Positions 1-48,171 of a DNA stretch of 48,171 nucleotides are shown in pieces (position 1 is the first letter of the stretch; the number at the start of each line of letters is the position of its first letter). This stretch comes from Bacilli bacterium. GTDB taxonomy: Bacteria; Bacillota_I; Bacilli_A; Haloplasmatales; Haloplasmataceae. Below the pieces are notes generated by a model. It was not told the DNA's origin. It searched no databases and was given only the letters and a program-made list of their open reading frames with translations. The stretch is taken from assembly GCA_012516175.1 (NCBI GenBank), contig JAAYWZ010000031.1, forward strand, positions 1 to 48,171, written 5' to 3'. Made by a program: the position numbers and the translations under genes.

Positions 1-58
1 ATAAATTGTTATATCATGTCGAATCTTATCAATAATGGTTGTTAATAACCTGTTGATT

Positions 59-1423
59 TTACTTGAGTTTATCCATAAGGGTCCGAATGACTTCATCTAC
101 TTGATTATTGATAATGCGAAGATTCTCAATTTTTTGGATAGAGTGCATCACCGTTGTATGATCTCTACCACCAAATTCTTGGGCAATTTTTGGAAAGGAC
201 TCCTTTTTAATCTCTCTAACTAAGTACATCGCAATTTGTCTGGGTAACACGAAACAAGCTTTTCGTGATTTTGAGACTAGATTGACCAACGAAATGTTAT
301 AGTACTCACAGACAGCTTTTTGAATCTCAATAATTTCTGTATTTTTTGTGCTCTTTAATTCAGGAATTAGATCTTTTAATGCTTCTTTTGTTAAATCTAA
401 TGTGATTTCTTTATTCATCATAGTTGCATAAAATAATACACGTTTTAGCGCTCCTTCAAGTATACGGATGTTACTTGTAAAATTTGAAGCAATATATTCA
501 AGAACCTCTAATGGAACTTCTTCATAACCAATTCTTTCGCTCGCGAGTTTTTTCTTTAAGATTTCAATTCTGGTATTAATGTCGGGTTCTTTTATATCTA
601 CCACAGCACCCCATTCGAAACGAGAAGTTAAGCGGTCCATAATATCTTTTAATTCATAAGTAGGACGGTCACTAGTAATAACGATCTGCTTATTCTCGTT
701 GTGCATTTTTTCAAATAATTTAAAAAATTCTAATTGCGAGCCTTCTTTTCGTGCTAGGAATTGGATATCATCGATTAATAATACGTCAATATCATTGTAT
801 TTTTCATTATATTCTTCATCAGAATTAATTTTCACTTTTTTTATATAATCTTCGATAAAAGCTTCTGTTTTAATATAAAGAATTTTCTTTTTCGTATCAT
901 TATCTAAAATAAAGTTTCCAATTGCTTGCATCAAGTGTGTTTTACCTAATCCTACTCCACCAAAAATATATAATGGATTAGCGACTTTTCCTGGCTGATT
1001 AGCTACTTGTAGAGCAACCAAATTAGCAAATCTATTATTAGGGCCAACTACATAGTTTTCAAAAGTGTATGTCGCTTTTAAGTTATGACGATAAAGATTA
1101 TTTATATTAGGATCTACACCGTTTATTGGCACATTAGTATCTTCAGTAATATAATCTTGCGTCACGATTTTTACATCCAAAAACTCCTGATAATTATAAA
1201 TACTTTTGGCGATTTCATTTAACATGCGCACTACTTGTTTAATATAAAATGATTCAATCCTTGATTTATGAAACTGAGAAGGAGCTATTACATATATTAG
1301 ATTTTTATGAAATTTATAAACTTTATTAACAGGAGCAAAGATTTCTTCAAACTCTTCTTTATCAAATTCGTAACTTAAGCGTTCTAATGTCTTATTCCAT
1401 AGCTCCTGGTATTGTTCAAACAT
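59..1423 (-). CDS. dnaA: Chromosomal replication initiator DnaA
   Basis: DnaA binds 9-bp boxes at oriC as an ATP-bound oligomer and melts the origin. The 454-residue length is normal. An N-terminal helicase-interaction domain spans roughly residues 1-90, the AAA+ Walker A GGVGLGKT is at 155-162, Walker B LLIDDIQF is near 215-222, and the C-terminal DNA-binding signature GGRDHTTVMHS starts at 418. The ATG follows a strong GAAGGAGG ribosome site. A TATAGT -10-like element (1453-1458, minus strand) lies just downstream of a DnaA box at 1479-1487, so autoregulation is plausible. The next gene leftward, expected to be dnaN, is outside the window. Identity is secure. Confidence 0.98.
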   Translation of the reverse strand: MFEQYQELWNKTLERLSYEFDKEEFEEIFAPVNKVYKFHKNLIYVIAPSQFHKSRIESFYIKQVVRMLNEIAKSIYNYQEFLDVKIVTQDYITEDTNVPINGVDPNINNLYRHNLKATYTFENYVVGPNNRFANLVALQVANQPGKVANPLYIFGGVGLGKTHLMQAIGNFILDNDTKKKILYIKTEAFIEDYIKKVKINSDEEYNEKYNDIDVLLIDDIQFLARKEGSQLEFFKLFEKMHNENKQIVITSDRPTYELKDIMDRLTSRFEWGAVVDIKEPDINTRIEILKKKLASERIGYEEVPLEVLEYIASNFTSNIRILEGALKRVLFYATMMNKEITLDLTKEALKDLIPELKSTKNTEIIEIQKAVCEYYNISLVNLVSKSRKACFVLPRQIAMYLVREIKKESFPKIAQEFGGRDHTTVMHSIQKIENLRIINNQVDEVIRTLMDKLK

Positions 1424-1704
1424 TTTTGCGAACCTCCTTCGTCGCGTTTAATACTATAGTTTAATTTTACTATTTTTTTGTGGAAAAATAAACAGATTTA
1501 TAGAAAAAATGAAATAATTGGATAAGTTTTCCACATGTTGTGTATAAAAGCTAATAGAACTGGGTATAATTAACAGAGGATGAGGAAAAATAATCTAGTA
1601 ATACTAGGCAATATTGGAGTTATCAACTTTTCCACAAGGTAGCATTAACCACAATGTTGATAATTCATATACGAAAATATAAATTATATAATTTAATAAA
1701 AAGG
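1424..1704. other. oriC: Replication origin oriC (DnaA-box cluster between dnaA and rpmH)
   Basis: This gene-free stretch (1424-1768) between the divergent dnaA and rpmH genes sits where Bacilli carry oriC. DnaA-box-like 9-mers: TTTTCCACA at 1479-1487 (minus), 1527-1535 (plus) and 1628-1636 (plus); TTATACACA at 1539-1547 (minus); TTATCAACT at 1620-1628; TTAACCACA at 1645-1653; TTATCAACA at 1655-1663 (minus). They form two groups, 1479-1547 and 1620-1663. An almost pure A/T tract at 1664-1704 beside the second group is the likely unwinding element. None is the perfect TTATCCACA consensus. The arrangement and the box density make the assignment strong; the exact unwinding site is inferred. Confidence 0.88.
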
Positions 1705-1733
1705 TTGACATTTAAATAATAATTAAGTATAAT
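1705..1733 (+). promoter_or_regulatory. Consensus sigma-A promoter of rpmH
   Basis: TTGACA (1705-1710) and TATAAT (1728-1733) are separated by exactly 17 bp, a perfect housekeeping promoter. It sits right against the A/T-rich flank of oriC, as expected for the ribosomal protein gene next to the origin. Confidence 0.9.
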
Positions 1734-1768
1734 TGTCTAGCAAATGTTCTAGCGGAGGTGTAAGAGAC

Positions 1769-1903
1769 ATGAAAAGAACTTGGCAACCTAACAAACGCAA
1801 ACGTAGTAAGACTCACGGTTTCCGTGCTCGCATGGCTACACATAATGGGCGTAAAGTATTAGCAAGACGTCGTAGTAAAGGAAGAGAGAGATTGGCAGTT
1901 TAA
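1769..1903 (+). CDS. rpmH: 50S ribosomal protein L34
   Basis: A 44-codon gene encoding the small, very basic L34 of the large ribosomal subunit. The product begins [18 protein letters not shown] and ends GRERLAV, matching the usual 44-residue length and conserved sequence. A GGAGGTG ribosome site lies about 8 bases upstream of the ATG. It follows the consensus promoter at 1705-1733 and is closed by a hairpin terminator that overlaps its stop codon. It is the first gene of the rightward origin operon, divergent from dnaA. Confidence 0.98.
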
Positions 1904-1934
1904 AGACCACTGAAACTGATACAGTGGTCTTTTT
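1902..1934 (+). terminator. Rho-independent terminator / attenuator between rpmH and rnpA
   Basis: AAAGACCACTG (1902-1912) pairs perfectly with CAGTGGTCTTT (1922-1932) around a 9-base loop, with a short T run. No separate promoter is evident before rnpA, so read-through here probably sets the excess of L34 over RnpA. Confidence 0.88.
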
Positions 1935-1958
1935 ATCATGAACTTTTGGTGATTACCA

Positions 1959-2297
1959 ATGAAGAAAAAGTACATCATAAAGAAGAACTATGAAATTCAA
2001 GCGATTATTTCTTTAAGAAATTCTGTCAAAAATAATTATTATATCTTATTTAAGAAAGAAAATAATTTAGGGCACTTCCGCGTTGTGGTGTCTGTAAGTC
2101 GAAAAATTGGTAAAGCTGTCATTCGTAACAAAATTAAACGGCAAATTAAAGCGATAATTTATCAAAAAAGACATGAAATTAGCCAAAAATATGATATAGT
2201 AATAATAGTTAGAGACCAAATTAATACACTATCCTTTCAAGATAAAGAGAAATATCTGATGGAACTTTTGACAAAAGCAAACTTAATTACACAGTGA
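1959..2297 (+). CDS. rnpA: Ribonuclease P protein component
   Basis: RnpA is the protein subunit of RNase P, which trims the 5' leader of precursor tRNAs and assists the catalytic RNA. The 112-residue basic protein has the family's RNR-type signature at residues 56-64 (RNKIKRQIK) and the VVVSVSRKIGKAVIRN strand-helix region before it. It lies 55 bases after rpmH, beyond the hairpin, and 10 bases before yidC. The ribosome site (GGTGAT) is weak, which fits low expression. Position and motif make the call firm. Confidence 0.95.
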   Translation: MKKKYIIKKNYEIQAIISLRNSVKNNYYILFKKENNLGHFRVVVSVSRKIGKAVIRNKIKRQIKAIIYQKRHEISQKYDIVIIVRDQINTLSFQDKEKYLMELLTKANLITQ

Positions 2298-2307
2298 GGT
2301 ATTATCT

Positions 2308-3171
2308 ATGAAGAAAGCAATCAAGAGATTAGTATTTATTGCCTTTTCATTAGTAATATTGATTAATTTATCTGGTTGCGCAAAACTTTATCGGGACGGT
2401 AATCTCCAAGATATTTATCCGATTAACACGGATTATTTCTGGGATCGGTTCTTTATTCAACCGATTGCATGGTTATTGGATTTATTTACGACTAAAACTG
2501 GTTCTTATGCGGTAGGAATTTTATTTACAACAATTATCGTTAGAACGATCCTAACACCTATTTATACGAAGTCCAATGACATGTCTATTAAAATGAATAA
2601 GATTCAACCAGAAATCCAAAAAATCCAACAAAAATATGCTGGTAAAACGGACCCCGAATCGCGTAATCGTATGCAATATGAAATGATGAAGTTATATAAA
2701 GACAATAATATAAATATGTTCGCAGGTTGTTTAATGCCCTTCTTACAGATGCCGGTCTTCTTGGCAATGTATAATGCGGTCGTAAAAACCCCTGTAACAT
2801 ATAATTATTCCTTAAATGTAACAAATATGCTTGGTATTGACTTATCAAAACCAGGTCCAATTTACTTCTTGCCTATCCTTGTTGGTATTACCGCTTATTT
2901 ACTCCAATACATATCGACATTTGGAATGTCTGAAGAAGCGAAGAACAACCCAACAATTAAGACCATGAATTGGATGATGCCTGGTATGATGTTTGTCTTT
3001 GCTTTCTCGCAATCAAGTGCCTTATCCCTCTACTGGATTGTTGGTAACATATATTCAACACTCCAAATAATCGTGGTTAAGAAGCCATTCAAACGGAAGG
3101 ATAAAGACGGTGACGACCAAGGGAAAAAGGTCAAGACGACAACTATCAAAAATCCTTTAATCAAAGATTAA
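2308..3171 (+). CDS. yidC: Membrane protein insertase YidC/OxaA (lipoprotein form)
   Basis: YidC inserts and folds membrane proteins, alone or with SecYEG. The 287-residue product has a lipoprotein signal with lipobox LSGC (cysteine 24), as in Gram-positive SpoIIIJ/YidC1. Membrane segments follow: one near residues 65-90 (GSYAVGILFTTIIVRTILTP), one near 137-155 (CLMPFLQMPVFLAMYN), one near 183-203 and one near 222-250. The cytoplasmic loop with Lys/Gln repeats between the first two is typical. The C-terminus is basic. It lies in the conserved rnpA-yidC-jag order. Confidence 0.95.
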   Translation: MKKAIKRLVFIAFSLVILINLSGCAKLYRDGNLQDIYPINTDYFWDRFFIQPIAWLLDLFTTKTGSYAVGILFTTIIVRTILTPIYTKSNDMSIKMNKIQPEIQKIQQKYAGKTDPESRNRMQYEMMKLYKDNNINMFAGCLMPFLQMPVFLAMYNAVVKTPVTYNYSLNVTNMLGIDLSKPGPIYFLPILVGITAYLLQYISTFGMSEEAKNNPTIKTMNWMMPGMMFVFAFSQSSALSLYWIVGNIYSTLQIIVVKKPFKRKDKDGDDQGKKVKTTTIKNPLIKD

Positions 3172-3198
3172 CAGATTAAAGAAAGAGGGGTTCTCTAA

Positions 3199-3816
3199 AT
3201 GAAAAAAACATTAATCGAAGGTAAAAATCTCGAGGAAGTTCAAGCGAAAGCAGTGGAATTGTTTAAAGAACCATTAGAAAGACTAAAGATTGAAGTTGTA
3301 AGTGAGAAAAAAGGATTCTTAGGGATTGGTTCATCTGTTAGTGCTTATGTTTCCATAAATGTTAATCCAATAGAAGAAACATTAACTTTCTTGAAGAAAG
3401 TAATGAGTGCTATGGATATAAATGCGAATATTGAAGTTGAAACAGACACAGAAGAAGTACGTTATAATATTGAGAGCGATAACAACCCTATTTTAATTGG
3501 TAGGGAAGGAAAAACAATTGAAGCACTTCAATATCTTGCACGCCATGTTTATAATAAATACAGCAATGATAAACGAGTCTGTACAATTGATGTAGGTGGA
3601 TATAAACAAAAACGGCGGATGCAACTAGAAATTCTTGCTACTAAAGTAGCTAAAGAAGTAGCTCGCACTAAGATTGAAGTAAAACTTGATCCAATGAACT
3701 CCTATGAAAGAAGAATCATTCATACAAAACTTGCTGATTGGCGTGATGTCTATACAGAATCAGTTGGTGAAGAACCAAATCGCCGGTTAGTTATTAAACC
3801 AAGAAAACATAACTAA
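3199..3816 (+). CDS. jag: RNA-binding protein Jag/KhpB (Jag-N, KH, R3H)
   Basis: KhpB (Jag) is a cytoplasmic RNA-binding protein linked to cell elongation and division in Gram-positive bacteria. The 205-residue protein has an N-terminal Jag domain (residues 1-50, with KKGFLGIGS), a KH domain around 75-150 with the GREGKTIEALQYL loop, and a C-terminal R3H domain (NSYERRIIHTKLAD). A GAAAGAGGGG ribosome site precedes the ATG. It sits 27 bases after yidC and is followed by a terminator. The order yidC-jag-mnmE is conserved in Firmicutes. Confidence 0.95.
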   Translation: MKKTLIEGKNLEEVQAKAVELFKEPLERLKIEVVSEKKGFLGIGSSVSAYVSINVNPIEETLTFLKKVMSAMDINANIEVETDTEEVRYNIESDNNPILIGREGKTIEALQYLARHVYNKYSNDKRVCTIDVGGYKQKRRMQLEILATKVAKEVARTKIEVKLDPMNSYERRIIHTKLADWRDVYTESVGEEPNRRLVIKPRKHN

Positions 3817-3820
3817 GTAG

Positions 3821-3854
3821 AAAACTGTATCCTTTGGATGCAGTTTTATTTTTA
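3821..3854 (+). terminator. Rho-independent terminator after jag
   Basis: AAAACTG (3821-3827) pairs with CAGTTTT (3841-3847), with an inner ATCC/GGAT pairing, followed by ATTTTT. It separates jag from mnmE. Confidence 0.8.
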
Positions 3855-3913
3855 ATTACAGATTAAATATTTTATAATAATATTACTGATAATATTTAAT
3901 ACAGGTGATTATG

Positions 3914-5272
3914 ATGATTGATGATACGATAGTGGCAATCTCAACAGCACAAGGTATAGGTGCCATCTCCATTGTTAGGCTTAGTGGTCAAGAAGCAATT
4001 GACATTGTTAGCAAAATCTTTAAAGGTAAAGATTTACATAAAGTTCATAGCCATACGATAAATTATGGGCATATAATAAATCCTGATGATAATTCAATTA
4101 TTGATGAAGTACTAGTTTCGGTAATGCGCTCACCGAAGACTTACACTACTGAAGATATTGTCGAAATTAACTGCCATGGTGGACCGCTCGTAACTCAAAA
4201 GATATTAGAGTTATTGTTAACGCTAGGGGCACGATTGGCGGAACCAGGTGAATTCACCAAAAGAGCTTTTCTTAATAAACGAATTGACTTAGCTCAAGCT
4301 GAATCAGTTATGGATTTAATCGAAGCTAAAACCGAAGAAGCATTAAGTGTAGCTGTAAATACCCTCGATGGGCGTGTTTCTAGATTAATTAAAGAACTAC
4401 GTGAAGAAATCCTCGGTATTATAGCGACCATTGAAGTTAATATTGATTATCCTGAATATGATGATGCTATCGTCATGAGTAATGAAATCTTAAAACCACA
4501 GATTATCGATATTTTGCAAAAACTAGAACATATATTAGAAGCAGCTAAAACAGGTAAAATTATTCGCGATGGTATTAAAACCGTTATTGTTGGACGTCCT
4601 AATGTCGGTAAATCTAGTTTATTAAACCGCCTAATGGGAGAAGAACGTGCGATAGTGACTGATATTGCTGGGACAACGAGGGATTTAATTGAAGGTTACA
4701 TAAATATCGGTGGCGTCGTACTTAATCTTATCGATACAGCTGGAATTAGGGATACTAAAGATATTGTTGAACAAATAGGAGTTGAACGTACTAAGAAAGT
4801 TATTAATGAAGCTGAACTCATCCTGCTAGTATTAAATAATAATGAACCACTTACCAAGGATGATTATGCTTTACTTGAGTTAACCAAAGATAAAAAACGC
4901 ATCATCATTATCAATAAAATTGATCTAGAATCAAGGATTGAAAAAGATAAATTACCATTCCATATTGAAACTTCAATGTTGGCAGATGAGGCAAGAGATA
5001 TTATCGAAGCGGAAATTAAACGCTTATTCCAATTAGGAGATATAAAAAATAAAGATTTAACTTATATATCAAATAGCCGACATATAGCGAAAATTAGAAA
5101 TGCTTACGATTCCTTAAGAGATGCCCTGCAAGCGATAGAAGAAGCAATGCCTGTAGATATTGTCGAAATTGATGTTAAAGACGCCTGGATGCGCTTAGGA
5201 GAAATCTTAGGAGAAGAAGTTGGCGAAAATCTCATCAATGAACTGTTTTCTAAATTCTGCCTTGGAAAATAA
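3914..5272 (+). CDS. mnmE: tRNA modification GTPase MnmE
   Basis: MnmE works with MnmG to install 5-(carboxymethylamino)methyl groups on the wobble uridine of some tRNAs. It has an N-terminal tetrahydrofolate-binding domain, a helical domain and an inserted Ras-like GTPase: P-loop GRPNVGKS near residues 227-234, DIAGTTRD, DTAG and NKID. It ends in CLGK, the conserved C-terminal motif with its functional cysteine. Starts at 3905 (GTG), 3911 and 3914 are possible. The AGGTG ribosome site at 3903-3907 is best spaced for 3914. Unlike in Bacillus, mnmG is about 8 kb away. Confidence 0.95.
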   Translation: MIDDTIVAISTAQGIGAISIVRLSGQEAIDIVSKIFKGKDLHKVHSHTINYGHIINPDDNSIIDEVLVSVMRSPKTYTTEDIVEINCHGGPLVTQKILELLLTLGARLAEPGEFTKRAFLNKRIDLAQAESVMDLIEAKTEEALSVAVNTLDGRVSRLIKELREEILGIIATIEVNIDYPEYDDAIVMSNEILKPQIIDILQKLEHILEAAKTGKIIRDGIKTVIVGRPNVGKSSLLNRLMGEERAIVTDIAGTTRDLIEGYINIGGVVLNLIDTAGIRDTKDIVEQIGVERTKKVINEAELILLVLNNNEPLTKDDYALLELTKDKKRIIIINKIDLESRIEKDKLPFHIETSMLADEARDIIEAEIKRLFQLGDIKNKDLTYISNSRHIAKIRNAYDSLRDALQAIEEAMPVDIVEIDVKDAWMRLGEILGEEVGENLINELFSKFCLGK

Positions 5273-5275
5273 ACA

Positions 5276-5304
5276 TTGACAAGTAGCAAGAAATATAGTA
5301 TAAG
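5276..5304 (+). promoter_or_regulatory. Promoter of the asparagine T-box operon
   Basis: TTGACA (5276-5281) and TATAAG (5299-5304) are 17 bp apart. The promoter starts four bases after the mnmE stop codon and drives the T-box leader. Confidence 0.85.
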
Positions 5305-5327
5305 TTATATATATCAAAAAAAAATTA

Positions 5328-5580
5328 CAGACATCGAAGAGGAGAGTAGCTTTTAATGAGCGTCCCAGCAAGTCCGGGTTGATGCGAGCCGGATACGTAG
5401 TTAAGAGTGAAGAACACCTCGGAGTCTCTTACCGAAATATACTTAATTAATAAGTATAGAGTAGACTAAGACGGCTTCCTACCGTTAACAAGGAATACCT
5501 AGAGTGGTCTCTTTATGAGACAAAAAGGGTGGTACCGCGGATTACAGTCATTCGTCCCTAACGAATGGCTGTTTTTTTGT
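5328..5580 (+). ncRNA. T-box riboswitch leader, probably tRNA-Asn specific
   Basis: T-box leaders sense uncharged tRNA and choose between antiterminator and terminator. The canonical T-box AGGGTGGTACCGCG is at 5526-5539. An intrinsic terminator follows: ACAGTCATTCGT (5544-5555) pairs with ACGAATGGCTGT (5561-5572), then a T run. Stem I shows the AGTA bulge (about 5345-5348). On its 3' strand the specifier region GAAGAACA puts AAC, an asparagine codon, at 5413-5415. This agrees with asnA and asnS downstream. The UGGU tRNA-acceptor contact would pair with discriminator A, or G by wobble. The 340-base gene-free stretch here is fully explained by promoter plus leader. Confidence 0.95.
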
Positions 5581-5612
5581 ACATGAAATCTTATAAAGGG
5601 ACAGGTGAATGT

Positions 5613-6614
5613 ATGGCATTAAGAATTCCTGAAAACTACTCTAGTAAATTATCGCTTTTACAAACGCAAATTGCGATTAAAAAACTCAAAGACTTTTTCG
5701 AACGACAACTTGCTTACGAATTAAATTTAATTCGAGTTACAGCTCCTCTATTTGTACAACCAGAAACAGGTTTAAATGATAACTTGAATGGTGTTGAAGT
5801 ACCAGTGTCCTTTACTATCAATGATAATCAAGAACTTCAAATTGTTCATTCGCTTGCAAAATGGAAAAGAATGGCTTTGTATAAATACAACATTAGAGAA
5901 AAAAAAGGAATTTATACAGATATGAATGCGATTAGGAAGGATGAACAAGTAGATAACCTGCATTCTTATTACGTAGATCAATGGGATTGGGAAGCAGTTA
6001 TCTCAGAAAAAGACAGAAATGAACGTAAGTTAAAAGAGATTGTGAGACGCATTTATAAAGTGTTACGCATTACAGATGAGTATATTGTTGATGAGTTTCC
6101 CCAATTAAGTCGGAAACTACCAGAAAAAATCTACTTCATCACCAGTCAAGAACTTGAAGATATGTATCCCCATCTCACCCCAAAAGAACGTGAAGATAAA
6201 ATCTGCAAGAAATATAAAGCAGTATTCATTATGCAAATTGGCAAGGTATTAAAGAGTGGTCAGATTCATGATGGTCGCTCCCCAGATTATGATGACTGGG
6301 ATTTAAACGGTGATATTCTCGTATATAATGAAGTGCTAGATTGTGGTTTTGAGTTATCTTCAATGGGGATAAGAGTGAATAAAGAATCATTATTAACTCA
6401 ATTAACCGTCGCAAATAACTTAGAACGATTAGAATTACCCTATCACCAAATGATTATGGAAGAAAAACTTCCTTATACCATTGGTGGGGGGATTGGTCAA
6501 TCACGTTTATGTATGTTTTATTTAGAAAAAGCTCATATTGGCGAAGTTCAATGTTCAGTATGGCCTCATGATATGGTAGAAAAGTGTAGAAAAAACAACA
6601 TTTTCTTATTATAA
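5613..6614 (+). CDS. asnA: Aspartate-ammonia ligase (asparagine synthetase A)
   Basis: AsnA makes asparagine from aspartate, ammonia and ATP in the cytoplasm. It is a class II aminoacyl-tRNA synthetase-like enzyme. The 333-residue product (about 330 in E. coli) begins MALRIPENYSSKLSL and carries family blocks such as LFVQPETGLNDNLNGVEVPVSF, TDMNAIRKDE, DQWDWE and the C-terminal GGGIGQSRLCMFYLEKAHIGEVQ. The ATG at 5613 is chosen because AGGTGA lies just upstream; the longer reading frame begins inside the terminator hairpin. First gene of the T-box operon with rmuC and asnS. Confidence 0.96.
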   Translation: MALRIPENYSSKLSLLQTQIAIKKLKDFFERQLAYELNLIRVTAPLFVQPETGLNDNLNGVEVPVSFTINDNQELQIVHSLAKWKRMALYKYNIREKKGIYTDMNAIRKDEQVDNLHSYYVDQWDWEAVISEKDRNERKLKEIVRRIYKVLRITDEYIVDEFPQLSRKLPEKIYFITSQELEDMYPHLTPKEREDKICKKYKAVFIMQIGKVLKSGQIHDGRSPDYDDWDLNGDILVYNEVLDCGFELSSMGIRVNKESLLTQLTVANNLERLELPYHQMIMEEKLPYTIGGGIGQSRLCMFYLEKAHIGEVQCSVWPHDMVEKCRKNNIFLL

Positions 6615-6631
6615 ATTGAGGGGAGAATAAA

Positions 6632-7897
6632 TTGGAACTCACAATTTTAATAATTACAGGAATATCTTTATTGATTAATGTCTTCATCTTTTATAAACTA
6701 CTTATGATGAAGAAAACTGATGTTAATCAAACCAAAGAGATTACTGATTTTAAATTCTATCAACAAACGCAGTTTATGAATATTCAGAATAATCTAAATA
6801 AGGACTTTGCGGAATTAAGAGAGAAAATCACCTTTAATATCACCACTTATAATGAAAGGACCAAAGAAGATTTATTTAACTTTCAAAACAAGTTACAAAA
6901 CGACTTATACGCTTTTCAGAATAAACTATATGATAATATGATAAAGTTATTTGATAATCTTGCCAAAAATGTTCAAGATAATATTGATAAAATTAATGAA
7001 CGAGTTGATCTAAGATTAAATGAAGGATTTGCGAAAACGACTCAGACATTTAATAATATTCTTGAACGGATTAGTAAAATCGATGAAGCACAGAAAAAAA
7101 TTGAGAGTTTATCAAATAACATCATTTCGTTACAAGATGTCTTAACTGATAAAAAAGCACGAGGTACTTTTGGTGAAATCCAACTAAAGCAAATTCTCGT
7201 ATCAGTATTTGGAGAAAACAATCCAAAAATCTACGAGTTACAAAAGAAATTAAGCAATGATAGGGTTGTTGATGCGATTTTGCATGCTCCTGAACCCATC
7301 GGGAGCATCTGTATTGACTCAAAATTTCCACTAGAAAATTATCGGCGCATGATTGATCGAAACCTCCCAAAGGAAGAGACAGATTTAGCGTTCAGGAAGT
7401 TCAAGGCAGATGTAAAAAAACACATTGATGATATTAGAGAAAAATATATCATATCTAATGAAACAGCTGATTCCGCTATTATGTTTATTCCTGCCGAAGC
7501 AGTTTTCGCTGAAATCAATGCTAATCATGAAGATTTAATAATGTATGCGCAAAACGCTAAAGTATGGATTGCCTCACCTACTACTTTAATGTTTCTCTTG
7601 ACAACAGTACAACTAATCCTTCAAAATATTGAGCGGGATAAATATTCAGCAATTATTCATGAAGAATTAAATAGATTAGGAGTAGAATTTAAGCGTTATA
7701 AAGAACGATGGGACAAGTTAGCTCGAAACATCGATCAAGTATCAGAAGGTGTCAAATCATTACATACTACTTCAACGAAAATTGAAAAACGTTTTGAATC
7801 GATTGCGAGAGTTGACCTTGATAAAAACAAATTAAATTATTATGAAGAAAATGATGATTATTTCGAGGAGGATGAAAATGAAAAAAGTAGCACTTAG
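6632..7897 (+). CDS. rmuC: DNA recombination protein RmuC homologue
   Basis: RmuC-family proteins limit DNA rearrangement; a nuclease-like fold is predicted for the family. The 421-residue protein has one N-terminal membrane segment (about residues 2-22), a long coiled-coil region to about residue 165, then the conserved core with [13 protein letters not shown] and [13 protein letters not shown], the likely catalytic block, and ends in an acidic tail. Translation starts at TTG 6632 after a well-placed AGGGGAG. It lies between asnA and asnS, 17 bases after asnA, and its end overlaps asnS by 20 bases, so it is translated from the same T-box transcript. A metabolic reason for this position is not obvious. 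Confidence 0.9.
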
Positions 7898-9269
7898 ACA
7901 AGTCTATCGCGACTTACAAAGATATGCTGATACTACTGTTGAGATTAATGCGTGGGTTAGAAGTAACAGAGCCCAAAAACTCTTTGGTTTCTTAATGGTT
8001 AATGATGGTACCTTTTTTGAAAGTACGCAAGTTGTGTATGAAGAAAGTTTAGAAAACTTCAAAGATGTTCAAAAATACCGTGTTGGTGTGGCAGTAAGCA
8101 TAGTTGGGAAAGTAGTATTAACACCACAAGCTAAACAACCATTTGAGTTAAAAGCGGAAAAAATCGAATTATTAGGTGACTGCCCTGAAGACTATCCAAT
8201 TCAACCCAAACGCCACACTAGAGAATTCTTACGGGAAGTAGCGCATTTACGTCCACGGACAAATCTTTTTTCAGCCGTCTTTAGAGTAAGGTCATTAACA
8301 GCATATGCGATACATAAGTTTTTCCAAGAACGTAACTTCGTTTATGTCCATGCACCTATAATTACTGGAAATGATGCTGAAGGTGCAGGGGAAACCTTTA
8401 AAGTTACTACTCTAGACCTAGCAAATATTCCCTTCACTGAAGATAAAAAGGTTGACTACTCCGAAGATTTCTTCGGTAAACCAGCCAACCTTACAGTTTC
8501 AGGGCAATTAGAAGCAGAGTGTTTTGCGCTTGCTTTTAGAGATGTTTATACATTTGGACCAACTTTCCGAGCTGAAAACTCCAACACTTATAAACATGCC
8601 GCCGAATTCTGGATGATTGAACCAGAAATCGCCTTTGCGGATTTAGAAGATGATATGAACTTAGCAGAGGACATGGTTAAGTACATCGTAAACTATGTGC
8701 TAGAACATGCACCTGAAGAAATGAAATTTTTCGATACTTTTGTCGAACAAGGATTACTTGACCGTCTCACTAAACTAGTTAACAGTAAGTTTTATCGTTG
8801 TGATTATACAGAAGCGATTGAAATCCTTAAGAAAGCTCCTAAAAAGTTTGAAAATAAAGTTGAATGGGGTATGGACCTCGCTAGTGAACACGAACGTTAT
8901 TTAACTGATGAACATTTCCAAGCACCAGTATTTATCATAAACTATCCTAAAGATATTAAAGCCTTCTATATGCGGTTAAATGATGATCAAAAAACGGTAG
9001 CAGCCTGTGACTTATTAGTACCAGGTGTTGGTGAATTGATTGGTGGCTCTCAAAGAGAAGAACGGCTTGAATTATTAGAAAAACGCATGCAAGAACTTGG
9101 AATACCCACAGATGAGTTATATTGGTATCTTGATTTACGTAAATACGGTGGGGTTAAACACGCTGGCTTTGGCTTAGGGTTTGAACGGATGTTGATGTAT
9201 CTAACTGGTGTCGAAAACATTCGTGATGTTATTCCCTTCCCTCGTACACCCAAGAACTGTGAATTTTAA
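7878..9269 (+). CDS. asnS: Asparaginyl-tRNA synthetase
   Basis: AsnRS charges tRNA-Asn with asparagine. The 463-residue class II synthetase has an N-terminal OB-fold anticodon-binding domain (about 1-100), motif 2 with FRAENSNT, and motif 3 with [15 protein letters not shown]. It is AsnRS rather than AspRS by length, by absence of the bacterial AspRS insertion, and by the T-box context. ATG 7878 is preferred: AGGAGG at 7866-7871 gives a 6-base spacing, while earlier ATGs abut the ribosome site. Last gene of the asnA-rmuC-asnS operon. Confidence 0.95.
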
Positions 9270-9292
9270 AAACCGACCATTGGTCGGTTTTT
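9268..9292 (+). terminator. Terminator of the asparagine operon
   Basis: AAAACCGACCA pairs perfectly with TGGTCGGTTTT, followed by a short T run, overlapping the asnS stop. It may also act leftward on trkH transcripts. Confidence 0.88.
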
Positions 9293-9316
9293 CTATTATC
9301 TATATCTCTATTTATT

Positions 9317-10765
9317 TTACACTCTTTTCCATAACCTAGGTGTAAATAGGATTAAGATGGGGAAGATTTCTAACCTGCCAGCTAACATAATAATGGATAA
9401 GATTAGTTTTGAAAAATTCGAAAAGAAAGCAAAGTTTTCCATTGGTCCAACTAAATTTAGTCCTGGACCTACATTACTTATACAAGTTAATACAGCAGTA
9501 AAGCTTGATAGAATATCAATGTTTTCAAAACTAATGAGCAAAGTACCTAATATTACAATGAAAAGATAAGCTATTATAAACGAAACAACACCTCTTAACA
9601 CATCTTCCTCAACTCGTTTATGTTCAAACTTAGTTGTTATAACTTGATTAGGATGAAGTGAATATTTTACTTCATTTTTAATTGTTTTTCCTAAAATAAT
9701 AACTCTTGATAATTTTATGCCACCACAGGTTGAACCAGCACATCCACCAGTTATCATTAAAATAATCAATATCCATTTTGAAAGTGAAGGCCAAATGTTA
9801 AAATCAGTTGATGTCATTCCTGTTGTAGAAATAATAGATGCTACTTGGAAAAATGAATGATGTAAACTATTTCTAAAATTACCATAAAGTTTCATAATAT
9901 TAATCGCTATGATTAATGTTGAAATAATAACGATTATGAGAAATAAGCGGAGTTCTTCATTTTTAAGAATCTGCTTACCTTGACCAATTAAAATGTAATA
10001 GTATAGATTAAAGTTAATCGCAAAAAGCAACATAAAAACTGTAATAATGATTTCTGCAGGGATATTTTGATATGCCATTATACTAGTATTCTTTATACTA
10101 AATCCACCTGTTCCTGCCACTGATAAAGCATGGAGGATACTATCATACAGTGGCAAACCAGAAGTTTTGAGTAAAATAGTAAGAATTAAGGTTAATACAA
10201 TATAAATTAGATATAGAATGATGGCTGTTACTTTTACTTTTGATACTAGTTTACCAACTTTTGGTCCTGGGCTTTCTGCTTTTAGTATATACATACTGCG
10301 AGGATCAACATTCGGTAGAATGGCTAATACGAAAACGAGAATTCCCATTCCTCCAAGCCATTGAGAAAAGCTCCGCCAAAATAACAATCCTTTGCTTAAA
10401 CTTTCTATATCAGAAATAACCGTTGCTCCAGTCGTAGAAAATCCTGATGCTGATTCGAAAAAGGCATCAAAGAAATTATTAATGGCACCACTAAGAATAA
10501 AGGGTAAACAACCAAAGATACTAACAAGAATCCAACTTAAACTAACAATTGCGAATGCTTCTTTTGGAAAGTAATTATTATTAGTTGTTTTTAGTAACTT
10601 AACTAATAATAGCCCACATATTAGTAATATTCCACTAGTGGTAATGAAAGGTAGGATTACTTCCATTTCGTGATATATTAGAGATACAATTAACGGTAAA
10701 ATAAGTAAAGCGGCTTCAACTAATAAGATTTTACCTAATGTTTGAAAGACTATCTTATAGTTCAT
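9317..10765 (-). CDS. trkH: Trk-type potassium uptake protein, membrane subunit
   Basis: TrkH/KtrB-type channel that takes up K+ in the membrane, gated by the cytoplasmic TrkA protein. The 482-residue product is strongly hydrophobic with the four pore-loop repeats visible: SGFSTTGATVI, GTGGFSIKN, STTGMTSTDF and SNVGPGLN. The conserved glycines of the selectivity filters are present. It starts 4 bases after the trkA stop, with a GGAGT ribosome site overlapping that stop, so the pair is translationally coupled. It is controlled by the cyclic-di-AMP riboswitch upstream of trkA. Confidence 0.94.
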   Translation of the reverse strand: MNYKIVFQTLGKILLVEAALLILPLIVSLIYHEMEVILPFITTSGILLICGLLLVKLLKTTNNNYFPKEAFAIVSLSWILVSIFGCLPFILSGAINNFFDAFFESASGFSTTGATVISDIESLSKGLLFWRSFSQWLGGMGILVFVLAILPNVDPRSMYILKAESPGPKVGKLVSKVKVTAIILYLIYIVLTLILTILLKTSGLPLYDSILHALSVAGTGGFSIKNTSIMAYQNIPAEIIITVFMLLFAINFNLYYYILIGQGKQILKNEELRLFLIIVIISTLIIAINIMKLYGNFRNSLHHSFFQVASIISTTGMTSTDFNIWPSLSKWILIILMITGGCAGSTCGGIKLSRVIILGKTIKNEVKYSLHPNQVITTKFEHKRVEEDVLRGVVSFIIAYLFIVILGTLLISFENIDILSSFTAVLTCISNVGPGLNLVGPMENFAFFSNFSKLILSIIMLAGRLEIFPILILFTPRLWKRV

Positions 10766-10769
10766 AATA

Positions 10770-12125
10770 TTACTCCAGTATATCTTCTAAATCTCGAATA
10801 AATTTATTTGTAGTTATCACAACAACACTGTCTTTAGATTGTAAGTAATCATTACCACTAGGAATTATGACTTTGTTATTTCTGATTATACTTGCAATTA
10901 AAATATTTGGTTTAATCGCCAAATCTTTAAGTTTGATTCCAGTGTATTTGGTCGATTCTGGTATATAGAATTCGATAGCTTCCACTTGATTATTGACAAG
11001 TTGATATAAAGTTTTGACTTCAGAGTCAATAGTATTTTGTAGTGAGCGGACATAGCGTAAAATGATATTTGTAGTGACCTCTTTTGGAGAAACTATAGTG
11101 TCGAGTTCCGTTTGTCTTAAAATTTCAGTAAGATCATATCGATTAATCTTTGTAATAACTTTTGGTACATTTTTTAATTTTGCATATAGCGATATAATGA
11201 TGTTTTCCTCATCAAAACCTGTTAAGGTGACTAAAGCATCTACATATTCAATACCTTCCGCTTGAAGCAATGTTTGGTCGCTACCTTCACCATGTATGAT
11301 ATCGGCTTCAGGTAGTAATTCACTTAGCATCTGGCAACGCTCTTTATCTAATTCAATGACTTTTACGGCGACATTATTATCAATTAGTTTTTGTGCAAGA
11401 TAATAGGAAATCCTACTACCACCTATTATCATAACTTGTTTTGCTTTATTTTTTAACTGACCTATTTTTTTGAAAAATTGATTAATTTCTGTTTTTTGTG
11501 CATTTATAAAGATTTTATCGTCTGCCTGCAAAACGAAACTACCATCAGGGATATAAGCCTGCTTATCTCTTTCGACGATACATATTAACATATTCACATT
11601 GTATTCTTTACGAATATCCATTATTCGTTTACCGATTAACGGTGAATCTTTTGGAATAGATAATCCCACTATTTCGACGCGACGGTTCGCAAAGTATTCA
11701 ACTCTTAATGCACCTGGAAATTTTAGAATTTCATGGATTTCTTCAGCTGCTGCTAATTCAGGATTTACAGTCATGCTTACGCCAAGTTCTTTACGAAAAA
11801 AATCCATTTGCTTTGAATATTCAGGATTGCGCACTCGGGCAATAGTATGATTGACTCCGCATTTCTTACTAACTAAACATGACAAAATATTTAACTCATC
11901 ACTAGGCGTACAAGCAATCAATAATTCTGTTTTATTTGCTTCAGCCTCCATTAATATTTCATAACTAGCACCATTGCCAACTACACCTTTAACATCATAT
12001 GTATTAACTATATCTTCAACAACATCTGGTAAGATATCAATCACGATAATATCGTGATTTTCTTTCACAAGGGTATTAATAATAGCTTTGCCAATTTTAC
12101 CAGCACCAACTATGATAATCCGCAT
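10770..12125 (-). CDS. trkA: Trk potassium uptake regulatory protein TrkA
   Basis: TrkA is the NAD(H)/nucleotide-binding gating ring on the cytoplasmic face of TrkH. The 451-residue protein has two tandem RCK units. The first begins with the Rossmann motif VGAGKIGKA (about residues 5-13). A second Rossmann-like start, MIIGGSRISYYLA, occurs near residue 232. Each is followed by a TrkA-C domain, ending near 215 and 450. A GGAGGT ribosome site precedes the ATG. First gene of the leftward trkA-trkH operon, 340 bases of regulatory leader upstream. Confidence 0.94.
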   Translation of the reverse strand: MRIIIVGAGKIGKAIINTLVKENHDIIVIDILPDVVEDIVNTYDVKGVVGNGASYEILMEAEANKTELLIACTPSDELNILSCLVSKKCGVNHTIARVRNPEYSKQMDFFRKELGVSMTVNPELAAAEEIHEILKFPGALRVEYFANRRVEIVGLSIPKDSPLIGKRIMDIRKEYNVNMLICIVERDKQAYIPDGSFVLQADDKIFINAQKTEINQFFKKIGQLKNKAKQVMIIGGSRISYYLAQKLIDNNVAVKVIELDKERCQMLSELLPEADIIHGEGSDQTLLQAEGIEYVDALVTLTGFDEENIIISLYAKLKNVPKVITKINRYDLTEILRQTELDTIVSPKEVTTNIILRYVRSLQNTIDSEVKTLYQLVNNQVEAIEFYIPESTKYTGIKLKDLAIKPNILIASIIRNNKVIIPSGNDYLQSKDSVVVITTNKFIRDLEDILE

Positions 12126-12141
12126 CTTTTTACCTCCATTT

Positions 12142-12175
12142 ATAAATAAAAAACCATAGAAAGAAATCTATGGTT
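12142..12175 (-). terminator. Intrinsic terminator of the c-di-AMP riboswitch
   Basis: On the minus strand, AACCATAGA pairs with TCTATGGTT around a TTTCTT loop, followed by TTTTTATTT. It lies between the aptamer and trkA and is the expression platform of an off-switch. Confidence 0.9.
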
Positions 12176-12212
12176 AAAAAATATTATTCATCGTACCATA
12201 TCATTCTTTCAA

Positions 12213-12335
12213 AGCTTACGAGGTTAGCTGTCGGGCTCGGTTTGAAAGATAACCTAATTTATTATATTAATAAATAATATTAATAAATATTCGCCCCAAG
12301 AGTGGGTCCCCCGCTTCTCATTAGAGAATTAAGCT
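12213..12335 (-). ncRNA. Cyclic-di-AMP riboswitch (ydaO/yuaA class)
   Basis: Read on the minus strand, this stretch carries the conserved blocks of the ydaO aptamer: the P1 strand AGCTTAAT, then GAGAAGCGGGGGACCCA, GGGGCGAAT, CCGAGCCCGACAGCTAACC and the closing TCGTAAGCT, which pairs with the first block. The class binds c-di-AMP and turns genes off when it is abundant. Potassium uptake genes are its best-known targets in Bacilli, matching trkA-trkH. With promoter, aptamer and terminator, it accounts for most of the gene-free 12126-12464. Confidence 0.95.
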
Positions 12336-12354
12336 ACTTATTTAGTACTAAATA

Positions 12355-12382
12355 AGTATAGCACTATTTATTAAAAATACAA
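12355..12382 (-). promoter_or_regulatory. Promoter of the riboswitch-trkAH transcript
   Basis: On the minus strand, TTGTAT (12377-12382) and TATACT (12355-12360) are 16 bp apart. The -10 sits at the edge of a perfect palindrome with core ACTTATTTAGTACTAAATAAGT, which spans the likely start site and could be an operator or the first RNA hairpin. Confidence 0.75.
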
Positions 12383-12464
12383 GTATTTAAATTTACTTTT
12401 ACTATTATATTATCTCATTATATAATCAAATTAAATAATATCATGTAAGAAGAAGGTAGTATTT

Positions 12465-13098
12465 ACGAGAATTTATACATTTTCTGATGAACTTAAAGAT
12501 AATATTCTTGAAAAGGTTCGGATAGTAGCTTTAGAGTTTAACAGTGATGTATCTTTTGCGGAATATATATACTTACCTGATTATGGTAAAAGGATAATCA
12601 TTGAATTTATGTATTAACGAGATTCGGTAGTTTGAAAGAATTAGATTTGCTTGAGACTAGATTAAGAACGATTATCGGAAAAGATTATTGGGTGAATGTT
12701 ACTGGTGATATTTATAAACCATATATCAAACACATTACAAATATATCAGAAATATTCACTTTAACCAACCATCGTATTTATGAAGATTATTATTCTGATA
12801 GAGTATCTTATTATAATAAGATAAAACAAGATCGTGCAATTATTCTTCCAATGTTAGGTTTAGATGATAATGAGAAATCCGGGAGATCCAAGTAAATGAT
12901 GAGGATAACATCAATGGCGCTGTTCATGTTAAAAGTAAAGATAATCTTTCACAGGACAGTGTTAATATTGATGGCATAATTTTAAAAGTATTTCATCATG
13001 ATAATGATGAAGATTTTCGCGATTTAATAAAACTGTATTATCAAGTTAAAAAATACCAAACTTCTATTTGTACACAAATCATTAACATGATAGGTTAA
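12465..13098 (+). pseudogene. Frame-broken gene of unknown function (three fragments)
   Basis: Three consecutive coding-like stretches lie in different frames. Fragment 1 (12465-12617, 50 codons) begins RIYTFSDELKDN after an AGAAGG ribosome site 8 bases upstream, but the expected start codon reads ACG. Fragment 2 (open from 12605, TTG at 12632, stop 12895) contains KELDLLETRLRTIIGKDYW. Fragment 3 (open from about 12874, stop 13096-13098) contains DGIILKVFHHDNDEDFRDL and has no start. Each overlaps or abuts the next in a shifted frame, as expected for decay by indels. A TATAAT at 12421-12426 may be its old promoter. No family recognised. Alternatives are sequencing indels or separate small genes. 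Confidence 0.5.
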
Positions 13099-13224
13099 TA
13101 GAAATGTTTTACAAAGAAAACTAGTCGTGATAAAATTATATATTGCATTATTATAAAAGTGATGATGTAAATGAATAAACAAGACAATATAATTAATGAA
13201 ACAAGACATAAAGGAGATGAGTCT

Positions 13225-15108
13225 ATGTACGACATCATCGCTATTGGTGGCGGTCATGCTGGATGCGAAGCAGCCTTAGCACCCGCACGAATGGGATTAA
13301 AAGTGTTAATGATTACTTCAAATATAAAAAGGATAGCCCACTTGAGTTGTAATCCTTCTGTTGGTGGACCAGCTAAAGGGATTGTTGTACGCGAAATCGA
13401 CGCCTTAGGTGGCGAAATGGCTAGAAACACCGATAAATCACAGATTCAAATGCGATTACTTAATACAGGTAAAGGACCAGGTGTACAGGCGTTAAGAGCC
13501 CAAGCGGATAAGGTAGATTATCCCCGCAATATGCAGGAAACATTATTCAAACAAGAAAATCTCACCATCCTTGAAGCGATGGTAGATGATTTAATTGTTG
13601 AGAATAATATCGCTAAAGGTGTAGTTTTAGAGAATAATGAAAAGATTTATGCCAAAGCTGTTGTGATTACTACGGGTACTTACCTAAAGGCCCGTATCAT
13701 GATTAGTAGTGAGACACGTGAAAGCGGCCCTGATAATGAACGTCCTTCTAAGAATCTCTCTGACAACTTACGGCGTTTAGGGTTTAAGATGATGCGTCTT
13801 AAGACAGGCACACCAGCACGGGTGGCGATTGATAGTATTGATTACTCTAAGACGATTATTCAACCTGGTGATCCCATACCCCACGCCTTTAGTTACGACA
13901 CCACTGTTATTAAACCTGTTGAAGAACAATTACCTTGTTACTTAACATATACAACAGAAGAAACACATCGGATTATTCGTGAAAACATATCCAAGTCATC
14001 AATGTATGGAGCGATTGAACATATCGAAAGCCGCGGACCGCGTTATTGTCCTTCTATTGAGGATAAGATTGTCCGCTTTGCGGATAAACCACGGCATCAG
14101 ATATTCCTTGAACCAGAAAGCAAATATATACCAGAAATTTACCTTCAAGGTTTATCAACAAGTCTACCTAGAGATGTGCAGGAACAATTTATTCGCACCA
14201 TTCCCGGATTAGAAAATTGTAAAATTGTGCGTTATGCATATGCGATTGAATACGATGCCATTGATCCACGGCAACTCTGGCCGACCTTAGAATCTAAACT
14301 AGTAGAAAACCTTTATTTCGCAGGACAAGTAAAGGGTACTAGTGGTTATGAAGAAGCGGCTGGACAGGGGATTATGGCTGGGATTAATGCGGCATTAAAG
14401 ATTCAAGGTAAAGAACCACTCATCTTGAAACGTAATGAAGCTTACATTGGTGTTATGATTGATGACTTAGTAACCAAAGGTATCACTGAACCCTACCGCT
14501 TGCTTACATCCCGGGCTGAATACCGCTTATTATTAAGACATGATAATGCAGATATTCGTTTAAGAGAGTACGGGTATAAGATTGGCTTAATTGATGAAGA
14601 ACGATATGCTAAGTTCCACCAAAAACTAAGAAACATTCACAATGAGATAGACCGCTTAAAGAGCATAAGAATAAATCCGATCAAGACTATTAATGATTAC
14701 TTAGAAACCATTCCATCTAGTCCTTTGAGAGAAAGCGTCATCGCGCTTGAGTTACTAAAACGACCAGAAATTACTTATGAGCATATAATTCATATGTTAA
14801 ATGAAGAAATGCGCTTAACTACTGAAGAAAGTGAACAAGTTGAAATTGAAGTCAAATATGAAGGTTACATTAAGAAAATGTTACAACAAGTTGAAAAGTT
14901 CACTAAATTAGAAGAAAAACGCATACCTGAAGATATTGATTATACAAAGATTCCTAATTTAGCGAATGAGGCAAAACAAAAACTTAGTCAAGTTCGTCCA
15001 TTAACCATCGGACAAGCACAACGTATCTCGGGTGTTAATCCAAGCGATATTGCGATTCTGATGGTCTATTTAGAAACTTATCGACGAAGAGGAAGAAATG
15101 ATGAATGA
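13225..15108 (+). CDS. mnmG: tRNA uridine-5-carboxymethylaminomethyl modification enzyme MnmG (GidA)
   Basis: MnmG is the FAD and NADH-dependent partner of MnmE in wobble-uridine modification of tRNA. The 627-residue protein has the normal length. It starts [24 protein letters not shown] with the FAD-binding GxGxxG motif and carries the GidA signatures [11 protein letters not shown]-like ([15 protein letters not shown]) and the C-terminal [19 protein letters not shown] 13225 is chosen because AAAGGAGATG lies just upstream; an in-frame ATG at 13171 has no ribosome site. It overlaps rsmG by 11 bases. The stop is TGA, showing standard code. Confidence 0.96.
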
Positions 15109-15808
15109 GAATAGTTTCCTGGAAAATTGTCGTAATGCTGGGTTAGATATTACCACTGAGCAATTAATTAAATTTGTCCAATATTATGAGACTTTAATAA
15201 AATACAATGAAATCACCAACTTAACAGCCATAACCGCTAAAGAAGAAGTATTTTTAAAGCATTTTTATGATTCGCTAACCTTATTAATCTATCATCAATT
15301 ACCTCATGGCACCACCTTATGTGATGTCGGAGCGGGAGCAGGTTTTCCTAGTATTCCCCTTAAGATTATTCGTCCGGACTTAAAACTTACCATTATTGAT
15401 TCATTAGGTAAAAGGATAGATTTTATAAAACATTTAGTAAAAGTGTTGGATTTACAAGATGTAGAAGCATATCATGCTAGGGCTGAAGATTTTGCGAAAC
15501 TAAATAGAGAAGCTTTTGATATTGTGACAGCACGAGCGGTAGCCCGTTTAAATATTCTTAGTGAATTATGTATACCATTAGTTAAAGTTAATGGACAATT
15601 CATCACCATGAAAGGACAAAGTGGTTTAGAAGAGTTACAAGAAGCGCAAAAAGCGGTAACTACACTAGGTTGTAAATTAGATAAGCAATATGAGTTTAAT
15701 CTTCCTTATGATGCGGGGAAACGCTTCATTTTAGTCTTTACAAAAATAATGAAAACCCCTAATAAATATCCACGAAACTATGGTCAAATTAAAAATAAAC
15801 CATTATAA
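15098..15808 (+). CDS. rsmG: 16S rRNA (guanine-527-N7)-methyltransferase
   Basis: RsmG (GidB) methylates G527 of 16S rRNA using S-adenosylmethionine. The 236-residue protein has the Rossmann methyltransferase motif [15 protein letters not shown] near residues 75-89, [17 protein letters not shown] following it, and VTARAVARL near 147. It overlaps the end of mnmG. Two adjacent ATGs (15098, 15101) are possible; the AGAGGA site favours the second slightly. The mnmG-rsmG-noc order is classical, though one membrane protein gene is inserted before noc here. Confidence 0.95.
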
Positions 15809-15829
15809 TTAACATAAGGTGGTGATTTC

Positions 15830-17050
15830 ATGGCTTATTTATATGAAGATAAAGAGCTAGTATATGAAAGGCAGATGGCCTCACTAAAGAAACGTATAGT
15901 GCTCGTTAACCTAACAATCTTTATCTCAAACTTAGTGGCCACGCTGATCTTAATACTTAATAAAGTACCATTTATTGGTTTCTTAGATTTAGTTTTACCA
16001 GTCTTTATACTTAACTTAGTGATATCCTATGCGATTGTGATTAATAAAGATAGTACCGAGCAATTATACCTAGCGATGTATATATCTATCATAGGTACGA
16101 TTGTCGTCATGATTAATATTTTCCTGAATGTCCAAAATCCTGCCACTTATATGTTGATATACCTAGCAACCGCAATTATTAGTGTTTATAAAGATAAAAA
16201 AGCTGTAGGAATCGGTTATTTAATCATTTTCATCTTTGGGACCATTATCAACTTCCGTTATACAGAGTATCTGTTACCTAAAGGTGATCATGATTTGATG
16301 CCTCTTTTATTTGAAGGTATTTTGATTATCATTTTATTTGTTCAAGCAATAAGAAATATCTTTAATGAAAAGGAAATCGATGGTTTATATAATGAACTAG
16401 ATATTCAAAAAGACGTAGAACTCAAATACCATAAATTGATATATCAATTATTGGCAGAAAACAAAGAGTTGATAAGTTATACTGATAACTATATTAATGA
16501 AGAAACGAAAGCACGACTATATGATTATGTCGATTTATTCAACGAGTCATTCTACCTTAAAGAGGATTTAAAAGAAAAAATCGACCGTTATTTAGAACTA
16601 CAATCATATAAGAATCCAAATAAATTAATTGGTAAAAAATTAACCAGTTATCAATTAAAACGGGAAATCAGTTATTTTGAAGATATGTCAACTTATAAGT
16701 TATCAAAACTATTTAGTTTAATCCTTTCCATAACATATAAAAACCTAAAGAATATTAATATAGACAGCATAAAAAATTATGCTTCACTTTTCATGAACCC
16801 AGACATGACTCTTGAACTCCAAATACTTGGTTTTATCCTCTTATATGAACATTTAAGAAGTGATAAACCATATCTCCATAAATTAAGCCATGAGCAAATA
16901 GTCGCTTACTTCAATAGCGATGAAGCTAAAGAAATCTTTGGTAAAGAATTAATCGCCTTCTTTTTAACTAACGAAGAGATTTTTAATAATATATACGAAA
17001 ATCGCAAAATTAATGAATTGACATCTCCTACAGAAGAAATCGTTGAATAA
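15830..17050 (+). CDS. Uncharacterised multi-pass membrane protein with cytoplasmic C-terminal half
   Basis: I do not recognise this 406-residue protein. Residues 1-185 hold about six hydrophobic segments (about 23-43, 50-71, 80-102, 107-123, 127-145, 156-175). Residues 185-406 are soluble, helical and charged, rich in Lys, Glu and Tyr, with no obvious catalytic motif. The layout of a six-helix sensor followed by a cytoplasmic output domain resembles membrane-bound signalling proteins, but no GGDEF, HD-GYP or kinase signature was seen. The AAGGTGGTGA ribosome site is strong. It lies between rsmG and noc, a slot that is usually empty in Bacillus. Confidence 0.85.
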   Translation: MAYLYEDKELVYERQMASLKKRIVLVNLTIFISNLVATLILILNKVPFIGFLDLVLPVFILNLVISYAIVINKDSTEQLYLAMYISIIGTIVVMINIFLNVQNPATYMLIYLATAIISVYKDKKAVGIGYLIIFIFGTIINFRYTEYLLPKGDHDLMPLLFEGILIIILFVQAIRNIFNEKEIDGLYNELDIQKDVELKYHKLIYQLLAENKELISYTDNYINEETKARLYDYVDLFNESFYLKEDLKEKIDRYLELQSYKNPNKLIGKKLTSYQLKREISYFEDMSTYKLSKLFSLILSITYKNLKNINIDSIKNYASLFMNPDMTLELQILGFILLYEHLRSDKPYLHKLSHEQIVAYFNSDEAKEIFGKELIAFFLTNEEIFNNIYENRKINELTSPTEEIVE

Positions 17051-17141
17051 GCGTGATTAGGCAAAATATGACACTTATCGACATCTGGCTATTGTATAAT
17101 GAATTTGATAGTAATATATAAGGTTTTGGGGTGATGTAAAG

Positions 17142-17945
17142 TTGAACCTATTTACGGGTCGGGATAAAGTAGTACAACTTAAACTTTCCCTGATTCAAGC
17201 TAATGGTAATCAACCAAGATCAATCTTTGATGATGAGAAAATTACAGAATTAGCCAGTTCCATTAAGACGCATGGAGTACTCCAACCGATTATTGTAAGA
17301 ACGAAAAAAAATAATAATATGTATGAAATAGTCGCTGGTGAAAGACGTTTTCGTGCTTGTCAAATGTTGAATCTAGAAACTATTCCAGCAATTATCAAAG
17401 ATTATAATGATGAAGAAGCAGCCTCGGTTGCATTGATAGAGAATATTCAACGCGAAGATTTAACTGCCATAGAAGAAGCAAAAGCTTATAAGGCAATTAT
17501 GGAGTTAAATAATTTAAGACAAGAAGATTTAGCCGAGAAAATTGGCAAATCCCAATCAACTATCGCGAATAAAATTAGACTTCTTAATTTACCAGAACAA
17601 GTTCAAGAAGCAATATTACAGCGTAAGATAACTGAACGGCATGCCCGTGCGCTTTTATCATTAAGAGATGAAGAGCAACAATTAAAAGTATTAGATCGTA
17701 TCATTGAGAAAGATTTAACTGTTAAAGAAACAGAAAATCATATTAAAAAAATCCTTGAAGAAGCAACGGACAAGCCTAAAGGTAAAGTAATTAGCAAGAT
17801 TTCTCGCGATGCGCGGATTGCGATTAATACAATAAATCATGCGATTAATTTGGTGAAAGAGCAATCAGGGTTAGAATTAGAAACTAATCAGTCAGAAGAC
17901 GACCAATTTGTAATTTATCAGATAAAAATACCTAAATTTAAGTAA
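17142..17945 (+). CDS. noc: ParB-family nucleoid occlusion protein Noc
   Basis: Noc binds its own DNA sites and the membrane to keep division away from the nucleoid; like ParB it is a CTP-dependent clamp. The 267-residue protein has the ParB N-terminal fold with GERRFRA (about 65-71) and ENIQREDL (about 105-112), and a helix-turn-helix around 125-145 (QEDLAEKIGKSQSTIANKIR). Position between rsmG and soj identifies it as Noc rather than a second Spo0J. Start is TTG 17142 after GGGGTGATG. Its N-terminus is shorter than in B. subtilis Noc, but MNLFTGRDKVVQL could still be an amphipathic membrane-targeting helix. Confidence 0.88.
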   Translation: MNLFTGRDKVVQLKLSLIQANGNQPRSIFDDEKITELASSIKTHGVLQPIIVRTKKNNNMYEIVAGERRFRACQMLNLETIPAIIKDYNDEEAASVALIENIQREDLTAIEEAKAYKAIMELNNLRQEDLAEKIGKSQSTIANKIRLLNLPEQVQEAILQRKITERHARALLSLRDEEQQLKVLDRIIEKDLTVKETENHIKKILEEATDKPKGKVISKISRDARIAINTINHAINLVKEQSGLELETNQSEDDQFVIYQIKIPKFK

Positions 17946-18000
17946 GTTATCCACAAAAAATCAAAGTTTTCCACAAACAGTGGATAACTTTTTTTATTTT
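17944..18000 (+). terminator. Hairpin terminator built from DnaA boxes, between noc and soj
   Basis: AAGTTATCCAC (17944-17954) pairs perfectly with GTGGATAACTT (17980-17990), followed by a run of T, so it can act as a terminator for noc. The same bases form a perfect DnaA box TTATCCACA (17947-17955), TTTTCCACA (17967-17975) in the loop, and TTATCCACT on the minus strand (17979-17987). The boxes match the consensus better than those at oriC. DnaA could therefore bind just upstream of soj. Confidence 0.8.
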
Positions 18001-18064
18001 ATCTATCTTTTTTAGTATATATATGTTAAAATATGTATATAAATCTTGCAAAGGAGCAATACAT

Positions 18065-18829
18065 ATGGGAAAAATAATCGCGATTGCGAATCAAAAAGGT
18101 GGCGTTGGCAAGACAACCACGAGCATAAATTTAGCAGCATGTTTAAATCGTCTGGGTGAAAAAGTATTAATTATTGATATTGACCCCCAAGGTAATGCGA
18201 CTACTGGTATAGGTATTAATCGCGGTGATATTAAGAAAAGCGTATATGATGTATTAATTGATCAAATTTCTCCCCAAGAAATCATATTACATACTCGTAC
18301 AATTGGTTTAGATGTTTTACCTTCAACTATGGATTTAGCTGGTGCTGAAGTTCAATTAGTGGGAACAGAAAAACGAGAATATCGCTTAGCAAGTGCAATT
18401 AGACAGTTAAAAGAAGTTTATGATTATATTATTATTGATTGTCCTCCCTCATTAGGTTTACTAACAATTAACGCCTTAACGGCAGCTGATTCTGTTATCA
18501 TTACTGTTCAATGTGAATACTATGCGATGGAAGGACTAACTCAATTATTAAATACTATTCGGATTACCCAAAAATATTTGAATAGTAACTTAAGTTTAGA
18601 AGGCGTTTTATTGACGATGTTTGATGCGAGAACTAATTTGAGTATTGAAGTTACTAAAGAAGTAAAGACTTATTTCCGTGAAAAGGTTTATTCTACCATT
18701 ATTCCTCGTAACGTCCACCTAGCAGAAAGTCCTTCCCATGGCTTACCAATTATTGATTATGCTCCCAACTCTAAAGGTGCTAAGGTCTATATGGAATTAG
18801 CGGAGGAAGTGATAAAACAAAATGAGTAG
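18065..18829 (+). CDS. soj: Chromosome partitioning ATPase Soj (ParA)
   Basis: Soj is a Walker-type ATPase that moves ParB-bound origins and, in B. subtilis, also controls DnaA. The 254-residue protein begins MGKIIAIANQKGGVGKTTT with the deviant Walker A motif KGGVGKTT at about residues 10-17, followed by LIIDIDPQGNATTG and YIIIDCPPSLG. ATG 18065 is chosen because AAAGGAG lies nearby; an upstream in-frame ATG at 18023 has no ribosome site. It overlaps parB by 8 bases, so the two are co-translated. Confidence 0.95.
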   Translation: MGKIIAIANQKGGVGKTTTSINLAACLNRLGEKVLIIDIDPQGNATTGIGINRGDIKKSVYDVLIDQISPQEIILHTRTIGLDVLPSTMDLAGAEVQLVGTEKREYRLASAIRQLKEVYDYIIIDCPPSLGLLTINALTAADSVIITVQCEYYAMEGLTQLLNTIRITQKYLNSNLSLEGVLLTMFDARTNLSIEVTKEVKTYFREKVYSTIIPRNVHLAESPSHGLPIIDYAPNSKGAKVYMELAEEVIKQNE

Positions 18830-19706
18830 TCGATTAGGTAAGGGATTAGGGGCATTATTTAAGGAAAATGTACAATTTACTGAAGAAGTACAAGAGAATG
18901 AAGTTGTTGTTGAGTTAGAACTTAATGAATTAAAGAAAAACCCTTTTCAACCAAGAAGAATATTTGATGATGAAAAGATTAATGAATTAGCTCAATCAAT
19001 TAAGGAATATGGGGTACTTCAACCCATCATTGTCACCCAAATCAAGGAGGGTAAGGGATATTATATTGTCGCTGGCGAAAGACGTTATAAAGCCTGTGAA
19101 AAACTAGGATTAACGAGGATTCCTGCGATTATTAGAGATATTGATTATCGACTAATGGCAGAAATCGCATTATTAGAAAACTTACAACGTGAGGATTTAA
19201 ATATCATTGAAGAAGCTAGTGCTTATAAATTACTTATTGAGCAGTATCAACTAACACAACAAGAATTAGCAGACCGCATTGGTAAAAGTCGAGCTCATAT
19301 AGCTAACACATTAAGAATCTTAAATTTACCCGATGCAGTTAAAACGATGCTAATCGACGGAGATATCGAGTTTGGTCATGCTAAGATTTTAGTTGGATTA
19401 AATGATTCTATTATGATTTTAGAATTAGCTAAGAGGATTAAAGAAGATAAGTTATCGGTACGGGCTTTAGAAGAATTAGTTAATGAGATCGCGAAAGAAA
19501 AACCAAAGAAAAACATTAAAAATGTTAAAAGAGACCCTAATATTGAGTTTCTTGAGGAACAATTATGTAAAGCGTTTGGGACTAAAATTCGGGTTATTAC
19601 AAAAGATAAAGGTGGTAAATTAGTTATCGATTATCATGATGCAGAAGATTTTAATCGCATATTAAAACTCATGCATCTTGAAGATATCGTCAATATTGTA
19701 GAATAG
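18822..19706 (+). CDS. parB: Chromosome partitioning protein ParB (Spo0J)
   Basis: ParB/Spo0J is a CTP-dependent clamp that loads at parS and recruits SMC. The 294-residue protein starts with the LGKGLGALF motif that stimulates ParA, then NPFQPRRIF, GERRYKA (CTP site) and ENLQREDLN, a helix-turn-helix around 145-165 (QQELADRIGKSRAHIANTLR), and a C-terminal dimerisation domain. It is a close paralogue of the upstream noc. I could not find a convincing parS in this window. Confidence 0.95.
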   Translation: MSSRLGKGLGALFKENVQFTEEVQENEVVVELELNELKKNPFQPRRIFDDEKINELAQSIKEYGVLQPIIVTQIKEGKGYYIVAGERRYKACEKLGLTRIPAIIRDIDYRLMAEIALLENLQREDLNIIEEASAYKLLIEQYQLTQQELADRIGKSRAHIANTLRILNLPDAVKTMLIDGDIEFGHAKILVGLNDSIMILELAKRIKEDKLSVRALEELVNEIAKEKPKKNIKNVKRDPNIEFLEEQLCKAFGTKIRVITKDKGGKLVIDYHDAEDFNRILKLMHLEDIVNIVE

Positions 19707-19716
19707 GGGTGTTAAA

Positions 19717-19926
19717 ATGGACGGAAAAGAATTTGAACTTAATGACATTGTCATGATGAAAAAACCCCATCCTTGTGGTGAAAATCGCTGGCAAATTATC
19801 AGGATGGGAGCTGATATTCGCATTAAATGTTTAAAATGCGACCGCAGTGTTTTAATGCCTCGAAGTGAATTTGTGCGCAAAATGAAAAAGAACATAACAA
19901 AACTTGAACAAAATAAGACAAGCTAA
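19717..19926 (+). CDS. DUF951 family small protein
   Basis: A 69-residue protein of the DUF951 family, commonly found just after spo0J in Firmicutes; its function is unknown. It shows the family pattern ELNDIVMMKKPHPCGENRW, then GADIRIKCLKCDRSVLMPR, with a Cys-x2-Cys pair (CLKC) and an upstream Cys that could bind metal. The basic C-terminus suggests nucleic acid contact. It lies 10 bases after parB and is probably the last gene of the soj-parB transcript, since a terminator overlaps its stop codon. Confidence 0.88.
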   Translation: MDGKEFELNDIVMMKKPHPCGENRWQIIRMGADIRIKCLKCDRSVLMPRSEFVRKMKKNITKLEQNKTS

Positions 19927-19940
19927 AACTTGTCTTTTTA
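19915..19940 (+). terminator. Terminator after the parB-DUF951 operon
   Basis: AAGACAAG (19915-19922) pairs with CTTGTCTT (19929-19936) around CTAAAA, followed by a T run. The 5' arm lies within the DUF951 stop region. Confidence 0.85.
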
Positions 19941-19958
19941 TCTTGTGGAGGTATTCTT

Positions 19959-21674
19959 ATGTATCGTAAGTTTATCAGTTACTATCGAAGACACATTAAA
20001 CTTTTCATCCTTGATATGATAGCGGCACTATTAATCGCTGGTTTAGATTTAATCTTTCCTGCGGTTACTGGACGATTTGTTGATGATTATATACCTAACC
20101 GCAACATAAGGATGATGGTTACTGTTGCCCTTGTTTTAATAGGATTATATGTTATTAAGATTTTGCTTGAAATTGTGGTAAACTATTGGGGTCACATTAT
20201 GGGAACACGTATTGAACATGATATGCGAGCGGATTTATTTCGTAAAATTGAAACTTTGAATTTTTCTTACTTTGATGAAAATAAAACTGGTGTAATTATG
20301 AGTAGGCTTGTGGGGGATTTACGGGATATCGCCGAAATGAGCCACCATGTTCCTGAAGATATCTTTATTTCCATCTTGATGCTCTGTGGTTCTTTAAGCA
20401 TTTTATTTACATATGATTATCGGTTATTTCTTTTAAGTCTCTTATTCGTGATAATCCTTTTAGTATTCTCCATAAATCGAAGAAAAGCGATGCTTGATGG
20501 TTTTCGCAAAGTCAGAGTCGAACATGCGGAAATTAATGCACAAATTGAGAGTTCTATCGGTGGCATTCGTTTGTGTCAATCATTTACTAATGAAGATTAT
20601 GAATATCGCAAATTCAGCAATAATAACTATCGTTATCGCGAAAGTTGGCGCACTGCTTATAAAGCGATGACTGTTTTCTCAACAGGTAATGATTTTATCA
20701 TTAATATGTTTAATATATCTGTATTACTCTTTGGTGGTTATTTACTATATAATAATGATATTAAACTTGGGGTACTATTCTCTTCTATTCTATATATTAA
20801 CTACACAATTCAACCGATTAGAAGACTAATCAACTCTATTCAACAAATTCAAACAGGACAAGCAGGAATTGAGCGGTTTTATGAGATTATGAAAATGAAT
20901 CCAGAAATCAAAAATCCAGATAATCCTGTTTACTTAACTAATCCCCAAGGTAATATTGAGTTTCACAATGTTAGTTTTAAATATAACAATACTGATAATT
21001 TTGTTTTACGAGATTTTAATTTATCAATTAAGAAAGGACAGAAAATAGGCTTAGTTGGTGAAACAGGTGTAGGGAAATCAACCATTTCCCAATTAATTCC
21101 TCGGTTTTATGATGTAACTGAAGGAGAAATCTTAATTGATGGAATTAATATAAAGAACTATGATTTAACCTCCCTACGTCAAGCTATTGGTCATGTCCAA
21201 CAAGATGTTTATATTTTCTATGGCACTATCAAGGATAATATCTTATATGGTCGACCAGATGCGACCATGGAAGAAGTAATTGAAGCAGCTAAAAAAGCCA
21301 GAATTCATGATTTTATTATGAGTTTAGAAAAAGGTTATGATACTATAACAGGAGAACGTGGGGTTAAGTTATCTGGTGGCCAAAAACAACGTATTGCGAT
21401 TGCGCGGGTATTCCTTAAAAACCCACCAATTCTAATCTTGGATGAAGCTACCAGTTCCCTAGACAATATAACTGAACGTTTAGTACAAGAGGCATTAGAA
21501 GAACTGGCTATAGGTCGTACCTCCATTATCATTGCACATCGCTTAAGCACCTTACAAAATGTCGATGAAATTATCGTATTAGATGAACATGGTATTGCCG
21601 AACGTGGTACGCATGAAGAATTATTGAAAAACAATGGTTATTATGCAAAATTATATCATGCGACTACCATTTAA
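19959..21674 (+). CDS. ABC transporter, fused permease and ATPase (exporter type)
   Basis: A 571-residue half-transporter of the multidrug/lipid exporter type. Residues 1-310 hold six membrane helices (the first around 15-37). The ATPase domain has Walker A GETGVGKST near 365-373, the Q-loop VQQDVYIFYG, the signature LSGGQKQR near 474-481, Walker B ILILDEATSSLD and the H-loop IIAHRLST. It would function as a homodimer. A GGAGGT ribosome site precedes ATG 19959. Substrate cannot be told from the sequence. It stands alone between two terminator-like signals. Confidence 0.93.
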   Translation: MYRKFISYYRRHIKLFILDMIAALLIAGLDLIFPAVTGRFVDDYIPNRNIRMMVTVALVLIGLYVIKILLEIVVNYWGHIMGTRIEHDMRADLFRKIETLNFSYFDENKTGVIMSRLVGDLRDIAEMSHHVPEDIFISILMLCGSLSILFTYDYRLFLLSLLFVIILLVFSINRRKAMLDGFRKVRVEHAEINAQIESSIGGIRLCQSFTNEDYEYRKFSNNNYRYRESWRTAYKAMTVFSTGNDFIINMFNISVLLFGGYLLYNNDIKLGVLFSSILYINYTIQPIRRLINSIQQIQTGQAGIERFYEIMKMNPEIKNPDNPVYLTNPQGNIEFHNVSFKYNNTDNFVLRDFNLSIKKGQKIGLVGETGVGKSTISQLIPRFYDVTEGEILIDGINIKNYDLTSLRQAIGHVQQDVYIFYGTIKDNILYGRPDATMEEVIEAAKKARIHDFIMSLEKGYDTITGERGVKLSGGQKQRIAIARVFLKNPPILILDEATSSLDNITERLVQEALEELAIGRTSIIIAHRLSTLQNVDEIIVLDEHGIAERGTHEELLKNNGYYAKLYHATTI

Positions 21675-21701
21675 AAATTGCATATTTTAGTTGCATTTTT
21701 T
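21674..21701 (+). terminator. Possible weak terminator after the ABC transporter gene
   Basis: AAAAATTGCA (from 21675) can pair, with one internal mismatch, with TGCATTTTT around a short loop. The stem is A/T rich and shares bases with the next promoter, so this is tentative. Confidence 0.4.
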
Positions 21702-21718
21702 AAAATAATAGATATAAT
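21691..21718 (+). promoter_or_regulatory. Promoter of ywiB-argS
   Basis: TTGCAT (21691-21696) and TATAAT (21713-21718) are 16 bp apart, 32 bases before the ywiB start. Confidence 0.75.
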
Positions 21719-21750
21719 TTATAATATTGCAGGATAGTTTGGGTGATGAA

Positions 21751-22194
21751 ATGTCTCTATCAATTGAAATTAAATTTAAGATGATTATTTCGCATGATAC
21801 CCAAAAGATGGAAATCGATTTTATTGAAACAGGTTCCAAGTATCATAAAAATAATAAAACTTATTTAAAATTCAAAGAACCAATTATTGATACAAATGAA
21901 TACAATGATTTAACACTAATCTGTTCTAATGATGCAATAACGATAATTAGAAATGGTAAAATGCGCATGCACCAACATTTTTATCTGCATGAATTTACCA
22001 CAGGATATTATACTAATGAGTATATAACAACTGAGATTAAAACATATACTAATGAATATCAATTTACTAATGATTTTTTATATCTAGATTATGATTTATA
22101 TATCGAGGAAAACAAAATCGGTAGATATCAAATGGAAGTGAGGATTAAAGGAGTCGACTATGAACAAGGCATTCCAATTACAAGTGAAGATTAA
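21751..22194 (+). CDS. ywiB: DUF1934 (YwiB-like) beta-barrel protein
   Basis: A 147-residue protein of the DUF1934/YwiB family, whose structure is a calycin-like beta barrel of unknown function and which typically precedes argS in Bacilli. The sequence alternates short beta strands: [33 protein letters not shown] and the closing [19 protein letters not shown] precedes ATG 21751; a TTG at 21727 is less likely. The gene overlaps argS by 35 bases, so translational coupling is likely. Confidence 0.82.
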
Positions 22195-23821
22195 AGATAA
22201 AATTAAAAACATTATAAGCGAATTAGGACATGATGACCCTAACTTCATAGTTCAACTTGAAGAACCTAAAGATAAAGAACATGGAGATTATTCAACTAAC
22301 TGTGCGATGCAACTAGCTAGGGTATTTCGTAAAGCACCACGTGACATTGCCAATATGATTATTGAAAAATTTCCCAAAGAAGAATGCTATGTGGAAAAAA
22401 TTGAAGTTGCTGGTGCAGGATTTATCAATTTCTATATGAATAATACCTATTTAACAGAAGTAATTAAAGAGATTATCGAACAAGATGAGACTTATGGTCA
22501 AACCAATTATGGTCAGGGCTTAAAAGTAAATGTTGAGTTTGTTTCCGCGAATCCGACTGGTGACCTCCATTTAGGTCATGCTAGAGGTGCTGCCATTGGC
22601 GATAGTTTATGTCGAATTCTTTCCGTGGCTGGCTATAATGTCACGAGAGAATACTATATCAATGATGCTGGTAAGCAAATTGATAATCTAGCTTTATCAG
22701 TGATTTGTCGTTATGAACAACTCTTTGGTAAAGATAGTGTCATGCCTGAAGATGGTTATTACGGTGAAGATATCATTGATATCGCGAAAGAATTAGCGAG
22801 AATTTATGGAGACAAATATTTAGAAGCCTCTGATGAACGTTATGTTCTATTCCGTGATTTCGCGAGAAATTTTGAATTAGAAAAGATTAAACGTGATTTA
22901 GGAGAGTTCAACGTCTATTTTGATATTTGGTCTAGTGAAAGAGAACTTTATCGGGCAAAAAAAGTTGATAAAGCTATTGAAAGATTAGAAGAAAAAGGTT
23001 ATATATATGAACAAGATGGTGCTGTATGGTTTCGCTCTACAGCCTTTGGCGATGATAAAGATCGGGTTTTAAGAAAAAGCGATGGTACTTTGACATATTT
23101 AACCCCCGATATTGCATATCATATTGATAAACTTGATCGTGGTTATGATAAATTAATTGATATATTGGGTGCTGATCATCATGGTTATGTACCACGCTTA
23201 AAGGCAAGCATCGAAGCCCTAACTGGTGATAGCGAAAAGTTAGAAGTACTAATCATTCAGATGGTGCGTCTAATTAAGAATGGCGAAGAATACAAGATGT
23301 CCAAACGTTCAGGTAAGGCTTTAACTTTAAGAGATTTAATTGAAGAAGTGGGAAAGGATGCTGTTCGATACTTTTTTGCGATGCGTTCAAGTGACTCACA
23401 AATGGACTTTGATATTGATCTAGCGACTAAGCAATCAAATGATAACCCCGTCTATTATGCTCAATATGCACATGCCCGCATCTGTAGCATCCTTCGCTTA
23501 GCAGAAGAAAAAGGCTTTAAACCAACGTTGTTAGACCATTATGAACACATAAGTTCAGAAAAGAGTTTTGATTTATTGAAGAAGTTAGCTGAGTTTCCTA
23601 AGATTATAACAATAGCTGCTGATAAACGCGCACCACACTTGATAACCTACTATATAAATGAATTGGCAAGTGTTTTCCATAGTTTTTACAATGCGGAAAA
23701 AGTCATTAATGAAGAAGATCCTGTTAAGACTGAGCAATTATTAGCGTTAGTAAAGAGCACGCAAGTGACTTTAAAGAATGCGCTTAGTTTAATTGGTGTT
23801 AGTGCACCAGAAAAAATGTAA
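22160..23821 (+). CDS. argS: Arginyl-tRNA synthetase
   Basis: ArgRS attaches arginine to its tRNA. The 553-residue class I enzyme has the arginyl N-terminal additional domain (about 1-100), the HIGH-type motif in [15 protein letters not shown] near residue 130, KMSKRSGK near 382, and the C-terminal DALR anticodon-binding domain ending near the stop. AAAGGAG precedes ATG 22160, inside the end of ywiB. It lies in the conserved ywiB-argS-rpoE-pyrG-fba order of Bacilli. Confidence 0.96.
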
Positions 23822-23843
23822 TAGAGAAAAAGGAGGATTTGCG

Positions 23844-24251
23844 ATGACCAATAAGTATGATAATAAATCAATGTTGGAAATAGCAGAAGAATTAATGTTA
23901 CGGAAAAAGACACCCCAATCATTTCGTAAAATCGCTCAAGAAGTAAGTGAAATCATGGGGTTATCTGAAGAAGAATTAAAGAAAAGACTTACACGTTTTT
24001 ATGCTGATTTAACATTAAGTGGTAAATTCGTCAATGTATCAGGAGACAAATGGGATTTAAAATCACGTCAAAAATTTGAAGTCTACGAAAACCAATTCGT
24101 CTATGATGATGAAGAAGAGGAAGAAGATTACGATTACGATGAAGAAGATTTAGATGGCGAAGAATTAGAAGAAGATGACGAAGAAGACCTCGATGATGAA
24201 GAGTTACCTGAATATGATGACTTTGAAACTGATGACGTCGAGGATTTGTAA
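23844..24251 (+). CDS. rpoE: DNA-directed RNA polymerase delta subunit
   Basis: Delta binds Gram-positive RNA polymerase, aids recycling and tunes response to the initiating nucleotide. The 135-residue protein has an N-terminal winged HARE-HTH domain (about residues 1-85) and a strongly acidic, disordered tail made almost wholly of Asp and Glu from about residue 88. AAAAAGGAGG precedes ATG 23844; a longer frame starting at 23793 lies within argS. It is separated from pyrG by that gene's own promoter and attenuator. Confidence 0.94.
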   Translation: MTNKYDNKSMLEIAEELMLRKKTPQSFRKIAQEVSEIMGLSEEELKKRLTRFYADLTLSGKFVNVSGDKWDLKSRQKFEVYENQFVYDDEEEEEDYDYDEEDLDGEELEEDDEEDLDDEELPEYDDFETDDVEDL

Positions 24252-24258
24252 AAAAATA

Positions 24259-24341
24259 TTGAAAAAAGTCGCATTTTCTGGTAATATATTTAAGGGCACT
24301 CACAAAAAATATGCTTTCCCTAAGGGAAAGCATTTTTTTTT
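24259..24341 (+). promoter_or_regulatory. pyrG promoter and CTP-sensitive attenuator
   Basis: TTGAAA (24259-24264) and TAATAT (24282-24287) are 17 bp apart, and the likely transcript starts GGGC at 24294-24297. Shortly downstream is a strong terminator: ATGCTTTCCC (24311-24320), loop TAA, GGGAAAGCAT, then eight or more T. In B. subtilis pyrG, low CTP stalls the polymerase after GGG, extra G are added, and the poly-G tail pairs with a C/U tract in the terminator's 5' arm to prevent termination. All parts are present here, including the CTTTCCC tract. It also terminates rpoE. Confidence 0.88.
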
Positions 24342-24384
24342 AAATAATTTACAACCATAATAATACAGAGAGAATTGGAGGTAG

Positions 24385-25989
<1,605 letters not shown>

Positions 25990-26049
25990 TGTAAATTTTC
26001 ATAAAAAAATGTTATTATATATATAGTTAAGTGCAAGGAGGATTTATAT

Positions 26050-26916
26050 ATGCCATTAGTTAACATGAAAGTAATGTTACAAAAAGCGAAAGAAGGACAA
26101 TACGCTGTAGGACAATTTAACATCAATAACCTTGAATGGACCAAAGCGATTTTAACTGCAGCTGAAGAAATGCAAGCACCAGTTATTCTTGGCGTTTCAG
26201 AAGGTGCTGCTAAATATATGGGTGGTTATAAGACCGTTGTCAATATGGTTAAAGGCTTAATGGAAGATATGCATATTACTGTTCCTGTAGCAATTCATTT
26301 AGATCATGGTAGTAGTCTTGAAACAATTAAGAAGGCAACAGAAGCGGGATTCACTTCTGTAATGTATGATGGTAGTCATCACCCTATTGATGAAAATATT
26401 GCAGAAACGAAAAAAGTAGTTGAATATGCCCATGCCCGTGGTTTATCAGTTGAAGCAGAAGTTGGGACTGTTGGTGGCAATGAAGACGGAGTAGTTGGTG
26501 GTATTCAATACGCAGATTTAGATGAATGTGTACGCTTAGTTAGAGAAACTAATGTTGATTGCTTAGCGCCAGCACTTGGTAGTGTTCATGGTCCATATGT
26601 TGGTGAACCTAAATTAGGTTTTAAAGAAATGGAAGAAATCAAGAATGCCACTAATGTACCATTAGTATTACATGGTGGTACAGGTATTCCTGATGAGCAA
26701 ATTCGCCGAGCAATTAGCTGTGGTACCTGCAAGATTAATGTTAATACGGAAAATCAAATGGCCTTCACAAAGGTTGTACGGGAACTCTTAGCTAAAGATG
26801 ATAAAGTATATGATCCTCGTAAAGTTATTTGGCCCGGTGCTAAAGCAATTATCGAAGTTGTAAAAGAAAAGATTACATTGTTTGGTTCTAATAATAAAGC
26901 TCAAGAATTATTATAA
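26050..26916 (+). CDS. fba: Fructose-1,6-bisphosphate aldolase, class II
   Basis: Zinc-dependent glycolytic aldolase that splits fructose 1,6-bisphosphate. The 288-residue protein has the zinc-binding block [11 protein letters not shown] near residues 77-87, the acidic [12 protein letters not shown] block near 136-147, and the phosphate-binding LHGGTGIPD near 208-216. AAGGAGG precedes ATG 26050, and a TTTTCA/TATATA promoter-like pair lies about 45 bases upstream. It follows pyrG as in many Bacilli. A large hairpin follows the gene. Confidence 0.96.
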
Positions 26917-26942
26917 TTTGATATCACAATTGCCTGATTTAC

Positions 26943-27024
26943 AACACAATTATCCCCTTTTAAACATCTCATCCATATACTAATGATGAGTTGTTTAGTT
27001 GGAGTGATAATTGTGTTTTTATTT
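26943..27024 (+). terminator. Two-tier hairpin between fba and the ZIP gene
   Basis: Outer arms AACACAATTATC (26943-26954) and GATAATTGTGTT (27006-27017) are perfectly complementary. Inner arms AAACATCTCATC (26962-26973) and GATGAGTTGTTT (26985-26996) pair with one mismatch. The outer 3' arm runs into TTTTTATTTT, giving a terminator for fba. The same structure encloses the GGAG ribosome site (27001-27004) and covers the GTG start of the ZIP gene, so it may also control translation. Confidence 0.72.
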
Positions 27025-27822
27025 TATCAGCTTGATGCTACAACACTTGCATTTCTGGGGACTTTATTTACTTACTTTGTGACTGCTTTAGGAGCTTCCC
27101 TTGTTTTCTTCTTTAAGAATGTAAAAAAAGAAATCCTTGATTTTATGTTAGGATTTGGTGCTGGGGTGATGATTGCAGCAAGTTTCTGGTCACTCCTTGC
27201 TCCAGCGATTGATATTGCAGAGTCTTTAGGGAAGATTAGTTGGTTACCGCCAGCTATTGGTTTCTTATTAGGAGCTTTATTTTTATTAGTAATTGATATT
27301 TTCCTACCGCATCTTCATGCCGATAATGAACTAAAACACTCAGAAGGAATAAAAACTAATTGGCAACGAAGTATTCTGTTAGTATTAGCAATCACGCTAC
27401 ACAATATCCCTGAAGGATTAGCAATTGGTGTTGCGTTTGGAGCGATGAAATTAGGAATTGAAGGGGCGACTTTATATAGCGCACTAGCTTTAACTTTAGG
27501 TATTGGACTGCAAAACTTCCCTGAAGGGGTAGCAGTAAGTGTACCATTACGTCGCGAAGGCTTATCACGACGGAAAAGTTTCTTTTATGGTCAATTATCA
27601 GGAATAGTTGAACCAATTTCTGGTGTTATCGGTGCATTACTTGTAATTTCCATGCGTAATTTACTACCATATGCTCTGTCATTTGCGGCAGGTGCCATGA
27701 TTTATGTCGTAGTTGAGGAGTTAATCCCTGAATCAAAGTCCAATAAAGAGGCAAAAATTGCAACTGTTGGTGCGATTATTGGCTTTGCGCTAATGATGGT
27801 TTTGGACGTTGCCCTTGGGTAA
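27013..27822 (+). CDS. ZIP family divalent metal transporter (ZupT/GufA-like)
   Basis: ZIP proteins import zinc or other divalent metals. The 269-residue product has about eight membrane helices, the metal-site motifs [14 protein letters not shown] and [10 protein letters not shown] on helices 4 and 5, and a histidine-containing loop ([16 protein letters not shown]) between helices 3 and 4. GTG 27013 is preferred because GGAG lies 8 bases upstream. An ATG at 26983 in the same frame has no ribosome site and sits in the hairpin. The metal cannot be determined. Confidence 0.88.
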
Positions 27823-27889
27823 ACGTTTCCATTGTCTTCAAATATCGAAAAAAATAGGCTATAATATAAAAGTGTTGTTAAGACAATGG
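27818..27889 (+). promoter_or_regulatory. Promoter with cre-like site and flanking inverted repeat
   Basis: TTCAAA (27837-27842) and TATAAT (27860-27865) are 17 bp apart. A 13-of-14 match to the catabolite-responsive element, GGTAAACGTTTCCA (27818-27831), ends just before the -35. A perfect 10-bp inverted repeat, CCATTGTCTT (27829-27838) and AAGACAATGG (27880-27889), flanks the promoter and touches the ribosome site. The promoter is well supported; the operators are inferred. Confidence 0.6.
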
Positions 27890-27899
27890 AGGTAATTAT

Positions 27900-29312
27900 A
27901 TGAATTATGACGTCATCGTCGTTGGCGCAGGGCCAGCTGGCATCTTTACTTGTTACGAATTGATGTTAAAGAAACCCGAGTTAAAAGTTGTCTTAATTGA
28001 TAAGGGTCATGACATCCATCACCGGCGTTGTCCCATTTTAGAAAAGAAGATCGATAAATGTCCGATCAATCGGGAAGGAATTTCTAGTTGCTACCCCGCG
28101 TGTTCGATAACCAATGGTTTTGGGGGAGCAGGTGCTTATTCGGATGGGAAATTCAACATCACGAGTGAATTTGGCGGATGGATGACCGACTATTTACCAA
28201 ATGAAACAGTAGAAGAACTAATCAAATATGTTGATAGCATAAATCTTAAACATGGTGCTACCACGGAAATAACTGACCCCTATACAGAAGATGTCAAGAA
28301 AATCGAAAAAAAGGCTTATGCAGTAGGGTTAAAACTTTTAAGAGCACGTTTAAGACATTTAGGCACAGAAGAAAATATCGAAATCTTAAAACGCATTAAT
28401 ACTACGATGAAAGATCATATAGAGTTCTTATTTAGAACTGAAGTAGTCGATTTAGTTGTTGAAAATAATATGGTTAAGGGTGTTATTCTCAAAGATGGGA
28501 ATATCCTTTATGCTCCTAATGTTGTTATCGTACCAGGTCGCGATGGCTCAAGTTGGCTAACAAAAATGATGAAAAAATATAAAATCGAAATGATTAGTAA
28601 TCAGGTTGATATTGGGGTTAGAGTAGAGACTAACAATATCATTATGGATGATATTAATAAGCATTTATATGAAGGTAAGTTTATTTTTCGGACAAGTTTA
28701 GGCACAACAGTAAGGACATTCTGTTCTAATCCTTCAGGACATGTGGTAGTAGAAAACCATTCTGGGACAATGCTTGCGAATGGACATGCTTTTAGGGATA
28801 TTAGAAGGGGGAGCGAAAATACCAACTTTGCCTTATTAGTATCCCATACTTTCACAGAGCTCTTTAATAAACCAAATGAATATGCTCATGAAGTTAGTCG
28901 CTTAGCGAATATGTTAACGAATGGTGGTATTATAGTTCAGAGGTATGGTGATATTTTACGAGGACGAGCTACGACCGCTAAAGATATAAAAGAAGGGTTC
29001 GTTACTCCAACTTTACCCGAAGCAGTCCCTGGTGATTTAGGGCTAGTGCTTCCATATAAAACCATGAAATCACTGATTGAAATGACTGAAGCGTTAAATC
29101 ACATCACACCAGGAATTGCCTCGGAACATACGCTTTTCTATGGAGTAGAGGCAAAATTCTATTCAGCCCGTCCCAAAGTAAATGAGCACTTCGAAACCCG
29201 CATTCAAGGCTTGTATGTAGGCGGGGATGGAGCTGGTATCTCTCGGGGATTAGCACAAGCGGGAGCTAATGGGGTTTGGATTGCCCGCAATATTGTGTCA
29301 AAATGTAACTAA
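27900..29312 (+). CDS. FAD/NAD(P)-dependent dehydrogenase, COG2509-like
   Basis: A 470-residue flavoprotein of the family annotated as NAD(FAD)-utilising dehydrogenase, with unknown physiological substrate. The N-terminal Rossmann motif is VGAGPAGIFTCYEL (about 8-21). The family's cysteine-rich segment (RRCPILEKKIDKCPINREG, then SSCYPACSITNGFGGAGAYSDGKF) follows at about 42-90. The C-terminal FAD block is YVGGDGAGISRGLAQAGANG. The clustered cysteines are typical of the family. GGAGGT precedes the ATG. It stands alone between its own promoter and a terminator. Confidence 0.85.
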   Translation: MNYDVIVVGAGPAGIFTCYELMLKKPELKVVLIDKGHDIHHRRCPILEKKIDKCPINREGISSCYPACSITNGFGGAGAYSDGKFNITSEFGGWMTDYLPNETVEELIKYVDSINLKHGATTEITDPYTEDVKKIEKKAYAVGLKLLRARLRHLGTEENIEILKRINTTMKDHIEFLFRTEVVDLVVENNMVKGVILKDGNILYAPNVVIVPGRDGSSWLTKMMKKYKIEMISNQVDIGVRVETNNIIMDDINKHLYEGKFIFRTSLGTTVRTFCSNPSGHVVVENHSGTMLANGHAFRDIRRGSENTNFALLVSHTFTELFNKPNEYAHEVSRLANMLTNGGIIVQRYGDILRGRATTAKDIKEGFVTPTLPEAVPGDLGLVLPYKTMKSLIEMTEALNHITPGIASEHTLFYGVEAKFYSARPKVNEHFETRIQGLYVGGDGAGISRGLAQAGANGVWIARNIVSKCN

Positions 29313-29317
29313 TATAT

Positions 29318-29349
29318 AAAGACCAAGGTACAATGATACCTTGGTCTTT
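29318..29349. terminator. Bidirectional terminator between convergent genes
   Basis: AAAGACCAAGGTA (29318-29330) pairs perfectly with TACCTTGGTCTTT (29337-29349). It separates the rightward FAD enzyme gene from the leftward DUF1893 gene and could serve both. Confidence 0.85.
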
Positions 29350-29764
29350 ACTTTAAGTGCAATGGATTCTGATTAATTACAATTTCTACCAAATTTAGAT
29401 AAGCTTCTTTTGGTGAAGATAAGTTTGAGACATATTTTTCTAAGGGACATATATCAGTTTTATCTTTTCTTAAAATATTTGGAACCAATGCTTCATAAAA
29501 TACAGTAACATCATGCTTATGAAGTAACTCTAATGCGGGTTGAGAGATGGTTTTTCCATATACGGTTCTTAAGCCACAATATAATACTAAATTAGCTACC
29601 GCTAAACCAATAACTTTATCAATTAATATGGTTTCATTATTTGGAACACCATTATGATAGAGATATTTTACTAAAGGTTTAACACTATTTTCTTTGGAAT
29701 CATAGATAATATTATTATGTAAAAGAAGCACACAGGTTTTATCAGGTTCGAGATAATTAAACAT
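29348..29764 (-). CDS. DUF1893 domain protein
   Basis: A 138-residue protein matching the DUF1893 (TM1506-like) pattern: TCVLLLHNNIIYDSKENSVKP-type opening, VIGLAVANLVLYCGLRTVYGKTISQPALELL in the middle, VFYEALVPNIL, and a late cysteine in TDICPLE. From memory this family has a fold related to cytidine deaminases but no demonstrated activity. Here the usual catalytic zinc motif is not obvious. It overlaps the end of the upstream ECF S-component gene by 8 bases, so the two are co-translated and probably act in the same vitamin or metabolite pathway. Confidence 0.75.
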   Translation of the reverse strand: MFNYLEPDKTCVLLLHNNIIYDSKENSVKPLVKYLYHNGVPNNETILIDKVIGLAVANLVLYCGLRTVYGKTISQPALELLHKHDVTVFYEALVPNILRKDKTDICPLEKYVSNLSSPKEAYLNLVEIVINQNPLHLK

Positions 29765-30296
29765 GGTTATCTTCCTTATCGATAAACTTAAAAGCCGTAT
29801 TCACCCGTTTAATTACGACAGGTATAATTAACATTTGAAGTACCGCTCCCCCAATTCCGAATGAGAGGTTTTTTAATGCATTTAATAGTACAAAAGGTTT
29901 GGCTATATCTGCCAAGAATACTGATGCTACTAGATAATTTCCGATGATATTGACGCATCTACCACAAATCATTGCAATAAATAATGACAAGAATATATTA
30001 AAATGCTTTTTATGGAATAACGTGCCAAACACTAAACCATAGGTTAAGGTTTCTAAAGAAATGTAGATAAAAACGGGAGTAGGTGGCATACCTATTAATT
30101 GATGACTAATAAGTGGTGTTAACAATCCTACTACCGCTCCTACGAATGAGCCAAAGAAACCACCAGCAAAATATGCCGCATAATGTATTGGGAGAAAAAT
30201 AAGTCCTAACTCTCCTGGCATGATATGAAAAACGAGTGGTAATATAACTCCACAAGCGATTAGTAGTCCCGCATAGATTATTCTTTTTGTATTCAT
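29757..30296 (-). CDS. ECF transporter S component, substrate unknown
   Basis: A 179-residue protein with about six membrane helices and the look of an energy-coupling factor (ECF) substrate-binding subunit: LIFLPIHYAAYFAGGFFGSFVGAVVG followed by TYGLVFGTLF. S components bind a vitamin or related compound and pair with a shared EcfT-EcfAA module, which is not in this window. I cannot assign the substrate. TAAGGAGGT precedes the ATG and a TTTACG/TATAAT promoter lies upstream. It is overlapped by the DUF1893 gene. Confidence 0.78.
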   Translation of the reverse strand: MNTKRIIYAGLLIACGVILPLVFHIMPGELGLIFLPIHYAAYFAGGFFGSFVGAVVGLLTPLISHQLIGMPPTPVFIYISLETLTYGLVFGTLFHKKHFNIFLSLFIAMICGRCVNIIGNYLVASVFLADIAKPFVLLNALKNLSFGIGGAVLQMLIIPVVIKRVNTAFKFIDKEDNHV

Positions 30297-30319
30297 ACTT
30301 AACCTCCTTAGTTGTTTCT

Positions 30320-30348
30320 ATTATACGAACAATAGCTTAATTCGTAAA
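30320..30348 (-). promoter_or_regulatory. Promoter of the ECF-DUF1893 pair
   Basis: On the minus strand, TTTACG (30343-30348) and TATAAT (30320-30325) are separated by 17 bp, 24 bases before the ATG. Confidence 0.7.
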
Positions 30349-30455
30349 GGTACTAATGATGACGGGTTTTGTAAAAAATACTTATAATTACTTTATTTCA
30401 GTAAATTAAAACAATATATACTTAGAAAAACCACTTGCTGGGATGTATTTTCACC

Positions 30456-30510
30456 TTGAAAAAAGCATGGTAACGTTTTACAATATAGATAAACGTTACC
30501 ATTCACAAAG
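30456..30510 (+). promoter_or_regulatory. fhs promoter with perfect 12-bp inverted-repeat operator
   Basis: TTGAAA (30456-30461) and TACAAT (30479-30484) are 17 bp apart. Perfect inverted-repeat arms ATGGTAACGTTT (30467-30478) and AAACGTTACCAT (30491-30502) flank the -10 exactly: one arm fills the spacer, the other covers the start region. Because transcription would start near 30491, this is a DNA operator rather than an RNA hairpin. A TTCACAAAG element (30502-30510) follows. The regulator is unknown. Confidence 0.72.
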
Positions 30511-30538
30511 CAAAATAAAATAAAACGGGAGTGATAAA

Positions 30539-32215
30539 ATGTTTAAAACAGATTTAGAGATTGCGCAAGAAGCTAAACTATTACCTATTAAGGAGATTGC
30601 TGAACAACTAGGAATCTCCGAAGACGACCTAGAGTATTACGGGAAGTATAAGGCTAAACTATCATTAAATCTTAAAGAAAAACTAAGGGATAAGCCAGAT
30701 GGCAAATTAATTCTAGTCACAGCGATTACACCAACTCCCGCAGGTGAGGGAAAATCAACTACTACTGTTGGTTTGGGGGAAGCTTTTGGATTACTAGGTA
30801 AAAAAGCTATGGTCTGTTTACGTGAACCATCCTTAGGACCCGTCATGGGGGTAAAAGGTGGAGCTGCAGGTGGGGGATATGCGCAAGTTGTACCCATGGA
30901 AGATATTAACTTGCATTTTACGGGGGATATCCATGCGATTACCACTGCCAATAATGCCTTGGCAGCTTTAATAGATAACCATATTTATCAAGGTAACGAA
31001 TTAAGCATCGACCCCAAGAATATTACTTTTAAACGTTGTTTAGATATTAATGATCGTGCTTTACGGGAAGTTATTATCGGTTGTGGTAGTAAAGTCAATG
31101 GGGTAATGCGTGCTGATGGGTTTAACATTACCGTTGCCTCGGAAATTATGGCGGTTTTATGTTTAGCAGAAGATTTAGCTGATTTAAAACGTCGTTTAGC
31201 AAGGATTGTTATCGGTTATAATTTTGATAAACAACCTGTGACCGTTGGTGATTTGAAAGTTGAAGGAGCTCTAGCTTTATTACTCAAAGACGCGATTAAA
31301 CCAAATCTTGTACAAACCATTGAAAATACACCAGTATTAGTACATGGCGGACCATTTGCGAATATTGCTCATGGTTGTAACTCAGTTATAGCGACAAAGT
31401 TAGGTTTAAAACTAGCTGATTATGTCATAACCGAAGCTGGATTTGGTGCTGACTTAGGGGCAGAAAAATTCTTTGACATCAAATGTCGTATGGCTAATTT
31501 AAAACCTAATGCGGTAGTTATCGTTGCCACTATTAGAGCATTAAAGATGCATGGTGGTATGAAGAAAGAAGACTTAAAGCAAGAAAATGTTGCAGCCTTA
31601 ATGAAAGGTATCGAAAATCTCGAAAAGCACATTGAAAACATCAAGACCTTTAACTTACCATATGTCATTGCCTTAAACAGATTTATTTATGATACTCCTG
31701 CTGAATTAGAAGCTTTAATGAATTGGTGCAGAACTAATGGTCATCCCATTGAATTAAGTGAAGTATGGGAATTTGGTGGGAAAGGTGGAGTAAATCTCGC
31801 TAAGCGAGTTATTGAAGTCATTGAAAACACTCAAGGGCAAGAATTTAACTTCTTATATGATGTGAATGATTCCATTACCAAGAAGATTGAAACTATCGCT
31901 ACCAAGATTTATGGTGCTGATGGGGTTGAATTTACCGCTGATGCGAAAAAGCAAATTGCTGAGTTTGAAGCTTTGGGGTGGGATAAACTGCCAATTTGTA
32001 TGGCTAAAACACAAAATTCATTATCAGATGATCCCAAACTATATGGTAGACCAAAGAATTTCAAAATTACTGTTCGTGAACTAAGACCATCAATTGGTGC
32101 TGGCTTCATTGTCGCCTTAACAGGGACAGTATTAACCATGCCAGGCTTACCAAAAGTGCCAGCAGCAATGGCGATGGATGTTGATGAAAACGGAAATGCT
32201 TATGGATTGTTCTAA
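30539..32215 (+). CDS. fhs: Formate-tetrahydrofolate ligase
   Basis: Fhs makes 10-formyltetrahydrofolate from formate, tetrahydrofolate and ATP. The 558-residue length is typical. The P-loop is [14 protein letters not shown] near residues 65-78; further family blocks are [31 protein letters not shown] and [23 protein letters not shown] precedes ATG 30539. It heads a one-carbon gene set with a class V aminotransferase and folD downstream, with gaps of 32 and 37 bases that allow co-transcription. Confidence 0.97.
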
Positions 32216-32247
32216 TCATTATTTATAATTATAAGGGGCGTTTGTCG

Positions 32248-33336
32248 ATGTCTAAAAAACTTTTTACACCTGGTCCGGGGAATATACCCCAATTTATTCG
32301 TGTACAACTTGCCAAAGATATCATTCATCATCGCATGGGTGATTATCAACATGTACTATTTGAAGTAGCAAATAAACTAAGAAGGGTTTTTCAAACTGTT
32401 GAGGACGTATTAATACTAACAACTTCAGGCACTGGAGCGATGGAATCAGCCATCGTAAACTTCTTTTCTAAAGGCGATGAAGTCTTAGTTATTAACACAG
32501 GTTTTTTTGGCGAGCGGTTTATACAAATCTGTAAGACTTTTGCGTTAACCGTCCATTCTCTAGATTATGAATGGGGCTCAACTTATCAGTTAGATGATGT
32601 AAAAAGAGTGTTAACGGAGCATCCTAATATCAAAGGAGTTTTTGTCACTTATCATGAAACCAGTACAGGTGTAGTAAATAATCTTAAAGATTTAGGTGAA
32701 TTTGTAAGACACACTAACGCTCTATTAATTGCTGATTGTATAAGTGGGATGATTCATCATCCGTTCAATTTTGATGAATGGCATGTTGATTGTGCCTTAG
32801 CATCTAGTCAGAAGGGTTTCTTACTACCTCCAGGGCTAGCATTTGTTGCTTTATCAAAGAAAGCTAAAGAGCGGATGGAATATGCGACTCTACCGAAGTA
32901 TTTCTGGGATTATAGTAAGTATCTCAGTTATTATAAACGTGGGCAGAACCCTTATACACCATCTATCTCATTAGTGCTAGCTCTAAATGTAGCACTTGAT
33001 TATCTCCTAGAAAAAGGTATTGATAAGGTTATTGAAGAAAAACGCAAGTTAAGAGAATATAGTGAAGCAAAACTAACCGAAATTGGCTTTACATCTTTTA
33101 TTAAGGATGAAAGTATTAAAGGAAATGTCTTAGTACCAGTCCTAACCAATGATGTCGATATCGATAAACTCGTGGAATTCCTTGATAACCGCTATGATAT
33201 TTCTGTTTCTAAAGGTCAAGGGAAATATGCCGATAAGATGTTAAGAGTTGGTTTATTAAGTGAATTTACTGAGGAAGATATTGATAATTTAGTTGAAAAG
33301 ATTTTAGAATATAAAGCGATAAATGAAACAGAATAA
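32248..33336 (+). CDS. Class V aminotransferase (serine/alanine-glyoxylate type)
   Basis: A 362-residue PLP enzyme of the alanine-glyoxylate / serine-glyoxylate / serine-pyruvate aminotransferase group. It opens KKLFTPGPGNIP, has LTTSGTGAMESA near residues 57-68, the PLP-binding aspartate in LIADCISGM, and the Schiff-base lysine K189 in SSQKGFLLPPGLAF. Placement between fhs and folD suggests it links serine, glycine or glyoxylate to one-carbon units; this is inference. ATG 32248 is preferred over TTG 32242 by spacing from AAGGGG. 2-aminoethylphosphonate transaminase is a less likely relative. Confidence 0.83.
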   Translation: MSKKLFTPGPGNIPQFIRVQLAKDIIHHRMGDYQHVLFEVANKLRRVFQTVEDVLILTTSGTGAMESAIVNFFSKGDEVLVINTGFFGERFIQICKTFALTVHSLDYEWGSTYQLDDVKRVLTEHPNIKGVFVTYHETSTGVVNNLKDLGEFVRHTNALLIADCISGMIHHPFNFDEWHVDCALASSQKGFLLPPGLAFVALSKKAKERMEYATLPKYFWDYSKYLSYYKRGQNPYTPSISLVLALNVALDYLLEKGIDKVIEEKRKLREYSEAKLTEIGFTSFIKDESIKGNVLVPVLTNDVDIDKLVEFLDNRYDISVSKGQGKYADKMLRVGLLSEFTEEDIDNLVEKILEYKAINETE

Positions 33337-33373
33337 GTTTCATGTATAGATTTTAACGAGAGGGAGTTTAGTT

Positions 33374-34225
33374 ATGAGTGCAATTGTAATAAGTGGGAAA
33401 GAACTAGCAAAAAGATTACGGGAAGATATCCGCATAAGAGTAAGTAAATTTATCGAAGAAACTAATGTCGTTCCACACTTGGTGGTTATACTTGTGGGGG
33501 ATAATCCCGCTTCAGTCTCATATGTAGCGGGTAAACAAAAAGCATGTGAAGAAACAAATATGAAATCCACTCTTATTAAATTACCAGTAGAAACGACTGA
33601 AGAAGAATTGATTAAAATTATAGAGGAATTAAATAGTGATCACACTGTTCATGGTATTTTAGTGCAACTTCCTTTACCAAAACATATTGACGAGCAAAAA
33701 ATAATTAATACAATAAGTGTGGAAAAGGATGTTGATGGTTTTAGCCCCGTTAATGTGGGGAAAATGGTACTCAATGAGGAATGTTTTCTCCCCTGTACAC
33801 CAGCTGGGGTAATTAAAATGATTAAGGAAACGGGGATTGAAATTGCAGGTAAACATGCAGTGGTTATTGGTCGTAGTAATATCGTAGGTAAACCTGTAAG
33901 TCAACTATTATTACAAGAAAATGCGACAGTGACCATTTGTCACTCCCGCACAATAGACTTGAAACATCATACTTTACAAGCTGATATCTTAGTCGTGGCT
34001 ATTGGTAAACCCAAATTTGTGACTAGAGATATGATTAAACCAGGAGCAATCGTTATTGATGTTGGTGTTAACCGTGTTGATAATAAACTCTGTGGTGATG
34101 TTGATTATGATGGAGCCTTAGAAGTCGCATCTTATGTTACACCTGTTCCTGGTGGTGTTGGACCAATGACGATTACAATGCTCATGGAAAATACATTAGC
34201 AGCTGCTAAACGATTTACACGTTAG
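33374..34225 (+). CDS. folD: Bifunctional methylenetetrahydrofolate dehydrogenase/cyclohydrolase FolD
   Basis: FolD interconverts 5,10-methylene- and 10-formyltetrahydrofolate with NADP. The 283-residue protein has the catalytic [11 protein letters not shown] block (Lys near 56), [10 protein letters not shown], the [10 protein letters not shown] motif, and the Rossmann [17 protein letters not shown], ending with [28 protein letters not shown] precedes the ATG. With fhs upstream it completes the route between formate and methylene-tetrahydrofolate. Confidence 0.97.
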
Positions 34226-34276
34226 AATTAAAATTTACCCCACTTATATGAATGAAAGAAAACGAGGATGAATATT

Positions 34277-35071
34277 ATGGATTTTTCTAAAGAGTTATAT
34301 GTCGCGAAACAAGCCGCTATCATTGCTGGTAAAAAGGTGATGGAAATCTATCATACCGATTTTACGGTAGAGATTAAAGAAGATAACTCACCAGTGACCA
34401 AAGCTGATTTAACTTCTAATACCATTATCCTTAATAAACTTAAAGAAGTCTTTCCTAACTACGCTTATTTATCTGAAGAAAGTAAAGATGACCTTAGGAG
34501 ATTAGATAATGATTATTGTTTCATTATTGATCCGATTGATGGTACTAAGGAGTTTGTGAGTAAGACGGGTGAATTTACCATTAATATTGCCCTAAGTTAT
34601 AAACAAGAAATTGTCATGGGAGTGATATATGCACCTGTATTAGAAGAGCTCTATTATGCGGTAAAAGGGAAAGGTGCTTTTAAAGCTAAGAATGGAGAAC
34701 ACATGAAGCTAACAGTGTCTGATCGAGTTAATCATTTAAGAGTAGCGGAAAGCCGTAGCCATAAATCTCCTAAAGTCTTTCAGTTATATGAAGAAAACCA
34801 GGATAGAATTGAAAAATATTATGAAGTTGGTTCTACTCTTAAAGGTTGTTTCCTTGCAGGTGGGTTATTAGAAGCGTTCTATAAGTTTGGTAGTGGCACA
34901 AAGGAATGGGATATTGCGACGATGGATATCATCATTCATGAAGCTGGGGGTATCTTCAGAAATTTAAATCATCAAAGATTTAAATATAATAAAGCTGATG
35001 TATATAATAAAGAAGGTTATTATGCGGTAAATAAAATAGAAAACCTGTTCAAATTTGACCATCTCTTATGA
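34277..35071 (+). CDS. cysQ: CysQ-like 3'(2'),5'-bisphosphate nucleotidase (inositol monophosphatase family)
   Basis: A 264-residue metal-dependent phosphatase. The Li-sensitive phosphatase signatures are SEES (about residues 66-69) and DPIDGTKEF (85-93), followed by GEFTINIALSY, and EWDIATMDIIIHEAGG near the C-terminus. The KEF variant after DPIDGT is characteristic of CysQ, which removes 3'-phosphoadenosine 5'-phosphate; no sulfate assimilation gene is nearby, so the substrate is uncertain. ATG 34277 is preferred because GAGG at 34264-34267 is too close to ATG 34268. It may be the last gene of the fhs group. Confidence 0.85.
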   Translation: MDFSKELYVAKQAAIIAGKKVMEIYHTDFTVEIKEDNSPVTKADLTSNTIILNKLKEVFPNYAYLSEESKDDLRRLDNDYCFIIDPIDGTKEFVSKTGEFTINIALSYKQEIVMGVIYAPVLEELYYAVKGKGAFKAKNGEHMKLTVSDRVNHLRVAESRSHKSPKVFQLYEENQDRIEKYYEVGSTLKGCFLAGGLLEAFYKFGSGTKEWDIATMDIIIHEAGGIFRNLNHQRFKYNKADVYNKEGYYAVNKIENLFKFDHLL

Positions 35072-35099
35072 GCCTGCTTAACAGGCTCTTTTTATTTTT
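35069..35099 (+). terminator. Terminator after cysQ
   Basis: GAGCCTG pairs with CAGGCTC around a CTTAA loop, overlapping the TGA stop and followed by TTTTTATTTTT. Strong intrinsic terminator closing the one-carbon gene set. Confidence 0.92.
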
Positions 35100-35139
35100 G
35101 ATTTTTGTCAAATTTTCTTTTTTACTTATTGCGTATTAT

Positions 35140-35335
35140 TTCACAAAGTAAGAAAAACGTTATATAATATACCCGTTATGATTATCAAAGATGGTTGACA
35201 AAACACATTTATCAGTTAAAATAAGGCATTGTGTAAAAACCATTATTGAGGTAAATAATATAAATAAACTTCCACCGATATTTTCCGCAGTTTGTGAAAA
35301 AATTACTTTTAATTAGTGAAACTATGTGATAAAAT
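35140..35335 (+). promoter_or_regulatory. ndh2 upstream region: tandem promoters and TTCACAAA elements
   Basis: The 302-base gap before ndh2 holds regulatory sequence only. Promoter 1: TTCACA (35140-35145), 17 bp, TATAAT (35163-35168). Promoter 2: TTGACA (35195-35200), 16 bp, TAAAAT (35217-35222). TTCACAAA-type elements lie at 35140-35152 (overlapping the first -35), on the minus strand at 35291-35298, and a weaker TGTGATAA (35325-35332). Similar elements occur before the PplA-like gene. Repression or activation by a redox regulator is a reasonable guess only. Confidence 0.65.
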
Positions 35336-35373
35336 GAATTAGAAATACTTATTTCAGAAGGAGGAAAAGTTCT

Positions 35374-37431
35374 ATGAAACGGATTATCGTTCTTGGTGGA
35401 GGATATGGCGGTATCTTAACAGCAAAACACCTAGAAAAGAAGTTAAGAAAAGAAGAAGTTAAAATCACATTAATCGATAAAAACCCCTATCACACCATGT
35501 TAACGGAATTACATGAAGTCGCTGCCGGACGTGTTCACGAAGATTCAATTAAAATATATTTTGATCAAGTGATAGCCGGTCGCAAGATTGATTTTGAATT
35601 AGCTGAAATTAAGAAGATTGATTTTCAAAATCAAAAACTTATCTCAGATAAAGCTGAATATCCTTATGATTATTTAGTAATTGGTACCGGTTGTAAACCT
35701 ACCTTCTTTGGTCATAATGAATATAAAGAACATGTCTTTACTTTATGGTCATTAGAAGATGCTGTAGTTTTACATGAGCATATCGTTGAGCAATTCCGCA
35801 AAGCAGCTAAAGAAAGCGATGCTGAAGTCAGAAAACAAATGTTAACATTTGTGGTTGTTGGGGCTGGCTTCACAGGTGTTGAAATGGCTGGTGAGCTTGC
35901 TGAATATGTTCCCGCTCTATGTCGTGAACATCACATTAATCGTGATGAAGTAACCATCAAGTTAATGGATATGGCACCACGGGTTCTACCAACTTTCCCT
36001 GAAAAACTTTCACAAAATGCGGTTAAGAAATTAAATAAATTAGGTGTTGAATGTTTAACTGGTCAACCTTGTCATAATGTCACTAGTGAATCAATTAACT
36101 TCGGTGAAGAAGTAATTAAGGCAGAAACTATTATTTGGACTACTGGTGTTGAAGGTTCTTCATTGATAGATACCATCACTGAAGTTAAGAAGCAAGGTAG
36201 AGGACGTTTAGTTGTTAATAAATACCTCCAAACAGAAGAATACAACAACGTTTATGTTGTCGGTGACAATATCTTCTATATTCCAGAAGGACAAAACAAT
36301 CCTGTACCACAAATGGTAGAAAATGCGGAAGCATCATCTAAACTTGTTGCACATAACATCATTGCGGATATCAAAGGAGAAGAAAAACGTGATTACAAAC
36401 CAGCATTCCATGGTGCAATGGTTTGTATCGGTGGTCGGAAAGGTTTAGCCCAAGTTGGAACACCAAAGCGGATGTTCAACATCAAGAATAGTTTTATTGC
36501 TTTATTTATAAAACACTTCATTAATGTTATTTACTTTATGCAAGTATTAGGTTGGACTAAAGTTTGGTCCTATATTAAACATGAATTCTTCAATGTTCCT
36601 AATAATCGTAGTTTTGTTGGTGGCTTATTCTCTAAGAAGACACCAAGCATTTGGACCGTGCCAGTACGTCTATGGTTAGGATTCATGTGGCTCTTACAAG
36701 GATTACCCAAAGTTGTTCATAAGTTATCCGGTGGTTGGGATACTTATTGTAAGTTAAATGAATTCCCAGCAACTTTCGTTAATAAAGGTTTAGTATGTAC
36801 TGCACTTGGGGAAACAGTAAACTTCGTAAATGCGACACCATTTAAAAATAACTTTACTGTTCCTGAAACAACATGGAAAAATGCGGATGGTTTCTTTAAT
36901 AAGTTCCTAACTTATATTAATGAATTCTTTGCTGGCTTCAAACCAAATGTATCCACAAATTGGGGCATTTCCTACAACATTAAATATGTATTCGCATATT
37001 ACCAACAAAACTTCAAATGGATCGGTTGGCTATTCGTTGTCTTTGAATGGTTTTATAATATCTTCATGATTATCTCTGAATGGTTCATGAATGTGATTGT
37101 AGCTTATATGGCACCTTTCTTCGAATTCATGCTTGCCATTGGAGAATTAGGTATTGGTATTCTCTTAATCCTTGGTCTATTTACAGTACTAGCTTCAACT
37201 GGTTCACTAATTCTAACATTAATGGTCATTGTAGGTAGCCTCTTCTCATATGATGGTATCTTCTTATCAGAATTAATTTGGTACTTAGTGGCTAGCATTG
37301 TCCTCTTGAACTTTGGCGGTACTGGTCATGTGTTATCACTAGACTATTATGTAATGCCTAAAGTACATGCTTTCTTGCAAAAGATACCATTCATTAAGAA
37401 ATGGTACCTTTATGGCGAAAAAGCTAATTAA
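35374..37431 (+). CDS. ndh2: Type II NADH dehydrogenase with C-terminal membrane (DoxX-like) extension
   Basis: A 685-residue quinone reductase of the NDH-2 type. Residues 1-400 form the flavoprotein: FAD motif VLGGGYGGILTAKHL, NADH motif VVVGAGFTGVEMAGELAE near 165-182, VYVVGDN near 290. Ordinary NDH-2 ends near 400. Here a DoxX-like helix (RLWLGFMWLLQGLPKVVHKL, about 430-449) and further membrane segments (about 550-575, 585-615, 620-655) follow. The same extended form is the Ndh2 of Listeria flavin-based electron transfer. GAAGGAGG precedes the ATG. Co-transcribed with the lipoprotein gene 32 bases downstream. The quinone is inferred to be (demethyl)menaquinone. Confidence 0.9.
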   Translation: MKRIIVLGGGYGGILTAKHLEKKLRKEEVKITLIDKNPYHTMLTELHEVAAGRVHEDSIKIYFDQVIAGRKIDFELAEIKKIDFQNQKLISDKAEYPYDYLVIGTGCKPTFFGHNEYKEHVFTLWSLEDAVVLHEHIVEQFRKAAKESDAEVRKQMLTFVVVGAGFTGVEMAGELAEYVPALCREHHINRDEVTIKLMDMAPRVLPTFPEKLSQNAVKKLNKLGVECLTGQPCHNVTSESINFGEEVIKAETIIWTTGVEGSSLIDTITEVKKQGRGRLVVNKYLQTEEYNNVYVVGDNIFYIPEGQNNPVPQMVENAEASSKLVAHNIIADIKGEEKRDYKPAFHGAMVCIGGRKGLAQVGTPKRMFNIKNSFIALFIKHFINVIYFMQVLGWTKVWSYIKHEFFNVPNNRSFVGGLFSKKTPSIWTVPVRLWLGFMWLLQGLPKVVHKLSGGWDTYCKLNEFPATFVNKGLVCTALGETVNFVNATPFKNNFTVPETTWKNADGFFNKFLTYINEFFAGFKPNVSTNWGISYNIKYVFAYYQQNFKWIGWLFVVFEWFYNIFMIISEWFMNVIVAYMAPFFEFMLAIGELGIGILLILGLFTVLASTGSLILTLMVIVGSLFSYDGIFLSELIWYLVASIVLLNFGGTGHVLSLDYYVMPKVHAFLQKIPFIKKWYLYGEKAN

Positions 37432-37463
37432 TACTCCTAAGGTAGAAAGAAGGAGGAATGAAA

Positions 37464-38369
37464 ATGAAAAAAATCTTATATGCGGTAGTGTTACTTGCAT
37501 TCATCGTTATAATAACATCCTGTGGTATTAACACTCATTATTACAACTTAGGGAATAAAAATATTTATTACTTCAATTATGCTGAAACTAATACACCTAT
37601 TACTTTAGAAATCAATCCTTATTCATTCTTACAAGAAGAAAATAAGTGGTTAAGCAATCGCAAAGATATTAAATGGAGCGGTGCTCGTGCTAGCAATCCC
37701 CAAAAATATTATGATGTAGTGGTTGAATATCGTGAATATGGTTCTCATCAACGTTATCAAGAATTCGAATTAAAAGACGGATTAATGGTTTTTGAAAACC
37801 CTCATCAAGAATTAGGCAACAACTCTAAGTTCGAGTTTAAATTCCACTTTATTGACAAAGAAACTCAAGATAAGAAAACCATGATTAATTATTATGGTAT
37901 CTTTACATTTAAAAAATCTCCTGCAAATCCTGAAGTAAATGAAGTAACAATTCTCGTAAATGAAAGTTATACATTATTAAATAATGTCGTTGAATATAGT
38001 GGCGAAGATCGTTTAACTAATGCTCAATTAACAGAAAAATACAATGTTGAATATAAAATCTATAAAAATGGGAATATTTTAGAAATCGAAGTAGAAAATG
38101 GTACAGTAGCATTCACAGAACCAGGTACTTATGATGTAGTTGTTAAATTAACAGCTAAGAGTTCAGGTTCTAACAACAATAGTGATGACAACTCTGGTGC
38201 ATCACCAGCTAGCACTTCTAGTGGTAGTAGTGAATCAGATGCAACATCTAGTGCAACAGGAACTGGAGATAGCGATGGTACAAGTGGTGCTACTCCAGGA
38301 ACAGGTAATAATACACAAACAGGATATTCACTCGAAATTCGCTACACTATCAAAGTGACTGAAGAATAA
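37464..38369 (+). CDS. Uncharacterised lipoprotein downstream of ndh2
   Basis: A 301-residue secreted lipoprotein: signal peptide KKILYAVVLLAFIVIITSC with lipobox cysteine at about residue 20. The body (25-230) is beta-rich with repeats resembling immunoglobulin-like folds (GTYDVVVKLTA near 220). Residues about 232-280 form a low-complexity Ser, Thr, Gly, Asp and Ala linker, followed by a last strand. No flavin, heme or known enzymatic motif was seen. ATG 37464 is chosen since AGGAGG lies 7 bases upstream. Its position in the ndh2 transcript suggests a role in surface electron transfer or assembly, but that is a guess. Confidence 0.85.
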   Translation: MKKILYAVVLLAFIVIITSCGINTHYYNLGNKNIYYFNYAETNTPITLEINPYSFLQEENKWLSNRKDIKWSGARASNPQKYYDVVVEYREYGSHQRYQEFELKDGLMVFENPHQELGNNSKFEFKFHFIDKETQDKKTMINYYGIFTFKKSPANPEVNEVTILVNESYTLLNNVVEYSGEDRLTNAQLTEKYNVEYKIYKNGNILEIEVENGTVAFTEPGTYDVVVKLTAKSSGSNNNSDDNSGASPASTSSGSSESDATSSATGTGDSDGTSGATPGTGNNTQTGYSLEIRYTIKVTEE

Positions 38370-38381
38370 AAACAATGAAAA

Positions 38382-38413
38382 AGGACATATTGTCAGTAAT
38401 GACAATATGTCCT
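38382..38413. terminator. Bidirectional terminator, lipoprotein gene / hepT
   Basis: AGGACATATTGTCA (38382-38395) pairs perfectly with TGACAATATGTCCT (38400-38413), a 14-bp stem between convergent genes. The leftward side carries the better T run. Confidence 0.88.
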
Positions 38414-38416
38414 AAT

Positions 38417-39373
38417 TTAATGTGTTCTTTTATCCAACATTTTGAGGATTTCGATTAAAACTGTCTTCTTGTCGTGATTTAGACCTTTAATGGCGTTTTT
38501 CGCCTTTTTAAGGTACTTTCGACTAATTTTTTGACTCTTTTTAATCCATTTACTGTTCTTAATATAGTTTATACAGTAATTAAAATCTGCTATTGAAGAT
38601 TGTTTGGATAATTGTCTAATATGAGCATTAATCCTCTTATCTTTCAGTGCTAATATTACTGGTAAAGTAATATTACCGTTAATTAAATCAGCACCATTAG
38701 GTTTGCCTAAATGGGTGGTATCTTGCGTAAAATCTAAGATATCATCATTAATTTGGAATGAAATCCCGAGATTAATCCCGTAGTTATATAATCTTTTTAA
38801 GGTTTTTTCATCAGCACCTGCAAGTTTCGCTCCTCCTAAAAGAGAAGCAGCAATTAAAAGTGCTGTCTTATTTTTGGTTTTGGTGATGTAATCCTCATAA
38901 GTAATATCAAAATTAAATAACAAGCGTTGTTGTGTGATTTCTGACCTACACAAATCAGTTAGACTAAAACTATCATAGTAATATTCTTCAAATTCATATT
39001 TTGATACAATTTCACAGCATAAGCTAACTAGATAGTTACCAAGAATTAATGTATTTGTAATACCATTAATAGTGTGCAAGGTTGGTTTACCACGTCTAAT
39101 CTCCGCCTTATCGATGATATCATCATGAATTAAACTAGCTGTATGGATTAATTCAAAAAGTGCAGCAAGATTATATACTTCATCTTCATCAGCATTACCA
39201 AAATAACTACCTAAAACTGTAAAAATCGGTCTCAATCTTTTACCAGAAGAAAATAAAAGTTGTGATAGTTGTTCCCGATAATGTTCTGGTAAATTAGGGT
39301 CGCTTTCAATAATCGCTTTTATTTTAGAATCAAGCAGTTTTTTATTTACATTACATATAGTGGCTAAGTCCAT
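38417..39373 (-). CDS. Polyprenyl diphosphate synthase, catalytic subunit (HepT-like)
   Basis: A trans-prenyltransferase that builds the long isoprenoid chain of menaquinone. The 318-residue protein has both aspartate-rich motifs: LIHDDIIDKAEIRRGKP (DDxxD near residue 80) and FQINDDILDFTQD (near 207). SGKRLRP near 50 is also typical. An AGGTG ribosome site precedes ATG 39373, which lies inside the end of the upstream small-subunit gene (10-base overlap). Between ndh2 and the PplA-like gene, it parallels DmkB in the Listeria electron transfer locus. Chain length cannot be read from sequence here. Confidence 0.9.
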   Translation of the reverse strand: MDLATICNVNKKLLDSKIKAIIESDPNLPEHYREQLSQLLFSSGKRLRPIFTVLGSYFGNADEDEVYNLAALFELIHTASLIHDDIIDKAEIRRGKPTLHTINGITNTLILGNYLVSLCCEIVSKYEFEEYYYDSFSLTDLCRSEITQQRLLFNFDITYEDYITKTKNKTALLIAASLLGGAKLAGADEKTLKRLYNYGINLGISFQINDDILDFTQDTTHLGKPNGADLINGNITLPVILALKDKRINAHIRQLSKQSSIADFNYCINYIKNSKWIKKSQKISRKYLKKAKNAIKGLNHDKKTVLIEILKMLDKRTH

Positions 39374-39780
39374 TGTGGCACCTGCTTCTTTAAAGTTGTA
39401 ATAATATTTTCTAATAATTTATCTTCACTTTTATTAGTTAATAAATTTAACATAATTTCTTTAGTACTATAAGCAAAGGTTTTTAACAGATCAAACAGAT
39501 TATGTTTATAAAGAATTTCCGCAACATAACTACTGATAAAATCACCTAATAATACAGCATAAGGAAGATAATCATGTTGTTCTTGCGCTGTAAGATGATA
39601 ATCTAAAGCAGTATAAAAGAGTGAGTAACATGCTGATATTAATTCAGTATATTCTGTCAAATTATGTTCTGTTAATGCCTGTACCATTTCTTGGTACTTA
39701 TCTTCGCGTTTAAGAAATGGTAAAGGGGTATTATCATTGATGAAGTTATTGATATATTCGATAAAAGGATTAGTCATCAT
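39364..39780 (-). CDS. Probable heptaprenyl diphosphate synthase component I (HepS-like)
   Basis: A 138-residue helical protein just upstream of the catalytic subunit. The segment YHLTAQEQHDYLPYAVLLGDFISSY recalls the GD(Y/F)-S-S/G-Y block of the small, non-catalytic subunit (HEPPP_synt_1) that fixes product length in two-component synthases; it is shorter and diverged. The start at 39780 is chosen because GAGGTG lies 6 bases upstream; an in-frame ATG at 39801 lacks a site. Overlap with hepT supports a subunit role. The identity is inferred from context and one motif. Confidence 0.6.
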   Translation of the reverse strand: MMTNPFIEYINNFINDNTPLPFLKREDKYQEMVQALTEHNLTEYTELISACYSLFYTALDYHLTAQEQHDYLPYAVLLGDFISSYVAEILYKHNLFDLLKTFAYSTKEIMLNLLTNKSEDKLLENIITTLKKQVPQWT

Positions 39781-39800
39781 ATAAAACACCTCGTATGCCA

Positions 39801-39960
39801 TTAATTATTCTTACATATTATCACACAATTGTCAAATAGTATTCAAAAAGCACGAATAAATTCACAAAGTCACAGAGTTTATTAATTTGTGAAACTGTTT
39901 GCATAATTGATTAACTTTTTCACAAAATCACTTGTGTTTATCACAAATTTATTGTATAAT
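39801..39960. promoter_or_regulatory. Divergent control region of pplA and hepS-hepT with repeated TTCACAAA elements
   Basis: Rightward promoter for pplA: TTGTGT (39932-39937), 17 bp, TATAAT (39955-39960). Repeated elements: TTCACAAAGTCAC (39861-39873), minus-strand CAGTTTCACAAA (39886-39897), TTCACAAAATCAC (39919-39931) and ATCACAAA (39940-39947), the last between -35 and -10. TTGTG and CACAA halves around the promoter form an imperfect palindrome (39932-39946). A leftward promoter candidate reads TTGAAT, 18 bp, GATAAT on the minus strand near 39818-39847. The half-site TTGTGA resembles Rex or CRP/FNR sites but the spacing does not fit either. Confidence 0.6.
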
Positions 39961-39996
39961 ACACTCGTGAAAAACATCATAATCAAGGAGGAAATC

Positions 39997-41046
39997 ATGA
40001 AAAAATTATTTACAATTTTTTCACTTGTACTATTAGCAGTAATTCTTAGTGCTTGTACAGGAAAAGAAGGTAAATTCGATTACGAAAATGGCGTATACTT
40101 CGCAATTCAAGATCGTACAGAAGGTCAAACTTACAGATATTGGGTAACAGTTACAATTAAAGACAAGAAAATCACCAATGTTACTTGGGATGCTTACCAT
40201 GTTGATGGTGCAGCTGTAAGATGTAAAGGTGAAAGCAAATACGTATGTTCAGAAAAAGGTAACTATGGTGACATGGGTGGCCAATATGGTGACTGGCATG
40301 AACAAGCTAAGAGAGCCACTGATTGGATCGTTAAGAACCAAAAGATTGGTAAAGACATTACAATCGGTAACGACGGTAAAACAGATGCAATTTCTTCAGT
40401 ATCAGTTACTGTTAAAGAATTATTTGATTTAATCGATGAAGCATTCGAAAATGGTCCAGTAGCAAAAGGCGATTACAATGATGGTTTCTACTATGTTGAA
40501 ACTGCATTAACAGATAAAACTGCTACATACGCTGTATTAAAAGAAGGTACTACTAATGAATATTTAGAATTCACTGAAACATTCAAAACATCAACTATGG
40601 GTTCATTCTTAGTAGTAAACGGTACAATTGTTTTAGCTGACATTAATGCAAGACATGATGCTTATGTATATGAAACAGATAGCAATGGTAAGTTCGTTAA
40701 AGTAGCTACTACAGAAGAAGGTACTGCATACAATCTTATCAAAAACGCTATTGGTAAAGTAGAAAACGAAGAAGTTGTTATCAGCAACAAGAGCAACAAT
40801 GAAAAATTTGTTAAATATGTAACAAAAGATTCCGCTGGTAAATGGTATGGTATGTCCGATACTGGTAAAGTTGAATGGAATCTCCAAGTTCAAAACATTG
40901 AAAAATTAATCTTACAAAACCAAGGTTTAACAGTTAATGATGGTAAAATTAATGGTTTATCATCTGATGCAACAACAGGTGCTTCAATTCACGTTACAGA
41001 CATTATCACTGTTTGGAACCTATTCAGCGCAGACGCTACAAAATAA
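39997..41046 (+). CDS. pplA: PplA-like flavinylated electron-transfer lipoprotein (two FMN-binding domains)
   Basis: A 349-residue lipoprotein with lipobox ILSAC (Cys20) and two FMN-bind-type repeats. Each ends in a motif like the ApbE flavinylation site D-x-x-(S/T)-G-A-(S/T): D130-A-I-S-S-V-S136 and D324-A-T-T-G-A-S330, so serines 136 and 330 are the likely FMN attachment points; the first is less canonical. In Listeria, PplA carries electrons from membrane quinones to extracellular flavin or iron. AAGGAGG precedes ATG 39997. The gene is convergent with apbE, which would load it. Confidence 0.85.
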   Translation: MKKLFTIFSLVLLAVILSACTGKEGKFDYENGVYFAIQDRTEGQTYRYWVTVTIKDKKITNVTWDAYHVDGAAVRCKGESKYVCSEKGNYGDMGGQYGDWHEQAKRATDWIVKNQKIGKDITIGNDGKTDAISSVSVTVKELFDLIDEAFENGPVAKGDYNDGFYYVETALTDKTATYAVLKEGTTNEYLEFTETFKTSTMGSFLVVNGTIVLADINARHDAYVYETDSNGKFVKVATTEEGTAYNLIKNAIGKVENEEVVISNKSNNEKFVKYVTKDSAGKWYGMSDTGKVEWNLQVQNIEKLILQNQGLTVNDGKINGLSSDATTGASIHVTDIITVWNLFSADATK

Positions 41047-41105
41047 TTAATCTATTTTATAGATAAAAAATAAAGGCTCTTTGTCAAATAGTGTTGATAA
41101 TGCGA

Positions 41106-41142
41106 AAGGTTAGAATCTCAATCTAGATTCTAACCTTATTTT
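41106..41142 (+). terminator. Terminator after pplA
   Basis: AAGGTTAGAATC (41106-41117) pairs perfectly with GATTCTAACCTT (41126-41137), followed by ATTTT. An earlier small hairpin ATCTAT/ATAGAT lies just after the stop codon. Confidence 0.85.
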
Positions 41143-41157
41143 GATATTAATAAATAA

Positions 41158-41186
41158 AGAAGGCTAGATGCTAAACCTAACCTTCT
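41158..41186 (-). terminator. Terminator of the fum-mae-aspA-apbE operon
   Basis: On the minus strand AGAAGGTTAG pairs with CTAGCCTTCT (one G-U pair), overlapping the apbE stop and followed by a T-rich tail. Confidence 0.8.
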
Positions 41187-42279
41187 AAATAAATGGTTCA
41201 AAGTCATATAATTCATCAATATTACTAGTTTTGTAGAAATTCATATCGTTATCTATAAATACTGCCGCAACATCGGGGAATTGCCCTTCAAGAAACTTAA
41301 TTCCATTTTCAATTCCCAAGGCGAATAATGATGTTGATAGGGCATCTGCAAGAGCAGAACTATCGCAAATAATTGTTACACTAGAAATATTATTATCATA
41401 TGGATAACCAGTATCTGGATTTAAGATATGATGATATGTTTTGCTTGTGTCATTTATGTCACGGAAAAAGCGTTCATATGTACCAGATGTTACAATTGTT
41501 TTATCAACGATATATACATTTGCAATAGAATCTTCAGCAGAGAAACGTGGATCACGAATACCAATAGCCCACTCTTCACGTCCATCAAATCGTTTTTCAT
41601 AACGTTTACCGATAGCAAAAATATTACCACCAAGGTTAATAATGGCATGTTCAATGCCATTAGCTTTAAAATAATCTGCTAGAACATCTGCTGCATAACC
41701 TTTGGCAATAGCACCTAAATCAATTGCCATTCCTTTAAGAGGTAATAGAACAGTTTTATTTTCTTCATCTAGTTCTACTAATCTATAATCAATTAGGGGT
41801 AAAATTGCTTCGATTTCTTCTTGCGATGGTGGAGCTGCGTCTTTACCTGCTTTATTGTTTATGTCCCATAAATCTACCAAAGGACCAATGGTAGGATCAA
41901 ATTTACCATCAGTAAGTTCTGCGAATTCTAAACCTAATTTCAAAACTTCAAATAAATCATAGCTTACTTTAAAGGGTTGTCCTGAACCAGCTGATTGGTT
42001 AAGTTTATATAATTCAGGTTCGAAATCACCATCTTTTGTTTTTTGGAAGGTGAGTTGAATATGTTTAATGATATCTTCTGCGCCTTTCCATAATTCGGAG
42101 TCACTATTATATTTTTTTGTATCCCACACTCTAAGGTATATGAGCGTATCAAAATACTGAAAGTAATCAATATTAGATTCGACTAACTTAGTACGGTTAC
42201 TAGTAGGATTACAACTAGTTAAAAATACTGTGAGTATGAGTATAAGCAAGGATGCAATTTTACGCATTATTGTCACCAT
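41185..42279 (-). CDS. apbE: FAD:protein FMN transferase ApbE, lipoprotein form (FmnB-like)
   Basis: ApbE takes FMN from FAD and attaches it to Ser/Thr of target proteins outside the membrane. The 364-residue protein has a lipobox LTSC (near residue 23), family blocks PLVDLWDINNK, AIDLGAIAKGYAAD near 190-203, INLGGNIFAIG, and the late D/T-rich metal site VTIICDSSALADALST. Its target is probably the convergent PplA-like lipoprotein. The gene overlaps aspA by 20 bases and is therefore the last gene of the fumarase-malic enzyme-aspartase operon, an unusual partner set. Confidence 0.93.
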   Translation of the reverse strand: MVTIMRKIASLLILILTVFLTSCNPTSNRTKLVESNIDYFQYFDTLIYLRVWDTKKYNSDSELWKGAEDIIKHIQLTFQKTKDGDFEPELYKLNQSAGSGQPFKVSYDLFEVLKLGLEFAELTDGKFDPTIGPLVDLWDINNKAGKDAAPPSQEEIEAILPLIDYRLVELDEENKTVLLPLKGMAIDLGAIAKGYAADVLADYFKANGIEHAIINLGGNIFAIGKRYEKRFDGREEWAIGIRDPRFSAEDSIANVYIVDKTIVTSGTYERFFRDINDTSKTYHHILNPDTGYPYDNNISSVTIICDSSALADALSTSLFALGIENGIKFLEGQFPDVAAVFIDNDMNFYKTSNIDELYDFEPFI

Positions 42280-43720
42280 TATTCTCCTGTTTCTTCAATT
42301 TCTTTATAAGTAGTTCTTCTCCTGATATACCAGGGGACGTTAAATTATTGATATTGAGAATGACATCTAATTCTTCTTGGGTAAGAATTTGTTTCTCAAT
42401 AACTAATTCTTTGACAGAGCGATTTAACTTAATTGCTTCTTTCGCAATCTCTGAAGCTAGTTTATAACCAATATGAGGTGCAAGTGCTGTAACAATTCCA
42501 GCACTACGCTCTACATAATGAATACACATGTCTTTATTAACAGTAATACCTGTGATGGCTTTTTCAGAGAAAGTACGAATACCCCTTCTTAGTATATCGA
42601 GAGATTGAAAGATATTTGCATAAATAACTGGACCAAAGACATTTAACTCTAATTGGCCAGCTTCACATGCCTTAGTAATTGTAACATCATTACCGATGAT
42701 TTGAAAAGCAATTTGATTAACAACTTCAGGTATAACTGGATTAACTTTACCAGGCATAATGGATGACCCTGGCTGCATTTGTGGTAAGTTAATCTCATTA
42801 AAGCCTGCCTTGGGACCGGAAGCCATTAAGCGAAGGTCATTAGCGGTCTTCGAGAGATTTACGGCACAAGTCTTTAAGGCGCTTGATAACCATACAAATG
42901 GATCGAGGTTACGCGTAGCATCGACTAGATCATCTGCTTGTTTAAAGTCGATGTGAGTAAGTTCCGCTAAAATTTGAACGACGTTTTCAATATATTTGCG
43001 GTTCGCATTTAACCCCGTACCGACAGCAGTTGCACCCATGTTTAACAGTTTAAGATCTTCTAGACCATCTTCAATTCTTTTAATATCTCTTTCTAATGCG
43101 GATGCAAACGCATTAAATTCTTGACCTAAACGAATGGGTACGGCATCTTGAAGATGCGTTCTACCCATTTTTATTATTCCCCCAAATTCATTTGCTTTAT
43201 CTAAATAAGCTTTATGTAAATGACGCATTTCTACTATTAGGCGATTTGCCAGCTTAATCGTCGCAATTTTAGCTGCAGTAGGAATAACATCATTGGTAGA
43301 TTGACCAAAATTTACGTGATCATTGGGGTGAACAATATCATAGACCCCTTTTTTACCGCCAAGTAGTTCTTGAGCACGGTTAGCGATTACCTCATTAGCA
43401 TTCATATTAATGGAAGTGCCAGCCCCACCTTGAATCATATCGGTAATAAAGTGATTTTGAAACTTACCAGCTATGATTTCATCGCATGCTTGGACAATAG
43501 CTTGGCTAATATTTTCCGATAACATTCCTGCTTGATAATTCGCTAGCGCTGCTGCTTTTTTAGTAATGGCTACGGCTTTTATCATTTCACTATGAACTTT
43601 TTGTTTTGTAATTTGAAAGTTTTCTTTCCCGCGTAGGGATTGGATACCATAATACGCATCTTTAGGGACGAGTTTTTCCCCTAACGAATCACTTTCGATG
43701 CGATATTTGCTCGTGTCCAT
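42260..43720 (-). CDS. aspA: Aspartate ammonia-lyase (aspartase)
   Basis: AspA deaminates aspartate to fumarate and ammonia. The 486-residue protein starts with the aspartase-type block VPKDAYYGIQSLRGKENF and has the superfamily signature GSSIMPGKVNPVIPE near residue 320; the catalytic serine loop lies in it. Length and N-terminus favour AspA over class II fumarase, and a separate class I fumarase is encoded upstream in the same operon. AGGAGAAGG precedes the ATG, 12 bases after the malic enzyme gene. Confidence 0.92.
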   Translation of the reverse strand: MDTSKYRIESDSLGEKLVPKDAYYGIQSLRGKENFQITKQKVHSEMIKAVAITKKAAALANYQAGMLSENISQAIVQACDEIIAGKFQNHFITDMIQGGAGTSINMNANEVIANRAQELLGGKKGVYDIVHPNDHVNFGQSTNDVIPTAAKIATIKLANRLIVEMRHLHKAYLDKANEFGGIIKMGRTHLQDAVPIRLGQEFNAFASALERDIKRIEDGLEDLKLLNMGATAVGTGLNANRKYIENVVQILAELTHIDFKQADDLVDATRNLDPFVWLSSALKTCAVNLSKTANDLRLMASGPKAGFNEINLPQMQPGSSIMPGKVNPVIPEVVNQIAFQIIGNDVTITKACEAGQLELNVFGPVIYANIFQSLDILRRGIRTFSEKAITGITVNKDMCIHYVERSAGIVTALAPHIGYKLASEIAKEAIKLNRSVKELVIEKQILTQEELDVILNINNLTSPGISGEELLIKKLKKQENNGDNNA

Positions 43721-43732
43721 TCTTACCTTCTC

Positions 43733-44920
43733 CTATAATTCTTTAATTCTTGCCACATTTGTTTCAATCGCCGCTTTGATAACTGCTTCACGAACAGCCG
43801 AGGCAATACGTTTATCAAAAGGTGAAGGAATGATGTAATCTGGATTTAATTCCTCATCTTTAATTAAATGAGCTATTGCGTAACTTGCGGCTAATTTCAT
43901 TTCATCATTGATTTTTCGGGCACGACAATCAAGTGCACCACGGAAGAGTCCTGGAAATGCGAGAACATTATTAACTTGGTTAGGATAATCGCTTCGCCCT
44001 GTTCCAACGATTTTTGCTCCCGCTTCTTTTGCTTCATCAGGCCAAATTTCTGGTGTAGGGTTGGCTAATGCAAAAATAAAAGAATCTTTATTCATGGATT
44101 CAACCATATCTTTTGTTAATATTCCACCTTGAGATACACCGACGAATACATCTGCACCTACCAAAGCTTCTCTAAGCCCACCAGTTTTATCACTCTTATT
44201 AGTTATTTCTAAGAGTTCTAGTGTTAAAGCGTTGTAGGTATCCTTTTGCGATTTATGGATAATACCTTTGCTGTTTAAGGCAATGATATCCTTGACTCCT
44301 AATTTGTACAACATGCGGATAATTGAACTACCAGCTGCTCCTGCACCACAAACAACCACAATTAGGTCTTCTAACTTCTTACCTGTTAACCGACAACTGT
44401 TAATTAAAGCCGCAATTGTCACTATTGTGGTTCCATGTTGATCATCATGAAAGACGGGAATATCAAGTTCTTCTTGTAAGCGGCGTTCAATTTCGACACA
44501 GCGAGGAGCTGCAATATCTTCTAAGAAAATCCCACCAACTGTAGGAGCAATTAATTTACATGTTTTAATGATTTCTTCGACATCTTGCGTATCAAGGCAT
44601 AAAGGAAAAGCATCAACGCCACCGAATTCTTTCAAAAGTATAGCTTTACCTTCCATGACTGGTAAGGCTGCTTCTGGACCAATATTACCTAATCCTAAAA
44701 CGGCACTACCATCGGTGACGATTGGTACAAGATTACCTTTATTAGTATAGCGATATACTTCTTCTTTATTATTATGGATTACTCGGCAAGGTTCAGCAAC
44801 ACCAGGAGAATATGCCAAACTCAATTCTTGTTGATTAGTTACAGGCACTTTAGAGCGGATTTCTAACTTACCGCGATGTTTTTCATGAAGTAATAGGGAT
44901 TCTTCATATACATTACTCAT
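43733..44920 (-). CDS. Malic enzyme (malate dehydrogenase, oxaloacetate-decarboxylating)
   Basis: Converts malate to pyruvate and CO2 with reduction of NAD or NADP. The 395-residue short bacterial form has YTNKGNLVPIVTDGSAVLGLGNIGPEAALPVMEGK near 55-90, the metal-binding VFHDDQHGTTIV near 155-167, and the dinucleotide motif VVVCGAGAAGSSI near 185-197. GGAGGAT precedes the ATG, which overlaps the fumarase beta-subunit stop by 8 bases. Cofactor preference cannot be decided. With AspA and fumarase it completes aspartate to pyruvate. Confidence 0.94.
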   Translation of the reverse strand: MSNVYEESLLLHEKHRGKLEIRSKVPVTNQQELSLAYSPGVAEPCRVIHNNKEEVYRYTNKGNLVPIVTDGSAVLGLGNIGPEAALPVMEGKAILLKEFGGVDAFPLCLDTQDVEEIIKTCKLIAPTVGGIFLEDIAAPRCVEIERRLQEELDIPVFHDDQHGTTIVTIAALINSCRLTGKKLEDLIVVVCGAGAAGSSIIRMLYKLGVKDIIALNSKGIIHKSQKDTYNALTLELLEITNKSDKTGGLREALVGADVFVGVSQGGILTKDMVESMNKDSFIFALANPTPEIWPDEAKEAGAKIVGTGRSDYPNQVNNVLAFPGLFRGALDCRARKINDEMKLAASYAIAHLIKDEELNPDYIIPSPFDKRIASAVREAVIKAAIETNVARIKEL

Positions 44921-45470
44921 TTTTATCCTCCATTCGATATTTACTTATATTATCTAACATTAAATCATTTCCATAAATATCATTAACAACAAAGGCAGGA
45001 AAGTCCACAACTTCTAATTCGCGAATAGTTTCCGCCCCTAAATCTTCATAAGCGATGGTCTTAACGCTTCTTATTGTTCTGGCTATTAAGGCTCCAGCAC
45101 CACCAATCGCCGCGAAGTAAATGGCTTTATGTTTGACAATCGCTTCTTTAACATAATCTCTGCGTTCGCCTTTACCAATCATTCCTTTTAGTCCTGCCTC
45201 TAGTAAGACTGGTGTATAAGGGTCCATTCTACTACTCGTAGTTGGACCTGCTGAACCGATAACTTGTCCTGGTTTAGCTGGGGTAGGACCAACATAATAG
45301 ATGATTTGACCTTTTATATCAAAAGGTAAAGGTTGATTGTTCTTTAAAAGTTCAACTAGTCGTTTATGGGCAGCATCACGAGCGGTATAAATTTTACCAG
45401 TAATATAGACTTGATCACCTGATCGTAAATTTTCAATAACTTCATCCGTTAAGGGTGTAGTAATTTTCAA
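44913..45470 (-). CDS. Class I fumarase, beta (C-terminal) subunit
   Basis: The 185-residue C-terminal subunit of an iron-sulfur fumarate hydratase, in the two-protein form common in anaerobes. It has GDQVYITGKIYTARDAAHKR near 18-37, GPTPAKPGQVIGSAGPTTSSRMD near 65-87, and FFAAIGGAGAL-type block (YFAAIGGAGALI). Translation starts at TTG 45470 after a strong GGGGGAGA. It lies 12 bases after the alpha subunit gene. A tartrate dehydratase is a related alternative, but aspartase and malic enzyme next door favour fumarase. Confidence 0.92.
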   Translation of the reverse strand: MKITTPLTDEVIENLRSGDQVYITGKIYTARDAAHKRLVELLKNNQPLPFDIKGQIIYYVGPTPAKPGQVIGSAGPTTSSRMDPYTPVLLEAGLKGMIGKGERRDYVKEAIVKHKAIYFAAIGGAGALIARTIRSVKTIAYEDLGAETIRELEVVDFPAFVVNDIYGNDLMLDNISKYRMEDKNE

Positions 45471-45482
45471 TTTAATCTCCCC

Positions 45483-46322
45483 CTATAACACTATTTTTTT
45501 ATGTCTTGCGGCATGACATTGAGTATTAACCGCTACAGGTAATGATGCAATATGACATGGATAAACATTAACTTTAACTGCTAAGGCGGTTTGTGTTCCC
45601 CCAAAACCTAATGGTCCAATACCAAGTTTATTGATTTCTTCTAATAATTCTTCTTCTAGTTTGCGCGCAATTGGATCCTCACTTACATCATCGATGGGAC
45701 GCATAAGGGCTTCCTTTGCAAGGAGAGCGCATTTCTCAAAGGTGCCGCCGATACCAATCCCCACAATGATTGGTGGACAAGGTTTCCCCTTCGCATCAAA
45801 AATCGTGTCCAACACTAGTTTTTTTACTCCCTCATAACCGTCCGCAGGGGTAAGCATCTTGACTAAACTCATGTTTTCGCTACCCGCTCCTTTAGGTGCT
45901 AATGTGATGGTTAAGGAATTACCCATCACAATTTTTGTATGAATGACTGCTGGAGTATTATCACCAGTATTAACACGATCTAAGGGATGTTTTACTACAG
46001 ACTTACGTAAATAGCCATGTAAATAACCGTTACGAACACCTTCATTAATCGCATCATAAATATCATAATCGATATGAATCAGATTACCGATTTCGAGAAA
46101 GACGACAACCATTCCTGTATCTTGACACATTGGAACAGAATCATTACGAGCGATAAAATCATTTTCGATGATTTGGTCAAGCACCTTTTGTCCAATTGGT
46201 GAAGTCTCTAATTTACGACTGCGTTTTAAGGCATTTAACACATCATCTTCTATGTAATAATTGGCTTCGATACATAAACGTTCAACTGCTTCAACGACTA
46301 AATCCCTTTCAATATAACGCAT
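45483..46322 (-). CDS. Class I fumarase, alpha (N-terminal, Fe-S) subunit
   Basis: The 279-residue catalytic subunit carrying a 4Fe-4S cluster. The three expected cysteines are visible: in SVPMCQDTGM, GGTFEKCALLAK and NTQCHAARH. ATG 46322 is chosen since AAAGGTGG lies 8 bases upstream; a GTG at 46334 is less likely. First gene of the leftward operon fumA-fumB-malic enzyme-aspA-apbE. A TATAAT on the minus strand at 46355-46360 is a probable -10. An oxygen-sensitive fumarase fits an anaerobic life style. Confidence 0.93.
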   Translation of the reverse strand: MRYIERDLVVEAVERLCIEANYYIEDDVLNALKRSRKLETSPIGQKVLDQIIENDFIARNDSVPMCQDTGMVVVFLEIGNLIHIDYDIYDAINEGVRNGYLHGYLRKSVVKHPLDRVNTGDNTPAVIHTKIVMGNSLTITLAPKGAGSENMSLVKMLTPADGYEGVKKLVLDTIFDAKGKPCPPIIVGIGIGGTFEKCALLAKEALMRPIDDVSEDPIARKLEEELLEEINKLGIGPLGFGGTQTALAVKVNVYPCHIASLPVAVNTQCHAARHKKIVL

Positions 46323-46376
46323 TTTATGCACCACCTTTATTAAATCTACATACTATTATAACGTACAAATGGAAAT

Positions 46377-46403
46377 AAAAAAATCAATTTAGTTGATTTT
46401 TTT
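46377..46403. terminator. Symmetric hairpin between divergent fumA and murA
   Basis: AAAAAAATCAA (46377-46387) pairs perfectly with TTGATTTTTTT (46393-46403). It looks like a terminator in both directions but lies between divergent genes, so it may be an attenuator in the murA leader or an operator. Confidence 0.55.
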
Positions 46404-46438
46404 ACTTTTTAAACTGACTCAAATTGAGAGGGTTAGGT

Positions 46439-47689
46439 ATGAATAAAATCATTATTCATGGGGGCTTTCCTTTAGAGGGGATTATTAATATCGATGGGTC
46501 TAAAAATAGTGTTGTAGCGTTAATACCAGCTAGTATTTTATCAAAAAGTGTTGTCCGTATCTACAACTATCCTAAGATTAGTGATGTTGGTGTATTAATC
46601 GACATTTTAAAAGAGTTAAATGTTAATACGAAAATTAATGAAACTTATTTAGAAATCGATAGTACAAATATTAATAATACACCATTAATCACTGCAAAGA
46701 TGGGCTCTCTAAGAGCTTCTTATTATTTTATGGGAGCATTATTAGGATTGTTTAAAGAAGCGGTTTTGCGTCTACCTGGTGGTTGTTACTTAGGACCACG
46801 CCCGATAGACTTGCATTTACAAGGATTTGCAGGCTTAGATTGTCGGTATGAAATCGATGATGAATTAATTCATTTACAGGCGGAAAAACTAATTGGTAGG
46901 GAAATCCATTTTCCATTCCCTAGTGTAGGTGCAACTATTAATACAATGTTAGCAGCAGTATTAGCGGAAGGAAAAACAATTATTTATAATGCGGCAAAAG
47001 AACCGGAAATTGTCGATGTCGCAAACTTTTTAAATCAGATGGGAGCTACTATTAAAGGTGCAGGTACTAGTACTATTGAGATAATCGGTGTAAAAATGCT
47101 TCATGGGACAGAATATCAGGTAATTCCTGATCGTATCGAAGCAGGTACATATCTGATTTTAGGTGCGATGTTAGGGAACCCATTAGAGATTAATAAAGTC
47201 AATCCGCATCACCTTAAAGCTCTCTTATCTACTTTAACTAATTGCGGTGTTAGATACGATATTAATGATGATAAAATCATTGTCCATAAAACGGATAAAC
47301 TATTACCTACTAATATTATTACCCAGGTTTATCCAGGGTTTCCCACTGATCTCCAACAAATTATTACCACACTATTAACCCAATGTAATGGTGTTAGCAC
47401 TATTACAGAAACCATCTATTCTGACCGCTTCCAAAATTGTCATGAACTAATAAAGATGGGTGCTAATATCGAGATCGATAATAAGCAAGCTATTATCAAA
47501 GGAAAAACACATTTAAAAGGTACAGAAGTTGTTGCGAAGGATTTACGGGGTGGAGCTTCGCTAGTACTTGCAGGTTTAATAGCGGAAGGAACAACCATAA
47601 TAGATGAGCCGCAACATATACTGCGAGGATATAGTAACATCATGAAAAAACTCCAAAAAGTTAAAGCTAATATTCACATGAGCACATAA
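46439..47689 (+). CDS. murA: UDP-N-acetylglucosamine 1-carboxyvinyltransferase
   Basis: MurA performs the first committed step of peptidoglycan synthesis, adding enolpyruvate to UDP-GlcNAc. The 416-residue protein has the KNS motif at residues 22-24 (GSKNSVVAL), the catalytic loop RLPGGCYLGPRPIDLH with Cys116, the fosfomycin-reactive residue, and GADLRGGASLVLAGL-like C-terminal block (AKDLRGGASLVLAGLIAEG). Adjacent rpmE suggests the second Gram-positive paralogue (MurAB/MurZ). ATG 46439 is chosen after GAGAGGG; the longer frame from 46424 lacks a site. Confidence 0.94.
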   Translation: MNKIIIHGGFPLEGIINIDGSKNSVVALIPASILSKSVVRIYNYPKISDVGVLIDILKELNVNTKINETYLEIDSTNINNTPLITAKMGSLRASYYFMGALLGLFKEAVLRLPGGCYLGPRPIDLHLQGFAGLDCRYEIDDELIHLQAEKLIGREIHFPFPSVGATINTMLAAVLAEGKTIIYNAAKEPEIVDVANFLNQMGATIKGAGTSTIEIIGVKMLHGTEYQVIPDRIEAGTYLILGAMLGNPLEINKVNPHHLKALLSTLTNCGVRYDINDDKIIVHKTDKLLPTNIITQVYPGFPTDLQQIITTLLTQCNGVSTITETIYSDRFQNCHELIKMGANIEIDNKQAIIKGKTHLKGTEVVAKDLRGGASLVLAGLIAEGTTIIDEPQHILRGYSNIMKKLQKVKANIHMST

Positions 47690-47704
47690 AAATATATATT
47701 TATC

Positions 47705-47732
47705 TTGAAATTACTCTTAGATATGTTATAAT
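47705..47732 (+). promoter_or_regulatory. Promoter of rpmE
   Basis: TTGAAA (47705-47710) and TATAAT (47727-47732) are 16 bp apart. A roughly 55-base leader follows, with a possible CTGGATT/AATTCAG stem. Confidence 0.8.
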
Positions 47733-47795
47733 AGTCTAGTAAAACTTACTCTGGATTTAATTAGCAAGTAATTCAGGGCGGAAGGAGTGAAAAAT

Positions 47796-48014
47796 ATGAA
47801 ACAAGGAATTCATCCTCAATATTATAAGACCAAAGTAGTATGTACAACATGTGGTAATGAATTTGAAACAGGTTCTACAAAACAAGAAATTCGTGTTGAT
47901 ACATGTTCAAATTGTCACCCCTTCTATACAGGGAAACAAAAACATGTTGTTGCAGCTGGTCGTGTTGACAAGTTCAATAAAAAATACGGTATCAATACTA
48001 CAAACGAACAATAA
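47796..48014 (+). CDS. rpmE: 50S ribosomal protein L31, zinc-binding type
   Basis: A 72-residue L31 of the large ribosomal subunit, zinc-binding (type A) form. Four cysteines at 16, 19, 37 and 40 in two Cys-x2-Cys pairs (VCTTC, TCSNC) bind zinc, followed by the conserved [17 protein letters not shown] precedes ATG 47796. It follows murA after its own promoter, an order also seen in Bacillus with rho between them. Its presumed terminator is disrupted by an insertion sequence. Confidence 0.96.
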
Positions 48015-48035
48015 GAAAAAAGACTGGCAATGATA

Positions 48036-48171
48036 TGATCCCCTTAAAGTAGACAGTACTAAAAAATAAAATGTACTATCTACAGAAAGGGGATTTTTCA
48101 TTTGGGAAGAAAAGCTAAGTTAAGTAAAGAAATGAAGTTAAGAATAGTTCAAGAATATTTAGATGGAAATA
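48036..48171 (+). mobile_element. Left end of an IS3-family insertion sequence, cut by the window edge
   Basis: The probable left terminus begins TGATCCCCTTAAAGTAGACA, typical of IS3/IS150-group ends, and is followed by the start of an IS3-type OrfA. Arms GTAGACAGTAC (48049-48059) and GTACTATCTAC (48073-48083), with one mismatch, plus CCCC (48040-48043) and GGGG (48089-48092), form a long hairpin around the end. The right end and the target duplication are outside the window. Confidence 0.75.
48102..48171 (+). CDS. IS3-family transposase OrfA, N-terminal fragment (runs off window)
   Basis: The reading frame starts at TTG 48102 and gives GRKAKLSKEMKLRIVQEYL before the window ends, the usual opening of an IS3 OrfA helix-turn-helix (K-x5-K-x2-I-V-x-E-Y). 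A GGGG site at 48089-48092 lies 9 bases upstream and is part of the end hairpin, which would limit translation when the transcript enters from outside. Only 23 codons are visible, so the family call leans on the terminal sequence as well. Confidence 0.7.
   Translation, partial: MGRKAKLSKEMKLRIVQEYLDGN

Follow-up and report, generated by a model that had tools for sequence, protein, structure and literature searches.

A dispersed flavin-based extracellular electron transfer locus in the Haloplasmataceae with a candidate loop-flavinylated lipoprotein

The region from 35374 to 42279 of the window raises a simple question: is this a variant route for carrying NADH electrons to the cell surface, or a known route whose genes have been scattered? 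The window is the whole stretch of DNA that was analyzed (48,171 nucleotides), and it represents an entire contig, C199, from a genome that spans 2.26 Mb over 207 contigs and is 99.4% complete. The initial annotation favored a variant of flavin-based extracellular electron transfer in which an unknown lipoprotein encoded in the ndh2 transcript replaces EetA, EetB and DmkA. We compared the locus with those of the same family, using eight genomes that include the genome of the window. The locus is a member of the known kind, with its genes dispersed. The new element in it is the ndh2-transcript lipoprotein, with ApbE motifs repeated along a disordered loop.

Gene content, gene order, motifs and their conservation can be read directly from the DNA. 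The open reading frames encode, in order, Ndh2 (forward strand), the lipoprotein (forward), the large subunit of a prenyl diphosphate synthase (reverse), a 145-aa protein (reverse), a PplA-like lipoprotein (forward) and ApbE (reverse). The genes of the pathway are real, and comprise an Ndh2, a prenyl diphosphate synthase with its conserved 145-aa partner, a PplA-like lipoprotein and an FmnB-type ApbE. The type II NADH dehydrogenase (ndh2, 35374..37431, forward strand, 685 aa) matches the Pfam domain Pyr_redox_2 over residues 3-319 (E=1.4e-37). Its C-terminus has several hydrophobic segments at about residues 550-656 according to hydropathy, as well as weak DoxX/DoxD matches. This C-terminal region is common to its orthologs, which are 66-93% identical in the family and 48% identical in a relative outside it (G028). 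The long C-terminal membrane extension reported earlier is confirmed, and because the tail also occurs in G028, it is not unusual.

The two-subunit prenyl diphosphate synthase held up for its large subunit. The DmkB/HepT-like gene (38417..39373, reverse strand) matches PF00348 (polyprenyl_synt) with E=1.9e-57; against the NCBIfam HepT model it reaches 248.7 bits, below the cut-off of 456.55. The adjoining 145-aa protein (39364..39801, reverse strand) is a putative small subunit, a role suggested by its adjacency to the large subunit in all eight family genomes. It matched no family in Pfam or NCBIfam, and its best profile match in the PDB, named "heptaprenyl diphosphate synthase component 1", is not significant (E=0.63).

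The lipoprotein at 39997..41046 (forward strand) is PplA-like, with two predicted FMN-bind-type domains. It scores 15.9 bits against the Pfam FMN_bind model (cut-off 22) and has no match in NCBIfam, though NCBIfam includes a PplA model. Among solved FMN-bind-type structures, a profile made from its relatives finds 2kzx (E=9.9e-35), whose sequence carries DAISGAT, and 3o6u (E=1.4e-5), and the strand/helix pattern is present twice in its AlphaFold2 model (mean pLDDT 84.5). The electron transfer reading had been made to depend on the place of this protein in the FMN-bind/PplA group, from which the Pfam and NCBIfam models leave it out and into which the profile of its relatives takes it. Two ApbE-type motifs had also been reported. 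With D-x-x-[ST]-G-A-[ST] as the canonical form, the second motif is intact (DATTGAS at residue 324, 40966..40986, forward strand), whereas the first is degenerate (DAISSVS, 40384..40404, forward strand). The first motif shows a similar drift at the Gly position in the family orthologs (SSVS, ASVS, TTVS, SSVT), and occurs as SGVT/TGVS forms in more distant relatives. In another protein, flavinylation fell to about 50% when G was changed to A or A to V (PMC12052999), so this first site may still be modified, though more weakly.

The last gene of the region, apbE/fmnB (41185..42279, reverse strand), encodes a lipoprotein FAD:protein FMN transferase, as annotated (PF02424, E=2.2e-81). Its closest solved structure is 7esa (E=4.8e-62), the Listeria FmnB among the solved structures, and the Ser-Arg-His-Asp residues named for that enzyme can be matched in the alignment. 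The gene closes a fumA-fumB-mae-aspA-apbE unit, the rest of which (42260..46334, reverse strand) encodes an aspartase/fumarase-type lyase, a malic enzyme, and fumarase beta and alpha; apbE overlaps aspA by 20 nt. This co-transcription suggests that the pathway may be used in oxidizing aspartate or malate, with disposal of the resulting NADH as one of its uses. The same genome has an Rnf operon (contig C172) whose RnfG carries a canonical ApbE motif. A small FMN_bind lipoprotein is also encoded, on C69. No fumarate reductase-type flavoprotein was seen in the genome with FAD_binding_2, which gave weak matches only, and no FMN_bind-containing reductase was found there. Among the strong FAD_binding_2 matches in relatives, one (L091, G006) was examined as a fumarate reductase that ApbE might target, and this one was rejected because its neighbors (nadA-nadB-nadC order) identify it as an L-aspartate oxidase.

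Terminator-like hairpins divide the locus. A bidirectional one with a 14-bp stem (38382..38413, both strands) separates the ndh2-lipoprotein unit from the prenyl synthase unit, and two others lie 3' of the PplA-like gene (41106..41137, forward strand) and 3' of apbE (41158..41186, reverse strand). When the PplA-like protein was searched against 149 relatives, all seven other family members gave matches. As far as each of their contigs reaches, the order kept is ndh2, lipoprotein, synthase large subunit, synthase small subunit, pplA, apbE, aspartase, malic enzyme, fumarase beta and fumarase alpha. For instance, Inordinaticella fortuita (contig NSKI01000006.1) has the same genes in the same order; another relative with a matching locus is a Bacilli MAG (AS07pgkLD_206). 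The apbE gene adjoins pplA in the seven family genomes whose contigs extend there, and the order through fumA is conserved in the six with long enough contigs (the window included). Only G005 is without the lipoprotein gene, and it keeps the rest of the locus. Outside the family, G028 has its synthase, ndh2, pplA and apbE genes in one compact group. This conservation indicates that the arrangement is old in the family and not a local accident. A search of a plasmid collection returned no match.

Homologues of almost all proteins in the Listeria/Lactiplantibacillus set are encoded in the genome. EetA, EetB and DmkA, which had been reported missing, are absent from the window only. A UbiA protein on C57, the DmkA of this genome, scores above the cut-off of an NCBIfam DHNA polyprenyltransferase model. 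PF07456, which we take to be the EetB family, has a match on C185 (E=1.3e-30), flanked on one side by what looks like a HIT-family gene and on the other by a probable uracil-DNA glycosylase gene. PF07009, presumably the EetA family, has one on C202 (E=2.0e-26); an ECF ATPase-like gene directly follows it, and an rplQ-like gene lies on its other side. Because all three families are encoded on other contigs, the claim that the unknown lipoprotein replaces them fails. The broader proposal of flavin-based extracellular electron transfer is well supported by the near-full set of homologues and by the neighborhood conserved in the family.

The initial annotation had also offered the absence of quinone biosynthesis genes as grounds for abandoning this proposal. 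Half of that absence is observed: neither MenD nor MqnA/D turned up in the eight family genomes, whereas a DHNA prenyltransferase and a prenyl diphosphate synthase are present. Cytochrome bd subunit I was likewise not found in any of the eight. Lactiplantibacillus plantarum, which is without full menaquinone synthesis, carries out electron transfer with exogenous DHNA (PMC10746273); there, DHNA-dependent current requires Ndh2 and PplA, and the flavin-dependent route requires EetA as well (PMC9888254). Because MenD and MqnA/D were not found, the quinone precursor is probably taken up here too, by analogy with L. plantarum.

With EetA, EetB and DmkA accounted for, what is the lipoprotein for? 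Its gene (37458..38369, forward strand, 303 aa) is the second of the ndh2 transcript, starting 26 nt 3' of ndh2 in a unit that closes with a strong hairpin. The N-terminus has a hydrophobic segment and a lipobox, ITSC22 (Cys at residue 22), from which the protein is predicted to be extracytosolic. No family in Pfam or NCBIfam matched above cut-off. Known natural ApbE substrates have FMN-bind, NqrB/RnfD, DUF2271, DUF3570, Flavodoxin_4 or FMN_red folds (PMC8238504, PMC11334425). The lipoprotein has no Pfam match to any of them. Orthologs occur in seven of the eight family genomes, with none convincing elsewhere among 395 genomes; weak matches outside the family (E about 1e-5 to 1e-3) fell mainly over the signal/lipobox end and were not accepted. 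In the AlphaFold2 model, two beta-rich parts are predicted with confidence, and a disordered stretch separates the last two strands (residues 223-233 and 291-301). By fold, the model is closest to Ig/cadherin-like structures, with low TM-scores. The disordered loop spans residues 235-291 (57 residues; 38160..38330, forward strand), with pLDDT <50 at 237-288.

This loop contains two canonical ApbE motifs, DDNSGAS (38184..38204) and DGTSGAT (38274..38294), and a near-motif with a G-to-S change, DATSSAT (38238..38258). All three are on the forward strand, and none lies outside the loop. The two canonical copies had been overlooked in the initial annotation. Seven motif residues are enough for ApbE to act on, although with lower efficiency in surface loops (PMC12052999). 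In composition-preserving shuffles of the loop, two canonical motifs arose with P about 7.5e-5. The loop of G001, from the same genus, has three canonical copies (P <2.5e-5). One canonical copy is present in G003 (P 0.0015) and one in G006 (P 0.0042). The loops of G002, G004 and G007 lack the canonical form and show only DAVSSAS or DGVSDAT. A relaxed pattern, D-x-x-S-[GSD]-A-[ST], occurs in the loops of all seven orthologs (in three of them as the relaxed form only), but we note that it is weaker evidence because it was drawn up after the orthologs were inspected. The loop is also low-complexity and rich in S/G/A/T/D, which makes chance matches likelier. The copies use differing codons and are thus not the product of simple recent DNA slippage. 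The G-to-S change is common to the PplA and lipoprotein motifs, and may reduce flavinylation.

Genome-wide, the degenerate DNA pattern of the motif occurs nine times. Only four canonical motifs are in frame in a real gene with a Ser/Thr end: one in RnfG, one in the PplA-like protein and two in the lipoprotein. Matches in a pyruvate phosphate dikinase (ending in R) and antisense to a feoB-like gene (in a 19-codon frame) were discarded. The background is low but above zero, since cytosolic or transport proteins of other family genomes also contain some canonical motifs. A second lipoprotein of G006, unrelated to the first, carries two canonical motifs in a tail at its C-terminus (shuffle P 4e-5).

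The lipoprotein looks like an additional ApbE substrate rather than a replacement for EetA, EetB or DmkA. We consider it probable that these genes form the core of a flavin-based extracellular electron transfer system in which the lipoprotein is a second ApbE substrate, with FMN on flexible loop arms. One may instead expect an ordinary dispersed pathway in which the lipoprotein is a structural or assembly factor with Ig-like domains, its loop a spacer and its motifs a result of composition. The weak Ig/cadherin-like matches, the skewed composition of the loop and the three orthologs of seven without the canonical motif are what such a protein would show. This reading is unlikely, although it has to be taken seriously, because shuffled loops rarely yield the observed motifs, the motif is scarce across the genome and its relaxed form persists in every ortholog loop.

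Another possibility is that ApbE works mainly for the Rnf complex and a fumarate-related system, and that the PplA-like protein is no longer efficiently flavinylated. Rnf also needs ApbE, apbE shares its transcript with the aspartase, fumarase and malic enzyme genes, and the first PplA motif is degenerate. We find this improbable given that apbE stays beside pplA in seven genomes, that the PplA-like protein of this genome retains one canonical motif, that ApbE is nearest to FmnB among solved structures, and that the genome offers only weak FAD_binding_2 matches and no FMN_bind-containing reductase. As for the true variant route, with the lipoprotein in place of EetA/EetB, its position directly after ndh2 and the lack of both partners in the window gave it some appeal. 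The EetA- and EetB-family genes elsewhere in the genome, together with a family member (G005) that dispenses with the lipoprotein while keeping the other genes, leave it with hardly any credibility.

If the lipoprotein is a second ApbE substrate, the pathway could work as follows. Ndh2 would take electrons from NADH and pass them, via a quinone or via the EetA/EetB encoded elsewhere, to flavin-bearing surface lipoproteins. Outside the cell, ApbE would attach FMN to the PplA-like protein and to the lipoprotein loop. The two folded beta domains of the lipoprotein would be held at the membrane near Ndh2, and the disordered loop, with two or three FMN groups, would provide flexible tethered arms passing electrons from Ndh2/EetA toward PplA, free flavin or mineral acceptors. 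The DHNA headgroup of the quinone would probably be taken up and prenylated by the dispersed DmkA. In this scheme, the flavinylation of the lipoprotein, the flow of electrons, the order of the partners and the physiological use are what we infer.

We thus propose from its sequence that the lipoprotein is flavinylated although it falls outside all known ApbE-substrate folds, and that it bears FMN on flexible arms. More tentatively, such proteins may make up a novel class among the substrates of ApbE. Its members would be lipoproteins of the cell surface that have no flavin-binding fold and bear several covalently bound FMN groups on a loop or tail that is disordered, these groups swinging as flavin arms beside Ndh2. 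The class would thus far be restricted to this family, where at least two unrelated lipoproteins have such motifs. The literature examined offered no natural precedent for flexible tethered FMN, nor for sites placed in a disordered loop where the fold is not a flavin fold. Flavinylation of the loop would mean that bare ApbE tags in disordered segments are used by natural proteins, and that the set of flavinylated proteins is wider than domain searches find. It would also supply a simple physical picture, in which FMN diffuses on a tether, of the way electrons cross from a membrane dehydrogenase to surface acceptors. The electron-export pathway itself is extended to a lineage, placed near the Mollicutes by the initial annotation, in which neither cytochrome bd nor either of the two de novo menaquinone routes tested was detected.

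The locus resembles the FLEET systems of Listeria monocytogenes and L. plantarum (Ndh2, DmkA/B, EetA/B, PplA, FmnA/B) in its Ndh2 with a membrane tail, its DmkB-like synthase, its PplA-like lipoprotein of two predicted domains and its FmnB-type ApbE, and in the presence of the EetA, EetB and DmkA families in the genome. It also resembles L. plantarum in that no MenD was found, that species using exogenous DHNA (PMC10746273, PMC9888254). It differs from these systems in that its genes are spread over at least four contigs, with apbE in a C4-dicarboxylate operon, and in having an extra 145-aa protein beside the prenyl synthase, an extra lipoprotein with ApbE motifs and a degenerate first PplA motif. 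Multi-flavinylated extracytosolic proteins, suggested for longer-distance transfer (Meheust 2021, PMC8238504; Huang 2024, PMC11334425), likewise have several ApbE sites in one protein, but they repeat folded FMN-bind domains, whereas the lipoprotein has its putative sites in one disordered loop and no FMN-bind domain. In Flavodoxin_4 and FMN_red substrates (PMC11334425) the motif also lies outside FMN-bind, in an insertion or C-terminal extension. There, a flavin-binding fold lies beneath the motif, whereas the domains here are beta-sandwich-like and match neither of those folds. The closest parallel to a bare 7-residue motif as ApbE target, loops included, is the Flavin-tag (Tong 2021, reviewed in PMC12052999), which is engineered, whereas here we propose a natural protein.

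Beside the prenyl diphosphate synthase gene of the window lies a gene for a 145-aa protein (39364-39801) that is kept in all eight genomes of the family; it had no match in a family search, and may be a small subunit that has diverged strongly. Elsewhere in the window, a TrkA/TrkH-like pair for potassium transport (9317-12125) has a ydaO/yuaA c-di-AMP riboswitch (12198-12345, minus strand) upstream of it, and a T-box leader (5325-5562) precedes a gene that looks like an AsnA-like asparagine synthetase (5565-6614).

The relative G006 encodes a 380-aa lipoprotein (L117, G006:C6:37074 region, ORF 457-1599) that is unrelated to the window lipoprotein at 37458-38369 and returned no match in a Pfam search. 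Its D/S/T-rich C-terminal tail contains two canonical ApbE motifs, DDWSGAS and DDSSGAS. Two-domain PplA-like lipoproteins are present in four small genomes (1.3-1.5 Mb) of family f9 (G088, G048, G072 and G095; L050-L053). Neither an ndh2 nor an apbE homologue was detected in the stretches read around these genes; at L051, the neighbours resemble glycogen synthesis genes and lepA.

Two genes lie on other contigs of the window's own genome, G000. An EetA-family gene (L011:1465-1851, G000:C202) is flanked by rplQ-like and ECF ATPase-like genes, a neighbourhood through which it may be linked to flavin transport. A 134-aa FMN_bind lipoprotein (L002:1486-1890, G000:C69; EAISGAT), adjoined by a LysM/glycosidase-like protein, is a candidate additional carrier; its match to the NCBIfam PplA model covers that model's C-terminal half.
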